NCBI GenBank assembly: GCA_900322035.1
Contig: ONYL01000014.1
Span: 1-56,471 of the forward strand
Direction of reading: 5' to 3'
DNA from: an uncultured Prevotella sp.
Lineage (GTDB): Bacteria; Bacteroidota; Bacteroidia; Bacteroidales; Bacteroidaceae
Length of the DNA stretch: 56,471 bases
The position numbers and the translations under genes were made by a program. The notes under the pieces are model-generated. The model was not told where the DNA came from and ran no database searches. It worked only from the letters and a program-made list of their open reading frames with translations. This document shows positions 1-56,471 of the stretch, in pieces (the stretch's first letter is position 1; the number at the start of each line of letters is the position of its first letter).

Positions 1-69
1 ATACCGAACCGAAAGTTAATTAGTCATACTATCAAAGAACTCTTTGGCTGGCAGCGTAAAACTGCTTAG
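1..69 (+). CDS. possible 3' end of an unidentified gene
   Basis: From base 1 the first frame is open for 22 codons and stops at TAG (67-69). The peptide ends ...HTIKELFGWQRKTA. It would converge on dcuB, with 23 bases between the two stop codons. An open stretch this short arises often by chance, and I recognise no family, so this is only a candidate. Confidence 0.25.
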   Translation: MPNRKLISHTIKELFGWQRKTA

Positions 70-92
70 CCTTTATCTCAAATTTTAACGAA

Positions 93-1475
93 CTATTGAA
101 AACTGTGGTTCAAGAGGTATTTACCAATCACAGTGGTACCTGTGCGGTCGAAGTTCACCGTAGCAATATCTGAAGGATAATTGGGGATAAAGAAGTAGCC
201 ATAGACACTGGGCAGCACGCCGAGCAGCACCGGGCCCGGAATACCCAACTTATAAGCCAAAGGCAACATGGCCACAACAACGGCTCCTTGAGAGTTGATC
301 AGCACGGAAACGAGGAAGAATACAAAAGCTATGCTCCAGTTATACTTGGCAACGATATCAGCTAACATGAGTTTCATCTCGTCAAGATAATTGCTGAAGT
401 ATGTATCGGCCAACCACGCGATACCATAGATAGCCACCACAGCCACCATACCACTCTGCCACACAGCTCCCGCAACAGCCTTCTTGGGACTGGCCTTGCA
501 GAACATGATCATCAGAGCAGCAGCGGAAATCATCACAATCTGAATCACCAAGTTCATCTTCAGCTTCACGGTGGTGGCCACAGTCACGCCCGGCAGCACC
601 ACATTGGCTGCCGCCAGCTCTTTCGGGGTCACGGTTACACCCGACGCTAACGTAACGTCCTTAGCACCGTCGATGGCCTTCACAGAGTCATAGGCTGGAA
701 GGAGATTCTGAAACACTGCGAACATCACAATAACGGCCAAGGCTCCAAAGAAAATGTACACAGCACGGCGCGACTCCTTGGAGATTTTCTTGTCGAGCGT
801 AGTAGCGGTTCCGCCATAGATATATTCCCTCTGCGCGGGATCCTGAAGTCGTTTTTGGAAGACAGGATCCTTATCGAGGTCGAGACCACGATGATAGGAG
901 GCGGCCGCGGCACACATCAAGCCACAAACGCAGGCGGGTATCGTCACCATGAGCACCTGTGGAATGGTCACGTCGAAGCCGTTGGCGTTGGAGATGGTGA
1001 CAAAAGCCACCACAGCCGCGGCGATGGGCGAGCAGGTGATACCGACCTGCGAAGCTATGGAGGCGACGCCGCAGGGACGCTCCGGACGGATTCCCTTCTT
1101 GATGGCGATGTCCACAATGATAGGCATAAGGGTGTAGACGACATGCCCTGTACCCACGAGCACTGTCAACGTGAAGGTGCACAAGGGAGCTAAAAACGTG
1201 ATACGGTCGGGATGCTTACGCAATAATCGCTCGGCAATCTGAATCAACCAGTCCATACCGCCAGAGGCCTGCAAGATGCCGGCACAGGTGACCGCCGCGA
1301 TGATGATATAGATAACGTCGGTGGGCGGTGTGCCTGGCTTCAGCCCAAAACCAAAGACAAGTATGGCCAAACCGATGCCCGAAATAGCTCCCAAGGCAAG
1401 ACTGCCATAGCGGGAACCAACATAAAGAGCTAACAGTACGATGAGCAGCTCAATAATCATAGACGCTGTAATCAT
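93..1475 (-). CDS. dcuB: anaerobic C4-dicarboxylate transporter, DcuB type
   Basis: This inner-membrane protein should exchange C4-dicarboxylates (fumarate, malate, aspartate in; succinate out), which supports fumarate respiration in anaerobes. At 460 residues it is close to the usual Dcu length (about 430-450). The N-terminal half closely follows DcuB: residues about 6-50 are hydrophobic and followed by a GLKPGTPPTDV-like segment, then an LQASGGMDW motif, a GTGHVVYTLMPII motif and an IRPERP loop. About ten to twelve membrane segments are visible. A polar, possibly periplasmic insert lies around residues 262-300. The start at 1475 follows a promoter about 90 bases upstream; a second in-frame ATG lies five codons later. 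It is a single-gene unit, divergent from nhaD. Confidence 0.92.
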   Translation of the reverse strand: MITASMIIELLIVLLALYVGSRYGSLALGAISGIGLAILVFGFGLKPGTPPTDVIYIIIAAVTCAGILQASGGMDWLIQIAERLLRKHPDRITFLAPLCTFTLTVLVGTGHVVYTLMPIIVDIAIKKGIRPERPCGVASIASQVGITCSPIAAAVVAFVTISNANGFDVTIPQVLMVTIPACVCGLMCAAAASYHRGLDLDKDPVFQKRLQDPAQREYIYGGTATTLDKKISKESRRAVYIFFGALAVIVMFAVFQNLLPAYDSVKAIDGAKDVTLASGVTVTPKELAAANVVLPGVTVATTVKLKMNLVIQIVMISAAALMIMFCKASPKKAVAGAVWQSGMVAVVAIYGIAWLADTYFSNYLDEMKLMLADIVAKYNWSIAFVFFLVSVLINSQGAVVVAMLPLAYKLGIPGPVLLGVLPSVYGYFFIPNYPSDIATVNFDRTGTTVIGKYLLNHSFQ

Positions 1476-1545
1476 ATAAAAATAGGTTTAAATTAATGGA
1501 TTCAGAAGACAGAGGCCAAATGGGGTGTTCAACGATTACCCAATG

Positions 1546-1557
1546 GGTTGTTCAACC
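1546..1557. promoter_or_regulatory. candidate operator palindrome in the dcuB start region
   Basis: GGTTGTTCAACC is a perfect 12-base palindrome. It sits at or just downstream of the dcuB transcription start expected from the -7 box at 1565-1572. A partial copy (GGTGTTCAAC, 1524-1533) lies about two helical turns further on. The placement suits a repressor site, but the regulator is unknown. Confidence 0.35.
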
Positions 1558-1564
1558 ATCTCTG

Positions 1565-1572
1565 CAAAAATA
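1565..1572 (-). promoter_or_regulatory. dcuB promoter -7 box
   Basis: Read on the minus strand this is TATTTTTG, an exact fit to the Bacteroidetes -7 consensus TAnnTTTG, followed by C. The start site should fall near 1560, giving a leader of about 85 bases. Confidence 0.55.
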
Positions 1573-1845
1573 ACTTTTATTTCGCAAAATCGACAATCTT
1601 TGAGCAAAAAAAAATAGCTATGAGGTCCAAAGTTTTTTTTCTTTCCTATAGCTGATCCATTATTTTTATTTACAGCGTTTTCCCCACAAAAAAACCGCAA
1701 TTAACACGAACAATTGACTACTTGGCAGCAAAAACCGGAAATTGCATGAAATGTGTAATGAGCAGGTGAGCCGTTTGCCCGAAAACAACACGAAAATATA
1801 ACATTTTATTCGTGGTTTTCCTTTTCCCGTTCGGATTTTAATTCG
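1573..1845. other. intergenic spacer between divergent dcuB and nhaD
   Basis: This A+T-rich spacer carries the upstream parts of the two divergent promoters. A 72-codon minus-strand open frame (1666-1884) crosses the nhaD promoter and looks non-coding. I see no other structure. Confidence 0.5.
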
Positions 1846-1853
1846 TATCTTTG
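1846..1853 (+). promoter_or_regulatory. nhaD promoter -7 box
   Basis: TATCTTTG matches TAnnTTTG exactly and is followed by C. The start site should lie near 1858, leaving a leader of about 50 A-rich bases with no strong Shine-Dalgarno before the ATG at 1907. Confidence 0.6.
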
Positions 1854-1906
1854 CAAGCGTATCTAAGAAACTGGACAATCGCACAAAATTTCACAAAATT
1901 ATTATA

Positions 1907-3268
1907 ATGAGTTCGTTAACAATTGCAATTATTATCTGCTTTGTCATCGGCTATATGTTTATAGCGATGGAGAGCGTGACAAAGGTAAACAAGGCAGCCG
2001 TGGCCTTGTTGATGTTCGTAGTTTGTTGGACGCTGTTCATGATCAATCCGGGCAGTTACTTCCCCGGCATGGAAGGTCAGGACCTGATCAACGCCGTGAG
2101 TGCCAGTATTGAAGAACATTTGGGCAGTACCTCTACTACGCTTTTCTTCCTGATGGGTGCCATGACGATCGTGGAAATCGTCGACCAGAATGGTGGCTTC
2201 AACTGGGTACGCGACGTGATGCACACCAAGTCGAAGCGTGCTTTGTTGTGGCGCATTGCCATTATGACCTTCTTCCTTTCGGCCATCCTGGACAACCTGA
2301 CGACGAGCATCGTTATGATTATGATTCTGCGCAAGCTTGTCCACGACCACAAGGATCGCATCATCTACGCTTCCTTGGTCATCATTGCGGCCAACTCGGG
2401 CGGTGCGTTCTCACCCATCGGCGACGTCACTACGATCATGCTGTGGAACAAGGGCGTAATTACCGCAGCGGGCGTGATCAGCGAGATTCTCGTGCCGAGT
2501 GTCATCTCCATGGTTGTCCCGGCGCTGATATTGCAGCTTGGACTCAAGGGAGAACTCTACAACGAAAATCCGATGAAGATGAAGAGCGACTATGAGGTGC
2601 TCGACTTCACCAGCACGCAGCGCAAGGCGGTGTTCTTCATCGGTGTAGGCGGCCTGATGTTCGTGCCTGTCTTCAAGGCCATCACCCACCTTCCTCCGTT
2701 TGTAGGCATTCTGCTCGTTTTAGGTGTGCTGTGGACGGTGACCGAAATTTTCTACCGCAATCTCCATCGCCAGAACGACCGTGAGGGAACCCAGAAACGC
2801 GTGACCAACCTGCTGCACAACATCGACATGTCAACCATCCTCTTCTTCCTCGGCATTCTGATGGCCGTGGCCTGCTTGGAAGATGTGGGGGTACTGGTCG
2901 CCTTAGGTAAATACCTCAACGAGGCCTTCAACGGCAATCACTATCTCGTGACGGGTATCATCGGTGTGCTGTCGAGCATCATCGACAACGTTCCTCTCGT
3001 AGCCGGTTGCATGGGCATGTACCCCGTGCAGGCTGTGGGCGACATGGCTGTTGACGGCATTTTCTGGCAACTGTTGGCCTACTGTGCCGGTGTGGGTGGC
3101 TCATTGCTCATCATCGGTTCGGCTGCCGGTGTGGTGGTGATGGGATTGGAAAAGATCACCTTCGGCTGGTACATGAAGCATGTCTCCTGGATTGCTCTCG
3201 TTGGCTATTTAGCCGGCATAATCTCCTATTATATCATCCGCACGTACCTCTTCGTTACACCGCTATAA
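1907..3268 (+). CDS. nhaD: Na+/H+ antiporter, NhaD type
   Basis: The 453-residue polytopic membrane protein belongs to the NhaD family of the ion-transporter superfamily and should expel Na+ (or Li+) in exchange for protons. Supporting features are the many hydrophobic segments, the SAILDNLTTSIVMIM segment (residues about 125-139), the AANSGGAFSPIGDVTTIMLW segment that follows, and a DNVPLVAGCMGMYPV-like segment near residue 365. NhaD members share conserved Asp/Asn/Thr residues of this kind in re-entrant loops. The length is typical. It has its own promoter and a strong terminator (3306-3371), so it is monocistronic. Confidence 0.93.
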   Translation: MSSLTIAIIICFVIGYMFIAMESVTKVNKAAVALLMFVVCWTLFMINPGSYFPGMEGQDLINAVSASIEEHLGSTSTTLFFLMGAMTIVEIVDQNGGFNWVRDVMHTKSKRALLWRIAIMTFFLSAILDNLTTSIVMIMILRKLVHDHKDRIIYASLVIIAANSGGAFSPIGDVTTIMLWNKGVITAAGVISEILVPSVISMVVPALILQLGLKGELYNENPMKMKSDYEVLDFTSTQRKAVFFIGVGGLMFVPVFKAITHLPPFVGILLVLGVLWTVTEIFYRNLHRQNDREGTQKRVTNLLHNIDMSTILFFLGILMAVACLEDVGVLVALGKYLNEAFNGNHYLVTGIIGVLSSIIDNVPLVAGCMGMYPVQAVGDMAVDGIFWQLLAYCAGVGGSLLIIGSAAGVVVMGLEKITFGWYMKHVSWIALVGYLAGIISYYIIRTYLFVTPL

Positions 3269-3305
3269 TTTTTAGGGGCAACAGAAGAATCATCAGATAA
3301 CACAG

Positions 3306-3371
3306 AAGGAGTTGAAGGCATGAGTAGCGTGTGTTTTAACGGAACGGCTACCGTCTTCAACTCCTTTTTTC
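3306..3371 (+). terminator. terminator after nhaD
   Basis: A perfect 12-bp stem (AAGGAGTTGAAG at 3306-3317, CTTCAACTCCTT at 3355-3366) encloses a 37-base loop with a further GTAGC/GGCTAC pairing and ends in a T run. Confidence 0.8.
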
Positions 3372-3495
3372 AAACAGAAGGAGCAGCCCATCTGCCCGCC
3401 GGGTGGGATTTCCACCGCCAACAACACAGAGTACCATGAACCATCAAGACCAAAAAATTACTTGGCATGTTCTTGTAGTTATGAAAATTAATGCG

Positions 3496-3503
3496 TAACT
3501 TTG
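3496..3503 (+). promoter_or_regulatory. promoter -7 box almost touching the start codon
   Basis: TAACTTTG is an exact -7 box and is followed by CAAT and then the ATG at 3508. Transcription would begin at or beside the A of the ATG, so the mRNA is probably leaderless. Confidence 0.6.
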
Positions 3504-3507
3504 CAAT

Positions 3508-4116
3508 ATGAACCCACTACAATCCAATAACATTCACTGGAGCGAAAACATCATCGTCGCCGATGCCGAATATATCGACAAGGTGGCCTTCAACCTCACC
3601 GTCTATTTCGAGCGGGCACTCAACCGCCGCATACCCAAAGCCGACTTCTCCACATGGGCCATTGACGTGGCTTTGGACGGAGGCGTTCGCGAGGGTGAAC
3701 ATGAGACACAAGTGGTGTTGGTCCACGATAAAGACAAGCGCCAGATGGAATACTTCACTCCATCCGACTTCGAAAGAGATCTCAACGCCAAGGCTTTCCG
3801 CCATGAAAAATTCGGCGAGTTCATCGTGAGCAGCCTGGCTGTTGAAAAGGGCTTCACGACCAAAGACAACTTTATGGCCGACATCGTCAGGACATTCTGC
3901 GACCAAGAGTCGGTCAAGCGAATCATGGTGGTTCCCAACAGTGAGGAGGGCGACGGCTACGAAGCCGTGAGCAGAATACTGCAACCCAAGGACGACGATG
4001 AAAAGCGCATCACTCTCTTCGCCATGCAGCCCATGCCGACGGGCAACTTCCGCCAGGAGATCCTTGGCTACTCGCTCATGAACGCTCTCGGAATCAGCGC
4101 GGACGAATTGAAATAA
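3508..4116 (+). CDS. conserved hypothetical protein upstream of a carboxynorspermidine-synthase-like gene
   Basis: This is a 202-residue soluble acidic protein with no signal peptide or membrane segment. I do not recognise a domain with certainty; it resembles an uncharacterised protein common in Bacteroidales. Visible features are a central region rich in charged residues (HDKDKRQ, PSDFERD), an AVEKGFTTKDNF segment and a C-terminal LGYSLMNALGISADELK helix. The gene ends 18 bases before the next gene and no terminator lies between them, so the two are probably co-transcribed. The start at 3508 is the only ATG compatible with the promoter box at 3496. Confidence 0.8.
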   Translation: MNPLQSNNIHWSENIIVADAEYIDKVAFNLTVYFERALNRRIPKADFSTWAIDVALDGGVREGEHETQVVLVHDKDKRQMEYFTPSDFERDLNAKAFRHEKFGEFIVSSLAVEKGFTTKDNFMADIVRTFCDQESVKRIMVVPNSEEGDGYEAVSRILQPKDDDEKRITLFAMQPMPTGNFRQEILGYSLMNALGISADELK

Positions 4117-4134
4117 AAACAATACTTACAGAAT

Positions 4135-5373
4135 ATGGGACGAATACTAATGATTGGAGCTGGTGGCGTAGCCACCGTTGCAGCGTTCAAGATCGCTCAG
4201 AACGCTGATGTTTTCACAGAATTTATGATTGCCAGCCACCACAAGGAAAAATGCGACCGACTGGTGAAGGCCATCCACGATAAGGGATACACCATGGACA
4301 TCAAGACCGCAGAGGTGGATGCCGACGACGTGGAACAGCTCAAGCAACTCTTCAACAGCTACAAGCCGGAGCTGGTCATCAATCTCGCTCTGCCTTATCA
4401 GGACCTGACCATTATGGACGCTTGCCTGGCCTGTGGTGTGAACTATCTCGACACGGCCAACTATGAGCCGAAAGATGAAGCCCACTTTGAATACAGCTGG
4501 CAGTGGGCCTATAAAGACCGTTTCGAAAAGGCTGGACTGACAGCTATCCTTGGCTGCGGTTTCGACCCGGGCGTGAGTGGCATCTATACAGCATATGCCG
4601 CCAAGCACGAGTTTGACGAGATACAATATCTCGACATCGTGGACTGCAACGCCGGTGATCACCACAAAGCTTTCGCCACGAACTTCAATCCCGAGATCAA
4701 TATCCGCGAAATCACCCAGAAGGGTCTCTATTATGAGGACGGCAAATGGATAGAGACGGCACCCTTAGAGATTCACAAGCCTCTCACCTACCCTAACATC
4801 GGACCGCGTGAATCGTATCTGATGCACCACGAGGAACTGGAATCGCTCGTGAAAAACTATCCCACCATCAAGCGCGGCCGCTTCTGGATGACCTTCGGGC
4901 AGGCCTACCTGACTCATCTGCACGTGATCGAAGACATCGGCATGAGCCGTATCGACGAGGTGGAATACGAGGCTCCTCTGGCCGACGGCTCGGGCAAGAC
5001 AGTGAAAGTAAAGATCGTTCCGCTGCAGTTCCTCAAAGCCGTTCTGCCCAATCCGCAGGATCTCGGTTCCAACTATGAGGGCGAAACGAGTATTGGCTGC
5101 CGCATCAGAGGACTGAAAAACGGCAAAGAGCACACCTATTATATTTACAACAACTGCAAGCACCAGGAAGCCTATAAGGAAACAGGTATGCAGGGGGTAA
5201 GCTACACCACAGGCGTGCCCGCCATGATCGGCGCAATGATGTTCGTGAAGGGCATCTGGCGCAAGCCGGGTGTGTGGAATGTAGAGAACTTCGACCCGGA
5301 TCCCTTCATGGAGCAGCTCAACAAGCAGGGACTGCCCTGGCATGAGCTCCGCGACATCGACCTGGAACTTTAA
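4135..5373 (+). CDS. saccharopine dehydrogenase family, carboxynorspermidine synthase-like
   Basis: The 412-residue protein opens with a Rossmann dinucleotide-binding motif (MIGAGGVA, residues 6-13). It shows the saccharopine-dehydrogenase-fold signatures NLALPYQDLTIMDACL and LGCGFDPGVSGIYTAY. These match carboxynorspermidine synthase, which condenses aspartate semialdehyde with a diamine using NADPH in the alternative spermidine/norspermidine pathway. The matching decarboxylase gene is not in the window. Saccharopine reductase is the alternative, but the length and the GFDPG motif favour the polyamine enzyme. It is the second gene of a two-gene unit. Confidence 0.85.
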   Translation: MGRILMIGAGGVATVAAFKIAQNADVFTEFMIASHHKEKCDRLVKAIHDKGYTMDIKTAEVDADDVEQLKQLFNSYKPELVINLALPYQDLTIMDACLACGVNYLDTANYEPKDEAHFEYSWQWAYKDRFEKAGLTAILGCGFDPGVSGIYTAYAAKHEFDEIQYLDIVDCNAGDHHKAFATNFNPEINIREITQKGLYYEDGKWIETAPLEIHKPLTYPNIGPRESYLMHHEELESLVKNYPTIKRGRFWMTFGQAYLTHLHVIEDIGMSRIDEVEYEAPLADGSGKTVKVKIVPLQFLKAVLPNPQDLGSNYEGETSIGCRIRGLKNGKEHTYYIYNNCKHQEAYKETGMQGVSYTTGVPAMIGAMMFVKGIWRKPGVWNVENFDPDPFMEQLNKQGLPWHELRDIDLEL

Positions 5374-5376
5374 TAG

Positions 5377-5430
5377 GAGTTAGGAATAGAAGTTAGGAGA
5401 CAGGAGTTAGGAGACAGGAGTTAGGAGTTG
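5377..5430. repeat. 14-bp tandem repeat upstream of recA
   Basis: About four tandem copies of GAGTTAGGAGACAG (5377, 5390, 5404, 5418), the first and last imperfect, begin 3 bases after the upstream stop codon. They lie in the 178-base spacer before recA. No TAnnTTTG box is visible in this spacer. Confidence 0.7.
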
Positions 5431-5551
5431 CCCTTACACAACCTGCAACACCTCTACGCCCTAAGACACTTACACTACCCACGACTCCAGTGCAACCCAC
5501 GACTCCTACACCATAGACTTTTCTCTACTCTCTCAAAAAAAACATCACAGA

Positions 5552-6604
5552 ATGGCAAAGACAGAAGAAGAATTGGCTGCCGATAAGCAGGCAAAACTCA
5601 AGGAGCAGCAAGCGGGCAAGCTGAAGGCCCTACAAGCTGCCATGGCAAAGATTGAAAAAGACTTCGGCAAAGGCTCCATCATGCGCATGGACGACGAGCA
5701 TGTGGAATCCGTCGACGTGATCCCTACGGGCAGCATCGGCCTCGACGCGGCATTGGGCGTTGGCGGCTACCCGCGCGGGCGCATCGTAGAAATCTACGGC
5801 CCGGAATCCTCAGGTAAGACAACACTGGCCATCCACGCCATCGCAGAGGTGCAGAAGTTGGGCGGCACAGCAGCCTTCATTGATGCCGAGCATGCCTTCG
5901 ACCGCTTTTATGCTGAAAAACTTGGCGTCGACATGACCCAACTGTGGATCTCACAGCCCGACAACGGCGAGCAGGCACTGCAGATCGCCGATGAGCTCAT
6001 CCGCTCCAGCGCTATCGACCTGTTGGTGGTCGACTCCGTGGCTGCCCTGACACCAAAGAAGGAAATCGACGGCGAGATGGGCGACAACGTGGTGGGCCTC
6101 CAAGCACGACTGATGAGTCAGGCCTTGCGCAAACTGACATCGTCGATCTCCAAAACCAATACATGCTGCATCTTCATCAACCAGCTACGCGAGAAGATCG
6201 GTATCATGTTTGGCAATCCCGAGACGACGACCGGCGGTAACGCGCTGAAGTTCTATAGCTCTGTGCGTCTCGACATCCGCCGCGTGACGAGCATCAAGGA
6301 CGGCGACAACGTATTGGGCAACCAAGTGCGCGTCAAAGTGGTGAAAAACAAAGTGGCACCGCCTTTCCGCAAGGCTGAGTTCGAAATCATGTTCGGTGAG
6401 GGCATCTCCAAAGTTGGTGAGATTGTAGACCTCGGCACCGAATACAATATCATCCAGAAGAGCGGAAGCTGGTACAGCTACCAAGGCAGTAAACTCGCCC
6501 AAGGACGCGACGCAACGAAAAAGCTGTTGGCCGACAATCCGGAGCTTTGCGAAGAACTTGAGACCCAGATCAAGCAGGCCATCAGCGACAAGGCCAATGC
6601 CTGA
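5552..6604 (+). CDS. recA: recombinase RecA
   Basis: RecA forms ATP-dependent filaments on single-stranded DNA, drives strand exchange and triggers LexA cleavage where LexA is present. The protein has 350 residues, the normal length. Walker A is GPESSGKTT (residues 83-91), a DAEHAFD segment follows, and the Walker B strand is [10 protein letters not shown]. The L2-region [16 protein letters not shown] is intact. The start follows an A-rich leader (AAAAAAAACATCACAG) without a clear Shine-Dalgarno. A terminator follows at 6678. I see no obvious SOS box. Confidence 0.98.
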
Positions 6605-6677
6605 CCGGTCCTGCTGAAGTTCGGTCGGCCACTTCCCATCCCGATTCAACCGACACATTGAACAGAACTCTTTCATA

Positions 6678-6707
6678 AGGCCTTCCCAGCGCATGGGGAG
6701 GCTTTTT
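6678..6707 (+). terminator. terminator after recA
   Basis: A 9-bp stem (GCCTTCCCA at 6680-6688 with TGGGGAGGC at 6694-6702, one G-U pair) has a five-base loop and runs straight into five T residues. Confidence 0.75.
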
Positions 6708-6858
6708 GCGTAGCAAGCTCCAACGACAAAGAGGATCACCACGTAACACGATCTTGCCGTTTGAGGATGCCGGCCCTTTTACAACATCTCAAATCAGAAG
6801 TGAAAGACAAGAGAATTCTCCGTTAAATTGCATTAACATAAAAAAGAAAAGCAAGTAG

Positions 6859-8406
<1,548 letters not shown>

Positions 8407-8442
8407 TGGCAAACATTACCTATCATATATTGCTTTAGGAAA

Positions 8443-8483
8443 GATGCGCGTGGCCCCAGCAAGGGCCGCACGCATCCTTTTTT
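8443..8483 (+). terminator. terminator after guaB
   Basis: A 14-bp G+C-rich stem with one C/A mismatch (8443-8456 with 8463-8476) has loop CAGCAA and is followed by CTTTTTTT. It ends about 20 bases before the next ATG, so that gene either depends on read-through or has a promoter I cannot see. Confidence 0.8.
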
Positions 8484-8501
8484 AATTTGAAGAAACCATC
8501 A

Positions 8502-9923
8502 ATGAAATCGAAAATTCTATTTGCTGCATGGCTGTTGTCAGCACTTTCGGCAACAGCCCAGACCAACGACCCCATCATCATGACCATCAATGGTGAGAAC
8601 GTGACAAGGTCGGAATTTGAATATTCCTACAATAAGAACAACACCGAGGGGGTCATCGACAAGAAGAGCGTGAAGGATTACATTCCGCTGTTTATCGACT
8701 ACAAACTTAAAGTGGATGCCGCCAAGGCCGCCAAACTCGACACACTGACATCTTTCAAAAAGGAATTTTTAGGCTACCGCGACCAGCAGGTGCGCCCATC
8801 GTTCATCAACGACGCCGACGTGGAGGCTGAGGCCCGGAAAATTTACCGCGAAACCCAACAGCGTATCGACTCTACCGGCGGACTGATAAAACCGGCCCAC
8901 ATCCTCTTTATGGCCAGGCAGCGCGATCCCCAGGCCAAATGGGACGAGGCACAGCAGCGCGCCGACTCGGTATACAACGTGCTTCTGCATGGAGGCAACT
9001 TCGCCGAACTGGCCAAGAAATACTCGCAAGATCCCGGCTCTGCCAAAAAAGGAGGCGAACTGGGATGGCTGCAAAAAGGCGCATTGGTGAAAGAGTTTGA
9101 AGACGCGGCTTACTCGATGAAAAAAGGCGATATCAGCAAACCCGTAAAGACGCCCTTCGGCTATCATATCATCAAGCTTGAAGACAAGCGCATGTTCTTT
9201 CCCTACGACTCGGTGAAGGCCGACATTCACCGCTTTATCGAACAGCGCGGACTGCGCGAGATGATCATCAACCAGAAGCTCGACTCGTTGGCCAAGGCCA
9301 ATCCCGGAACAAAGGGTGAGGATTTCGTCGACAAGCGACTGGCTGAAATGGAACAGAAAGACCCCAACCTGAAATACCTCGTGCAGGAATATCACGACGG
9401 ACTGCTGCTCTACGAAATCAGCAACCGCACTGTGTGGGACAAGGCTGCAAAAGACGAGGCCGGTTTGGAGGCTTTCTTCAAGAAGAACAAGAAGAACTAT
9501 AAATGGGACGCCCCGCGTTTCAAGGGGATCGCTTACCACGTGAAGAAGCAGGCCGATGTGGAGAATGTGAAGAATGCCGTCAAGGGACAGCCGTTCAACA
9601 AGTGGGCCGACGTGCTGCGCAAGGACTTCAACAGCGACTCGGTGCAGATTCGTGTAGAAAAGGGTATCTTCAAGTTGGGCGACAACGCTCTCGTAGACCA
9701 CGAGATTTTCAAGAAGGACACAACGGCGAAGACCAATCCCAAATATCCCATCGATGCCGTCTACGGCAAGGTCATCAAAGCTCCACAGGAGATGGATGAT
9801 GTGCGCGGCCTTGTCGTGGCCGACTATCAGGAAGCCCTCGAAAAGAAATGGATGGAGGGACTGCGTCGCAAAGCCACAATCAAAGTATACGACGACGTGG
9901 TGGATACGGTGAACAAACACTGA
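8502..9923 (+). CDS. periplasmic parvulin-type peptidyl-prolyl isomerase (PpiC/SurA family)
   Basis: This 473-residue exported protein carries a signal peptide (residues 1-19, cleavage expected after SATA). It has one clear parvulin domain at about residues 131-228 with the hallmark segments KPAHILFMA, GGELGWLQKG and PFGYHIIKLEDKR. It should isomerise prolyl bonds and chaperone outer-membrane proteins in the periplasm. A more degenerate second half (residues about 315-450) may be a worn parvulin copy. The ATG at 8502 is preferred over an upstream TTG because the signal peptide then starts normally. It is the first of three envelope-biogenesis genes, though separated from the second by 685 bases. 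Confidence 0.9.
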   Translation: MKSKILFAAWLLSALSATAQTNDPIIMTINGENVTRSEFEYSYNKNNTEGVIDKKSVKDYIPLFIDYKLKVDAAKAAKLDTLTSFKKEFLGYRDQQVRPSFINDADVEAEARKIYRETQQRIDSTGGLIKPAHILFMARQRDPQAKWDEAQQRADSVYNVLLHGGNFAELAKKYSQDPGSAKKGGELGWLQKGALVKEFEDAAYSMKKGDISKPVKTPFGYHIIKLEDKRMFFPYDSVKADIHRFIEQRGLREMIINQKLDSLAKANPGTKGEDFVDKRLAEMEQKDPNLKYLVQEYHDGLLLYEISNRTVWDKAAKDEAGLEAFFKKNKKNYKWDAPRFKGIAYHVKKQADVENVKNAVKGQPFNKWADVLRKDFNSDSVQIRVEKGIFKLGDNALVDHEIFKKDTTAKTNPKYPIDAVYGKVIKAPQEMDDVRGLVVADYQEALEKKWMEGLRRKATIKVYDDVVDTVNKH

Positions 9924-9981
9924 TCAACGGAAAGACACCAACAGCCGTTATGCAGAACGGCAATACCAAAAAATATTTACA

Positions 9982-10017
9982 GGGTGCATTCTCCTACCGG
10001 AGGATGTACCCTTTTTT
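9982..10017 (+). terminator. terminator after the first parvulin gene
   Basis: GGGTGCAT (9982-9989) pairs with ATGTACCC (10004-10011), with an inner CTCC/GGAG stem and tetraloop TACC, and is followed by a T6 run. Confidence 0.75.
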
Positions 10018-10273
10018 ATTGCAGCAGCACTCCCATCCTTCTATATGACTATACGTTATTGCTGGATTACTATACCGTTTTTACTGGTTTGTAGAGAGTA
10101 GGTGCTGCATCCCGCCTTTACCCCTCTCTTGTTCTGTTATGTACTTTGCTTACGCAGCGGCTGTATCAACCATAAACGTGACTAAGCCGCACATGTATCA
10201 ACCAAATATAAAAGTAATGTTTAACCGGGTCAACCAACATTAAAAGTAGTCAACCAAAAGCGTTAAACTACAA
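10018..10273. other. gene-free spacer with four TCAACCA direct repeats
   Basis: No gene is seen here. TCAACCA occurs four times (10166, 10198, 10230, 10250), at spacings of 32, 32 and 20 bases, in A-rich context with recurring TAAAAGTA. This could be a set of binding sites or the decayed remnant of a repeat. Confidence 0.45.
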
Positions 10274-10380
10274 GTGGCGGAAGCCACACGATGATGTGGC
10301 GGAAGCCACACGACGATGCGGCGGAAGCCACACGATGATGCGGCGAATGCCACACGATGATGCGGCGAATGCCACACGAC
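10274..10380. repeat. 22-bp tandem repeat array, about five units
   Basis: Units begin at 10274, 10296, 10318, 10340 and 10362; the last is cut to 19 bases. Each early unit contains the mini-hairpin GTGGC-GGAA-GCCAC followed by ACGATGAT; the last two units have GCGGCGAATGCCAC instead. The array ends about 120 bases before the downstream promoter. There are no spacers, so it is not CRISPR. Confidence 0.85.
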
Positions 10381-10499
10381 ATAGGCATAGGGGCACATTT
10401 TGCTATTTTCCCATACATAATGAACCCCTAAAGCGATCGGGAGGAAACCAGGAAAAAAGGCCAACTCGACAAAGCGAAAACAAAAAATAACGATTTTTG

Positions 10500-10531
10500 T
10501 TTGCGTGCCGTTGTTCTATTTATTAACTTTG
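10500..10531 (+). promoter_or_regulatory. promoter of the surA-like / ostA-like unit
   Basis: TTTG at 10500-10503 and TAACTTTG at 10524-10531 are separated by 20 bases, the classic Bacteroidetes -33/-7 arrangement. The leader is about 70 bases. Confidence 0.7.
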
Positions 10532-10608
10532 CACACAAATGACACTTTTCCCGCCATCCTGTCACTTTTCGTAACGACTGCGGGAAATGGAAAACAATAA
10601 ATAAGAAG

Positions 10609-12066
10609 ATGAAACTACAGACAATAGGCAAAGCTTTCGCTGCAACGCTCTTCACCGTGGGTGCGGCAACAATTTCCACCGCCACCAACGGCAACATGCA
10701 TTGGGCCGGGACCGCGGAGAACGATACCACGACCACAACGGTGAAGACAACCACCGACAGTATTCCCGAATCAAGCGTCATCGACGAAGTGATTTGGGTA
10801 GTGGGCGACGAACCCATTCTGAAATCCGACGTCGAAGTGGCACGGATGCAGATGGAGATGGAAGGAGAGAAAATCGACGGTGACCCCGACTTCCGAGTGC
10901 CAGAGCAGCTCGCCATACAGAAGCTCTTCCTCCATCAGGCCGAGCTCGACTCCGTCCAGGTGACCGATGCCGAGGTGACCAACGGCGTGGAACGGCAACT
11001 CAACGCATGGATCCAGGCCGTTGGCTCACGCGAGAAACTTGAGGAATACCGCGGACAAAGCATCACAGCCATCCGCGAAGGCCTGCGCACCGACTATCGC
11101 AACCAGCTCCTCATCCAGGAAGAACGCAAGAAAATCGTCGGCGACATTGCAGTGACACCGGCCGACGTGCGCCGCTATTTTGAGAAATTGCCCGCCGACA
11201 GCCTGCCTTATGTGCCCACAGAGGTGGAAGTGCAGATCCTGATGCAGCACCCCAAGATACCGCAAGAGGAGATCAACCGCGTGAAAGACCGTCTGCGCGA
11301 GTTCACCGACCGCATCAACAAGGGCGAGACGACATTCGCCACACTGGCGCGCCTCTATTCAGAAGACGGTTCGGCACGCCAGGGCGGTGAGCTGGGCTAC
11401 ATGGGCCGAGGCATTCTCGACCCGGCCTTTGCGCAGGTGGCGTTCAACCTGACTGATCCAAAGAAGGTCTCCAAGATTGTAGAGTCGGAATTCGGTTTCC
11501 ATATCATCCAGCTCATCGACAAGCGGGGCGACAAGGTCAACGTGCGCCACATCCTACTCAAGCCCAGGGTGCCACAGACAGCCATCGACACCACCCTCCA
11601 CACACTCGACTCCATACGCACCGACATCAAACGCGGCAAGTTTACGTTTGACGATGCCTGCACTTATCTCTCCGACGACAAGAACACGCGCAACAACCAC
11701 GGTCTGATGTCCTTCGACGACCAGGAGAACCAGCAGCGCACGAGCCGCTTCCAGATGAAGGATCTCCCCACAGAGGTGGCCCGCGAGGTGGAAGGACTTG
11801 AGGTGGACAGCATCTCTGAGCCTTTCCAGATGATCGACAAGAACGGAAAGACCGCCTGCGCCATTGTCAAGCTCAAGAGCCGGCGCAACGGACACCGAGC
11901 CGACATCAAGGAAGACTTCCAGGTGATGAAGAATGTCGTGATGAACAAAATGCGCGAGGACAAAATCAGAGAATGGATTCAAAATAAAATCAACCATACC
12001 TATATTTGGATGGCCGACCACTATCGGAACGGCGATTACGAATACAAAGGATGGGTGAAGAAATGA
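10609..12066 (+). CDS. SurA-like periplasmic chaperone with two parvulin domains
   Basis: The 485-residue protein has a hydrophobic export segment (residues about 7-25), a Thr-rich linker (39-50), a SurA-type N-terminal chaperone region (about 55-190) and two parvulin modules (about 203-305 and 309-415). The first module shows VQILMQHPKI, GGELGYMGRGILDP and FGFHIIQLIDKRG; the second begins VRHILLKPR. This order matches SurA, which escorts unfolded outer-membrane proteins to the BAM complex. Its stop overlaps the next start (ATGA at 12063-12066), so translation is coupled to the OstA-like gene. Confidence 0.9.
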   Translation: MKLQTIGKAFAATLFTVGAATISTATNGNMHWAGTAENDTTTTTVKTTTDSIPESSVIDEVIWVVGDEPILKSDVEVARMQMEMEGEKIDGDPDFRVPEQLAIQKLFLHQAELDSVQVTDAEVTNGVERQLNAWIQAVGSREKLEEYRGQSITAIREGLRTDYRNQLLIQEERKKIVGDIAVTPADVRRYFEKLPADSLPYVPTEVEVQILMQHPKIPQEEINRVKDRLREFTDRINKGETTFATLARLYSEDGSARQGGELGYMGRGILDPAFAQVAFNLTDPKKVSKIVESEFGFHIIQLIDKRGDKVNVRHILLKPRVPQTAIDTTLHTLDSIRTDIKRGKFTFDDACTYLSDDKNTRNNHGLMSFDDQENQQRTSRFQMKDLPTEVAREVEGLEVDSISEPFQMIDKNGKTACAIVKLKSRRNGHRADIKEDFQVMKNVVMNKMREDKIREWIQNKINHTYIWMADHYRNGDYEYKGWVKK

Positions 12067-13724
12067 CAAGAAAGACACATCTTTACAACTGCAGGAAAGG
12101 GCATAGAATCGGCATGTCGACGATTCTATGCCTCTTTGCGCTTGCCATGGCAGCAGGCATCCAGTCGCCCCTGCGCCATCACAAGCCGACACGGAAGGCC
12201 GCCGAAGAGCGCATCCTCTTAGTGCATGCCGATGAGCTGAGGTACAACCAGTTTGGCCCGGCCCCCGGAGCGCAAATCGTCAAGGGCAAGGTGCACTTCA
12301 CCCATGCCGGTCAGCAACTGTGGTGCGACAGCGCCTATTTCTATCAGGCCTCCAACTCGGTGAAAGCCTTTGGCCACGTGAGATACAACGACGGCGACAC
12401 GCTCTCGCTCTCCTGCGCACGGGCAGCCTATGACGGAATGGCCCAGATGCTCACGGCACGCCAGAACGTGGTGCTGAAGCATCGCCGGCAAACCCTCTTT
12501 TGCGACAGCCTCAACTTCAACCGGCTGGAGAACTATGCCTATTTCTTTGAAGGCGGAAAACTCGTAGACGGCAACGATAAGCTCGTGGCCGACTGGGGAG
12601 GCTACCGCCCCGACCGCCGCGAAGCGGAGTTCTATTTCAAAGTGCACATGTACAACGGCAAGCGTGACATCCACACCGACACGCTCTACTACGACATCGC
12701 GAAGTCCATGGCCCATGTGCTCGGACCGTCGACCATCAAGAGCAAAACGACTACGGTAAGGACCTCTGATGCCTGGTTCAACTCTCGCACCGACTATTCG
12801 CGTATGTACCACCGTTCAACCATCATCGACCAAGGCCGTGAAATCACGGGCGACAGCCTTTTCCACAACGACAAGACCGGACTGAGCCGGGCCTTCGGCA
12901 ACGTTGTCTACAAAGACGTCAAGCGCAAGAACCAGCTCAACTGCGGCCATCTGGAATACAACGACAAGACCGGCTACGGATTTGCCACCCAACGGCCTTT
13001 GGCCATGGACTATTCGCAGAAAGACACGCTTTGGGTACACAGCGACACAATGAAGGTGTTCACCTACCACATCAATACCGACTCTACCTATCGCATCCTT
13101 CGGGCCTACGACAACGTGAGAGCCTTCCGCAACGACCTCCAGTCGGTATGCGGACTGTTGGTAGGCGACTCGCGCGACTCCTGCCTGACTCTACTGAGGG
13201 ACCCCGTGGCCTGGAGCGGCAGTCGCCAGATATTCGGCGACAGTATCAAGATATTCATGAACGACTCCACGGTGCGTCAAGTGCAGGTGTTGGGGCAAGC
13301 ATTCTCTATAGAGCAGTTCGACGACAAGGATCATTTCAACCAAGTCAGCTCAAAATATATGGTGTCGGATTTCGTCGACGGCAACATCCGCCGCAACACC
13401 AACATCGGCAACGTGCTTTCGATCTACTTTCCTGTGGACGACAAGGACACGACCATCATCGGACTGAACTATATGGAGACCGATACCATGAGGATGTATA
13501 TCTCTGAAGCCCGCAAACTGGAAAAGATTGTCTGTAGCAAGACACAGGCCACCACTTACCCCATGACACAGATTCCTCCCGGCAAGTCGAAGCTTCCCGG
13601 ATTCCAATGGTTTGACAATCTGCGCCCCAAAGACAAAAGCGATCTCTTCCGCCGTGCGGAAAAGACCGAGGAACAAAAGCTGAAGCCCACCGACCGACAG
13701 GCGGCTCCGCTGCAAAATTTATAA
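12063..13724 (+). CDS. OstA/LptA-like lipopolysaccharide transport protein
   Basis: This predicted 553-residue exported protein is built from repeated short beta strands typical of the OstA/LptA/LptD-N jellyroll (for example VKGKVHFTHAGQQLWCDSA, residues about 75-95, and KAFGHVRYNDGDTLSL). It should help carry LPS across the periplasm. The start at 12063 is chosen because ATGA overlaps the upstream stop; a hydrophobic export segment (residues about 18-32) follows a basic stretch, and an alternative ATG at 12114 would shorten the basic region. A start further upstream would lie inside the previous gene. It is larger than E. coli LptA (185 residues), as is common for Bacteroidetes versions. Confidence 0.82.
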   Translation: MTRKTHLYNCRKGHRIGMSTILCLFALAMAAGIQSPLRHHKPTRKAAEERILLVHADELRYNQFGPAPGAQIVKGKVHFTHAGQQLWCDSAYFYQASNSVKAFGHVRYNDGDTLSLSCARAAYDGMAQMLTARQNVVLKHRRQTLFCDSLNFNRLENYAYFFEGGKLVDGNDKLVADWGGYRPDRREAEFYFKVHMYNGKRDIHTDTLYYDIAKSMAHVLGPSTIKSKTTTVRTSDAWFNSRTDYSRMYHRSTIIDQGREITGDSLFHNDKTGLSRAFGNVVYKDVKRKNQLNCGHLEYNDKTGYGFATQRPLAMDYSQKDTLWVHSDTMKVFTYHINTDSTYRILRAYDNVRAFRNDLQSVCGLLVGDSRDSCLTLLRDPVAWSGSRQIFGDSIKIFMNDSTVRQVQVLGQAFSIEQFDDKDHFNQVSSKYMVSDFVDGNIRRNTNIGNVLSIYFPVDDKDTTIIGLNYMETDTMRMYISEARKLEKIVCSKTQATTYPMTQIPPGKSKLPGFQWFDNLRPKDKSDLFRRAEKTEEQKLKPTDRQAAPLQNL

Positions 13725-13739
13725 ACAGGACATTCAATC

Positions 13740-15587
13740 ATGAGTGATATCATTCAACTGCTGCCCGATTCGGTAGCCAACCAAATTGCCGCCGGCGAAG
13801 TGATCCAGCGTCCCGCTTCGGTGGTGAAGGAACTGGTGGAAAATGCCATCGACGCCGGTGCCAAGCGCATCGACGTCATCATCCAGGATGCCGGCCGCAC
13901 GTCGATACAGGTGATCGACGATGGCAAGGGCATGTCGGAGACCGATGCCCGACTGGCTTTCGAACGTCACGCCACATCAAAAATCCGCCAGGCCGACGAC
14001 CTCTTCTCGCTGCAGACCATGGGATTCCGCGGCGAAGCCCTCGCTTCCATTGCCGCTGTGGCACAAGTGGAACTGAAAACCCGTCAGCAACAAGACGAAG
14101 TGGGAACAAAGCTCAGCGTGTCGGGTTCAAGATTCAGCAAGTCAGAACCCTGCTCCTGCCCTGTGGGAAGCAACTTCATGGTGAACAACCTGTTTTTCAA
14201 TGTTCCGGCAAGACGCAAGTTCCTCAAATCCAATGCCACGGAGATGAACAACATCATTGCCGCTTTTGAGCGTATCGTACTGGTCTATCCACAGCTGATG
14301 TTCACGCTCACCTCCAACGGCGTCGAGACTTACTGCCTGCGCCCCGGCAACACCCGCCAACGGATAGTGGATGTTTTCGGAAAGCGTATCAACCAAGATC
14401 TTCTACCCGTGAAGGTAGACACGACGATATGCCGTATCGACGGATTTGTGGGCAAACCGGAATCCGCCAAGCGGAAAGGTCCGAAACAGTTCTTTTTCAC
14501 CAACGGCCGCTACATGCGCCATCCCTATTTCCATAAAGCGATCATGCAAGCCTACGACAGGCTGATACCGGAAGGCGAGCAGACACCCTACTTTGTCTAT
14601 TTCGACATGGACCCGCACGACATCGACGTGAACATCCACCCCACGAAAACCGAAATAAAATTCGACAACGAGCAGGCTGTGTGGCAGATTCTCAACGCCG
14701 CCGTAAAGGAAAGCGTAGGGATGTACAGCAATGCGACGACCATAGACTTCGACACCGAGGGCAAGCCCGACATTCCCATCTTTGACCCAAAGTCGGACAC
14801 CGATATGCCTAAGGTAGAATTCAACCCCCAATACAACCCCTTTGCCGAGCTCTCACCCAAACCGGCCAACTCCTCCAAGAGCTGGCAGCCTTCGGCCACA
14901 GAACAAAGTCGTGTGCCCGACAAGTGGGAGAAACTCTACGAAGGACTAAAACCCACACAGCCACAGCAACTTAGCATGTTCGGCGATGATGAGGAAACCG
15001 ACGAGGAGAACGTAGCTGCCGAAAAATCACCCACACACTACCAGTACAAAGGCCGTTTCATCATGACAGCCGTAAAATCCGGACTTATGGTGATCGACCA
15101 GCACCGCGCCCACGTGCGTATCCTTTATGAAAAATATCTGAAACGACTCGGTGCTCACAAATTCGAGTCGCAACGATTGCTGTTTCCCGAAATTGTCCAA
15201 CTCTCGCCACAAGAAGTCAACACCCTCAACGAAGTAATGGACGACTTCCACGAAATGGGATTCGAACTCACCGACATGGCAGGGGGAAGCTACTCTATTC
15301 AGTCGGTACCAGTGGGAGTGGACGGAGTCAACTATGCCGCATTGGTGACCGACATGCTGGCGCAGGCACAGGAAAAAGCAGGCGCACTGAAAGAAGACGT
15401 GCGCAAGAGCATGGCACTCACGCTGGCACGCAACGCGGCCATCCCTGTAGGACAGGTGTTGAGCAACATCGAGATGGAAAACATCGTCAACAGTCTTTTT
15501 GCCTGCGAGAATGTCAACCACACACCAGACGGCAAGAAAATCCTTGCCATTCTGCGCCAGCAGGAAATAGACCACCTCTTTGAATGA
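13740..15587 (+). CDS. mutL: DNA mismatch repair protein MutL
   Basis: MutL links mismatch recognition by MutS to strand removal. The 615-residue protein has an intact N-terminal GHKL ATPase: ELVENAIDAGA, DDGKGM and GFRGEALASI are all present, and the transducer domain follows. The C-terminal region (from about residue 435) is the MutL dimerisation fold. The metal-binding endonuclease motif normally written DQHAxxExxxxE reads DQHRAHVRILYE here (residues 453-464); the alanine and first glutamate are replaced, so nicking activity is doubtful. The gene starts 15 bases after the OstA-like gene and probably belongs to the same transcript. Confidence 0.96.
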   Translation: MSDIIQLLPDSVANQIAAGEVIQRPASVVKELVENAIDAGAKRIDVIIQDAGRTSIQVIDDGKGMSETDARLAFERHATSKIRQADDLFSLQTMGFRGEALASIAAVAQVELKTRQQQDEVGTKLSVSGSRFSKSEPCSCPVGSNFMVNNLFFNVPARRKFLKSNATEMNNIIAAFERIVLVYPQLMFTLTSNGVETYCLRPGNTRQRIVDVFGKRINQDLLPVKVDTTICRIDGFVGKPESAKRKGPKQFFFTNGRYMRHPYFHKAIMQAYDRLIPEGEQTPYFVYFDMDPHDIDVNIHPTKTEIKFDNEQAVWQILNAAVKESVGMYSNATTIDFDTEGKPDIPIFDPKSDTDMPKVEFNPQYNPFAELSPKPANSSKSWQPSATEQSRVPDKWEKLYEGLKPTQPQQLSMFGDDEETDEENVAAEKSPTHYQYKGRFIMTAVKSGLMVIDQHRAHVRILYEKYLKRLGAHKFESQRLLFPEIVQLSPQEVNTLNEVMDDFHEMGFELTDMAGGSYSIQSVPVGVDGVNYAALVTDMLAQAQEKAGALKEDVRKSMALTLARNAAIPVGQVLSNIEMENIVNSLFACENVNHTPDGKKILAILRQQEIDHLFE

Positions 15588-15736
15588 TAACAGTAGAAGC
15601 CGACTAAAGGGAAAATATTCATTCTTTTTTGAACACCCGACGGAGAAAAAGCCCCTAATCATTTGATATAAAGCAAAATTTTACATCAAAATAAAGGTTT
15701 TCAGCAAAAAGGGTTCGAAGTTTAGGAATTAATTAT

Positions 15737-15744
15737 TAACTTTG
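15737..15744 (+). promoter_or_regulatory. promoter -7 box of the OmpA-family porin
   Basis: TAACTTTG, followed by C, fits the consensus. The start site should fall near 15750, with a leader of about 55 bases. Confidence 0.65.
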
Positions 15745-15804
15745 CAGCGGATTCGCTACGGACGAAGCCATCTTTGAACATTATTGTATTAAAATAAAAA
15801 GGTT

Positions 15805-16941
15805 ATGAAAAAATTATTTATCGTATTGGCTTTGGCTGGCATGTCACTGACTTCGATGGCGCAGGAGGATCCTACGCTGAAGTATAGCGTTGCCACCAAT
15901 TCTTTCTGGAGCAACTGGTTTATTCAGGCTGGTGCAGAATGGAACGCTTGGTATTCCAACGAGGAGCACGGACTGGGCTTGGCTCGCAGTCCTTTCAAGA
16001 AGTTCCGCTCCAACCCCGGTGCATCTATCGCTATCGGTAAGTGGTTCACTCCGGGTATCGCACTCCGTACCAAACTGCAGGGTATCTGGGGCAAGACTGT
16101 GACCGACGCTGACAACTACGGCAACCACAACAGCTTCTGGACTCTGAACGAGCACGTTATGTTCAACCTGAGCAACCTCATCTATGGCTACAACCCCAAC
16201 CGTGTTTGGAACCTGATTCCCTTCGCCGGTGCTGGTATCAGCCGTACAATGACCTACAACCTCTATGCTATGCAGCTGAGCGTAGGTCTGCAGAGCTCAT
16301 GGAAACTGAACAAGCACCTCAACATCTATCTCGAAGGCGGCTGGAATCGTCTTGAGGGCGATGTTGACGGTATCGAAAAATCCAACGGTCAGCGCGGTTG
16401 GGACTCTCACGACAACATGTTCTATGCTGAGTTGGGTCTGAACTTTAACCTTGGCAAGGCTACATGGAACAAGGTTCCCGATGTTGACGCTATCAAGGCT
16501 CTCTCTCAGAGCCAGATCGATGCCCTGCAGAAGCAGCTCGACGACGCCAACGCAGAGAACGCTCGCCTGAAGAACATGCTGGCCAACCAGAAGAACGCCG
16601 GTCAGAGCGTCAAGGAATATGTTACCACTCCGGTATCTGTATTCTTCAACATCAACAAGACCAAGATTGCTTCTCAGAAGGATCTCGTAAACGTTCGCGC
16701 CCTGGCCAACTATGCTAAGGACAACAATTCTAAGTTGCTCGTTACCGGTTATGCCGACAGCGCTACGGGTACTCCCGCTATCAACCAGAGACTGTCTGAA
16801 GGCCGTGCCAACACCGTGGCAGAGGAACTTGTTAAGATGGGTGTAAGCCGCGACAACATCTCTACCGCCGCTAAGGGTGGCGTTGATGACCTGTCTCCGG
16901 TTTCCTTCAACCGTCGTGCAACTGTTCAGGTTACAGAATAA
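15805..16941 (+). CDS. OmpA-family outer membrane protein
   Basis: The 378-residue protein starts with a textbook signal peptide (MKKLFIVLALAGMSLTSMA, cut before Q20). It has an N-terminal beta barrel with alternating aromatic strands (residues about 25-225), a short coiled linker (about 235-265, rich in Gln/Asn/Ala/Leu) and a C-terminal OmpA-like peptidoglycan-binding domain. In that domain FFNINKTKI, VTGYADSATG and NQRLSEGRANTVAEEL are visible. It probably anchors the outer membrane to the cell wall and resembles the major OmpA-like proteins of Prevotella and Porphyromonas. Codon choice is strongly biased (GGT, CGT, AAG), which suggests high expression. Confidence 0.92.
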   Translation: MKKLFIVLALAGMSLTSMAQEDPTLKYSVATNSFWSNWFIQAGAEWNAWYSNEEHGLGLARSPFKKFRSNPGASIAIGKWFTPGIALRTKLQGIWGKTVTDADNYGNHNSFWTLNEHVMFNLSNLIYGYNPNRVWNLIPFAGAGISRTMTYNLYAMQLSVGLQSSWKLNKHLNIYLEGGWNRLEGDVDGIEKSNGQRGWDSHDNMFYAELGLNFNLGKATWNKVPDVDAIKALSQSQIDALQKQLDDANAENARLKNMLANQKNAGQSVKEYVTTPVSVFFNINKTKIASQKDLVNVRALANYAKDNNSKLLVTGYADSATGTPAINQRLSEGRANTVAEELVKMGVSRDNISTAAKGGVDDLSPVSFNRRATVQVTE

Positions 16942-16964
16942 TTCCTGCTTAGGACAAGACATAC

Positions 16965-17001
16965 AAGAGTGCCGCTTGGAAGAGTGGCACTCTTTTTTTT
17001 G
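16965..17001 (+). terminator. terminator after the OmpA-family gene
   Basis: AAGAGTGCC (16965-16973) and GGCACTCTT (16986-16994) form a perfect 9-bp stem with a short loop, followed by a run of T. Confidence 0.85.
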
Positions 17002-17174
17002 TATACAACAAGCTTCCGTAGGACAAATACAAAGAGAGTAATCACCTGCCCATGCGGACACAAGTTGCGTGGGCAAGCTGCGCAACATGCTGATAATAAG
17101 CAGTGAAAACTACCTTGCCAAAAAAGCGTAAGCCCTATACCTGAAAACTTTTATAGAAAAAAGTTCCAAAAAAA

Positions 17175-17206
17175 TTTGGTATAACGAAAGAAAAGCAGTA
17201 CCTTTG
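17175..17206 (+). promoter_or_regulatory. tRNA-Val promoter
   Basis: TTTG (17175-17178) and TACCTTTG (17199-17206) are 20 bases apart and fit the Bacteroidetes -33/-7 pattern. The tRNA begins about 20 bases downstream. Confidence 0.7.
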
Positions 17207-17226
17207 CACTCGCTTACAAGAAGCAA

Positions 17227-17301
17227 GGGCGTTTAGCTCAGTTGGTTTAGAGCATCTGCCTTACAAGCAGAGGGTCGGCGGTTCGAATCCGTCAACGCCC
17301 A
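17227..17301 (+). tRNA. tRNA-Val (anticodon TAC)
   Basis: A complete cloverleaf is visible. The acceptor GGGCGTT (17227-17233) pairs with AACGCCC (17294-17300). The D arm is GCTC/GAGC, the anticodon stem is TCTGC/GCAGA around loop CTTACAA (anticodon TAC), and the T arm is GGCGG-TTCGAAT-CCGTC. The discriminator base is A at 17301. CCA is not encoded and must be added after transcription. Confidence 0.96.
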
Positions 17302-17312
17302 CAGGGGTGTTT

Positions 17313-17349
17313 CCCTGTGGCCTTTCGGGGCCGCAGGGATTATTTTTTT
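17313..17349 (+). terminator. terminator after tRNA-Val
   Basis: A 10-bp stem (17313-17322 with 17329-17338, one G-U pair) with loop TTTCGG is followed by ATTATTTTTTT. Confidence 0.85.
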
Positions 17350-17447
17350 ATATATTCCCAAGGGAGGATTTGTGCACGAAACTCACCACTTTCAGCCGTT
17401 TTATGTTTTTTTTACGCAGTAAAAGAGCATAAGTCCCATAAATTTAT

Positions 17448-17455
17448 TAAATTTG
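17448..17455 (+). promoter_or_regulatory. purB promoter -7 box
   Basis: TAAATTTG followed by C fits the consensus; the ATG lies 33 bases downstream of the box. Confidence 0.6.
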
Positions 17456-17488
17456 CAACCATAAAAAATACGTATTTTTCATATTTAT

Positions 17489-18835
17489 ATGACACTTGAC
17501 ACATTGACGGCCATTTCGCCTATCGACGGCCGTTACAGAAGTAAAACCGAGCCTTTGGCCAATTATTTTTCAGAGTATGCGCTCATCCGCTATCGTCTGA
17601 GAGTGGAAATTGAATATTTCATTACCCTTTGCGAGCTGCCTCTTCCACAACTGGCAGATATGGATCATCGGCTCTTCGACCGACTGAGAGACATTTACCG
17701 CAACTTCAATGAAGAGAACGCTCGTCGCGTTAAGGATATCGAGAAAATCACCAACCACGACGTGAAGGCCGTGGAATACTTCATCAAGGAAGAATTTGAC
17801 AAAATCGGCGGACTCGATGACTACAAGGAGTTCGTACATTTTGGCTTGACCTCACAAGACATCAACAATACCAGTGTACCCCTCTCCATCAAGGACGCCC
17901 TCGACGAGGTATATTACCCCCAATTGCAGGAACTCATTGATCAGCTGCGCGCCTATGCCGAGGAATGGAAAGACGTGCCCATGCTGGCAAAGACTCACGG
18001 ACAACCCGCCTCTCCTACGCGTCTGGGCAAGGAAATCATGGTGTTTGTCTACCGACTGGAGGAACAGCGTCAGTCGCTCAAGCAGTGTAAACTGACAGCC
18101 AAGTTCGGTGGCGCAACAGGAAATTTCAATGCCCATCACGTGGCCTATCCGGAATACGACTGGCGCGCCTTTGGCAACAACTTCGTGAAAGAGAAACTTG
18201 GTCTTGAGCGCGAGCAGTGGACAACCCAAATCAGCAATTATGACCATTTGGGCAGCGTCTTTGATGCCCTGCGCCGCATCAACACCATCATCATAGACAT
18301 GGACCGTGACTTCTGGATGTATATCTCCATGGAATACTTCAAGCAGAAGATCAAGGCCGGAGAAGTGGGATCAAGTGCTATGCCCCACAAGGTCAACCCC
18401 ATCGACTTTGAGAACAGTGAGGGCAATCTCGGCATCTCAAACGCTTTCCTGCAGTTCCTGGCCGCAAAGTTGCCCGTGAGCCGATTGCAGCGCGACCTCA
18501 CCGACTCCACTGTGCTTCGCAATATCGGTGTGCCTTTGGGCCACACGCTCATCGCCATCCAAAGCACACTAAAAGGACTGCGCAAGCTTATCCTCAACGA
18601 GGACAAAATTGACGCCGACCTCGACAATACATGGGCTGTGGTGGCCGAAGCCATTCAGACCATCCTGCGCCGCGAGGGCTACCCTCATCCCTACGAGGCT
18701 CTCAAAGCGCTTACACGCACCAACAAGAAAATGACAGAGGAGACAATCCATGAATTCATCCAGGGACTGGACGTGAGCGATAAGGTAAAGAAAGAACTCA
18801 TGAGCATCACCCCTCACAACTATTACGGAATTTAA
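17489..18835 (+). CDS. purB: adenylosuccinate lyase
   Basis: PurB cleaves fumarate from SAICAR and from adenylosuccinate in purine synthesis. The 448-residue protein belongs to the fumarase/aspartase superfamily and follows the E. coli-type PurB layout. SPIDGRYRSK near the N-terminus, KTHGQPASPTRLGKE (about residues 168-182) and the signature SSAMPHKVNPIDFEN starting at Ser295 are all present. It is a single gene with its own promoter. I see no purine riboswitch; the leader is too short. Confidence 0.97.
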   Translation: MTLDTLTAISPIDGRYRSKTEPLANYFSEYALIRYRLRVEIEYFITLCELPLPQLADMDHRLFDRLRDIYRNFNEENARRVKDIEKITNHDVKAVEYFIKEEFDKIGGLDDYKEFVHFGLTSQDINNTSVPLSIKDALDEVYYPQLQELIDQLRAYAEEWKDVPMLAKTHGQPASPTRLGKEIMVFVYRLEEQRQSLKQCKLTAKFGGATGNFNAHHVAYPEYDWRAFGNNFVKEKLGLEREQWTTQISNYDHLGSVFDALRRINTIIIDMDRDFWMYISMEYFKQKIKAGEVGSSAMPHKVNPIDFENSEGNLGISNAFLQFLAAKLPVSRLQRDLTDSTVLRNIGVPLGHTLIAIQSTLKGLRKLILNEDKIDADLDNTWAVVAEAIQTILRREGYPHPYEALKALTRTNKKMTEETIHEFIQGLDVSDKVKKELMSITPHNYYGI

Positions 18836-18945
18836 TCATTTTTCCATCAAATCATATCATCAAACAGACGCCTTGGAAGCGTCACTTAGAGAGTTAGTAT
18901 CAGTATTAATAACCCAGCCGTGAGGCTAATCAAACAATTGCTACA

Positions 18946-20460
18946 ATGGATTCAGAAGAATTGCAGAACAAAAACCAGGAATCTACTGCTGACCAGACCA
19001 GCAGCCGCGAGGGCTACAAGCCAGCAGGAAGTTATCAGAAGGATGGCGGCACTACCGCACCCCATCCCCAGCGTCCACGCATTCACACACAGCGTGCCTA
19101 TAGTTCAGACATTCGCACAACAAGCAACGATGAGGGCGGATTCCGTCCGGAAGGATTCGGCACCGCACTTGGCAGCAGCCAGCAGCGTCCGCGCACAACA
19201 AGCTACCGCCCACGTTACGGCAGCAGCGACCCCAACGCAGGACACAGCTACGGCCAGCGTCCGCAGCAGGGCTACCGTCCTCGTTACAACAATAACACGA
19301 CAACACCGGGCGAGCACCGTCCCGTCTACGGGCAGCGCCCACAACAAGGCGGCTATGGACAGCGCCCACAGCAGGGCGGCTACGGTCAGCGCCCACAGCA
19401 GGGCGGCTACGGTCAACGTCCACAGCAGGGCGGCTACGGTCAGCGTCCGCAACAAGGCGGCTACGGACAGCGTCCGCAACAAGGCGGCTACGGACAGCGC
19501 CCACAGCAGGGCGGCTACGGACAGCGTCCGCAACAAGGCGGCTACGGACAGCAGCGCCGTCCGGGCGGCTACGGGCAGCAGCGCCAGGGTGGCTATGGTC
19601 AACGTCCTCAGCAAGGCGGCTACCGCCAAGGAGGCTACGGACAGCGTCCACAATATCGCCAACACTCTGCCGACTATGATCCGAACGCTAAGTACAGCAT
19701 GAAGAAGCGTATCGAGTACAAGGAAGAGAACGTAGACCCCAATGAGCCCATCCGTCTCAACAAATACCTTGCCAACGCTGGAGTCTGCTCACGTCGTGAG
19801 GCCGATGAATTCATCCAGGCTGGAGTTGTTTCGGTAAACGGTGTCGTCGTTACCGAATTGGGCAGCAAGGTAACCCGCAACGATGAGGTAAAATTCCACG
19901 ATACTCCCATCACACTTGAAAAGAAAGTCTATGTCCTGCTCAATAAGCCTAAGGACTATGTCACGACAAGCGATGATCCTCAGCAGCGCAAAACTGTAAT
20001 GGATCTCGTCAAGAACGCTTGCCCCGAGCGCATCTATCCCGTAGGACGCCTGGATCGCAACACTACCGGAGTTTTGTTGCTCACCAACGACGGCGACCTG
20101 GCCAGCAAGCTGACTCATCCTAAGTTCCTCAAGAAGAAAGTTTATCACGTCTATCTTGACAAGCCCGTCACTGAGCACGACATACAACAAATCGCTGAAG
20201 GAATCGAGTTGGAAGATGGCGAGGTACATGCCGATGCTATCGAGTACGCCGACGAGCAAGACAAGAACCAAGTAGGCATTGAGATTCACTCGGGCAAGAA
20301 CCGCATCGTGCGCCGTATCTTCGAGCACTTAGGCTATCGTGTCGTGAAACTTGACCGCGTACAGTTCGCAGGACTCACAAAGAAGAATCTTCGTCGAGGC
20401 GACTGGCGCTTCCTCACCCAGAAAGAAGTAGAAATGCTTCGCTCGGGAATGTTCGAATAA
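18946..20460 (+). CDS. rluB: 23S rRNA pseudouridine synthase, RluB/RsuA type, with a repeat-rich N-terminal extension
   Basis: The C-terminal half is a standard RsuA/RluB enzyme. An S4 RNA-binding domain begins near residue 269 ([20 protein letters not shown]), and the catalytic motif [16 protein letters not shown] puts the nucleophilic aspartate at Asp370. It should convert a uridine of 23S rRNA to pseudouridine. The first about 245 residues are unlike the E. coli enzyme. They are disordered, rich in Gly, Gln, Arg, Tyr and Pro, and contain at least eight consecutive YGQRPQQGG-type nonapeptides, followed by imperfect copies. The total of 504 residues is about twice a plain RluB. The tail may bind RNA, but that is inference. 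Confidence 0.93.
19324..19653 (+). repeat. 27-bp coding tandem repeats in rluB
   Basis: The DNA repeats in 27-base units encoding GYGQRPQQG. Eight near-perfect units are followed by variants with QQRRPG, QQRQG and YRQG. Third-base differences (CGC/CGT, CAA/CAG, GGT/GGA) show that some units are diverged and others recently copied. Confidence 0.9.
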
Positions 20461-20499
20461 TCCTATTTTACATACAGTTTACAAGCGGCGTGACCGCGG

Positions 20500-20542
20500 G
20501 GAATGCGCCAATCCACTTTTTGGCGCATTCCTCTTCTTTTTC
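20500..20542 (+). terminator. terminator after rluB
   Basis: GGAATGCGCCAA (20500-20511) and TTGGCGCATTCC (20520-20531) form a perfect 12-bp stem with an 8-base loop, followed by a pyrimidine-rich TCTTCTTTTT. Confidence 0.85.
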
Positions 20543-20602
20543 TGCACTTTGCAACAGGAAAGGACAATTTGCCAGCCGCTTTTTCCCAACAAAGCAATTA
20601 TA

Positions 20603-21994
20603 ATGGAAAGAACAAAAGTGATCGATGCATTGCACAGCACCGATTTCGGTAAAGACATCACCGTTAAAGGATGGGTTCGCTCCCATCGCAGTAGTAAATC
20701 CGTTGACTTCATTGCACTCAACGACGGTTCCACCATCAATAATATTCAAGTTGTCGTAGACCCATCAAAGTTTGACGAGGAGATGCTGAAGAGCATCGCC
20801 ACTGGTGCTTGCATACGTGCTACGGGCAAGTTAGTGGAGAGTCAGGGCAAAGGACAAAACTGCGAAGTGCAATGCAACGAGTTGGAAATCTACGGACTCT
20901 GCCCCAGTGACTACCCCATGCAGAAGAAAGGACAAAGCTTCGAATACATGCGCCAATACGCCCATCTGCGTCTGCGCACCAACACCTTCGGTGCCGTAAT
21001 GCGTATCCGCCACAACATGGCTATGGCCATCCACACCTATTTTCACGAGCATGGATTCTACTATTTCAACACCCCGCTCATCACCTCCAGCGATGCAGAG
21101 GGCGCCGGCGAGATGTTCCAAGTGACGACTCTCGATCTCGACCGCGTGGCAAAGGGCGGCAAGGTAGAATATGACCGTGACTTCTTCGGTAAGAAAGCCA
21201 ACCTCACTGTGAGCGGGCAGCTTGAAGGTGAGCTGGGGGCCACTGCACTTGGCGCTATCTATACCTTCGGCCCGACCTTCCGCGCCGAGAACTCCAACAC
21301 GCCCCGCCACTTGGCTGAGTTCTGGATGATAGAGCCGGAAGTGGCCTTCATGGACAAGGAGGAACTGATGGCCCTTGAGGAGGACTTCATTAAATACTGT
21401 GTCAACTGGGCCTTGAACAACTGCAAGGACGACCTGGCCTTCCTCAACAAGATGATAGACAAGAATCTGATTGCCACTTTGGAGTCTGTCGTGAAGGAAT
21501 CCTTCGTTCATCTCACCTACACCGACGGTATCAAGATTCTGCAGGAAGCTGCCGCAAAGGGACACAAATTCGAATTCCCCGTTTCGGGCTGGGGCATGGA
21601 CCTTGCCAGCGAGCACGAGCGCTATCTCGTAGAGGAGCACTTCAAGCGCCCGGTAATCATGACCGACTATCCCAGCGAGATCAAAGCCTTCTACATGAAG
21701 AAGAATCCAGATGGCAAGACCATGCAGGGCACGGATGTTCTCTTCCCACGCATCGGCGAAATCATTGGCGGCTCTGTTCGTGAGGAGAACTACCAGAAGC
21801 TCGTCGACGAAATTGAAGCACGCGGTATGCAGGAGAGCACCTACAGTTGGTATCTCGACACCCGCAAGTACGGATCATGCCCGCACGCCGGCTTCGGTTT
21901 GGGCTTCGAGCGTCTGATTCTCTTCGTTACGGGTATGCAAAACATACGTGACGTCATTCCATTCCCGCGCACACCGAAAAACTGCGAATTCTAA
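20603..21994 (+). CDS. asnS: asparaginyl-tRNA synthetase
   Basis: AsnS charges tRNA-Asn with asparagine. The 463-residue class IIb enzyme has an N-terminal OB-fold anticodon-binding domain (about residues 1-115, starting with [10 protein letters not shown] and [12 protein letters not shown]). The class II catalytic core shows motif 2 ([19 protein letters not shown]) and motif 3 ([15 protein letters not shown]). The start at 20603 gives the usual N-terminus; an in-frame start at 20549 would add 18 unrelated residues close to the rluB terminator. Confidence 0.97.
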
Positions 21995-22077
21995 ATTCAT
22001 GACCATAGAGATCCGAAGGGATTTCTCTATTTCCGAAGACACTAAGTCAAGAAATTAAACAATAACAACGATAAACA

Positions 22078-23166
22078 ATGGGAAAAATCATACTCACCGG
22101 CGACCGACCTACAGGCAAGTTGCATCTTGGCCACTATGTAGGAAGCCTTCGCCGACGTGTTGAACTGCAGAATGCCGGCGACTACGACCGCATGTTTGTC
22201 TTTATGGCCGACGTGCAGGCCCTCACCGACAATGCCGACAATCCGGAGAAAATAAGGCAGAACATTATAGAGGTGGCACTCGACTACCTCTCCTGTGGCC
22301 TCACCCCCGAAAAGTGCACGCTCTATATCCAAAGTCAGATTCCTGAACTGGCTGAGCTGACAGTCTATCTGATGAATCTTATCAGTGTGAGCCGCGTACA
22401 GCGCAATCCTACAGTGAAGACGGAAATCAAGATGCGAAACTTCGAGGCCAACATTCCGTTAGGATTCTTCTGCTATCCAGTATCCCAGGCTGCAGACATC
22501 ACAGCCTTCAAGGCGACTACAGTGCCGGCCGGCGAAGATCAGGAGCCAATGATCGAGGTGACCCGTGAGCTCGTGCGCCGCTTCAACCAGATCTATTCGC
22601 CGGTTCTCGTGGAGCCGAACATCATGTTGCCAGAGAACGCCACAGCCCGCCGCCTCCCAGGCACAGACGGCAAGGAGAAGATGAGCAAGAGCCTTGGCAA
22701 CTGCATTTACCTGTCAGACGACAAGGACACGCTGTGGCAGAAGGTGCGCTCGATGTACACCGACCCCACCCACGTCAACGTCTCCGACCCCGGACACGTG
22801 GAAGGGAACGCAGTCTTCACCTATCTGGAGGCTTTCTCCACAGACCAGGACTTTGCCGACTTCTGGCCGGAATACAAAAATCTGGATGAGCTGAAGGCCG
22901 CCTACACCCATGGAGGTGTGGGAGACATGAAATGCAAAAAGCTGCTCAACAACATCCTCAACCGCATTCTGGAACCCATCCGCCAGCGCAGACATGAACT
23001 GGAACAAGATATTCCTGCCATCTACGACATCCTCCGCAAAGGATCTGAGCAGGCGCGGGAATACGCCGCACAGACCATGGATGAGGTGAGGAAAGCCATG
23101 CAGATCGACTATTTCAACGACACGGAGCTGATACGCCAGCAACAAGAACGTTTCAACACTAAATAA
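22078..23166 (+). CDS. trpS: tryptophanyl-tRNA synthetase
   Basis: TrpS is a class I synthetase of 362 residues. The HIGH-type motif is HLGHY (residues 16-20) after TGDRPTGKL, and the KMSKS motif is intact at residues 201-205. The order of insertions suits the bacterial enzyme. It lies 83 bases after asnS with only a weak hairpin between (around 22010-22035), so asnS and trpS may be partly co-transcribed. A strong terminator follows. Confidence 0.97.
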
Positions 23167-23171
23167 CGACC

Positions 23172-23207
23172 AAAAGCCGCAACCTCGTCAGGGGTTGTGG
23201 CTTTTTT
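23172..23207 (+). terminator. terminator after trpS
   Basis: AAAAGCCGCAACC (23172-23184) pairs with GGTTGTGGCTTTT (23193-23205) over 13 bp with one G-U, followed by further T-rich sequence. The T tract runs directly into the ATG of the next gene at 23222. Confidence 0.85.
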
Positions 23208-23221
23208 CTTTTATTTTTTTT

Positions 23222-23899
23222 ATGCCAACAAATCCCATACATCTCATCATTCTCGACTTCGACGGAACATTAGCCGATACGAGCCGCGTCATTATTGCCA
23301 CCATGCAGGCAACCTTCAAGCAAATGAATATGACGATACCCAACGCCGACCAGGTGAAAAGCGCCATTGGTCTACCCCTAAAAGAATGCTTCACCCACCT
23401 CATGCCGATGGACGATGACACCGCCAGACGCTGTACAGAAACCTACCGCGAGATATTCGATCAGAAAAACCAAGCGCTCGCGCCTCAACCTTTCCCGAAC
23501 GTAGACTCCACGCTGCACCGACTCCACAACGATGGCCTCTCCCTGGCTATCGCCAGCAGCCGCTCCACACGCTCATTGGAGGAATTTATCGACCTGTTTG
23601 GATGGAACGGACTTTTCTCTGACGTGATAGGCGCAGACAAAGTCACAAAGGCTAAGCCCCACCCCGAGCCCGTCGAACGAATTCTTGCCGATTTGCACTT
23701 CCTTCCCAAAGACGCATTGGTGGTAGGTGATGCCCCTTATGACATTTGGATGGGGAAAAACGCATCCACACGAACTTGTGCCGTGACCTACGGCAATGCC
23801 CAGCTCGAAAGTCTATCCGAAGCGAAGCCGGACTGGGTCATCGACGACTTTAAGAAGATAGAATCGCTCATACTGCAACAAAACGGAAAAATCAAATGA
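23222..23899 (+). CDS. HAD-family hydrolase, phosphoglycolate-phosphatase-like
   Basis: The 225-residue protein has the haloacid dehalogenase fold: motif I DFDGTLADT with nucleophile Asp12, motif II ASSRS, a lysine region KPHPEPV and motif IV VGDAPYDIWMG. The small alpha-helical cap between motifs I and II is typical of Gph/beta-phosphoglucomutase-like enzymes, so it probably removes phosphate from a small sugar phosphate or glycolate phosphate. The true substrate cannot be read from the sequence. The ATG at 23222 is chosen over an upstream TTG inside the terminator. The gene seems to lack its own promoter box. Confidence 0.85.
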   Translation: MPTNPIHLIILDFDGTLADTSRVIIATMQATFKQMNMTIPNADQVKSAIGLPLKECFTHLMPMDDDTARRCTETYREIFDQKNQALAPQPFPNVDSTLHRLHNDGLSLAIASSRSTRSLEEFIDLFGWNGLFSDVIGADKVTKAKPHPEPVERILADLHFLPKDALVVGDAPYDIWMGKNASTRTCAVTYGNAQLESLSEAKPDWVIDDFKKIESLILQQNGKIK

Positions 23900-24030
23900 G
23901 CACCCCGGCTGACATGCGCGAGCCCACCGGCCCCCATATGCAAGCCCGGCGGCTGCCAGTTGGGAGCCCGGCGGCTGCCAATTGAAAGCCCGCGGGCTCC
24001 TTTCCACAAGCCGGGACAAACTGCCGTAGA
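23899..24030. repeat. decaying 22-bp tandem repeat array
   Basis: Six units start at 23899, 23921, 23943, 23965, 23987 and 24009, exactly 22 bases apart. Units 3 and 4 (23943-23986) are nearly identical (AGCCCGGCGGCTGCCA plus RTTG). The outer ones keep AGCC and scattered G/C positions. The array begins on the last base of the HAD gene's stop codon. Confidence 0.75.
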
Positions 24031-24332
24031 ACAAGACGTGAGCAAACGGAGATCGCTACATAGTGGAAGCATCCGCCCGGAACGAAAACGCGAAAAACGA
24101 TACATAGAGCGGTGAGGCCGGGTCGCCATGACAGCTCAGGGACAGATGTCAGTACAGAGGATTCGATGCCCCCGCAGAGGACACGGAGCAGCCTTTCAAG
24201 CTGCAAGAAATAGGGCTTCGCGCCCCTACATTTGGATGATTGCGGATGGTCATTGATGGATAAGAAAGAAAATGCTTCAAATTCTGAAAGAAGAGGACTG
24301 TTGTCACATCCGGTCGGTCATAATAAAGGTCG
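24031..24332. other. gene-free spacer before the AAA+ operon
   Basis: No convincing gene is seen. Composition changes from G+C-rich near the repeat array to A+T-rich toward 24300, which may mark the edge of the acquired segment. Confidence 0.4.
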
Positions 24333-24387
24333 GTTCTAAAAATTAGGTCGCCCTAATTATTAGAACGGGCCTTAAATTTTAGAACCG
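24333..24387. repeat. nested inverted repeat upstream of the AAA+ operon
   Basis: GTTCTAA (24333) pairs with TTAGAAC (24360-24366), and AATTAGG/CCTAATT forms an inner stem, making a hairpin of about 15 bp with a short loop. A second TTAGAACC at 24379-24386 lets the left arm pair alternatively. The two right arms are mutually exclusive. It lies 30-85 bases upstream of the promoter box at 24418. Confidence 0.65.
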
Positions 24388-24417
24388 CAATTGTAATGCA
24401 TTGTCAAAATAATATTG

Positions 24418-24425
24418 TACTTTTG
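24418..24425 (+). promoter_or_regulatory. promoter -7 box of the AAA+ operon
   Basis: TACTTTTG followed by C matches the consensus. The ATG at 24451 is 25 bases downstream. Confidence 0.6.
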
Positions 24426-24450
24426 CAATATCAACTAAAAACGATTCTAT

Positions 24451-26286
24451 ATGGACGACCATAAGCTCACCTGCGGAGGCATTGCGTTGATCGTGCTAAC
24501 GTTGCTCGTGCTTTTTATGACCAATTGCGATGCTTCATCCATCTTCCTCATTTTCGTGTTATTGGTCTGTCTGCTTCTTTCAATAGCAGCCATAAAAAGA
24601 ATGACTGATATAGAAGTTGAAAAGGAGACTCCCATGCATGAGTCGGCAACAGAGAATAATGAGCCGGTTTCGAATGAGCAAAAACAGGACTCTCCTTCCG
24701 AAACTGGCGTTGCGGGCAATCAACCAGCGGCAAATGCTCCAAAGGACGAGCCCATAGTGGTCAAACTCTCGTTGCAGCAATACCAAGGCATCCAGCAATC
24801 AGTCAAGTCAGGATTGGATTTCTGCAAGAAGTTAGCTGAAAACGATGGGTTGAGAGAAACGTTTTTTAGGCAGGCGGTCAATTCAAGCTCCTACCAGAGC
24901 TATTCGCCAAACGATTTCTTCACCACCCTCCGCTTCTTCTTTGGAAATGATTTGTTTGATTGTTTTGGGCACCTCGGACACAGCATCCACTCCGTCGGCA
25001 ATGCGGGGAAGAAAGCCATGATAAATTACCGCAAGCCCGAGGGACAGGCACTCTACGCGACACTTTCGACACTTATGGAAACCCCTAATGATTTCAAATC
25101 ATTCAGGGAGGAAATCCTATCAATCAATCAAACCACCGACAATCCTCTTTACAGCAATATCAGGAAGACCACAGAGGCTACATTGCAAGTTTACCTTAAT
25201 TCCGGTGCCTCGATTACGGCCGACGGCGTTGATGATTTCAATTTGGTATTGCTCTTGCGCTCCTTTGATAGGGAAGAAATGATACCAGAGATACGACAGG
25301 TTTATTTGGATTTTGCCAATGCCGTCGCACTTTCAGACAACGAGATAAGCGACGATGAGCGCGCTTGGCTTGAGAATCTCAAAGAAAAGATTGTCAGCAA
25401 GGAAATCCCCCAACAACCGAAAGAAGAGGAAAAGGATTCGGAGCGGAATGCCGTGCCAGAGCATGAGCCTGTTTTCGAAGAACAACAGAAGAGTCCCATG
25501 AGGCAACTGAATGAGCTGATAGGATTAAGGCAGGTAAAGTCGGAATTGCAGTCGCTGACACGGTTTATAGAAGTCAACCAGAAGCGGAAGAAAGCGGGAC
25601 TGCGAGTCGCAGCCATTTCCTATCATTGTGTTTTCGCAGGCAATCCAGGAACAGGCAAGACCACCGTCGCCCGCATTCTTGCAGGCATATACCGGCAATT
25701 GGGCATTCTGAAGAAGGGTCAGCTGATAGAAACCGACCGCTCGGGGCTTGTTGCAGAATATGTGGGTCAGACAGCCGTGAAGACCAATAAGATGATAGAC
25801 AGGGCCATTGGGGGAGTCTTGTTCATCGATGAGGCCTATACGCTGGCACAAGGTGGCGAGAACGACTATGGACGTGAGGCGATAGCTACGCTCTTGAAGC
25901 GCATGGAGGACGAGCGCGACAGGCTGGTGGTCATTCTTGCCGGCTACACGAACGAAATAGAGCAGTTCATCAACAGCAATCCCGGACTGAGATCACGCTT
26001 CAACCGGTATGTGCATTTTGATGACTACACGGAAGAAGAGCTGTTCCAAATCTTTATACTGCAAGCGCAAAAGTATGATTACCACCTCGACGATGAGGCA
26101 AAGGGCGCATTGCGTTCCCTGCTTCGCGACAAAGTGGAAAACAGGCAAAAGGATTTCGGCAATGCCCGTTACGTGCGCAATCTTTTTGAGAGTGTGATTG
26201 AGAACCAGGCCGTAAGATTGTCAGCCAACAAAGAGACCGACAAGGAAAGTCTGGCGATAATAACCAAAGCTGACATACATGAGTAG
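24451..26286 (+). CDS. membrane-anchored AAA+ ATPase of the CbbX/SpoVK/EccA type
   Basis: The 611-residue protein has two N-terminal membrane segments (residues about 9-24 and 31-48), a polar linker (50-105), a helical middle region (about 105-330) and a C-terminal AAA+ module (about 350-611). The middle contains SDNEISDDERAWLE (residues 295-308), which resembles the acidic TerB-type motif. Walker A is GNPGTGKT (397-404), Walker B VLFIDE (456-461), and the arginine-finger region is GLRSRF (512-517). CbbX, SpoVK and EccA relatives remodel partner proteins; this one would work at the membrane. It overlaps the next gene by 8 bases. AGG/ATA codons and A+T-rich composition differ from neighbours, suggesting transfer. 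Confidence 0.85.
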   Translation: MDDHKLTCGGIALIVLTLLVLFMTNCDASSIFLIFVLLVCLLLSIAAIKRMTDIEVEKETPMHESATENNEPVSNEQKQDSPSETGVAGNQPAANAPKDEPIVVKLSLQQYQGIQQSVKSGLDFCKKLAENDGLRETFFRQAVNSSSYQSYSPNDFFTTLRFFFGNDLFDCFGHLGHSIHSVGNAGKKAMINYRKPEGQALYATLSTLMETPNDFKSFREEILSINQTTDNPLYSNIRKTTEATLQVYLNSGASITADGVDDFNLVLLLRSFDREEMIPEIRQVYLDFANAVALSDNEISDDERAWLENLKEKIVSKEIPQQPKEEEKDSERNAVPEHEPVFEEQQKSPMRQLNELIGLRQVKSELQSLTRFIEVNQKRKKAGLRVAAISYHCVFAGNPGTGKTTVARILAGIYRQLGILKKGQLIETDRSGLVAEYVGQTAVKTNKMIDRAIGGVLFIDEAYTLAQGGENDYGREAIATLLKRMEDERDRLVVILAGYTNEIEQFINSNPGLRSRFNRYVHFDDYTEEELFQIFILQAQKYDYHLDDEAKGALRSLLRDKVENRQKDFGNARYVRNLFESVIENQAVRLSANKETDKESLAIITKADIHE

Positions 26287-27133
26287 AAAAAACGACATAA
26301 GGTATGCGATAATGAGGGAGACTGACGTGAGGCGAAGAATCTTTCTTGAGAATTACCTTGTATGCTGTGATCAGATGGCTTACAATTCTGATTTATGTGA
26401 CGCCTGGTATCTTCCTGATGCAAAACTCTCATGGATGAAGCCGGATACAGTGAGGGAAGACATAGAACGTACGACGCGTTTTCTGGACAATCATAACCAA
26501 CGTCTCGACCATTTTGTCTCGCCACATCAGGCAACAGCATACAGGCACCTGACGTATTGGGTTGACCACAACACAGACATTTGGGCTTTCCTTGAAAAAA
26601 CATGCTCAAAAAATCTCGCAGGAGGCAATATCATAGAGAGCAATTATGATTACAGCCTGGTAGGCGCTGGAATGCGGGGATTTTGCAACGTCGTATCCAA
26701 CGTGACCAAGAAAGTTGTCCATATACCACGTCCTGGTCAGGACTGCTTACTGTATGCCGGATTTGTTGTAAAGCCATCAGCCGACATTATAGATTTCAAG
26801 CTTATACCTTATGAAGATGTATCGGTCAGGATTAAGGCTGAGAAGAAGCCCACTTTCCATGATTTTATCGGTAAGGCAAAGATGTCGGATTACACTTACG
26901 ACGTAAGGGAGGGTTACAAATTGCCTGGCAACGTTGATGTGGGGTATTACAGGCAGTCGCATCCTGAGACAATCTATACGATTGAGATGCCTGATTTGGA
27001 AGTTACGATGTATACTTTTCAGAAGAAGAAAGCATTCCAATTAGCCCTTTTGCTGAAAGATTTGGGAGCCAAAGTCCATACGCCATTTTCAAATAAGGAA
27101 ACGGTCATATTCCTTAATGACGAGAATCTGTAA
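26279..27133 (+). CDS. unrecognised 284-residue partner of the AAA+ ATPase
   Basis: I do not recognise this protein. It has no signal peptide or membrane segment, and is rich in Tyr, Asp and basic residues. The N-terminal third is helical (RRRIFLENYLVCCDQM, then IERTTRFLDNHNQRLDH). The rest looks mixed alpha/beta (VVHIPRPGQDCLLYAGFVV, TIYTIEMPDLEVTMYTF). Two cysteine pairs are scattered and no catalytic motif stands out. Its ATG lies inside the end of the ATPase gene (8-base overlap), so the two are translationally coupled and the protein is a likely substrate, adaptor or effector of the ATPase. AGG and ATA codons are frequent, unlike flanking genes. Confidence 0.8.
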   Translation: MSRKNDIRYAIMRETDVRRRIFLENYLVCCDQMAYNSDLCDAWYLPDAKLSWMKPDTVREDIERTTRFLDNHNQRLDHFVSPHQATAYRHLTYWVDHNTDIWAFLEKTCSKNLAGGNIIESNYDYSLVGAGMRGFCNVVSNVTKKVVHIPRPGQDCLLYAGFVVKPSADIIDFKLIPYEDVSVRIKAEKKPTFHDFIGKAKMSDYTYDVREGYKLPGNVDVGYYRQSHPETIYTIEMPDLEVTMYTFQKKKAFQLALLLKDLGAKVHTPFSNKETVIFLNDENL

Positions 27134-27136
27134 AGG

Positions 27137-27388
27137 CTATCCATGTATTCTACAATACAAGATGAAACGTGGGTCGCCAGTCCGGCAACCCACGATAGCT
27201 TGTTGCCTCTTCAGTGTTTCTTCAGCCATGGCTACCTGCTTATCAAAAAAAGGACGGCCGCGTTGATTACCGCACAGGGATGCAAGTCGTATTGTTTGCC
27301 CCAATTCGGGATAAATAAGGCTGCTTTTCATTTTATGTTTGGGCATGAAGCCTTCATCCCCCATAGGCGCAGGCATTGATTCAGACAT
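27137..27388 (-). CDS. doubtful small open frame (83 codons)
   Basis: The frame begins MSESMPAPMGDEGFM and is basic with four cysteines. I cannot assign a family. Its 3' part covers a perfect hairpin (27168-27194), and an opposite-strand frame of similar size exists, so it may be non-coding structured DNA or the remnant of a mobile element. It lies at the distal edge of the accessory island. No promoter box is visible upstream. Confidence 0.3.
   Translation of the reverse strand: MSESMPAPMGDEGFMPKHKMKSSLIYPELGQTIRLASLCGNQRGRPFFDKQVAMAEETLKRQQAIVGCRTGDPRFILYCRIHG
27168..27194. terminator. hairpin after the AAA+ operon, possible terminator without a T tract
   Basis: CGTGGGT-C-GCC and GGC-A-ACCCACG form a 10-bp stem interrupted by one mismatch, with loop AGTCC. 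It lies 35 bases after the stop codon of the second operon gene. There is no T run, so termination is uncertain. Confidence 0.4.
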
Positions 27389-27645
27389 TAAAACGGATTA
27401 GGATTTAATACATAGAGACTTGTCTTGTATTCTCTATGTGATACCCCCCTCTAAGGCTTTAGGATTGTTTTCAAAGAAGCAATAAGCCCCCAAGGCAGAA
27501 ATGATGTTCATTATGAAATTGTTTTGTTTGCAAAGATACTAAATAATTCTGAAGACGCAATGTCGCAGTGCTTCCAGACCACGCCCTTGTTGGTTAAAAA
27601 AATAAATTTTTCCCATATATATTAGGTGAAACGGCCAAAAAACCG
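27389..27645. other. gene-free spacer before tig
   Basis: No gene is seen. ACATAGAGA (27410-27418) and TCTCTATGT (27431-27439) form a 9-bp hairpin with a 12-base loop. The remainder is A+T-rich upstream sequence of the tig promoter. Confidence 0.5.
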
Positions 27646-27653
27646 TAACTTTG
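27646..27653 (+). promoter_or_regulatory. tig promoter -7 box
   Basis: TAACTTTG followed by C is an exact consensus. The leader would be about 85 bases. Confidence 0.65.
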
Positions 27654-27742
27654 CACTTCGTTCATAATCAGTGGTTAATAGGCTGAAAGGCCGACGGAAG
27701 ACTGAAAATCAATAACAAATAACAGATAAACAATAATAAGTA

Positions 27743-29131
27743 ATGAAAGTATCATTTGAAAACCCTGACAAAGTCAACGGTCTGTTGACCATAACAGTCG
27801 AAGAAGAGGACTTCAAGAATGATGTAGAGAAGCAACTCAAGGACTACCGCAAGCGCGCCAATATCAATGGTTTCCGCCGCGGACAGGCTCCTATGGGCTT
27901 AATCAAGAAACAGTTTGGTGCCTCAGCCAAAATGGACGCTATCAATAAGGTGGTAAGCGACACACTGAACAAGTATATCCAAGACAACAAGATCAACATG
28001 CTGGGACGCCCCATGCCCTCAGAGAAGCAGACCCCTGTAGACCTCGACAAGGAAGCTCCCTATACATTCATGTTCGACATCGCTGTTGCTCCCGAGTTCG
28101 ATATTACACTCGACAGCAATGACACAATCGACTATTACGACATCAAGGTTGACGATGAGCTCATCGACCGCCAGGTGATGGCTTTCGCCCGCAACGCCGG
28201 CCATCGCGATACAACGGTCAAGGACTACGATCCAACAGCCAACGACATTCTGAAGGGTGACCTTCGCGAGCTGACCGAGAACGGTATCGTGGAGAGTGGC
28301 GTGACCATCATGCCACAATATATCAAGGTCGACGACCAGAAGAAGCTCTTCGAAGGAGCTAAGCTTGGCGACATCATCACCTTCAATCCCCGCAAGGCCT
28401 ATGCAGACAATGACGCCGAGGTGAGAAGCCTGCTGCGTCTGAAGGATGACGATGATGTAAATGCCCACACCGGCGACTTCACCCTGCAGATTACCGAAAT
28501 CAGCCGTTTTGTCCCCGCCGAGGTCAACCAGGAGCTCTTCGACCAGGTCTACGGCAAAGATGCCGTGAAGAGCGAGGAGGAATTCCGCGCCAAGATCAAA
28601 GAGGGACTGACCGCCCAGCTCCAGGGTGACGAGGATTTCGAGTTTGTTCAGGACTTGCGCGCCTATGCGGAGAACAAGGTGGGCGACCTGACCTTCCCCG
28701 ACGCTCTGCTCAAGCGCATGCTTGTCGAGAATGTGAAAGACGACAAGAACAACAAGGAGAATCCTGAAGACGTTGTCAACCGCAGCTATGAGCCCAGCCT
28801 GAAGGCCCTCCGTTGGGACCTCATCCGCAACAAGATCGCCCTGGCCAACGAGGTGAAGGTGAACGACGAGGACGTCAGAGCCATCGCTGTCGACACCGCA
28901 CGCGCCCAGTTCGCTCAGTACGGCATGACCAATCTGCCCGACGAGTACCTGCAGAACTACCTCAACGACATGATGAAGCGCCAGGACTATGTAGAGGCTT
29001 GCGCCAACCGTGCCCTCGACATGAAGCTTGCCGCCAAGTTGAAAACTGTCGTGACGCTCAACCACAAGGAAGTGAGCATCGACGACTTCAACAAGATGGT
29101 TGAGGAAAAGAACGAGGCTGCCAAAGCCTGA
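27743..29131 (+). CDS. tig: trigger factor
   Basis: Trigger factor docks on the ribosome at the peptide exit and shields nascent chains. The 462-residue protein carries the ribosome-binding signature NGFRRGQAPMGLIKKQFG (about residues 42-59). It continues through the central domain, which looks diverged from a canonical FKBP isomerase, into the long helical C-terminal chaperone region. Two other protein-quality genes, clpP and clpX, follow in the usual bacterial order, but clpP has its own promoter 200 bases downstream. I see no strong terminator between them. Confidence 0.94.
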   Translation: MKVSFENPDKVNGLLTITVEEEDFKNDVEKQLKDYRKRANINGFRRGQAPMGLIKKQFGASAKMDAINKVVSDTLNKYIQDNKINMLGRPMPSEKQTPVDLDKEAPYTFMFDIAVAPEFDITLDSNDTIDYYDIKVDDELIDRQVMAFARNAGHRDTTVKDYDPTANDILKGDLRELTENGIVESGVTIMPQYIKVDDQKKLFEGAKLGDIITFNPRKAYADNDAEVRSLLRLKDDDDVNAHTGDFTLQITEISRFVPAEVNQELFDQVYGKDAVKSEEEFRAKIKEGLTAQLQGDEDFEFVQDLRAYAENKVGDLTFPDALLKRMLVENVKDDKNNKENPEDVVNRSYEPSLKALRWDLIRNKIALANEVKVNDEDVRAIAVDTARAQFAQYGMTNLPDEYLQNYLNDMMKRQDYVEACANRALDMKLAAKLKTVVTLNHKEVSIDDFNKMVEEKNEAAKA

Positions 29132-29246
29132 CAAAACAGTCTCTCCTCAGAGGCGGCCCCTATGGCTCTTTACTGACAAGAGCGGTCTCCATTAGTTTTT
29201 TTTGAAAAAATCTTCTTAGAGATAAGAGGTTATCGACTTTTTTTGT

Positions 29247-29254
29247 TATCTTTG
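29247..29254 (+). promoter_or_regulatory. clpPX promoter -7 box
   Basis: TATCTTTG fits TAnnTTTG. It is bracketed by a perfect 10-bp inverted repeat (AGAGGTTATC at 29225-29234 and GATAACCTCT at 29279-29288), which could be a regulator site or an mRNA 5' structure. Confidence 0.55.
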
Positions 29255-29346
29255 TGTTCCGAAGATAAAAAGGAAGTGGATAACCTCTGCTTTTTATCAT
29301 TGAGGAGCAACGTTTGCTCCGAATAATAAGAAAGGAACAACCAAAA

Positions 29347-30015
29347 ATGAACAACGATTTTAGAAAATTCGCTACACAACATTTGGGAATGAACGGCCTC
29401 GCCCTCGACGACGTGGTGAAGGCCCAGGCTCAGTACCTCAATCCCTATATCCTTGAGGAACGCCAGTTGAACGTTACCCAGATGGACGTCTTCTCCCGCC
29501 TGATGATGGACCGCATCATCTTCTTGGGTACAGAAATCGACGATTATACAGCCAACACCCTTCAGGCTCAGTTGCTCTATCTTGACTCTGCCGATCCCGG
29601 TAAGGACATCTCAATCTATGTCAATTCTCCCGGTGGAAGCGTCACAGCCGGTCTCGGCATCTACGACACCATGCAGTTTATCTCGTCGGATGTCGCTACG
29701 ATATGCACCGGCATGGCAGCCTCGATGGCAGCCGTCTTGCTTGTGGCCGGCCAGGAGGGTAAGCGCTCTGCCCTGCCCCACAGCCGTGTGATGATTCACC
29801 AGCCCCTTGGCGGCGTGCAAGGCCAGGCTTCGGATATCGAAATCGAGGCCCGCGAGATTCAGAAGTTCAAGAAAGAACTCTATACCATCATCTCCAACCA
29901 CAGTCATCAGCCCTATGAGAAAGTATGGAAAGACTCCGACCGCAACTACTGGATGACGGCTGAGGAGGCGAAAGAGTATGGAATGATAGACAGCGTCTTA
30001 ACAAGGAAAAAATAA
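29347..30015 (+). CDS. clpP: ATP-dependent Clp protease proteolytic subunit
   Basis: ClpP forms the barrel-shaped serine protease that degrades proteins fed in by ClpX. The 222-residue protein contains GMAASMAAVLL with the catalytic serine at residue 126 and MIHQPLGG with the histidine at 151. The aspartate is expected in the following helical region. YVNSPGGSVTAGLGIYDTMQ is also typical. The ATG at 29347 gives the standard start; 11 extra in-frame codons upstream are unlike ClpP. ClpX begins on the base after its stop codon. Confidence 0.97.
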   Translation: MNNDFRKFATQHLGMNGLALDDVVKAQAQYLNPYILEERQLNVTQMDVFSRLMMDRIIFLGTEIDDYTANTLQAQLLYLDSADPGKDISIYVNSPGGSVTAGLGIYDTMQFISSDVATICTGMAASMAAVLLVAGQEGKRSALPHSRVMIHQPLGGVQGQASDIEIEAREIQKFKKELYTIISNHSHQPYEKVWKDSDRNYWMTAEEAKEYGMIDSVLTRKK

Positions 30016-31281
30016 ATGCCCACAACAACAAGGAAGAAAGTTTGCTCGTTCTGCGGGCGTAATGAGCGCGAAGTAGGCCTGCTCATCACGGGCATCAACG
30101 GCTATATTTGTGAAGACTGCGCACGCCAGGCTTATACCATCTGCAAGTCGACCGGCATCTACGGCGATGAGCCCGATCCGTTGGACGAGCCAAAGAAGAA
30201 GCCCGAGAAGCCGAAGCTGAAGAAAATTCCCAAGCCTAAGGAAATCAAGGAGTACCTCGACCAATATGTGATTGGTCAGGACGAGGCCAAGCGTTTCCTG
30301 TCGGTAGCCGTCTACAACCACTATAAGCGCTTGTCACAGCCCAATGACGACGATGGCGTAGAGATCGAGAAAAGCAACATTATCATGGTAGGTTCCACGG
30401 GAACGGGAAAGACGCTCCTGGCACGCACCATTGCCAAACTGCTCGATGTGCCGTTTACCATCGTAGACGCAACGGTGTTCACCGAGGCCGGCTATGTGGG
30501 CGAGGACGTTGAGTCCATTCTCTCGCGCCTTCTTCAGGTAGCCAACTACGACTTGCCTTCGGCCGAGCGGGGTATCGTCTTCATCGACGAGATCGATAAG
30601 ATTGCCCGCAAGAGCGACAACCCAAGCATCACGCGCGACGTGAGCGGTGAAGGTGTTCAGCAAAGTCTGCTCAAGCTGCTTGAGGGTACCATCGTCAACG
30701 TGCCGCCAAAGGGTGGCCGCAAGCATCCCGACCAGGACTATATCCACGTTGACACACGCAACATTCTCTTCATCTGCGGTGGTGCCTTCGATGGCATCGA
30801 AAACCGTATCGCCCAGCGGATGAACGCCCACACGGTGGGCTACACTTCGGTGCAGAATGTGGCACGAATCGACAAGAACGACATGATGAAATATGTGACG
30901 CCCCAGGACCTGAAGTCCTTCGGCCTCATCCCCGAGATTATTGGCCGTCTGCCCGTGCTCACCTATCTGAACCCACTCGACCGCGATGCCCTCTACCGCA
31001 TCCTGACAGAGCCTAAGAACGCCATCGTGAAGCAGTATATCAAACTCTTCAAGATGGATGGCATTGAGCTCACCTTTGACGAGGACGCCCTGCAGTTCAT
31101 TGTAGACAAAGCCGTACAGTATAAACTCGGAGCACGCGGACTACGCTCTATCGTAGAAACAGTGATGACCGACGCCATGTTTGAAGTGCCGTCGGGCCGT
31201 AAGAAGAAATTTACTGTCACAAAGGAATATGCAGAAGAACAGTTGGCCAAAAGCCGGCTCGACCAAAGCAAGACCGCGTGA
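30016..31281 (+). CDS. clpX: Clp protease ATP-binding subunit ClpX
   Basis: ClpX is the AAA+ unfoldase that recognises tagged substrates and threads them into ClpP. The 421-residue protein has the four-cysteine zinc domain (Cys10, Cys13, Cys32, Cys35), Walker A GSTGTGKT (126-133) and Walker [12 protein letters not shown]. The C-terminal small domain ends [20 protein letters not shown]. No base separates it from clpP, so the two form one translational unit. A terminator follows at 31298. Confidence 0.98.
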
Positions 31282-31297
31282 CGGAATGCTCTAATAT

Positions 31298-31344
31298 CCA
31301 TGGCCGCCTGCCTGTTGCCATAACAGGAAGCGGACCATGGTTTT
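31298..31344 (+). terminator. terminator after clpX
   Basis: CCATGG-type outer arms (31298-31303 and 31335-31340) and an inner CCTGTT/AACAGG stem (31311-31316, 31322-31327) form a long hairpin followed by TTTT. Confidence 0.65.
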
Positions 31345-31386
31345 CCCTCGATTTACCTTTTTGTCCTAAACATTCAAGAATCTAAT

Positions 31387-33630
31387 ATGACACAAGAAAT
31401 TAGTCTTAATCAAGCACTTAAACGCTACTTTGGTTTCGATAATTTCAAAGGCGACCAGGAAAGAATCATCCGCAATCTCATGGCCGGCAAAGATATCTTC
31501 GTTCTTATGCCGACGGGAGGAGGAAAGAGTCTTTGCTACCAGCTACCCTCACTGCTCATGGAAGGTATGGCCATCGTGATCTCTCCGCTTATCGCCCTGA
31601 TGAAGAATCAAGTGGATTTCATCAACAGCCTCGGCGAAGGCAATGGCTTGGCCCACTACCTCAACTCGTCACTCAACAAGTCTGACATCGACCACGTGCG
31701 TGACGACGTGGTGTCGGGAAGGACAAAACTGCTGTATGTGGCCCCGGAATCGCTGATGAAAGAAGAAAAGGACGAAAATGGAAATCTGGTGCGCAAAGTG
31801 AAATTCCCCTTCCTCAAAGAAGTAAAAATCTCATTCTATGCCGTAGACGAGGCCCACTGTATCTCTGAGTGGGGGCACGACTTCCGCCCCGAATACTGCA
31901 ACATTCGCAAGGCCGTGGACACGTTGGGCCGTGCGCCGATCATCGCCCTCACGGCTACGGCTACCGACAAAGTGCGCTCCGACATCAAGAAGATGCTTGG
32001 CATCCCCGACGCTATGGAATTTAAAAGCTCCTTTAACCGCCCCAACCTCTATTATGAGGTAAGGCAGAAACTGAGCGACGACGATACCAACTGCCAGATA
32101 GTAAAGTTCATCCGGCAGCACAGCGGCAAGAGCGGTATCGTCTATTGCCTCTCGCGGAAAAAGGTGGAGGAACTGGCCGAGGTGCTTAAGGCCAACAACA
32201 TCAAGGCCGCTCCTTATCACGCAGGCCTTGACACAGCCACACGAACCCAAACGCAAGACGACTTCCTCATGGAGCGCATCGACGTCATCGTCGCCACTAT
32301 CGCGTTCGGCATGGGTATCGACAAACCCGACGTGCGCTTCGTCATCCATTACGATATTCCCAAGAGCCTGGAAGGCTACTACCAGGAGACAGGACGTGCC
32401 GGGCGCGATGGCGGCGAAGGTATCTGCATAGCCTTCTATGCGCGCAAGGATCTGGAGAAGCTGGAGAAGTTTATGGAGAACAAGCCCGTTGCCGAACAGG
32501 AAATTGGACGTCAACTGCTTAATGAGACCCAGGCCTATGCCGAATCTTCCGTTTGCCGGCGTAAAATGCTGCTCAATTATTTCGGAGAGAATTATCCGGA
32601 AGACAATTGCCACAGCTGCGACAATTGTATCCATCCTAAGGAGAAACGAGAAGGAAAGGAAGCGCTGACGCTCGTGCTGCAAGCCCTCGAAGCTTTGAAG
32701 GAGAACTTCCACCAGACCTACGTCATGGATTTCCTGCGCGGACAGGCTTCACCCGACATAATCTCACACAAGCACGACCAGCTTGAGGAGTTCGGCTCAG
32801 GAAAAGACGTCGACGAGAAACTTTGGAACCCGGTGATCCGTCAGGCCATCATCTCTGGCTACATCCGCAAGGACGTAGAAAACTACGGGCTGCTGAAAAT
32901 CACAGCGGCTGGAAAGCGGTGGCTGGAAAATCCACAGTCGTTCATGATCGTGGAAGACCGCGACTTCAGCGAAGTAAGGGAGTCGGCAGGTGAGACGGGA
33001 GTTCTCGACCCCACCCTCTATGATATGCTGAAGTCACTCCGCCGTGACGTGGCCAAACGCTTCAAAGTACCCACCTACGTGGTCTTCTTCGACCATTCGC
33101 TTGAGCAGATGGCCACAACCTACCCGGAAACGCTTCAGGAACTGGTCAACATTCAAGGCGTGGGAGACGGAAAGGCTCACAAGTTTGGTGGAGACTTTGT
33201 CAAGCTGATCAAGAAATATTGCGAGGAAAACGACATCGAGCGCCCTGAGGACGTACGCGTGAAGACCGTCCCGAAAAAAAGCCACATGAAGGTAAAGATT
33301 GTACAGGACATCGACAAGAAGATGGCCTTGGAGGACATAGCCGACGGACTGGGACTGGATTTCGATGAGCTGCTCGACAAGATAGATTCTATCGTCTACA
33401 GTGGCACAGGCCTCGACATCGACTACTATTTGGAAGACTGCTTTGATGAAGACACCATCGACGAAGTCTATGCCTACTTCATGGAAAGCGAGACCGACGA
33501 TATAGATGCAGCCATCGACGCAATGGCCGAAAAACTTGAGGATGAGCTTGGTGACGACTATGACGAGGATGTATTCCGCTTGGTGCGCATCAAGTTCCTT
33601 TCTGAACAGGCCAATGGAAAAAGGCACTAA
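31387..33630 (+). CDS. recQ: ATP-dependent DNA helicase RecQ
   Basis: RecQ unwinds DNA 3' to 5' during repair and fork recovery. The 747-residue protein is longer than E. coli RecQ (about 610). Motif I is MPTGGGKS (residues 41-48), the DEAH box is DEAHCISEWGHDFRPEY (from 154), and the later helicase motifs include QETGRAGRDG. A zinc-binding cysteine set follows (CRRKMLLNYFG to CHSCDNC), then a winged-helix region and an HRDC domain (about residues 540-610). The last about 120 residues form an extra acidic helical module with LEDIADGLGLDFDELLDKID, typical of Bacteroidetes RecQ and resembling a helix-turn-helix tail. Confidence 0.96.
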   Translation: MTQEISLNQALKRYFGFDNFKGDQERIIRNLMAGKDIFVLMPTGGGKSLCYQLPSLLMEGMAIVISPLIALMKNQVDFINSLGEGNGLAHYLNSSLNKSDIDHVRDDVVSGRTKLLYVAPESLMKEEKDENGNLVRKVKFPFLKEVKISFYAVDEAHCISEWGHDFRPEYCNIRKAVDTLGRAPIIALTATATDKVRSDIKKMLGIPDAMEFKSSFNRPNLYYEVRQKLSDDDTNCQIVKFIRQHSGKSGIVYCLSRKKVEELAEVLKANNIKAAPYHAGLDTATRTQTQDDFLMERIDVIVATIAFGMGIDKPDVRFVIHYDIPKSLEGYYQETGRAGRDGGEGICIAFYARKDLEKLEKFMENKPVAEQEIGRQLLNETQAYAESSVCRRKMLLNYFGENYPEDNCHSCDNCIHPKEKREGKEALTLVLQALEALKENFHQTYVMDFLRGQASPDIISHKHDQLEEFGSGKDVDEKLWNPVIRQAIISGYIRKDVENYGLLKITAAGKRWLENPQSFMIVEDRDFSEVRESAGETGVLDPTLYDMLKSLRRDVAKRFKVPTYVVFFDHSLEQMATTYPETLQELVNIQGVGDGKAHKFGGDFVKLIKKYCEENDIERPEDVRVKTVPKKSHMKVKIVQDIDKKMALEDIADGLGLDFDELLDKIDSIVYSGTGLDIDYYLEDCFDEDTIDEVYAYFMESETDDIDAAIDAMAEKLEDELGDDYDEDVFRLVRIKFLSEQANGKRH

Positions 33631-33853
33631 CACCCAACAGGAGTAAGGAACAGAAAGAGTTGGGGAACAGTTTCGTTCCAGTCGCATGATATAAACGTAA
33701 CGGCAACGGCGCTGGAAAATTCCCACCCTTAGCTCTTTCTGTTCTCCCGATCTTTTCAAACGCGAAGCCTACCCATCCCGCTATTAAGACCTTGCATTTG
33801 CACAAAACGCTCTAATTCACAACCAATAGTGCAGGTGTTTGCGTATTTTTTAT
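33631..33853. other. spacer between recQ and gmd with a long-range inverted repeat
   Basis: GAACAGAAAGAG (33648-33659) and CTCTTTCTGTTC (33733-33744) are perfect 12-bp arms 73 bases apart. An inner GGAAC/GTTCC hairpin also lies in the loop. No T run follows, so it is not a standard terminator. No gene is seen. Confidence 0.45.
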
Positions 33854-33861
33854 TAATTTTG
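33854..33861 (+). promoter_or_regulatory. promoter -7 box of the gmd-fcl-rmlC region
   Basis: TAATTTTG followed by C fits the consensus. The start of gmd lies about 70 bases downstream. Confidence 0.6.
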
Positions 33862-33933
33862 CAGCGGTTATTCAAAGCTGCCCAATTGTAAGTAATTGGG
33901 CTTATGGGTAAAGGATTCATTATTTTTTTATAT

Positions 33934-35022
33934 ATGAAAGATCGCAAAGTAGCTCTTATCACGGGCATTACGGGCCAGGACGGTTCTTACTTGGCCGAGT
34001 TTCTCATCGACAAAGGTTATGAAGTACATGGGCTTCTCCGCCGCTCATCATCGTTCAACACAGGGCGAATAGAGCATCTGTATCTTGACGAGTGGGTGCG
34101 CGACATGAAGAAATCCCGTCTGGTCAACCTTCATTGGGCCGATATGACCGACTCCTCATCGCTCATCCGCATCATATCGGAAGTGAAACCAACAGAGATC
34201 TACAACCTCGCCGCACAGAGCCACGTAAAGGTGAGCTTCGATGTGCCGGAATATACGGCAGACACCGATGCTGTTGGCGTGCTGCGCCTGTTGGAGGCCG
34301 TGCGTATCTGCGGTCTGGAGCACGAATGCCGCATCTACCAGGCTTCTACATCAGAGCTGTTTGGCAAGGTGCAGGAAGTGCCTCAGCGCGAGACAACGCC
34401 TTTCTATCCCCGCTCACCCTACAGCGTAGCCAAGCTCTACGGCTTCTGGATCATGAAGAACTACCGCGAATCCTACGGCATGTATTGCTGCAATGGCATT
34501 CTCTTCAACCATGAGAGCGAGCGACGTGGTGAGAATTTCGTCACCCGCAAGATCACGCTTGCTGCCTGCCGTATCGCCCAGGGATACCAGGACAAGCTTT
34601 ACCTTGGCAACCTCAATGCGCTGCGCGACTGGGGCTATGCCAAAGACTATGTGGAGTGTATGTGGCTTATCCTGCAGCAGCCCGAGCCCGACGACTTTGT
34701 GATTGCTACCGGCGAGTACCACACAGTGCGCGACTTCGCGACACTGGCTTTCCACCATGTGGGCATAGAACTCGAATGGCAGGGCGAGGGTGTAGACGAA
34801 AAGGGCATTGACAAAGCCACCGGCCGCGTGTTAGTAGAGGTTGATCCTAAATATTTCCGTCCCGCAGAGGTAGAACAGTTGCTCGGCGATCCCAGCAAGG
34901 CAAAGAAAGTTTTGGGATGGAATCCCCGCAAGACAAGCTTTGAGGAGCTCGTCAAAATTATGGTCGACCACGACATGAAGTTTGTCAAGAAACTGTATCT
35001 CAAGGCACAATTGCCGGAGTAG
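33934..35022 (+). CDS. gmd: GDP-mannose 4,6-dehydratase
   Basis: Gmd converts GDP-mannose to GDP-4-keto-6-deoxymannose, the first step toward GDP-L-fucose. The 362-residue short-chain-dehydrogenase-type enzyme has the NADP-binding GITGQDG motif (residues 11-17), the STSELFGKV active-site segment and the YSVAK catalytic pair (Tyr163, Lys167). The [17 protein letters not shown] stretch is characteristic of Gmd. The ATG at 33934 is chosen because the Rossmann motif then sits at its normal distance. It heads a fucose-nucleotide operon, interrupted here by a DUF559 element before fcl. Confidence 0.96.
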
Positions 35023-35024
35023 GA

Positions 35025-35070
35025 GACCCGCCCCCAAGCCCCTCCCTCCAAAGGGAGGGGAGTAATCACT
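35025..35070 (+). repeat. left palindromic inverted repeat of the DUF559 element
   Basis: This arm begins three bases after the gmd stop. It contains a 9-bp stem CCCCTCCCT-CCAA-AGGGAGGGG (35039-35060). Its reverse complement appears almost perfectly at 35608-35653, with 28 consecutive identical bases from 35036 to 35063. Confidence 0.85.
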
Positions 35071-35114
35071 ATTGATTGGATTTCAAAAGTCGTAGCTTCA
35101 TTAACAATTCAAGC

Positions 35115-35591
35115 ATGTCTGATTCTTCAGAAAACAGGAGGGCTCTCAGCCACAACACTGATAAAGGAGAGGATCATTCTCTTGCAAACGAATGGGATGC
35201 TTTGCGCATTGTCTCTGACAGGACACTCTATCAATGTGCATCTCCAAGTTCTTATGGCATGTTGAAACAATATGCCAGGGAAAACAGAAAGTACATGACA
35301 GATGCAGAGAAAATGTTGTGGGAGGAATTGAGACTTGAGCAATTGGGGGTGAAGTTTCAACGACAATATATTATTAAGGATTACATTGTCGACTTCGTTT
35401 GCTTAGAGAATAATCTGATTATAGAAGTCGACGGTGCCTACCATTTTGAGCCCAAACAGCAAATCTTGGACGAATATCGTCAGTCTGATTTAAAAGGATT
35501 GGGCTTTAAAGTGTTGCGGTTCTCTAATGAGGAGATTATGTGCAACATGAATGATGTAATAGATAAAATCAAACACGAATTAATGATTTGA
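35115..35591 (+). CDS. DUF559 (Vsr-like, PD-(D/E)xK fold) endonuclease-domain protein
   Basis: The 158-residue protein contains a full DUF559 domain from about residue 48 to the end. The segments MLKQYARENRKYMTDAEK and LWEELRLEQLGVKFQRQYII are followed by the predicted metal and catalytic cluster IVDF (Asp93) and IIEVDGAYH (Glu104, Asp106, His110), then GFKVLRFSNEEI. The family is related in fold to Vsr very-short-patch nucleases; its substrates are not well known. The ATG at 35115 is the first in frame; an inner ATG at 35259 would give the domain alone. It sits between two inverted palindromes and interrupts the gmd-fcl operon. Confidence 0.85.
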   Translation: MSDSSENRRALSHNTDKGEDHSLANEWDALRIVSDRTLYQCASPSSYGMLKQYARENRKYMTDAEKMLWEELRLEQLGVKFQRQYIIKDYIVDFVCLENNLIIEVDGAYHFEPKQQILDEYRQSDLKGLGFKVLRFSNEEIMCNMNDVIDKIKHELMI

Positions 35592-35607
35592 CCTGAACCT
35601 TCTGATC

Positions 35608-35653
35608 ATATCACTCCCCTCCCTTTGGAGGGAGGGGCTTGGGGGGTGGGTCT
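35608..35653 (-). repeat. right palindromic inverted repeat of the DUF559 element
   Basis: This is the reverse complement of the left arm, differing at a few positions (an extra C in the C run, G/A changes). The stem CCCCTCCCT/AGGGAGGGG is preserved. It ends 13 bases before the fcl start codon and replaces any normal leader of fcl. Confidence 0.85.
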
Positions 35654-35666
35654 TCTATTTTTCGCT

Positions 35667-36878
35667 ATGTTAGACAAGTCATCAAAGATTTACGTTGCCG
35701 GTCACCACGGATTGGTGGGATCGGCTATTTGGAACAATTTGAAGCAGCGCGGCTACAACAATCTTGTGGGCCGCACCCACCGTGAGCTGGACCTCACCGA
35801 CCAGCTCGCCGTGAAGAAGTTCTTCGATGAGGAACAGCCCGACGCAGTTGTATTAGCAGCAGCCTTCGTGGGCGGCATCATGGCCAACTCACTCTATCGC
35901 GCTGACTTCATCATGCAAAACATGAAGATTCAGTGCAACGTCATTGAGCAGGCCTACAAGCACCACGTGAAGAAACTGCTCTTCCTTGGTTCCACCTGCA
36001 TCTACCCCAAGAATGCGCCGCAACCGATGAAGGAGGACGCACTGCTCACCTCTCCCTTGGAGTATACCAACGAAGAGTATGCCATCGCCAAAATAGCCGG
36101 ACTGAAAATGTGCGAGAGCTACAATCTGCAGTACGGCACAAACTATATCGCCGTGATGCCGACAAACCTCTATGGCCCTAACGACAACTTCCACTTGGAG
36201 AACTCCCATGTAATGCCGGCCATGATGCGCAAGGTCTATTTGGCCAAACTCATCCACGACAACGACTGGGATGCCATTCGCGTGGATATGGACAAACGCC
36301 CCATCAATCCCACAGACAAGCTGCGCGCTATCATTGGCGAGGGAAATGTGGACGGCGGCAACGACAAGGAGCGAATTCTCAAGGCTCTTGCCTTCTATGG
36401 CATTGAGGACAACAAGGTGACGCTTTGGGGAGACGGAAGTCCGCTGCGCGAGTTTCTTTGGAGCGAGGACATGGCCGACGCCAGCGTCCACGTGCTGCTG
36501 AATGTGGACTTCAGCGACATCATCGGTATAGAGAAATACTCCAGCGTGTTCTATGGGGCCAAGACCGACGGTGAGGTGAACCGCAACAACTCTGAGGGTC
36601 GTGGCGGTGCCATTCCTTCGTTGGGCGAGATCCGCAATTGCCACATCAATGTAGGTACCGGAAAAGAGCTCACCATCAAAGAACTTTCAAGTCTCGTGGT
36701 GAAAACAGTAGGCTTTGAAGGCGATGTGGTGTGGGATACTACCAAGCCCAACGGCACTCCTCGCAAGCTCATCGATGTAGAGAAACTCCACCGCCTGGGC
36801 TGGCGCCATAAGGTGGAAATCGAAGAAGGAGTGGAGAAACTCTATCAGTGGTATCGCAAGAGCCTGGAAACGGAATAA
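35667..36878 (+). CDS. fcl: GDP-L-fucose synthase
   Basis: Fcl (WcaG) epimerises and reduces the Gmd product to GDP-L-fucose using NADPH. The 403-residue protein has the GHHGLVG nucleotide motif (residues 12-18), the STCIYPKNAPQP active-site segment and the YAIAK pair (Tyr138, Lys142). It is about 80 residues longer than E. coli Fcl; the extra sequence lies around residues 205-245 and 290-320 and includes a Lys/Asp-rich insert, as seen in Bacteroidales versions. The ATG at 35667 is used; an in-frame TTG start would fall within the inverted repeat. GDP-fucose feeds capsule, O-antigen and protein fucosylation in this group. Confidence 0.94.
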   Translation: MLDKSSKIYVAGHHGLVGSAIWNNLKQRGYNNLVGRTHRELDLTDQLAVKKFFDEEQPDAVVLAAAFVGGIMANSLYRADFIMQNMKIQCNVIEQAYKHHVKKLLFLGSTCIYPKNAPQPMKEDALLTSPLEYTNEEYAIAKIAGLKMCESYNLQYGTNYIAVMPTNLYGPNDNFHLENSHVMPAMMRKVYLAKLIHDNDWDAIRVDMDKRPINPTDKLRAIIGEGNVDGGNDKERILKALAFYGIEDNKVTLWGDGSPLREFLWSEDMADASVHVLLNVDFSDIIGIEKYSSVFYGAKTDGEVNRNNSEGRGGAIPSLGEIRNCHINVGTGKELTIKELSSLVVKTVGFEGDVVWDTTKPNGTPRKLIDVEKLHRLGWRHKVEIEEGVEKLYQWYRKSLETE

Positions 36879-36910
36879 TATCAATCTGATTATCATACAA
36901 CTATAACATC

Positions 36911-37477
36911 ATGAATGTAATCAAAACAGCCATCGACGGCGTTGTGATCATCGAGCCGCGCCTCTTCCCCGATGAGCGAGGCTACTTCTTTGAAAGCTAT
37001 GAGAAGAAAGAGTTTGAGGCCAAAGTACGTCCGATAAACTTCATTCAGGACAACGAGTCACGCTCCTCCTATGGAGTGCTGCGTGGCATCCATTACCAAA
37101 AGGGTGAGCATGCGCAGAGCAAACTGGTGCGTTGCGTGGTTGGTCGCGTGCTCGATGTGGCTGTCGACCTCCGTAAAGGTTCACCTACATTCGGACAGCA
37201 CGTAGCCGTAGAACTTACAGAGGACAACCACCGTCAGTTCTTCATCCCGCGTGGATTTGCCCACGGCTTCAGCGTGCTGAGCGACGTGGCCGTATTCCAA
37301 TACAAGTGCGACAATTATTATTGCCCGGAAAGCGAGGGCGCCATTGCGTGGAACGACCCCGCGTTGGGTATCGACTGGCGAATCCCGGCCGACAAGGTGA
37401 TTCTTTCGCCTAAGGATCTTCACCATCCCCTGTTGAAAGACTCTCCCTACCTGTTTGAATATCCATTGGAATACTAA
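36911..37477 (+). CDS. rfbC: dTDP-4-dehydrorhamnose 3,5-epimerase
   Basis: RmlC/RfbC epimerises dTDP-4-keto-6-deoxyglucose at C3 and C5 on the way to dTDP-L-rhamnose. The 188-residue cupin protein has the GVLRGIHYQ motif with catalytic His61, the FIPRGFAHGFSVLSD strand and an ESEGAIAWNDPALGIDW segment. Length and motifs are standard. It starts 32 bases after fcl and ends with a strong terminator at 37635, so gmd, fcl and rfbC form one nucleotide-sugar operon. The other rml genes are not in this window. Confidence 0.95.
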   Translation: MNVIKTAIDGVVIIEPRLFPDERGYFFESYEKKEFEAKVRPINFIQDNESRSSYGVLRGIHYQKGEHAQSKLVRCVVGRVLDVAVDLRKGSPTFGQHVAVELTEDNHRQFFIPRGFAHGFSVLSDVAVFQYKCDNYYCPESEGAIAWNDPALGIDWRIPADKVILSPKDLHHPLLKDSPYLFEYPLEY

Positions 37478-37634
37478 GAGCACAAACGGATTGCCGCTCC
37501 AATCACACGACAAGACAACGTCTTTGATCGTGATCGCTATGAGAGGCAAGGCACACCATCCACCGGCATAACTGTTCTTCACCCATAAGTGAATTAGCAG
37601 GAGCCTGGAGAGCAGGAAACTCCAAAGCATTTAG

Positions 37635-37678
37635 AGTCCCAGAACTTCTTAGCCATAGAACGTTCTGGGACTTATTTT
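37635..37678 (+). terminator. terminator after rfbC
   Basis: AGTCCCAGAAC (37635-37645) and GTTCTGGGACT (37662-37672) form a perfect 11-bp stem with a 16-base loop, followed by TATTTTT. It lies 158 bases past the stop codon; the stretch between shows no gene. Confidence 0.8.
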
Positions 37679-37880
37679 TGGGAGAGCGCACAAATCGCTC
37701 TTCCCTACCTTGAAAGGCCCATTTTACGAAGATACGATACAACGTACAAAGTCCTTTTTTTCAACTTTCCCAGTATGTGCAATTTACACAATCTTGTTTT
37801 ACAATGACCCACAAAGCAACAAAATTAGGCCCCTTAAGAAAATAAATCGTCTATTCCTTTTTTATTATAAAAATATTGAT
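37679..37880. other. gene-free A+T-rich spacer
   Basis: A 74-codon open frame crossing this stretch (37710-37934) runs through a promoter box and poly-A and is judged spurious. Nothing else is seen. Confidence 0.5.
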
Positions 37881-37888
37881 TATCTTTG
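37881..37888 (+). promoter_or_regulatory. orphan promoter -7 box
   Basis: TATCTTTG followed by C fits the consensus, but no gene follows on this strand before the terminator at 38080. Confidence 0.55.
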
Positions 37889-37892
37889 CAAC

Positions 37893-38110
37893 GAGATATT
37901 TACGAGAAATCATTGCCTGAAAAAAAAGGAGTAGTATATAACCAGATAAGTGGCAAACATATCATTTATTATCTCACACCGATCACATCAGCCATGGACA
38001 TGGTTGAGGGGTCAGGCAGTCAATGACATTTCTGTTCATTAAATAATCATGTATATCTTTTTTTAATGTATTACCCGGGGTGGAACTCTGTGAAGAGTTT
38101 CACTTTTTTT
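37893..38110 (+). ncRNA. candidate small RNA of about 215 nucleotides
   Basis: The unit lies between a consensus promoter box and an intrinsic terminator, and contains no open frame longer than about a dozen codons with a plausible start. A long-range pairing TGCCTGA (37914-37920) with TCAGGCA (38012-38018) is possible. Its 3' end overlaps the stop codon of the convergent MATE gene. No known RNA family is recognised. Confidence 0.4.
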
Positions 38111-38114
38111 ATTT
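38080..38114 (+). terminator. strong plus-strand terminator with no annotated upstream gene
   Basis: GTGGAACTCT (38080-38089) and AGAGTTTCAC (38094-38103) make a 10-bp stem with one G-U pair and tetraloop GTGA, followed directly by seven T. On the minus strand the tract is A-rich, so it works only for plus-strand transcription. Confidence 0.75.
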
Positions 38115-39458
38115 CTCTTCTATATATTTCCATGCTTTGCGGCTCGCAAAGCCATAGGCCGTACAAACAAGCACTCCTGTCAACACCCATGATATGGGAT
38201 AAACGTAGAGCAGGTTGTCGTAGCCTGGCATTATAGGACAGACGGTAAAGACCCAAACCAGCCTTATCACACATGTACCGAATACAGTCAGCAATGCCGG
38301 GAGAAAAGACTTGCCAAAACCGCGCATTGCCGAAGCCGAGATTTCATAGCTGCTGGCTATAGACTGGAAAATCAACACGCAACCCATGCGCAGATAAACA
38401 TAATGCATCACCGCCAAATCCTTCGTAAACAATCCAACGAGGGGCTGCCGCTGCCAGTAAAACAGCCAATTGGGCACGAGACAGAAGACAAACGCCATCA
38501 CCAAGCATCGCCAATAGATCCGCCGGCAACGCCGGGCGTCGCCAGCGCCATAGCATTGGCCGATAAATGTCGTTGCCGCTCCACCAAAAGCTGCTATCAA
38601 GAAGTAGCAATAAGCCTCGAAAGTCTGAGCAACCGACGATCCCGCCACCGCGGCACTGCCATAGCCGTTGATGGCCCACTGGACAAACACATTGCTGAAA
38701 GAGAACACCATGCCCTGCAGGCCTGCAGGGATGCCGATGCGCAAAATGGCACCGCACTCGCGACTATAGAGCCTCAACTGCCCGATCCGCAATCGCAGGG
38801 CTCCGGATTCGTGGCAGAGTATACTGACCACACAGGCTGCACTGTAGACATTGCTGATGGATGTGGCTATGGCCACACCGGCCACACTCAGATGGCAGAC
38901 GATGACAAAGAAGAGATTGAGCACCGTATTAATCAACCCGGCCACAAGGAGAATATAGAGCGGCCGGCGGGTGTCGCCCTTACTGCGAAGGATCGAGGCT
39001 CCAAAATTGTAGATAAGGAAAAAAGGAGCCCCAAGAAAATAGATGCGCAAATAAAGAACGGCATCATCGATGACGTCGGAAGGGGTCTCCATGAGGGCCA
39101 GCACAGGCCTGGAGATCATCATGCCGACAACAAGCAGAATCAGCCCGCTGACAACCGACAGCACTATGGTGGTGCTCACGGCACGGCCAATGCCCTCAAC
39201 GTCGCGCTGCCCAATCCGATTAGCCACGACGGCATTGGCACCAATAGATATGCCGACAAAGAGGTTGATCATCAGATTGATGAGAAACGTGTTGGCACCC
39301 ACTGCCGCCAAAGCCTCACTGCTGGCAAACCGACCGACTACAGCCACGTCTACCGAGTTGAACAGCTGCTGCAATATGCCACAGGCCGCAAAGGGCAGTG
39401 CAAATTTCAGCAACTTGCCCGTGAGCGGCCCATGGAGCATATCCATTTGATTCGACAT
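38109..39458 (-). CDS. MATE-family efflux transporter
   Basis: The 449-residue inner-membrane protein has about twelve hydrophobic segments in two homologous halves, typical of the multidrug and toxin extrusion family (NorM/DinF-like). These proteins export organic cations or drugs using Na+ or H+. The opening MLHGPLTGKLLKFALPF and the ILQQLFNSVDVAVVGRF segment are characteristic. Substrate cannot be read from sequence. It is a single gene; a terminator of the upstream minus-strand gene lies 50 bases before its start, and I see no clear promoter box there. Confidence 0.9.
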   Translation of the reverse strand: MSNQMDMLHGPLTGKLLKFALPFAACGILQQLFNSVDVAVVGRFASSEALAAVGANTFLINLMINLFVGISIGANAVVANRIGQRDVEGIGRAVSTTIVLSVVSGLILLVVGMMISRPVLALMETPSDVIDDAVLYLRIYFLGAPFFLIYNFGASILRSKGDTRRPLYILLVAGLINTVLNLFFVIVCHLSVAGVAIATSISNVYSAACVVSILCHESGALRLRIGQLRLYSRECGAILRIGIPAGLQGMVFSFSNVFVQWAINGYGSAAVAGSSVAQTFEAYCYFLIAAFGGAATTFIGQCYGAGDARRCRRIYWRCLVMAFVFCLVPNWLFYWQRQPLVGLFTKDLAVMHYVYLRMGCVLIFQSIASSYEISASAMRGFGKSFLPALLTVFGTCVIRLVWVFTVCPIMPGYDNLLYVYPISWVLTGVLVCTAYGFASRKAWKYIEEK

Positions 39459-39507
39459 AGTCCTTCGCTCTAAATGATGGGTTTCTTAATGTGCGTGATA
39501 ATAAAAC

Positions 39508-39559
39508 GAATGAAGTTGGAAGGATCCTGCTGAGCGGCCGCATCCTTCCAACCTCATTC
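39508..39559 (-). terminator. terminator after the OmpA-type lipoprotein gene
   Basis: GAATGAAGTTGGAAGGAT (39508-39525) and its reverse complement (39542-39559) form an 18-bp stem with one G-U pair when read on the minus strand, followed by CGTTTTATT. Confidence 0.75.
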
Positions 39560-39584
39560 ACGGGTCTATATCAAAGCAGGTAAT

Positions 39585-40466
39585 CTACTTGCCGTCCTCC
39601 TCAGGAGCCTTGTCGATGAGGTCCATAAACTGATCGAGCTTCGGCGTGATAATGATTTGCGTACGGCGGTTGCGCTGTCTGCCCAATTCCGTATCGTTGC
39701 TGGCAATGGGGTTGAACTGTCCGCGCCCACCGGCTGTAAGACGCTTGGGGGCTACGCCGAAGTGGTCGATGAGATACTGTACGACCGAAGAAGCACGCAA
39801 GGCCGAGAGATCCCAGTTGTTGCGGATATTCTTCATTGTGGCGGCCGAAGTGTTGATGGGCACGTTGTCGGTGTTGCCTTCAATGAGCACGTCATAGTCG
39901 GAATAGTCCATGATGATCTTGGCAATCTTGCTCAGTGTCTCCTCTGCGCGGTCGTTGATCTCATAAGAACCGCTCTTGTAGAGCATATTGTCGGCCAAGG
40001 AGATGTAGACAACGCCTTTCAGCACCTGCACATCGACTTCCTTCAACTCTTCCTTCGAGAGCGAGCGAGTGAGGTTGTTGGTAAGCACCATATTGAGCGA
40101 GTCGCTCTTGCTCTTCACCTCAACGAGATGACGGATGTATTGGTTCGACTCATTGATTTGGTCGACAAGCTTCGAAATGTTGATATTATTCGAATTGGCA
40201 TTGTTCAAGCTCTTGTCAAGACTCTGTTGCAGCGCGGCATAGTCTTTCTTCTGCTGGGCCAACTGATCCTCCAAACTGGTCACCCGAGCCTTCGAAGCAG
40301 CCAATTCTTCCTTGGCATTCTGATAGTCAGTAGAGAGTTGTCTGTTTTCCTGCTGGCAGTTTTCCAGGTCTTTTTTACTTGCGCACGAAGTCGTCATGAG
40401 CAGCGAACCGATCATGGCTGCCATCACGAATCCCTGGAGGGCGCTTCTTCTTTGAATTTTAATCAT
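39585..40466 (-). CDS. OmpA-domain lipoprotein with a coiled coil
   Basis: The 293-residue protein has an N-terminal export signal ending in a probable lipobox (MTTSC, cysteine near residue 28). A coiled-coil stretch follows (about 35-110, rich in Gln, Leu, Ser, Lys). The C-terminal OmpA-like peptidoglycan-binding domain (about 150-280) shows VLIEGNTDNVPIN, LSALRASSVVQYL and GRQRNRRTQI. It probably tethers the outer membrane or a protein complex to the cell wall. The ATG at 40466 is preferred to a TTG two codons upstream. Confidence 0.9.
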   Translation of the reverse strand: MIKIQRRSALQGFVMAAMIGSLLMTTSCASKKDLENCQQENRQLSTDYQNAKEELAASKARVTSLEDQLAQQKKDYAALQQSLDKSLNNANSNNINISKLVDQINESNQYIRHLVEVKSKSDSLNMVLTNNLTRSLSKEELKEVDVQVLKGVVYISLADNMLYKSGSYEINDRAEETLSKIAKIIMDYSDYDVLIEGNTDNVPINTSAATMKNIRNNWDLSALRASSVVQYLIDHFGVAPKRLTAGGRGQFNPIASNDTELGRQRNRRTQIIITPKLDQFMDLIDKAPEEDGK

Positions 40467-40737
40467 AGTCAAACTGTTAGAATGTTTTTTCCTTTAATCA
40501 ATAACTCCCGACGGCATAGAATGTTTCATCAGCCGCTTTGTAGGTGTAAAGTTATAGATTTTGACGAATGAAGGCTCTAAAAGTAATACAATTTAGCATA
40601 GTTTAACCACTTTGCACGGGATTCCCATGCTATAACAGGGGAAAAAAAACATTTCTCATTCTCCACCTTAGAATAAGCGAGGTTGGGAGAATAGCGATTT
40701 TCAAGGGGATTATCGTCCTAATTCAAATATTTTTTCG
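40467..40737. other. spacer between divergent lipoprotein and M64 peptidase genes
   Basis: It carries the upstream sequences of two divergent genes. A near-consensus minus-strand box (TAACTTTA) lies around 40552. No gene is seen. Confidence 0.45.
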
Positions 40738-40745
40738 TATTTTTG
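40738..40745 (+). promoter_or_regulatory. promoter -7 box of the M64 peptidase gene
   Basis: TATTTTTG fits the consensus. The ATG is 22 bases downstream. Confidence 0.6.
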
Positions 40746-40767
40746 GCCCCGACAAATCCAACGAAAA

Positions 40768-41994
40768 ATGAAAAGAATCATCTTCGCATCCATTCTCTCT
40801 ACCGCCACATTGCATTGCGGCGCGCAGGATTTCGATACATTCTTTTGTGATTCCACCATCCGTATCGACTATGACTTCTCAGGGACCTCAACTCAACAGC
40901 ACATTGCAGTCGACGCTGTCTACAAGAGCAATCACTGGTATGGCCGCCGTCAGCACCTCAGCGAATTGCCCGTTCAGGGCAACGGACAGCTCATCGTGCG
41001 CGACCACCGTACCCAACAGGTGATCTACTGCCAGTCGTTCTCGACACTTTTCCAGGAATGGCAGTCTTACCCCGTCTCAAAATCTTCTACACGCAGCTTT
41101 GAGAATGTCTTTCTCATGCCCATGCCCAAAGACACGGTCGACATCACGTTGGAATTGCGCAACAACCGCCGTGAGGTATCGGCCACACTGACACATCAGC
41201 TTGCTCCACGCGACATACTCATCCGACGCATCGGCGACAGGAACCAGACGCCCTTCGTGGTGATGCAGCAGCCCGACGATCCCCGTCATTGCATCCACAT
41301 CGCCTATCTGGCCGAAGGCTACCGCAAGGAGGATATGCCCAAATTTTTGGCCGACGTGCGCAAGGCCATGGGGGCGCTCTTCGCCCACGAACCTTTCAAG
41401 AGTCTGCAAGGCAAGTTCTCCATCGTGGCTGTAGAATCTCCCTCAAGCGACAGCGGAACGAGCGAGCCCTCGAAGGGCATCTGGAAACAGACTGCTTTAG
41501 GCTCCCACTTCGACACATTCTACAGCGACCGCTATCTCACCACTCCGAACATCCGCCGCATGCACGACTGGCTGGCCGGCATTCCCTATGAGCACATCAT
41601 AGCGCTCGTCAACACCGACCGCTATGGAGGGGGCGGTATCTATGGCGAATATCTGCTCGCCACCATCAACAACAAATATTCGGAAGAAGTGGTGGTGCAT
41701 GAGTTCGGTCACAGTTTTTGTGGACTCGCCGACGAATATGCCTACGACGATGAAGAGGTGGCCATGTACCCGAAGGATGTGGAACCCTGGGAGCGCAACA
41801 TCACAACGCGTGTAGACTTTCGCGGAAAGTGGGAAAACATTCCCGACGCGGGCTTCTTTGAAGGCGCGGGCTATACTCTCCACGGGGTTTACAGGGCCTA
41901 TCCCGACTGCCGGATGCGAAGCAACAAGATACCCTCTTTCTGCAAAGCCTGCCAGAAAGCCATCACCGATTATATCCGTTTCTTCACAGAATAA
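40768..41994 (+). CDS. secreted metallopeptidase, IgA-protease family M64
   Basis: The 408-residue protein begins with a signal peptide (about residues 1-19, before QDF). It carries the zinc motif HEFGHSFCGLADE, with His311, Glu312, His315 and Asp322 arranged as HExxHxxGxxxD-like ligands of the M64 family. The N-terminal half is a beta-rich domain. The family was named for an IgA-cleaving enzyme of a Clostridium; activity on immunoglobulin by this protein is not established. A conserved C-terminal Cys pair (CRMRSNKIPSFCKAC) is likely structural. It is a monocistronic gene. Confidence 0.9.
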   Translation: MKRIIFASILSTATLHCGAQDFDTFFCDSTIRIDYDFSGTSTQQHIAVDAVYKSNHWYGRRQHLSELPVQGNGQLIVRDHRTQQVIYCQSFSTLFQEWQSYPVSKSSTRSFENVFLMPMPKDTVDITLELRNNRREVSATLTHQLAPRDILIRRIGDRNQTPFVVMQQPDDPRHCIHIAYLAEGYRKEDMPKFLADVRKAMGALFAHEPFKSLQGKFSIVAVESPSSDSGTSEPSKGIWKQTALGSHFDTFYSDRYLTTPNIRRMHDWLAGIPYEHIIALVNTDRYGGGGIYGEYLLATINNKYSEEVVVHEFGHSFCGLADEYAYDDEEVAMYPKDVEPWERNITTRVDFRGKWENIPDAGFFEGAGYTLHGVYRAYPDCRMRSNKIPSFCKACQKAITDYIRFFTE

Positions 41995-42224
41995 CCTGGA
42001 CAGACTCTCACCGGCCATGGTATTCACTCTCGTGGTCGATTGAACCACAAGCATCCTTTGTTGGTCACAGAGAGCCTTCAACTGACCAACCGACACACGA
42101 CTCATAGGGACAGAGAGGGGGTTCAACTTCGCGAAAAGCAAGGACCGGTGAGTGGCGGAAAGAAGCCTGTTTTACAAAACAAATGATGTATAGGAAAAAG
42201 AGGGACTCGCCGATCTATAGAAAG

Positions 42225-43010
42225 CTACGATTTTTCACCGTTGATCTGTTCTTCCCTTTCGGCCAACTCTTTCATCTTTCGGCTCAAATCGCTGGCAAAC
42301 ACCAGATCGTTGAGCCGCCGATTGGTGGAACCGATCACCTGATCCTTATTGCCGGTCCACTCTACGTGTCCCTTGTAGATGAAGAGGATGCTCTCACCAA
42401 TACCTAACACCGAATTCATGTCGTGGGTGTTGATGATCGTCGTGATGCCCTGCTCGTGAGTGATGCCCGACAGCAATTCGTCTATCACCAACGAGGTCTT
42501 AGGATCGAGTCCGGAGTTAGGTTCGTCGCAAAACAAGTACTTGGGTTTCTGCGAGATAGCCCTGGCGATGGCAACGCGCTTCTGCATGCCACCGGAAATC
42601 TCACTGGGATACTTATTTTCGGCACCCGACAGATTGACGCGGTCGAGGCATTCGCGTGCGCGCTGCTGACGCTCACGCAAGGTTAAGTTGGAAAACATGT
42701 CGAGGGGAAACATCACATTTTCCAGCACTGTCAGCGAGTCGAAAAGCGCCGACCCCTGGAACACCATGCCCATCTCCCGACGCAGGTCGGACTTCTCGCG
42801 CTTCGACATATTGATGAAGTTGCGATTGTCGTAGAGCACCTCGCCCGAAGTGGGTTGGAGCAGGCCCACCAGACACTTCATGATCACCGTCTTGCCCGAG
42901 CCCGACTGACCGATAATGAGATTGGTCTTGCCCGACTTAAAGCGAGCGTTGATGTCGAAAAGAACCTGCCGGTCCTCAAACGCTTTATTGAGATTCTTCA
43001 CTTCTATCAT
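42225..43010 (-). CDS. mlaF: ABC transporter ATPase, MlaF type
   Basis: MlaF powers phospholipid transport that keeps the outer-membrane leaflet asymmetric. The 261-residue ATPase has Walker A GQSGSGKT (residues 34-41), signature SGGMQ and Walker B YLFCDEP followed by NSGLDPKTS. The C-terminal tail ends in charged helices. It lies 3 bases downstream of mlaE in the same orientation. The substrate-binding protein MlaD is not in the window. The alternative, a generic ABC ATPase, is unlikely because of the mlaE partner. Confidence 0.92.
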   Translation of the reverse strand: MIEVKNLNKAFEDRQVLFDINARFKSGKTNLIIGQSGSGKTVIMKCLVGLLQPTSGEVLYDNRNFINMSKREKSDLRREMGMVFQGSALFDSLTVLENVMFPLDMFSNLTLRERQQRARECLDRVNLSGAENKYPSEISGGMQKRVAIARAISQKPKYLFCDEPNSGLDPKTSLVIDELLSGITHEQGITTIINTHDMNSVLGIGESILFIYKGHVEWTGNKDQVIGSTNRRLNDLVFASDLSRKMKELAEREEQINGEKS

Positions 43011-43013
43011 AGG

Positions 43014-43772
43014 TCACGAAAGAATTTGGGTGAGAAACACATCGCTGCAGAGAATCAGTACACTCGACGACACCACGGCATCGGTCGACGCCTTGCCCAC
43101 TTCGACCGATCCGCCTTCGACTGTGTAGCCGAAATAGCTCGACACACTGGCTATGATAAAGGCGAAAAACAAGCTCTTGATGATGCTCATCCACACAAAC
43201 CATTGGTTGAAAGAGTGCTGCAGGCCCAACGTGAGGTCGTCGGGTGGCATCATGTGGCCGATGTAAGCCGTAGCGTAGGCACCTACGATGCCCATGGCCG
43301 AAGAGAAAACAACGAGGAAGGGCATGAGGGTCACCAATCCCACGATTTTTGGCAGAATGAGATAGTTGGCCGAATTGACACCCATGATGTCGAGCGCATC
43401 GATTTGCTGGGTTACACGCATCGTGCCCAGCTCTGAGGCTATATTGCTGCCTACCTTTCCAGCAAGAATCAAGCACATGATGGAACTGGAGAACTCGAGC
43501 AGCATGATCTCACGCGTGGTGTAGCCCGTGGTCCAGCGAGGCATCCAGGGACTCTGAATATTCACCTTCATCTGAATGCAAATGACGGCGCCGATAAAAA
43601 ACGAGATCAGCAGGACAATGCCGATGGAGTCGACACCTAACTGGGACATTTCCTTCACATAGCGCTTGAGAAACATCCTGAAACGATCGGGCCGCTGGAA
43701 TGACCGGCCCATCAGAATGACGTAGCGGCCAAAGGTATCGAGCCACCTAAAAAGTAATCTTGTGATTATCAT
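43014..43772 (-). CDS. mlaE: ABC transporter permease, MlaE type
   Basis: The 252-residue MlaE/permease-family protein has about five or six membrane segments and the family signatures GVDSIGIVLLISFFIGAV, LAGKVGSNIASELGTMRV and QIDALDIMGV. It forms the membrane part of the phospholipid transport complex with MlaF. The start is set at 43772 because a promoter box lies only six bases upstream on this strand and the longer open frame is not family-like. The transcript is therefore leaderless or nearly so. It is divergent from lptB. Confidence 0.92.
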   Translation of the reverse strand: MIITRLLFRWLDTFGRYVILMGRSFQRPDRFRMFLKRYVKEMSQLGVDSIGIVLLISFFIGAVICIQMKVNIQSPWMPRWTTGYTTREIMLLEFSSSIMCLILAGKVGSNIASELGTMRVTQQIDALDIMGVNSANYLILPKIVGLVTLMPFLVVFSSAMGIVGAYATAYIGHMMPPDDLTLGLQHSFNQWFVWMSIIKSLFFAFIIASVSSYFGYTVEGGSVEVGKASTDAVVSSSVLILCSDVFLTQILS

Positions 43773-43777
43773 CTTTG

Positions 43778-43785
43778 CAAAAGTA
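43778..43785 (-). promoter_or_regulatory. mlaEF promoter -7 box next to the start codon
   Basis: Read on the minus strand this is TACTTTTG followed by C. Its last base is six bases from the mlaE ATG (43772), so transcription should start at or within a few bases of the start codon. Confidence 0.55.
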
Positions 43786-43858
43786 AGCATTTTCCACTGA
43801 AAAACCACAAGAAGCCGAAGAGTTTTTGAAAATATAAGTGTTATTCCCCTTTTTTTAG

Positions 43859-43866
43859 TATTTTTG
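43859..43866 (+). promoter_or_regulatory. lptB promoter -7 box
   Basis: TATTTTTG followed by C. The lptB start is 20 bases downstream, and the divergent mlaE promoter lies about 75 bases away. Confidence 0.6.
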
Positions 43867-43886
43867 CAAATAAAACAACAATTGTC

Positions 43887-44834
43887 ATGGAGAAAGACAT
43901 CAACGCGACAGAACCACAACAGAAAGAGCAGCACTTAGTGGAGTTGCGCAGTGAGGGACTCGTCAAGAGATACGGCGCACGCACCGTGGCCGATAACGTG
44001 AGCTTCCACGTCAGACAGGGAGAGATAGTAGGTCTGCTCGGCCCAAACGGAGCAGGCAAGACCACGTCGTTCTATATGACCACGGGACTGATAGTGCCCA
44101 ACGGCGGCCATGTCTATCTCGACGGAAAGGAAATCACCGACTATCCTGTCTATAAGCGTGCCCGGGCCGGCATCGGCTACCTGCCACAGGAGGCCAGTGT
44201 ATTCCGCAAACTCAGCGTGGAAGACAATATCATGTCCGTGCTGGAGATGACGAAGCTCTCTCATCAGGAGCAGTTGGACAAACTGGAGTCGCTCATCCGT
44301 GAGTTCCGACTGACCAAGGTGCGCAAGAATAAGGGCGACCGGCTCTCGGGAGGAGAGCGCCGCCGCTGCGAGATCGCCCGCTGCCTGGCCATCGACCCTA
44401 AGTTCGTGATGCTCGACGAACCCTTTGCCGGTGTCGATCCCATCGCTGTTGAGGACATCCAGCACATCGTCTGGCGACTGAAATACCGCAACATCGGCAT
44501 CCTTATCACTGACCACAACGTGCAGGAAACCCTCTCCATCACCGACCGGGCCTACCTCCTCTTCGAGGGTAAAATTCTCTTCAAGGGACTACCCGAGGAA
44601 ATTTCGGCCAATCCCATTGTACGCAAAAACTACCTGAGCGACAACTTTGTCTACCGACGGTTCCAACCCAGCCAGGAAGACATTCAGGTCGTTGAGAGCA
44701 TGAAACAAAGGAATGAGGCTACCCATGACAGCCCTGCTGTTGTGGGAAACAACAGAGACAATGCCGATAAGTCAACACCCAAATGGAAGTTTTGGCTCCC
44801 GGGAAAAAAGAAAGACGAGGCAAAAACAGAATAA
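43887..44834 (+). CDS. lptB: LPS export ABC transporter ATPase
   Basis: LptB energises extraction of LPS from the inner membrane through LptF/LptG and the Lpt bridge. The 315-residue protein has Walker A GPNGAGKT (residues 52-59), signature LSGGERRR, Walker [14 protein letters not shown] and the LptB-type RRFQPSQ segment after residue 245. It exceeds the usual about 240 residues by a polar, Lys-rich tail (about 265-315) ending in basic residues. It has its own promoter. The next ATPase gene starts 49 bases after its stop. Confidence 0.93.
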
Positions 44835-44883
44835 ATCCAATTATCCAACTTACCCACGGGTGGGCTGTAAAAACCTGCTGGCT

Positions 44884-45705
44884 ATGATTGAAATCAAAAA
44901 CATCAGTTTCGGCTACTCCAAACGGCGTCCGGCGATATTCCGGAATCTTTCGCTCAGCATCGACCATGGAGGAATCTACGGGCTGTTAGGCGGCAACGGG
45001 TCGGGCAAGTCGACCTTGATCTATCTCATTTGTGGACTTCTTCCCACCGACGAAGGCTCTATTCTCATCGACGGACAGCGGGTCGACCGACGTATACCGC
45101 AGCTCCTGCGAGAAATGTATCTCGTCCCGGAAAAGATGGATTTGCCTGACGTCAGCTTCAAGCAGCTTTTAGCCCTCCATCACGACTACTATCCCCTTTT
45201 CAGCGACGACGACTTGAAGGATTGCCTGCAAAGGTTCAACGTCTCTCCCGCCAACACTTTCACGGGTCTCTCCATGGGCGAGCGCAAGAAATTGCTCCTG
45301 AGTTTCGCCCTTGCGGCCAACACCCGCTATATCTTCATGGACGAGCCTGTCAACGGACTCGACTTGCTGTCAAAAGAAGTCTTCCGCCAAGCTGTGGCCG
45401 ACCACGTGCGGGGAGAACGTGTAGCGCTGATCGCTACGCATCAGATACACGACGTGGAACAGATGCTCACCAACGTATTGCTGCTCAGCAACCGGCAGGT
45501 AGTCGTAAACACGACAACCGCCGACATTCTTTCACAATACTCCTTCACCGTGCGCAGCGAGGCTCATGATGCCGATGTGGTATACGCCCAGCCTGCACCC
45601 GACGGTTACTTCGTGATGACGCGCCGCAAGGAAGGCAGCACATCTTCATCTGTCAACTTAGAGTTATATTTCAACGCACTAACCCAACAACACAAGCAGC
45701 CATGA
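44884..45705 (+). CDS. ABC exporter ATP-binding protein
   Basis: The 273-residue ATPase has Walker A GGNGSGKS (36-43), signature LSMGERKK and Walker B YIFMDEPVNGLD. The sequence resembles ABC-2-type exporters (CcmA-like), which move peptides, lipids or drugs. The start at 44884 is chosen because the strand IEIKNISFGYSK begins the fold; the longer frame overlaps the end of lptB. Its stop overlaps the next start (ATGA, 45702-45705). It is probably in the same transcript as lptB, but its function is not tied to LPS export. Confidence 0.88.
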   Translation: MIEIKNISFGYSKRRPAIFRNLSLSIDHGGIYGLLGGNGSGKSTLIYLICGLLPTDEGSILIDGQRVDRRIPQLLREMYLVPEKMDLPDVSFKQLLALHHDYYPLFSDDDLKDCLQRFNVSPANTFTGLSMGERKKLLLSFALAANTRYIFMDEPVNGLDLLSKEVFRQAVADHVRGERVALIATHQIHDVEQMLTNVLLLSNRQVVVNTTTADILSQYSFTVRSEAHDADVVYAQPAPDGYFVMTRRKEGSTSSSVNLELYFNALTQQHKQP

Positions 45706-46463
45706 AGAATTTCACCATTCAAGGATTCGGTCTCAGTCTCAAGTGGGTCACGATATTGCAAAGCCGTCATCTCGTGCGGTTGTTTTTTGTGCAGGTAGCA
45801 GTCTTGTTGTCGCTGTTGTTTCTCTTCACGCAAAACTGGCTGTTGCCCGACAGTGGCGACGGCACAGTGCCCGATGCGAGCTTCTTTCAACAGACAGAAT
45901 TCAACACCATGAGCTTTAGTTTCCTCCTGTTGGCGCCTTTTATGATCGTTGGCACGCTACATTCCCTTCTCAGTGCCCACTCGCGCCAGTTTCATCTCAT
46001 GATGCCGGCCACGCCAACAGAGCGCTATTCGGCCCACATTCTCATAGCGTTGGCCTGGCTGCTGATCGCATACCCATTGAGTTTTATCATTGCCGACCTG
46101 TTGCGGTGGCTGGTGTTCGCCGCTTTTGGCAAGGACAGTTTAGGCATGATTCTCACCTTCCACAATCCCCAATTGCCCGGTCTGTTTCACATAGAGGACT
46201 CCACAGATGCCATGTTTCTGTCTGCGTGGCTGCTCTACGTGGCCGGAGGATGGTGGTGCGCCCTATTCTTCAACAAAAGCTGGCTCATAGCCTTTGGCTT
46301 CTTCTGCGTTGCCTATCCCTGCCTGTTCGTCATGCCGTTTTTAGCGATCAGCAGTTTAGATGCAGGCAGCCAGTTCTACATCGGCCTGAACCTGCTGCTG
46401 CTTGCCTTCATCTCGTGGCACAGTTGGAGGCTGTTCAGATACAAAAGAATGAAGAAACAGTAG
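45702..46463 (+). CDS. ABC-2-type permease
   Basis: The 253-residue membrane protein has six predicted segments (about residues 25-45, 70-90, 110-140, 180-200, 202-225 and 230-245) and no ATPase motif. It forms the membrane partner of the preceding ATPase, with which it shares a four-base ATGA overlap. The substrate is unknown. I do not recognise a named subfamily. Confidence 0.82.
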   Translation: MKNFTIQGFGLSLKWVTILQSRHLVRLFFVQVAVLLSLLFLFTQNWLLPDSGDGTVPDASFFQQTEFNTMSFSFLLLAPFMIVGTLHSLLSAHSRQFHLMMPATPTERYSAHILIALAWLLIAYPLSFIIADLLRWLVFAAFGKDSLGMILTFHNPQLPGLFHIEDSTDAMFLSAWLLYVAGGWWCALFFNKSWLIAFGFFCVAYPCLFVMPFLAISSLDAGSQFYIGLNLLLLAFISWHSWRLFRYKRMKKQ

Positions 46464-46591
46464 CATCGGGCTTCAGCCGCAATTTGCGCAATAGCAAGGA
46501 CGGAGAACGGTTTTCCCCGCCCCAGTGTCATGATTGTTGTCTATGATAAGGAGAAAATAATATTGCGGTCCATTCTCCGTTATCAACTTAT

Positions 46592-47758
46592 ATGGAGTGG
46601 ACCGACAGAATAAGACAAGTAAAAATATTGCTGGTGATAGCGGCCATCGTCATTGCCGTGGCCTCGCTCATCACCTCACATCTCCTCACGCGCGATTTGG
46701 AGCGGGAAGAACGGGCACGAATGGAAGTTTGGGCCACGGCCATGCGCACGCTCAACACAGCCGATGAGAACACGAACTTGGGATTGGTGCTGAAAGTGAT
46801 CAACGAAAACAACACCATTCCCGTCATTGTGCTCGACGCCAAAGGTAACGCGCAGACTTTTCGCAATGTGCAGTTGAAGGGGAAAAACTACGAAGACAGT
46901 CTGAAAGCCGCCACGACAATAGGACGTAAGTTGCTGGCAAGCGGAAAGAACATCCGTATTTATCTCGACGACGGGCCACATCCCGACTACAACGACGTGT
47001 GCTTCGACGACAGCAGCATCCTCAAGCGCCTGGCCTACTATCCGTTTGTACAACTCGGCGTGGTGCTGATTTTTGTCGTCATCGCCATCTTTGCCCTGCT
47101 CACGTCAAAGCGGGCGGAGCAAAACAAAGTATGGGTGGGACTGAGCAAAGAAACGGCCCACCAACTCGGCACACCCATCTCAAGTCTCATGGCGTGGGTA
47201 GAAATCCTGAAAGAACAATACCCCAACGACGATCTGATACCCGAAATGAACAAGGATGTGGAGCGGCTCCAACTCATAGCCGACCGATTCAGCAAGATCG
47301 GATCCCTGCCCGAAATGCAGCCGTCGAGCCTGAACGATGTGCTGCTCCATGTGGTGGACTATATGGATCACCGCACTTCAAAGCGTATCAGGATCACCAC
47401 AAAGATGCCCGACCACACGGTGATGGCGCTGATGAACCCGAATCTTTTCGAATGGGTGGTGGAAAACCTTTGTAAGAACGCGGTCGACGCCATGGGCGGA
47501 ACGGCGGGGAGCATCACGCTCAGCGTGGACGACACGGGGCAGAAGGTGATCATCGACGTTGCCGACACAGGAAAAGGAATCAAGAAGAAAGACCTTGGCA
47601 ACGTGTTCCGACCGGGATTCACGACAAAGAAACGCGGCTGGGGACTCGGACTGAGCCTTGCCAAACGCATCGTGGAGGAATATCACAAAGGAAAAATCTA
47701 TGTCAAGAGCAGCGAAGTGGGCAAAGGCACAACGTTCAGAATAGAATTGAAAAAATAA
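46592..47758 (+). CDS. orphan sensor histidine kinase
   Basis: The 388-residue kinase has a membrane segment at about residues 11-33, a periplasmic sensor of roughly 110 residues, a second membrane segment (about 148-170) and the kinase core. The phosphorylated histidine is His190 in ETAHQLGTPISSL. The N box reads FEWVVENLCKNAVDAM, and the G boxes are ADTGKGI and GWGLGLSLAK. No response regulator is adjacent, so the partner must be elsewhere. The signal is unknown. It is preceded by 128 bases with no promoter box that I can assign with confidence. Confidence 0.9.
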   Translation: MEWTDRIRQVKILLVIAAIVIAVASLITSHLLTRDLEREERARMEVWATAMRTLNTADENTNLGLVLKVINENNTIPVIVLDAKGNAQTFRNVQLKGKNYEDSLKAATTIGRKLLASGKNIRIYLDDGPHPDYNDVCFDDSSILKRLAYYPFVQLGVVLIFVVIAIFALLTSKRAEQNKVWVGLSKETAHQLGTPISSLMAWVEILKEQYPNDDLIPEMNKDVERLQLIADRFSKIGSLPEMQPSSLNDVLLHVVDYMDHRTSKRIRITTKMPDHTVMALMNPNLFEWVVENLCKNAVDAMGGTAGSITLSVDDTGQKVIIDVADTGKGIKKKDLGNVFRPGFTTKKRGWGLGLSLAKRIVEEYHKGKIYVKSSEVGKGTTFRIELKK

Positions 47759-47928
47759 ACTTTATGAACAGGGAAATGTCTGCAAGTTCCGCAAGTTGTT
47801 GGATGGTGAAACTTGACTTGCCAATTCTTTGTTTAAGCCGCTTTTGCGCCCACTGACACGTTGTTGTGTGGCAAATGCCGTATTGTTGGATGGCTACCGC
47901 CAGACTTTATCCCCCCGACACATACGCA

Positions 47929-47964
47929 ACAGGCTGAATCTCCAATCCATGAGATTCAGCCTGT
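47929..47964. terminator. bidirectional hairpin between convergent genes
   Basis: ACAGGCTGAATCTC (47929-47942) and its reverse complement (47951-47964) form a perfect 14-bp stem with an 8-base loop. It lies between the kinase and the lipoprotein gene. No T run follows on either side, so it may act as an mRNA end barrier instead. Confidence 0.45.
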
Positions 47965-48017
47965 ATGGTTGTGTGACTGTTTTCCGCAAGACCGTGTAGC
48001 GATATGAGCGGGAGAGC

Positions 48018-48419
48018 TCACCGGAGATACCACGTGCCCCGACTCTCCACCATGGGCACGCAGACGCGCTCTTCGGTGCTGTCGCCATATGAGAAGATGA
48101 GATAGGCATTGGCGACATGCGCGGCCGTGTCGGCATCGCAGCCCTGCACCTTGACGCTCTTGATGCCTCGGTGGTCTACTTGCTGCTGGGCCATGAACAT
48201 TTTTGCCGCGGTCTCCAACTGCTCCCGATAATTGTCGGGAATGCGTTCGGGATGATACGTGCCCTCCACAAACGCCTTATAGTCGCCATGCAACAGCTGG
48301 TCGTAGTAGCCTTTTGCGGCATGGGCGGCAATGGCGGCCGTGTCGGGTCCCTTATCCTTACAAGACACCACGATGAGCGACGACACCACGGCCATCAGGA
48401 TGAACAACAGACGCCGCAT
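48018..48419 (-). CDS. small lipoprotein, DUF4878-like
   Basis: The 133-residue protein has a signal peptide ending in lipobox IVVSC (lipidation expected at Cys20). The mature part shows AAKGYYDQLLHGDYKAFVE and a C-terminal VPMVESRGTWYLR, features of small Bacteroidetes lipoproteins of the DUF4878 type, probably NTF2-like. Function is unknown. The ATG at 48419 lies two bases after the der stop, so it is the last gene of the era-der transcript. A longer frame would extend into der. Confidence 0.75.
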   Translation of the reverse strand: MRRLLFILMAVVSSLIVVSCKDKGPDTAAIAAHAAKGYYDQLLHGDYKAFVEGTYHPERIPDNYREQLETAAKMFMAQQQVDHRGIKSVKVQGCDADTAAHVANAYLIFSYGDSTEERVCVPMVESRGTWYLR

Positions 48420-48421
48420 GA

Positions 48422-49735
48422 TTATTTCTGACGAATGAACACGTTGATGGGACAACCGTGCATCGACCAGTTCTCGCGAATCTTGTTCTCCAGGAAGCGA
48501 CGATAGTTCTCCTTCACGTATTGTGGCAGATTGGCATAGAACACAAAGGAGGGTATCTGTGTATTGGGCAACTGCGTACAATATTTGATCTTAATGTATT
48601 TTCCCTTGATCGACTGTGGCGGCGTTGCCTCGATGATGGGCAGCATCACCTCGTTGAGCTTGGCCGTCCCCACGTGAGTATTGCGGTTGAGATACACCTG
48701 CTTGGCGGTTTCGAGCACCTTGAAGATGCGTTGCTTGGTGAGGGCGGAGGCAAAGATAATTGGGAAGTCGTTGAACGGCGCCATGCGGTTGTAGATAGCC
48801 GCCTTAAACGTGTCGATAGCCTTCTGGCTCTTGTCCTCGACGAGGTCCCACTTGTTGACCACGACCACCAGACTCTTGTTGTTCTTCTGGATGAGCTGGA
48901 AGATGTTCATGTCCTGCGACTCGATACCGCGCGTGGCATCGATCATGAGGATGCAAACGTCGCTGTTCTCTATGGAGCGGATGGAGCGCATGACGCTGTA
49001 GAACTCCAAATCTTCCGTAACTTTGTTCTTGCGGCGGATGCCTGCGGTGTCAACAAGATAGAAGTCGAAACCGAATTTGGTATAGCGGGTATAAATGGAG
49101 TCGCGGGTAGTGCCGGCAATCTCAGTGACGATGTTGCGGTCCTCACCGATAAAAGCATTGATAATGCTCGACTTGCCTACATTGGGACGCCCTACAACAG
49201 CAAAGCGGGGGATGTCCTCGTCTACAATCTCATCGTTTTCCTTGGGCAGTTTCTCCACAACAAGATCCAGCAGGTCGCCGGTGCCGCCCCCCGTAAGAGC
49301 GCTGACACACACGGGATCTCCAAGCCCAAGTTTGTAGAACTCTGCTGCCGTATAAGCCGTTCCGCTGTTGTCCACCTTGTTGGCAACAAGGATGATGGGC
49401 AGACGTGAGCGGCGAAGAATCTGCGCCACATCACTGTCCCAATCGGTGACTCCCGTCTCATTGTCGACAAGAAACAGCACGAGGTCAGCCTCTTCTGTAG
49501 CCACCTTGACCTGCTCGCGGATAGCGCCCTCGAAGATGTCTTCGGAGTTGACGACCCATCCTCCAGTATCGACAACGGAAAACTCGCGGTTGTTCCATGT
49601 GCATTTGCCGTATTGACGGTCGCGTGTCGTGCCGGCCGTATCGCTGACAATGGCCTGGCGCGACTGCGTCAAACGGTTGAAAAGCGTAGACTTGCCCACA
49701 TTGGGCCGTCCTACTATAGCTACTAAATTTGACAT
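48422..49735 (-). CDS. der: ribosome biogenesis GTPase Der (EngA)
   Basis: Der is a tandem GTPase needed to assemble the 50S subunit. The 437-residue protein has two G domains, each with GRPNVGKS (near residues 8 and about 183), DTAG motifs and NKxD-type motifs (VANKVD, VVNKWD), followed by a C-terminal KH-like domain. Length is standard. It lies 89 bases after era with a GCGTGCC/GGCACGC hairpin between them that may attenuate transcription. Confidence 0.97.
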
Positions 49736-49824
49736 TTTTTTGATTTTTTCCTAATTATAAAGCATTGCGTGCCCCGGCGGTGTTCTCTTCAAGGCACGCC
49801 CAATCCTTTACCCCAAGAACACTA

Positions 49825-50706
49825 CTATTTGGGGTCATAACCAAACTGCTGGAGCTCCCGCTGGGAGTTGCGCCAGTCTTTGTCGACCTTGACAAACGTG
49901 TCGAGATAGACCGACTTACCAAAGAACTTCTCAAGCGACTTGCGCGCCTCACTGCTGACTTTCTTCAAGGCCGCGCCTTGATGACCGATGATGATTCCCT
50001 TCTGCGAGTCGCGCTCCACATAGATGACGCAAGAGATATGAATGTGATGCTCATCCTCCTTGAAGCGCTCAGTGACAACCTCCACCGAATAGGGCACCTC
50101 CTTGTCGTAGTAGCGGAGAATCTTCTCACGCAGTATCTCGCTGACGAAGAACTTGGCCGGCTTGTCGGTGAGCTGGTCTTTGTCGAAATAGGGAGGCGAG
50201 TCGGGCAGCAATTCCTTGATGCGTTTGAGCAGGATGTCGGTGCCGAACTTATTCTGTGCCGAAACGGGAAGAATCTCGGCATTGGGCAATAGTTTATGCC
50301 ACAGTTCTACCAGATCGCCCAATTGTTTCTGGTCGCTCTGGTCAATTTTGTTGATGAGCAGGATGACAGGCACCTTCATCTGGCGCACTTTCTCAAGGAA
50401 ATCCTTGTTTTTCTCCGGGCTCTCCGTCACGTCAGTGACATAGAGCAGAATGTCGGCATCCTGCAAGGCACTCTCAGAGAAGGCCAGCATCATTTCCTGC
50501 ATCTTATAAGCAGGCTTCAGCACGCCCGGCGTATCGGAGAAGACAATCTGGCAATCGTCGTCGTTGACAATTCCCATAATGCGATGACGCGTGGTTTGGG
50601 CTTTGAAAGTGGCAATGCTGATGCGCTCGCCCACGAGTTGGTTCATAAGCGTGGACTTACCCACGTTGGGGTTTCCCACGATGTTGACGAATCCTGCTTT
50701 GTGCAT
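49825..50706 (-). CDS. era: GTPase Era
   Basis: Era binds the 3' end of 16S rRNA and monitors 30S maturation. The 293-residue protein has a G1 motif GNPNVGKST (residues 11-19), DTPG in the expected place, an NKID motif and a C-terminal KH domain (GIIIGHQGAALKKVSSEARKS). The ATG at 50706 is used; the longer frame adds residues unlike Era. The promoter at 50759 gives it a leader of about 50 bases, so era and der are transcribed at least partly apart from fabH. Confidence 0.97.
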   Translation of the reverse strand: MHKAGFVNIVGNPNVGKSTLMNQLVGERISIATFKAQTTRHRIMGIVNDDDCQIVFSDTPGVLKPAYKMQEMMLAFSESALQDADILLYVTDVTESPEKNKDFLEKVRQMKVPVILLINKIDQSDQKQLGDLVELWHKLLPNAEILPVSAQNKFGTDILLKRIKELLPDSPPYFDKDQLTDKPAKFFVSEILREKILRYYDKEVPYSVEVVTERFKEDEHHIHISCVIYVERDSQKGIIIGHQGAALKKVSSEARKSLEKFFGKSVYLDTFVKVDKDWRNSQRELQQFGYDPK

Positions 50707-50758
50707 GGTTGAATGGAGTTTGGTTGCGCGCGCGATATGCGCACGCTTCTGCAATGTG

Positions 50759-50766
50759 CAAAGTTA
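50759..50766 (-). promoter_or_regulatory. era promoter -7 box
   Basis: On the minus strand this is TAACTTTG followed by C, an exact consensus. Confidence 0.65.
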
Positions 50767-50854
50767 GGAATTTTTTTTGGATTTTCGGTCTGCCTTTTCA
50801 TTTTTTAGCAAACCAAAAAGAGGAATCATTCCGCTTTCAGCCAACACCGTCAAA

Positions 50855-50948
50855 AGAAGTTTCGTGGCGATTGCCTCGCGTCCGGTATGGCGTTGTATCA
50901 CAGAAGTTCCGGGGCGATCGCCTCGCGTCCGGTATGGCGTTGTATCAC
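50855..50948. repeat. 47-bp tandem duplication upstream of era
   Basis: Two copies (50855-50901 and 50902-50948) differ at only a few positions. Each contains GCCTCGCGTCCGGTATGGCG. The repeat lies about 90 bases upstream of the era promoter, between era and fabH, and encodes nothing I recognise. Confidence 0.8.
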
Positions 50949-50996
50949 AACGCCCCCCAACACCCCCCATTTCCCCTTGCTGCCATTATGCATAAG

Positions 50997-51038
50997 AAAA
51001 GCGTCGCTTCAGAGCCTTGCTCCGAAGCGACGCTTTTT
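50997..51038 (-). terminator. bidirectional terminator after fabH
   Basis: AAAAGCGTCGCTTC (50997-51010) and GAAGCGACGCTTTT (51024-51037) make a perfect 14-bp stem with an extra inner GAGC/GCTC pair. The ends provide T runs on both strands. Confidence 0.85.
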
Positions 51039-51059
51039 ATGCTTATCATTGAAGAGAAT

Positions 51060-52070
51060 CTATTTCACGCCGTCGCCATCGTAGCCCCACTTATAGAATG
51101 AAGCACCATGGACGAAACCTGCCCCGAAAGCGGTGAAGATGATGTTGTCACCCTTCTTGAGGTTTTTCTCACTATCCCACATAGCCAAGGGGATGGTAGC
51201 GGCTGAAGTATTGCCATAGTGATCGATGTTGATGATCACCTTATCCATGTTAATTTCAGCACGCTTCGCAACGGCCTCAATAATACGCCTGTTGGCCTCG
51301 TGAGGGATGATCCAGTTGACATCGTCACTGGTGAGGTTGTTGCGGTGCATGATTTCCTGCACGTCGTCGCTCATATCGGTCACGGCATAGCGGAACACCG
51401 TGCGTCCCTCCTGATAAAGGTAATGCAGACGATGGTCCACCGTGAAATGGCTGGGCGGGCAAACACTTCCGCCTGCCTTCATGTGAAGGAAGGGAAGCCC
51501 CTTACCGTCGGTGCGCAAGAAGGAGTTCTGATAGCCCACGCCCTCTTCTTCGGTAGCCTCTACAAGCACAGCTCCGGCCCCGTCACCAAAGAGCACACAG
51601 GTCTGGCGGTCGGTATAGTCGACGATGGACGACATCTTGTCGGCACCGATGACAACGATCTTTTTGTAGCGGCCACTCTGTATCATCGACGAAGCGAGGT
51701 CAAGACTGTAGAGGAATCCGCAGCAGGCGGCCTCCAAGTCGAACGCGAAAGCATTTTTCAGCCCAAGCTTGCCCAACACGACACTGGCCGTGGAGGGGAA
51801 CTTGTAATCGGGGGTTGTGGTGGTTACAATCAAGGCATCGATGGTATCTGGATCAGCACCCGTCTTGTCCAAGAGCTGACGGGCAGCCTTGCGGGCCATG
51901 TAGCTCGTGCCAAGACCTTCCTCAGTGAGAATGCGGCGCTCCTTGATGCCAACACGCGTTGTAATCCACTCGTCACTGGTGTCTACCATGCGGGACAACT
52001 CCTCATTGGTGAGGACATAGTCGGGCACGTAACCTCCAATACCAGTGATTACCGCGTTGATCTTTCCCAT
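51060..52070 (-). CDS. fabH: 3-oxoacyl-[acyl-carrier-protein] synthase III
   Basis: FabH starts fatty-acid synthesis by condensing acyl-CoA with malonyl-ACP. The 336-residue thiolase-fold enzyme has the catalytic cysteine region [13 protein letters not shown] (Cys116 expected), histidine in [10 protein letters not shown] and asparagine in YGNTSAAT. Length is normal. It follows rpmF with the stop and start sharing one base (TAATG at 52072-52068), so they are translationally coupled. Confidence 0.96.
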
Positions 52071-52255
52071 TATTCAGCCGTTTCCTTTTCTACAGCGACC
52101 ATACCGCGATAGTAACCGCAAGTGGGGCATACTGTGTGGTAAACATAGTAAGCACCGCAGTTGGGGCATACTGCCAGTGTGGGGACTACTGCCTTGTCGT
52201 GAGTTCTACGCTTGAGCGTACGAGTCTTTGATTGTCTTCTTTTAGGATGTGCCAT
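52070..52255 (-). CDS. rpmF: 50S ribosomal protein L32
   Basis: The 61-residue protein is basic at its N-terminus ([17 protein letters not shown]) and keeps both zinc-type pairs [11 protein letters not shown] and CPTCGYY. L32 belongs to the large subunit. It sits between DUF177 and fabH, the usual bacterial rpmF neighbourhood. Confidence 0.96.
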
Positions 52256-52275
52256 TTTGAAATTTGATTTTTTGT

Positions 52276-52788
52276 TTATTGCTTGAGTTTTCTAAGAGCG
52301 TCCCAGCGCGGGTCTGCTGACTCTTCCTCGTCCTCATCGTCTCTTCGGGAAACGGAATACTCGTCAAGAATACTCATCATGGCAGCGTTGCATTTTCCAG
52401 GTGCATGAACGTGCCTGATCGGGACTGCAAGATTCACAAACTCATAGACGAACCACGATATGTCGAGCACGCCATTCTCGCGCGCCACTACAACAAGCTC
52501 ATCATCGCTACGGTCTTCTTCTCCCAATTGGCAGGCGAGGGTCTCATTGGCCTCTATCGGCTGCTCCATGTCGTCGAGGCACAGATCACACGGAACAATC
52601 ACCATGCCTGAGATATGGAATTTGAGTTCGAAGAACGTGTCGGTCCGATTAACCGACAAGTCACAGCGCAAACGGCCTCTCTTCAGCGTCGCACCTTCAA
52701 GACGGCCGAAAAAATCGTCGTCCAACATAAAACTCATCTCCGTGAGCCCTTCTTTCAAGTCGCGAAGGTCTATCTGAAAATCGTCCAT
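52276..52788 (-). CDS. YceD/DUF177-family protein
   Basis: The 170-residue protein belongs to the DUF177 (YceD) family, which lies next to rpmF in most bacteria and has been linked to 23S rRNA accumulation. It contains MVIVPCDLCLDDMEQPIE, whose two cysteines match the family's conserved CxRCL-like motif, and a very acidic tail (DDEDEEESADPRWDALRKLKQ-like). It lies 20 bases upstream of rpmF and heads the operon. Confidence 0.9.
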   Translation of the reverse strand: MDDFQIDLRDLKEGLTEMSFMLDDDFFGRLEGATLKRGRLRCDLSVNRTDTFFELKFHISGMVIVPCDLCLDDMEQPIEANETLACQLGEEDRSDDELVVVARENGVLDISWFVYEFVNLAVPIRHVHAPGKCNAAMMSILDEYSVSRRDDEDEEESADPRWDALRKLKQ

Positions 52789-52813
52789 TGCGCTATATTA
52801 CTCTTTTGGAGTG

Positions 52814-52821
52814 CAAAGTTA
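52814..52821 (-). promoter_or_regulatory. promoter -7 box of the DUF177-rpmF-fabH operon
   Basis: On the minus strand this is TAACTTTG followed by C, 25 bases before the ATG at 52788. Confidence 0.65.
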
Positions 52822-52942
52822 CTAATTTTTTCTGATTATCACGTCTTTGCCGGTTAAAAATTAAGAAAAATGTGTGTTTACGGTAGCTATCGCCGAAGAA
52901 GCTTAATGACATATGGATGCTTTCTATGATATATAACATCTA

Positions 52943-53491
52943 CTATCTGGCTTCAGCACAGCAATCCCTGCTTTGAGCGGCTGTCCCCCTACGGCGCGGA
53001 GTATAGCCCTTGCTTGACACTTTCTTTCGCATCAGCATATAGCCAAAAAGTTGGGGGGCAACAGCAAACACCCATATCCACAGCCAGAACCAAAAGCCAC
53101 GGTGGAAGTAATAGATAATCCTCTGTGCTCTTTCGCTTAAAGAAAATCCTAAATCCGCTTCCAACGAAGGATAAAAAAACGAATACAGAATATAAAGCAC
53201 CTCTACAAATCCGAAATACTTTAAGAAAAGCAAGAATCTCTTAAACACGCTTTTCGACAAGAGAAGAGCTGCCGTGCGGTCAAAGTTGAATTCTACCTCA
53301 AAAAGCCCAAGTTTATTATACTTTGCGTAAACGGTATCATAAAAGAAGATACCCAGCGCAATATTGGCATAACCCAATTTAAAAACGTTGAAAAAAGGCT
53401 CACCGTAAGCAAATCGTAGAATTAGATATACGATGACTCCAAGTGCTATATAAAAAACAAAAAAGCCAGTCAAGTTTCTTCTTTTATACAT
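52943..53491 (-). CDS. unrecognised membrane protein, accessory
   Basis: I do not recognise this 182-residue protein. It has about four membrane segments (residues about 8-25, 35-52, 88-110 and 130-152), with Phe/Tyr-rich helices and a Lys/Arg-rich tail. The final residues (from about 158) are encoded by much more G+C-rich DNA, so the 3' end may have been joined by recombination. Composition is A+T-rich compared with neighbours. It overlaps the 3' end of a disrupted lipoprotein frame by 22 bases and may share its promoter. It could be an immunity or accessory membrane protein, but nothing shows that directly. Confidence 0.65.
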   Translation of the reverse strand: MYKRRNLTGFFVFYIALGVIVYLILRFAYGEPFFNVFKLGYANIALGIFFYDTVYAKYNKLGLFEVEFNFDRTAALLLSKSVFKRFLLFLKYFGFVEVLYILYSFFYPSLEADLGFSLSERAQRIIYYFHRGFWFWLWIWVFAVAPQLFGYMLMRKKVSSKGYTPRRRGTAAQSRDCCAEAR

Positions 53492-53585
53492 AAATCAAAA
53501 TTTGTATTGGGCAGAAAAGAGTTGTCACCTAAAGAACAACTTACAGCCATAATACCCACAAAAAAATAAATAATATTCTTTTCAT
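53470..53585 (-). pseudogene. small lipoprotein frame interrupted at a T7 tract
   Basis: From the ATG at 53585 the frame reads MKRILFIF and then stops after 14 codons. If the T7 run (plus-strand A7 at 53560-53566) had eight T, the frame would read MKRILFIFFVGIMAVSC, a textbook lipoprotein signal with lipobox, then SLGDNSFLPNTNFDL and a stop at 53470. The mature part would be about 20 residues. This may be slippage-controlled, a sequencing error or a decayed gene. Confidence 0.4.
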
Positions 53586-53612
53586 AATAATAGGTTTAAG
53601 TTAAGTTTGGTG

Positions 53613-53620
53613 CAAATATA
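53613..53620 (-). promoter_or_regulatory. promoter -7 box of the lipoprotein / membrane protein pair
   Basis: On the minus strand this is TATATTTG followed by C, fitting TAnnTTTG, about 28 bases before the ATG at 53585. Confidence 0.55.
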
Positions 53621-53798
53621 CGAAAAATTTTAGTATTCTCAAGGTTTATACATACATTTAACTATTTTTACTTCCTATGCAAAAGACGGCACTTCAACAA
53701 TGGAGTTATAAACAGAAGCTCTGCGATTGAAGCATAGCGAATTATCCCAATAACTTGTTAAAATCGGTCTGAATGTTGGGATAATCAAAATAATTCCC
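53621..53798. other. gene-free A+T-rich spacer
   Basis: This is the upstream region of two divergent promoters. No gene or repeat is seen. Confidence 0.45.
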
Positions 53799-53806
53799 TA
53801 TTTTTG
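53776..53806 (+). promoter_or_regulatory. promoter of the maoC-ptb-buk region
   Basis: TTG (53776-53778) and TATTTTTG (53799-53806) are 20 bases apart. The start site should be near 53811, leaving a leader of only about 15-20 bases with three closely spaced ATG codons (53818, 53826, 53832). Confidence 0.6.
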
Positions 53807-53831
53807 TATTCGTAATTATGAAATTATGCAA

Positions 53832-54296
53832 ATGAGTAAGCTTATCATCAACTCCTATGAGGAGTTTGCCGCCCATTTAGGACAAAAACTCGGCGAAAGC
53901 GATTGGCTCACCGTGGACCAAGACCGGATCAACAAGTTCGCCGACGCTACCCTCGACCATCAATGGATTCACGTAGACGTGGAACGCGCCAAGAAAGAAA
54001 GCCCATACAGGAGCACCATCGCGCACGGTTACCTCACACTGTCGCTGCTGCCCTATCTGTGGGAACAGATCATCGAAGTACACAACCTTAAGATGATGGT
54101 CAACTACGGAATGGATCAGATGCGCTTCGGCGTGCCGGTGATCACGGGAAACAGAGTGAGACTCACGGCTACGCTGCACAATATTGAAAACCTGCGCGGT
54201 ATCTGCAAGGTGCAAATCAAATTCGCCATCGAGATAGAGGGACAGCGCAAACCTGCTCTGCAGGGCATCGCTACCTTCCTCTACTATTTTGAATAA
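53832..54296 (+). CDS. MaoC-like (R)-hydratase
   Basis: The 154-residue hotdog-fold protein resembles (R)-specific enoyl-CoA hydratases. The catalytic Asp/His pair is visible in FADATLDHQWIHVD, and STIAHGYLTLSLLP follows as in the family. It should hydrate enoyl-CoA or a similar thioester. The MSKL start at 53832 matches homologues as I recall them; an ATG at 53826 would add two residues. A five-codon frame starting at 53818 ends across the 53832 ATG. It lies 83 bases before ptb. Confidence 0.88.
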   Translation: MSKLIINSYEEFAAHLGQKLGESDWLTVDQDRINKFADATLDHQWIHVDVERAKKESPYRSTIAHGYLTLSLLPYLWEQIIEVHNLKMMVNYGMDQMRFGVPVITGNRVRLTATLHNIENLRGICKVQIKFAIEIEGQRKPALQGIATFLYYFE

Positions 54297-54379
54297 ACCC
54301 GTATCGCGCTGTGGCCACAATACGGGCCACGGCGCGATGCCAAGAACCTTAACGCTTAAACTAATTAACTAAAGACAAA

Positions 54380-55219
54380 ATGACAAACATCAAGAACTTC
54401 AATGCCCTCTCCATCCTGCTGGCCGAAAGAGGAGTGAAAAAGAGAATTGTTGTGGTTAACCCCGATGACGAGTCCACGCTTTGGGCACTCGACAAAGCCC
54501 GTCGGAGCGGATTCTGCGAGACCATCATCATCGACGACGACGACCGCCCCACCGCTGCCCAGAAGGCTGTACAACTGGTGCGTGAAGGCAAGGCAGACGT
54601 ACTGATGAAAGGTTTCATCAACACGGATGTGCTGCTTCACGCTATTCTCAACAAGGAATACGGCATTCTGGAGCCAGGCAGCGTGATGACCCATATCACG
54701 GCAGCTTCCCTCCCCGCCTACGACAAACTCATCTTCTTTACCGATGCGGCCGTGATTCCCTACCCCACTCAGGAACAACGCGTGCAGCAAGTGAGATATA
54801 TGGTGAATCTCTGCCACAGCTTCGGCATCGACGTTCCCCGCGTATCGCTCATCCATAGTTCAGAGAAGGTAGACGCCCGTCACTTCCCCTACACCGAGGG
54901 TTACGTGGAGATCAAGAAGATGGCACAGAACGGCGACTTCGGACACTGCATCGTCGACGGACCGCTCGACCTGAAGACATCCTGCGATCATCATGCCATG
55001 CAGGTGAAAGGCATCAAGTCGCCCATCAACGGACATGCCGACGCGCTTATCTTCCCGAACATAGAGGCTGGAAACCTCTTCTATAAGACCATAACGCTCT
55101 TCTGCAACGCTACAACGGCAGCTATTCTCCAAGGCACGAAGGTGCCGGTAGTGTTGCCCTCACGCGGCGACTCGCCCGAGACAAAATTCAACTCCATTGC
55201 TTTGGCTTGTATCCTCTGA
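54380..55219 (+). CDS. ptb: phosphate butyryltransferase
   Basis: Ptb converts butyryl-CoA (or a branched or related acyl-CoA) and phosphate to the acyl phosphate. The 279-residue protein belongs to the phosphate acetyl/butyryltransferase family: KADVLMKGFINTDVLLHAIL and VDGPLDLKTSCDHHA are typical, as is the C-terminal KVPVVLPSRGDSPETKFNS. It is followed by buk after 15 bases, the classical pair for making ATP from acyl-CoA. Confidence 0.94.
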   Translation: MTNIKNFNALSILLAERGVKKRIVVVNPDDESTLWALDKARRSGFCETIIIDDDDRPTAAQKAVQLVREGKADVLMKGFINTDVLLHAILNKEYGILEPGSVMTHITAASLPAYDKLIFFTDAAVIPYPTQEQRVQQVRYMVNLCHSFGIDVPRVSLIHSSEKVDARHFPYTEGYVEIKKMAQNGDFGHCIVDGPLDLKTSCDHHAMQVKGIKSPINGHADALIFPNIEAGNLFYKTITLFCNATTAAILQGTKVPVVLPSRGDSPETKFNSIALACIL

Positions 55220-55234
55220 TAAAACGCGACACCT

Positions 55235-56296
55235 ATGTTTAAACTTTTAATTATCAACCCCGGTTCTACATCAACCAAAATCGGTGTGTATGAGGATGAG
55301 CATCAGGTATTCGTGGAGGATATTCCGCACTCTGTGGATGAACTGCAACAATACGACGAAGTGACTGACCAGTTCTCGATGCGCAAACAGCTTGTCATCG
55401 ATGAACTGAAAAAAAGAAATATCCCTCTTGAATTTGATGCTGTCGTGGGACGCGGCGGACTGTCACGCGAGGTGGAAAGCGGCGTATACGAAGTAAATGA
55501 ACACATGGTTCAGGATGCCTTCTATGCCATCCACAAGCACGCCTGCGACTTAGGATGCATCATCGCTTTTGAGATTGCCAAGGATATCCCGGGTTGCCGA
55601 AGCTACATAGCAGACCCTGGACGTGTTGACGAGCTGTCACCCCTGCAGAAAATCACGGGCACTCCGCTCATACACCGTATTTGCATCTGGCACGCGCTGA
55701 ACCAAAAGGCCATCGCCCGCAGGTTCGCCGCCGAGCACAAGACAAGATACGAGGACCTGAACCTCATCATGTGCCACTTGGGTGGAGGCATTTCGATTGC
55801 TGCCCACGATCACGGACGTGCTATCGACGCCAACAATGCTCTCGACGGTGAAGGCCCATTCTCGCCGGAGCGCACGGGAACGCTTCCCGTGGGCGACCTC
55901 ATCAGGCTGTGCTTCTCGGGTAAGTTTACGGAGGCCCAACTGCTCAAACGCATTGCTGGAAAATCGGGTATGATTGCCCTGCTTGGCACAAACGACATGC
56001 GAGAGATTGAACGGAGAATCAACGAGGGTGACGAGAAGGCCAAGCTCTACACCGACGCCATGATATGGCACACGGCCAAGTACATCGCCGCGGAAGGCGC
56101 CGTGCTGTGCGGAAAAGTGGACGCCATCATCCTCACGGGTGGATTGTGCCGAAGCGAATACATCACCGGCGGACTGAAGAAGCGACTGGACTGGATGGCC
56201 CCGGTATACCTCTATCCAGGACAAGACGAAATGAAAGCCCTCGCCCTCAACACGCTCCACGTGCTTAGAGGAGAGTGGGAGGCCAAACAATACTAA
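55235..56296 (+). CDS. buk: butyrate kinase
   Basis: Buk transfers phosphate from butyryl phosphate (or isobutyryl and similar acyl phosphates) to ADP. The 353-residue ASKHA-fold enzyme has the N-terminal NPGSTSTKIGVYED phosphate-binding motif, CHLGGGISIAAHDHGR in the middle and LTGGLCRSEYI near the C-terminus. Length is usual. Together with Ptb it would give substrate-level ATP. Whether the organism makes butyrate or uses the pair for branched-chain acids cannot be told from this window, since the crotonase and dehydrogenase genes are not here. Confidence 0.95.
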   Translation: MFKLLIINPGSTSTKIGVYEDEHQVFVEDIPHSVDELQQYDEVTDQFSMRKQLVIDELKKRNIPLEFDAVVGRGGLSREVESGVYEVNEHMVQDAFYAIHKHACDLGCIIAFEIAKDIPGCRSYIADPGRVDELSPLQKITGTPLIHRICIWHALNQKAIARRFAAEHKTRYEDLNLIMCHLGGGISIAAHDHGRAIDANNALDGEGPFSPERTGTLPVGDLIRLCFSGKFTEAQLLKRIAGKSGMIALLGTNDMREIERRINEGDEKAKLYTDAMIWHTAKYIAAEGAVLCGKVDAIILTGGLCRSEYITGGLKKRLDWMAPVYLYPGQDEMKALALNTLHVLRGEWEAKQY

Positions 56297-56333
56297 AAAG
56301 ATAGCATCGTACAAAGCAAGCGGATAAAACTTT

Positions 56334-56369
56334 AAAGCGCCACACATGCAGATGTGCGGCGCTTTATTG
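56334..56369. terminator. bidirectional terminator after buk
   Basis: AAAGCGCC (56334-56341) pairs with GGCGCTTT (56358-56365), and an inner ACACAT/ATGTGC stem with one mismatch continues the hairpin. Short T tracts follow on each strand. It serves buk and the convergent partial gene. Confidence 0.7.
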
Positions 56370-56401
56370 TTTAGTCTTTTAGAAACGTTCCAAACAGGCT
56401 G

Positions 56402-56471
56402 TCAGTCCACGGCACTGAAGCCTTTGGTGGAATTGTTGCGCATAATGTCGCGGATGTTCTGTTCCTTGCCG
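56402..56471 (-). CDS. 3' end of an unidentified gene running off the window
   Basis: The last 22 codons before TGA (56404-56402) read ...IRDIMRNNSTKGFSAVD, with the C/G-ending codons typical of local genes. The rest lies beyond the window, so the family cannot be named. Confidence 0.55.
   Translation of the reverse strand, partial: GKEQNIRDIMRNNSTKGFSAVD

Follow-up and report, generated by a model that had tools for sequence, protein, structure and literature searches.

A DUF559 nuclease gene bracketed by BoxC-type palindromes in an uncultured Prevotella sp. as a candidate member of a REPIN-like two-part system

Described repeat systems and the unit between gmd and fcl

In the closest described systems, the REP/REPIN–RAYT elements or REPtrons (PMC3116915, PMC8266576), palindromes flank a divergent enzyme gene encoding a HuH Y1 transposase, inverted palindrome pairs (REPINs) are dispersed in the same genome, and a GTAG/CGTC tag is found at the palindrome foot (PMC3733652). 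RAYTs and REPINs have been described as following a pattern of divergent enzymes, each with a palindrome of its own (PMC3116915). Another kind of repeat, known in Escherichia coli since the 1990s as BoxC and equivalent to PIT and to the intrastrand triplex motif (TM-ECO), is built of a C-rich stem, a short loop, a G-rich stem, a further short loop and a second G-rich mirror block, with the strict consensus CCCTCNCCCN3-6GGGNGAGGGN3GGGNGAGGG; it is present in 23 copies in MG1655 (five pairs inverted), was counted 3610 times in 262 proteobacterial genomes, and has been tied to instability (Holder et al. 2015, PMC4666352). In the portions of that paper cited here, no mobility genes are reported near the E. 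coli copies, no enzyme is named and no function is assigned. At the level of titles and the opening lines of abstracts, with subscription journals and preprints mostly outside, no link of DUF559 or YcjD to BoxC/triplex or REP-like palindromes was found; likewise, no paper with both DUF559 and "inverted repeat" was found in the mostly open-access literature, and such a link may be in print elsewhere.

The unit reported here lies in a 56,471-nucleotide stretch of DNA from an uncultured Prevotella sp. (hereafter the window; its genome, G000, is 87% complete). It is 629 bases long and sits between gmd (GDP-mannose 4,6-dehydratase, 33904–35022; ORF listing and Pfam GDP_Man_Dehyd, E 1.3e-152) and fcl (GDP-L-fucose synthase, 35667–36878; Pfam Epimerase, E 1.4e-59), with a DUF559 nuclease gene (35076–35591, starting at TTG 35076 or ATG 35115; PF04480, E 1.5e-34) inside its repeats, intact as the first-pass annotation had stated, and all three genes on the + strand. 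The fcl reading frame is open from 35625, i.e., through the right palindrome (ORF listing). An inverted-repeat search placed the arms at 35031–35066 and 35610–35645 (36 nt, 97% complementary), which extend to 48 alignment columns at 91.7% when the outer tails are included. The nearly perfect arms noticed earlier were confirmed, with the longest perfect stretch being 33 bases (35031–35063/35613–35645) instead of the 28 first given; the runner-up perfect inverted repeat in the window, among arms starting within 1 kb, was 14 nt.

Folding computations also upheld the 9-bp hairpin described for each arm; its loop has 4 nt, and the folding energies are −11.2 kcal/mol (z −2.74) on the left and −10.8 kcal/mol (z −2.49) on the right. 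What that description of inverted hairpins had missed is an outer tail mirroring the stem: outside each hairpin, a second G-rich block is a mirror-order repeat of the G-rich stem strand (GGGGCGGGT on the left and GGGGTGGGT on the right, G-rich strand). The left three-block palindrome (35026–35060, − strand) runs from the stem CCCCTCCCT through the loop TTGG and AGGGAGGGG to this outer third block, and the right one lies at 35616–35651 on the + strand; in both, the third block points away from the DUF559 gene. Both were identified by a three-block finder, by folding and by covariance model R1, with matches at 35027–35059 (E 8.5e-06) and 35617–35649 (E 6.5e-06), each arm having been in the training set of the model. 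The arms, reading CCCCTCCCT-TTGG-AGGGAGGGG-CTTG(G)-GGGGYGGGT, have the same block order as BoxC/PIT/TM repeats but do not fit the strict TM-ECO consensus, differing in the stem CCCCTCCCT and in a second loop of 4–5 nt, not 3. Their inner foot reads AGTAAT or AGTGAT, and AGTAG in part of the relatives. At its threshold, the finder matched these two arms alone within the 56-kb window, and an Rfam search of the element returned no family match (four hits far under the cut-offs). Model R1 counted three copies in G000, two at this unit and one elsewhere; by the exact hairpin pattern, a solo copy is located at G000:C97:59072; the contig ends 200 bp away, and the sequence available next to this copy contains no DUF559. 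The Y1/HuH domain of RAYT (PF01797) had no match in G000.

Counted from the ATG, the DUF559 protein has 158 residues, and the structure model (pLDDT 81) contains a single confident domain, starting near residue 42 and extending to 158, with a predicted Vsr/I-Bth0305I fold; the fold match to I-Bth0305I, a homing endonuclease, is accompanied by a distant sequence match. The active-site residues predicted from the sequence were borne out by conservation in 49 sequences, E104, D106 and H110 being invariant and D93 at least 90% conserved (numbering from ATG 35115). Vsr is a repair nuclease. A search for the DUF559 protein in phages gave three records. EDxHD homing endonucleases (I-Bth0305I, PDB 3R3P) appear from the model to have the Vsr-like catalytic fold in common with the DUF559 protein, and PMC9403480 names a DUF559 gene an EDxHD homing endonuclease; however, extended, multidomain DNA-binding regions beyond the catalytic domain are a feature of these enzymes (PMC3943268) that the window protein lacks, and the window gene, as judged from the ORFs, is free-standing between genes and bracketed by palindromes, not placed in an intron or intein. 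For the homing-like nuclease element proposed by the first-pass annotation, the fold was found, but homing itself was not.

In the genus, gmd was found in 252 of 299 genomes, and the best 30 loci were fetched, one of which is the window. DUF559 was absent between gmd and fcl in all 29 best-matching relatives compared, where the gap between the two genes was ≤30 bp in 21 and 365 bp at most. These short gaps, together with the Pfam assignments of both neighbours, support the proposal that the unit splits normally adjacent genes; the check for empty junctions suggested alongside it returned 29 of 29 loci without DUF559, and the opposite outcome, the same insert in all relatives, did not occur. 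The element is nevertheless not unique to the window's junction, with related elements at the same site in two other genomes of the genus: G203, which has the closest DUF559 homologue among the genus matches listed (60% identity; gmd 86% identical), and G308 (DUF559 50%, gmd 65%). In a further genome, G186, the homologue is located after fcl. On the left, the unit starts just past the stop codon of gmd in G308, as in the window, and within the final gmd codons in G203; on the right, it passes directly into the coding sequence of fcl in both G203 and G308. The elements in these three genomes have differing ends, and the junction has therefore been occupied repeatedly, at least as often as counted here, since 23 loci of the matches listed were examined; this may reflect several independent insertions or patchy retention. 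Inspection by eye showed no target duplication at gmd–fcl, at the leuS insertions or at the dispersed pairs described below.

DUF559 genes and three-block palindromes in other genomes

Among 60 relatives, 28 had DUF559. A flanking inverted repeat at E < 0.01 was present at 20 of 30 fetched DUF559 loci, on which the three-block finder was developed, compared with 0 of 37 control loci (29 gmd, 8 others). All 24 full-length DUF559 loci (window included; the matches at L015 and L043 are weak) had a palindrome within 800 bp; none was found at the six fragment or remote DUF559 matches or in the 101,394 bp of the 29 gmd controls. In the same relatives, a palindrome was found at 1/30 RAYT loci and 0/27 Vsr loci, a lack of linkage that sets Vsr mismatch endonuclease and NGO0050 (PDB 3HRL) apart from DUF559.

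The finder was then applied unchanged to named genomes, using as query an alignment of five DUF559 proteins including YcjD and keeping the best 80 loci among the matches listed, which by title were mostly Pseudomonadota, with Desulfobacterales, Chloroflexi, cyanobacterial, Nitrospiria, Omnitrophota, Methylomirabilota, Rokuibacteriota and Clostridia records. A palindrome lay within 400 bp at 74 of these 80 loci, on both sides at 55, and one of 80 shuffled flank pairs scored. Palindrome density was 4.33 per kb within 250 bp of DUF559 (counting matches centred inside the matched stretch), 0.34 at 250–500 bp and 0.11–0.19 at 500–2000 bp, i.e., a 20- to 40-fold drop within 1 kb. A third set, made up of the best-matching homologues of the window protein, had a palindrome at 22 of 23 loci (L325 repeats an earlier locus), and nine of ten plasmid records, chosen by hand from 43 DUF559 matches for taxonomic spread and excluded from the statistics, had a palindrome or flanking inverted repeat. 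Palindromes were missing at six of the 80 loci, at L314 and at the plasmid locus L077. DUF559 and the palindromes are linked across phyla, and the gene lies between palindrome copies that are mostly inverted relative to each other. The third block is turned towards the gene at most of the 80 loci (L092–L171) but points away from it in the window's genus (L015–L044). A palindrome unrelated to DUF559 elsewhere, named at the outset as a contrary outcome, was not what these loci presented; in G000 the palindrome is rare.

Several plasmid loci merit separate description. In a Pseudanabaena plasmid (L079), a 90-nt inverted repeat with GCCCCCTAAATCCCCCAATTCTGGGGGACTT brackets DUF559 (1301–1389 and 1836–2027), and this different-looking palindrome may be the cyanobacterial version. 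Two Klebsiella plasmid records (L202, L203) contain, at about 2501–2913, a DUF559-like stretch without an annotated gene, located between cysP and a Dyp-type peroxidase gene and with palindromes on its right side. In Sinorhizobium meliloti pSymB of strain Ak57 (L082), homology to two sister plasmids stops just past the right-hand DUF559 palindrome (about 1965–2050), next to an ISRm16 transposase gene, and 144 plasmid records, mostly of Sinorhizobium and Rhizobium, contain pieces of the element, with 462 matching places in all. Recent movement in Sinorhizobium was rejected, the compared loci being orthologous and not moved.

Copy number was assessed in the 60 relatives with model R1, built from 32 palindromes of 17 DUF559 loci, some of them from the searched genomes; the per-genome counts are minima, from at most 118 scored candidates each. 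R1 matches had a median of 21.5 (0–112) in the 24 genomes with DUF559 at E ≤ 1e-18 versus 0 (0–39) in the other 36 (P = 5e-6), and of 50 versus 2.5 within the genus (16 versus 20 genomes, P = 1.5e-4). The exact pattern CCCTCCC-N3-5-GGGAGGG, searched with no per-genome limit, gave 591 forward matches, 553 of them in the 24 DUF559-positive genomes, and its reversed control gave one. No relation was detected between palindrome count and the presence of RAYT or Vsr (P = 0.81 and 0.54). Several genomes depart from this trend: G022 (39), G032 (32), G027 (28) and G014 (14) had many palindromes without a DUF559 match, G032 alone among them being >90% complete, and three DUF559-positive genomes had no R1 match (G044; G052, a fragment; and G012, a fragment with 13 by the pattern). 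The exact pattern was absent from 8 of the 24 DUF559-positive genomes.

One relative studied, the single-contig genome G016, has dispersed short inverted pairs whose inner ends match; 16 stretches around its palindromes contained nine outward-facing pairs, 56–166 nt apart. The inner 16 nt of these pairs matched the inner ends of the DUF559 element L030 at 10.0 of 16 positions (shuffled 6.2, sd 0.4), those of L205 only weakly (6.1; shuffled 4.7, sd 0.5), and did not match those of L204 (6.2; shuffled 6.1). In the same genome, same-strand palindrome runs about 44 nt apart (L213–L217) are open as proline-rich frames. For a pair in G026 (L223), the whole unit was aligned by the 93%-identical sister G003 alone among the matches listed from 120 genomes of the genus, and the other matches listed cover pieces on either side of the pair. 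No clean polymorphic unit was found between these sister genomes in 5 × 20 kb (100 kb) of each.

In E. coli, the DUF559 protein is YcjD, whose gene adjoins a BoxC repeat: in MG1655, CCCCTCACCCTAACCCTCTCCCCAGAGGGGCGAGGGGAC was located by eye 166 bp from ycjD, and its reverse complement fits the published BoxC consensus, with an earlier, stricter finder having had no match there. BoxC repeats, like DUF559-linked palindromes, occur solo or as inverted pairs. At least 80% of a BoxC plus ycjD query was found in 3364 of 5426 E. coli genomes. In 60 records sampled at even steps, the number of places per genome was 14–30 (median 22, ycjD's own counted) in 37 ycjD-positive records versus 2–20 (median 5) in 22 ycjD-negative chromosomes, and 1 in one more, 786-kb record; this contrast is consistent with the linkage but is not independent evidence, because ycjD follows phylogroups (PMC12817139). 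The ycjD locus was rejected as a clean empty-site test: three ycjD-negative strains carry a TetR gene and efflux operon beside fabI, in agreement with the eef operon of PMC12817139, so the absence of ycjD there represents replacement.

A probable nuclease–palindrome system and the competing explanations

We consider it probable, at roughly two chances in three, that the unit is a member of a widespread two-part system consisting of a Vsr-fold nuclease (DUF559/YcjD) and cognate BoxC/PIT/intrastrand-triplex palindromes that would be moved in trans; cutting, movement and the direction of causation are what we infer. The nuclease would recognise a folded single strand, i.e., the hairpin with its mirror-symmetric third block, exposed in replication or repair, and would nick or cut at the foot of the fold, whereby palindrome pairs would be copied or moved in trans. 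A gene-enclosing pair would move whole, rarely, and this copy may have been placed into the gmd–fcl junction in that way.

Units are also found inside coding genes. A leuS query matched 59 of the 60 relatives (some only via other synthetases), and in the 30 loci fetched, a unit lies inside leuS in two genomes of different families, at the same loop before the editing domain. DUF559 was absent from this loop in 27 loci (one locus was unscorable), and one of these 27, leuS of G016 (L196, − strand), has a solo in-frame palindrome at the same loop, translated as LTPDPSPRRGE inside LeuRS. In G009, G029 and G016 (L028, L032 and L204), guanylate kinase carries a palindrome-bearing DUF559 as an in-frame N-terminal fusion (from Pfam for the first two and from downstream sequence for L204), and further in-frame joins involve an ABC-F-like protein, an AAA_11/AAA_12 protein and an amino acid kinase. 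An alternative is homing, in which another agent would spread the palindromes, and DUF559, as a free-standing homing endonuclease gene, would cut such repeats or DNA close by, insert there and ride on them. In its favour are the fold and distant sequence match to I-Bth0305I and the repeated filling of the same sites, namely gmd–fcl in G000, G203 and G308 and the LeuRS loop, which holds a unit in two families and a solo palindrome in a third genome. We regard this as unlikely, given that no palindrome that could have served as a homing target was found at the gmd loci, including the gmd–fcl junction, of the 29 closest relatives, that palindrome copy number follows DUF559, and that the unit starts at differing places at gmd–fcl (window and G308 versus G203), unlike at a fixed target.

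The two-part system also draws on the conservation of the fold. For hairpins near DUF559 picked irrespective of any third block, the flanking sequence mirrored the hairpin's own stem at a mean of 0.891, compared with 0.782 for other stems of equal length and A count, and the own stem was better mirrored in 173 of 195 informative cases (P = 3e-27); counted on one side of the hairpin only, the values were 0.608 and 0.559. The stem and third block thus change together, which disfavours the neutral evolution of the repeats raised as an objection earlier and suggests a three-strand DNA fold read by a protein. Such joint conservation would be expected of any folded substrate, including that of a structure-specific nuclease which processes or removes triplex-prone palindromes, moves nothing, and allows them to persist only where the enzyme is present. 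The repair nuclease Vsr has the same fold, and the motifs have been linked to instability (PMC4666352); even so, an upkeep role of this kind is quite improbable, as it leaves unexplained the palindromes bracketing the gene itself, the inner ends shared with one particular DUF559 element and the in-frame insertions.

With regard to specificity, DUF559 genes within a genome are divergent and each has its own palindrome type. Where several were fetched from one genome (nine genomes), they were 38–54% identical. For 14 elements of five genomes, with palindromes hand-chosen where several were present, the left and right palindromes of one element resembled each other more (0.153) than those of different elements of the same genome (0.337; 0/5000 permutations). 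A Mantel test of protein distance against stem distance in 72 of the 80 loci showed no correlation (r = 0.02, P = 0.36). This divergence, with no near-identical gene duplicates among the fetched pairs, and the lack of target duplications by eye make it very improbable that the DUF559 unit is an autonomous, self-copying transposon with the short pairs as internal-deletion (MITE) derivatives, despite its inverted termini, which the short pairs have as well, along with similar inner ends; insertion sequences and classical transposons have near-identical gene copies and target duplications, neither of which was seen. Finally, that the GC-rich hairpins serve as terminators or owe their mobility to RAYT or some other enzyme, with the closeness of DUF559 incidental, is hardly credible even though such palindromes are very common in some genomes (PMC4666352), considering the density drop within 1 kb of DUF559, the RAYT, Vsr and gmd controls (1/30, 0/27 and 0/29 loci) and the window's genome without a RAYT match. 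RAYT as the mover is itself disfavoured by the last point, by the single palindrome-bearing RAYT locus and by palindrome counts unrelated to RAYT.

Comparison with REPtrons and implications

The pairing of DUF559 with its palindromes resembles REPtrons in that the enzyme gene is divergent and lies between palindromes, and in that each enzyme has a palindrome type of its own (divergence in nine genomes, palindrome type in five); it differs in that the enzyme is a predicted Vsr-fold nuclease and the palindromes have a mirror third block. As to dispersed copies, relatives have many, with inverted pairs in the stretches of G016 examined, and G000 has three by the model. For BoxC-type repeats, DUF559 would have the role that RAYT is thought to have for REPINs. 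The first-pass annotation had proposed a non-RAYT counterpart of REPIN systems, for which the linkage at 74 of 80 loci, the matched pairs in one relative, the copy numbers and the divergent genes provide strong comparative support, whereas the negative Mantel test and several unfitting genomes count against it. We lean slightly towards the wider proposal that DUF559/YcjD are the missing enzymes of BoxC/PIT/triplex repeats, a family present in many bacterial phyla, which would make this a second, RAYT-independent kind of REPIN system, its Vsr-fold nuclease reading a mirror-symmetric three-strand fold, with units entering operons and, in frame, essential genes (leuS, gmk, ABC-F-like).

If DUF559 is the cognate nuclease, the old question of BoxC would become testable in E. 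coli K-12, where YcjD and the 23 published repeats occur together, and a function would be provided for an uncharacterised domain family. Moreover, such an enzyme might explain the instability of BoxC sites between strains, and REPIN-like systems would have arisen with more than one enzyme class.
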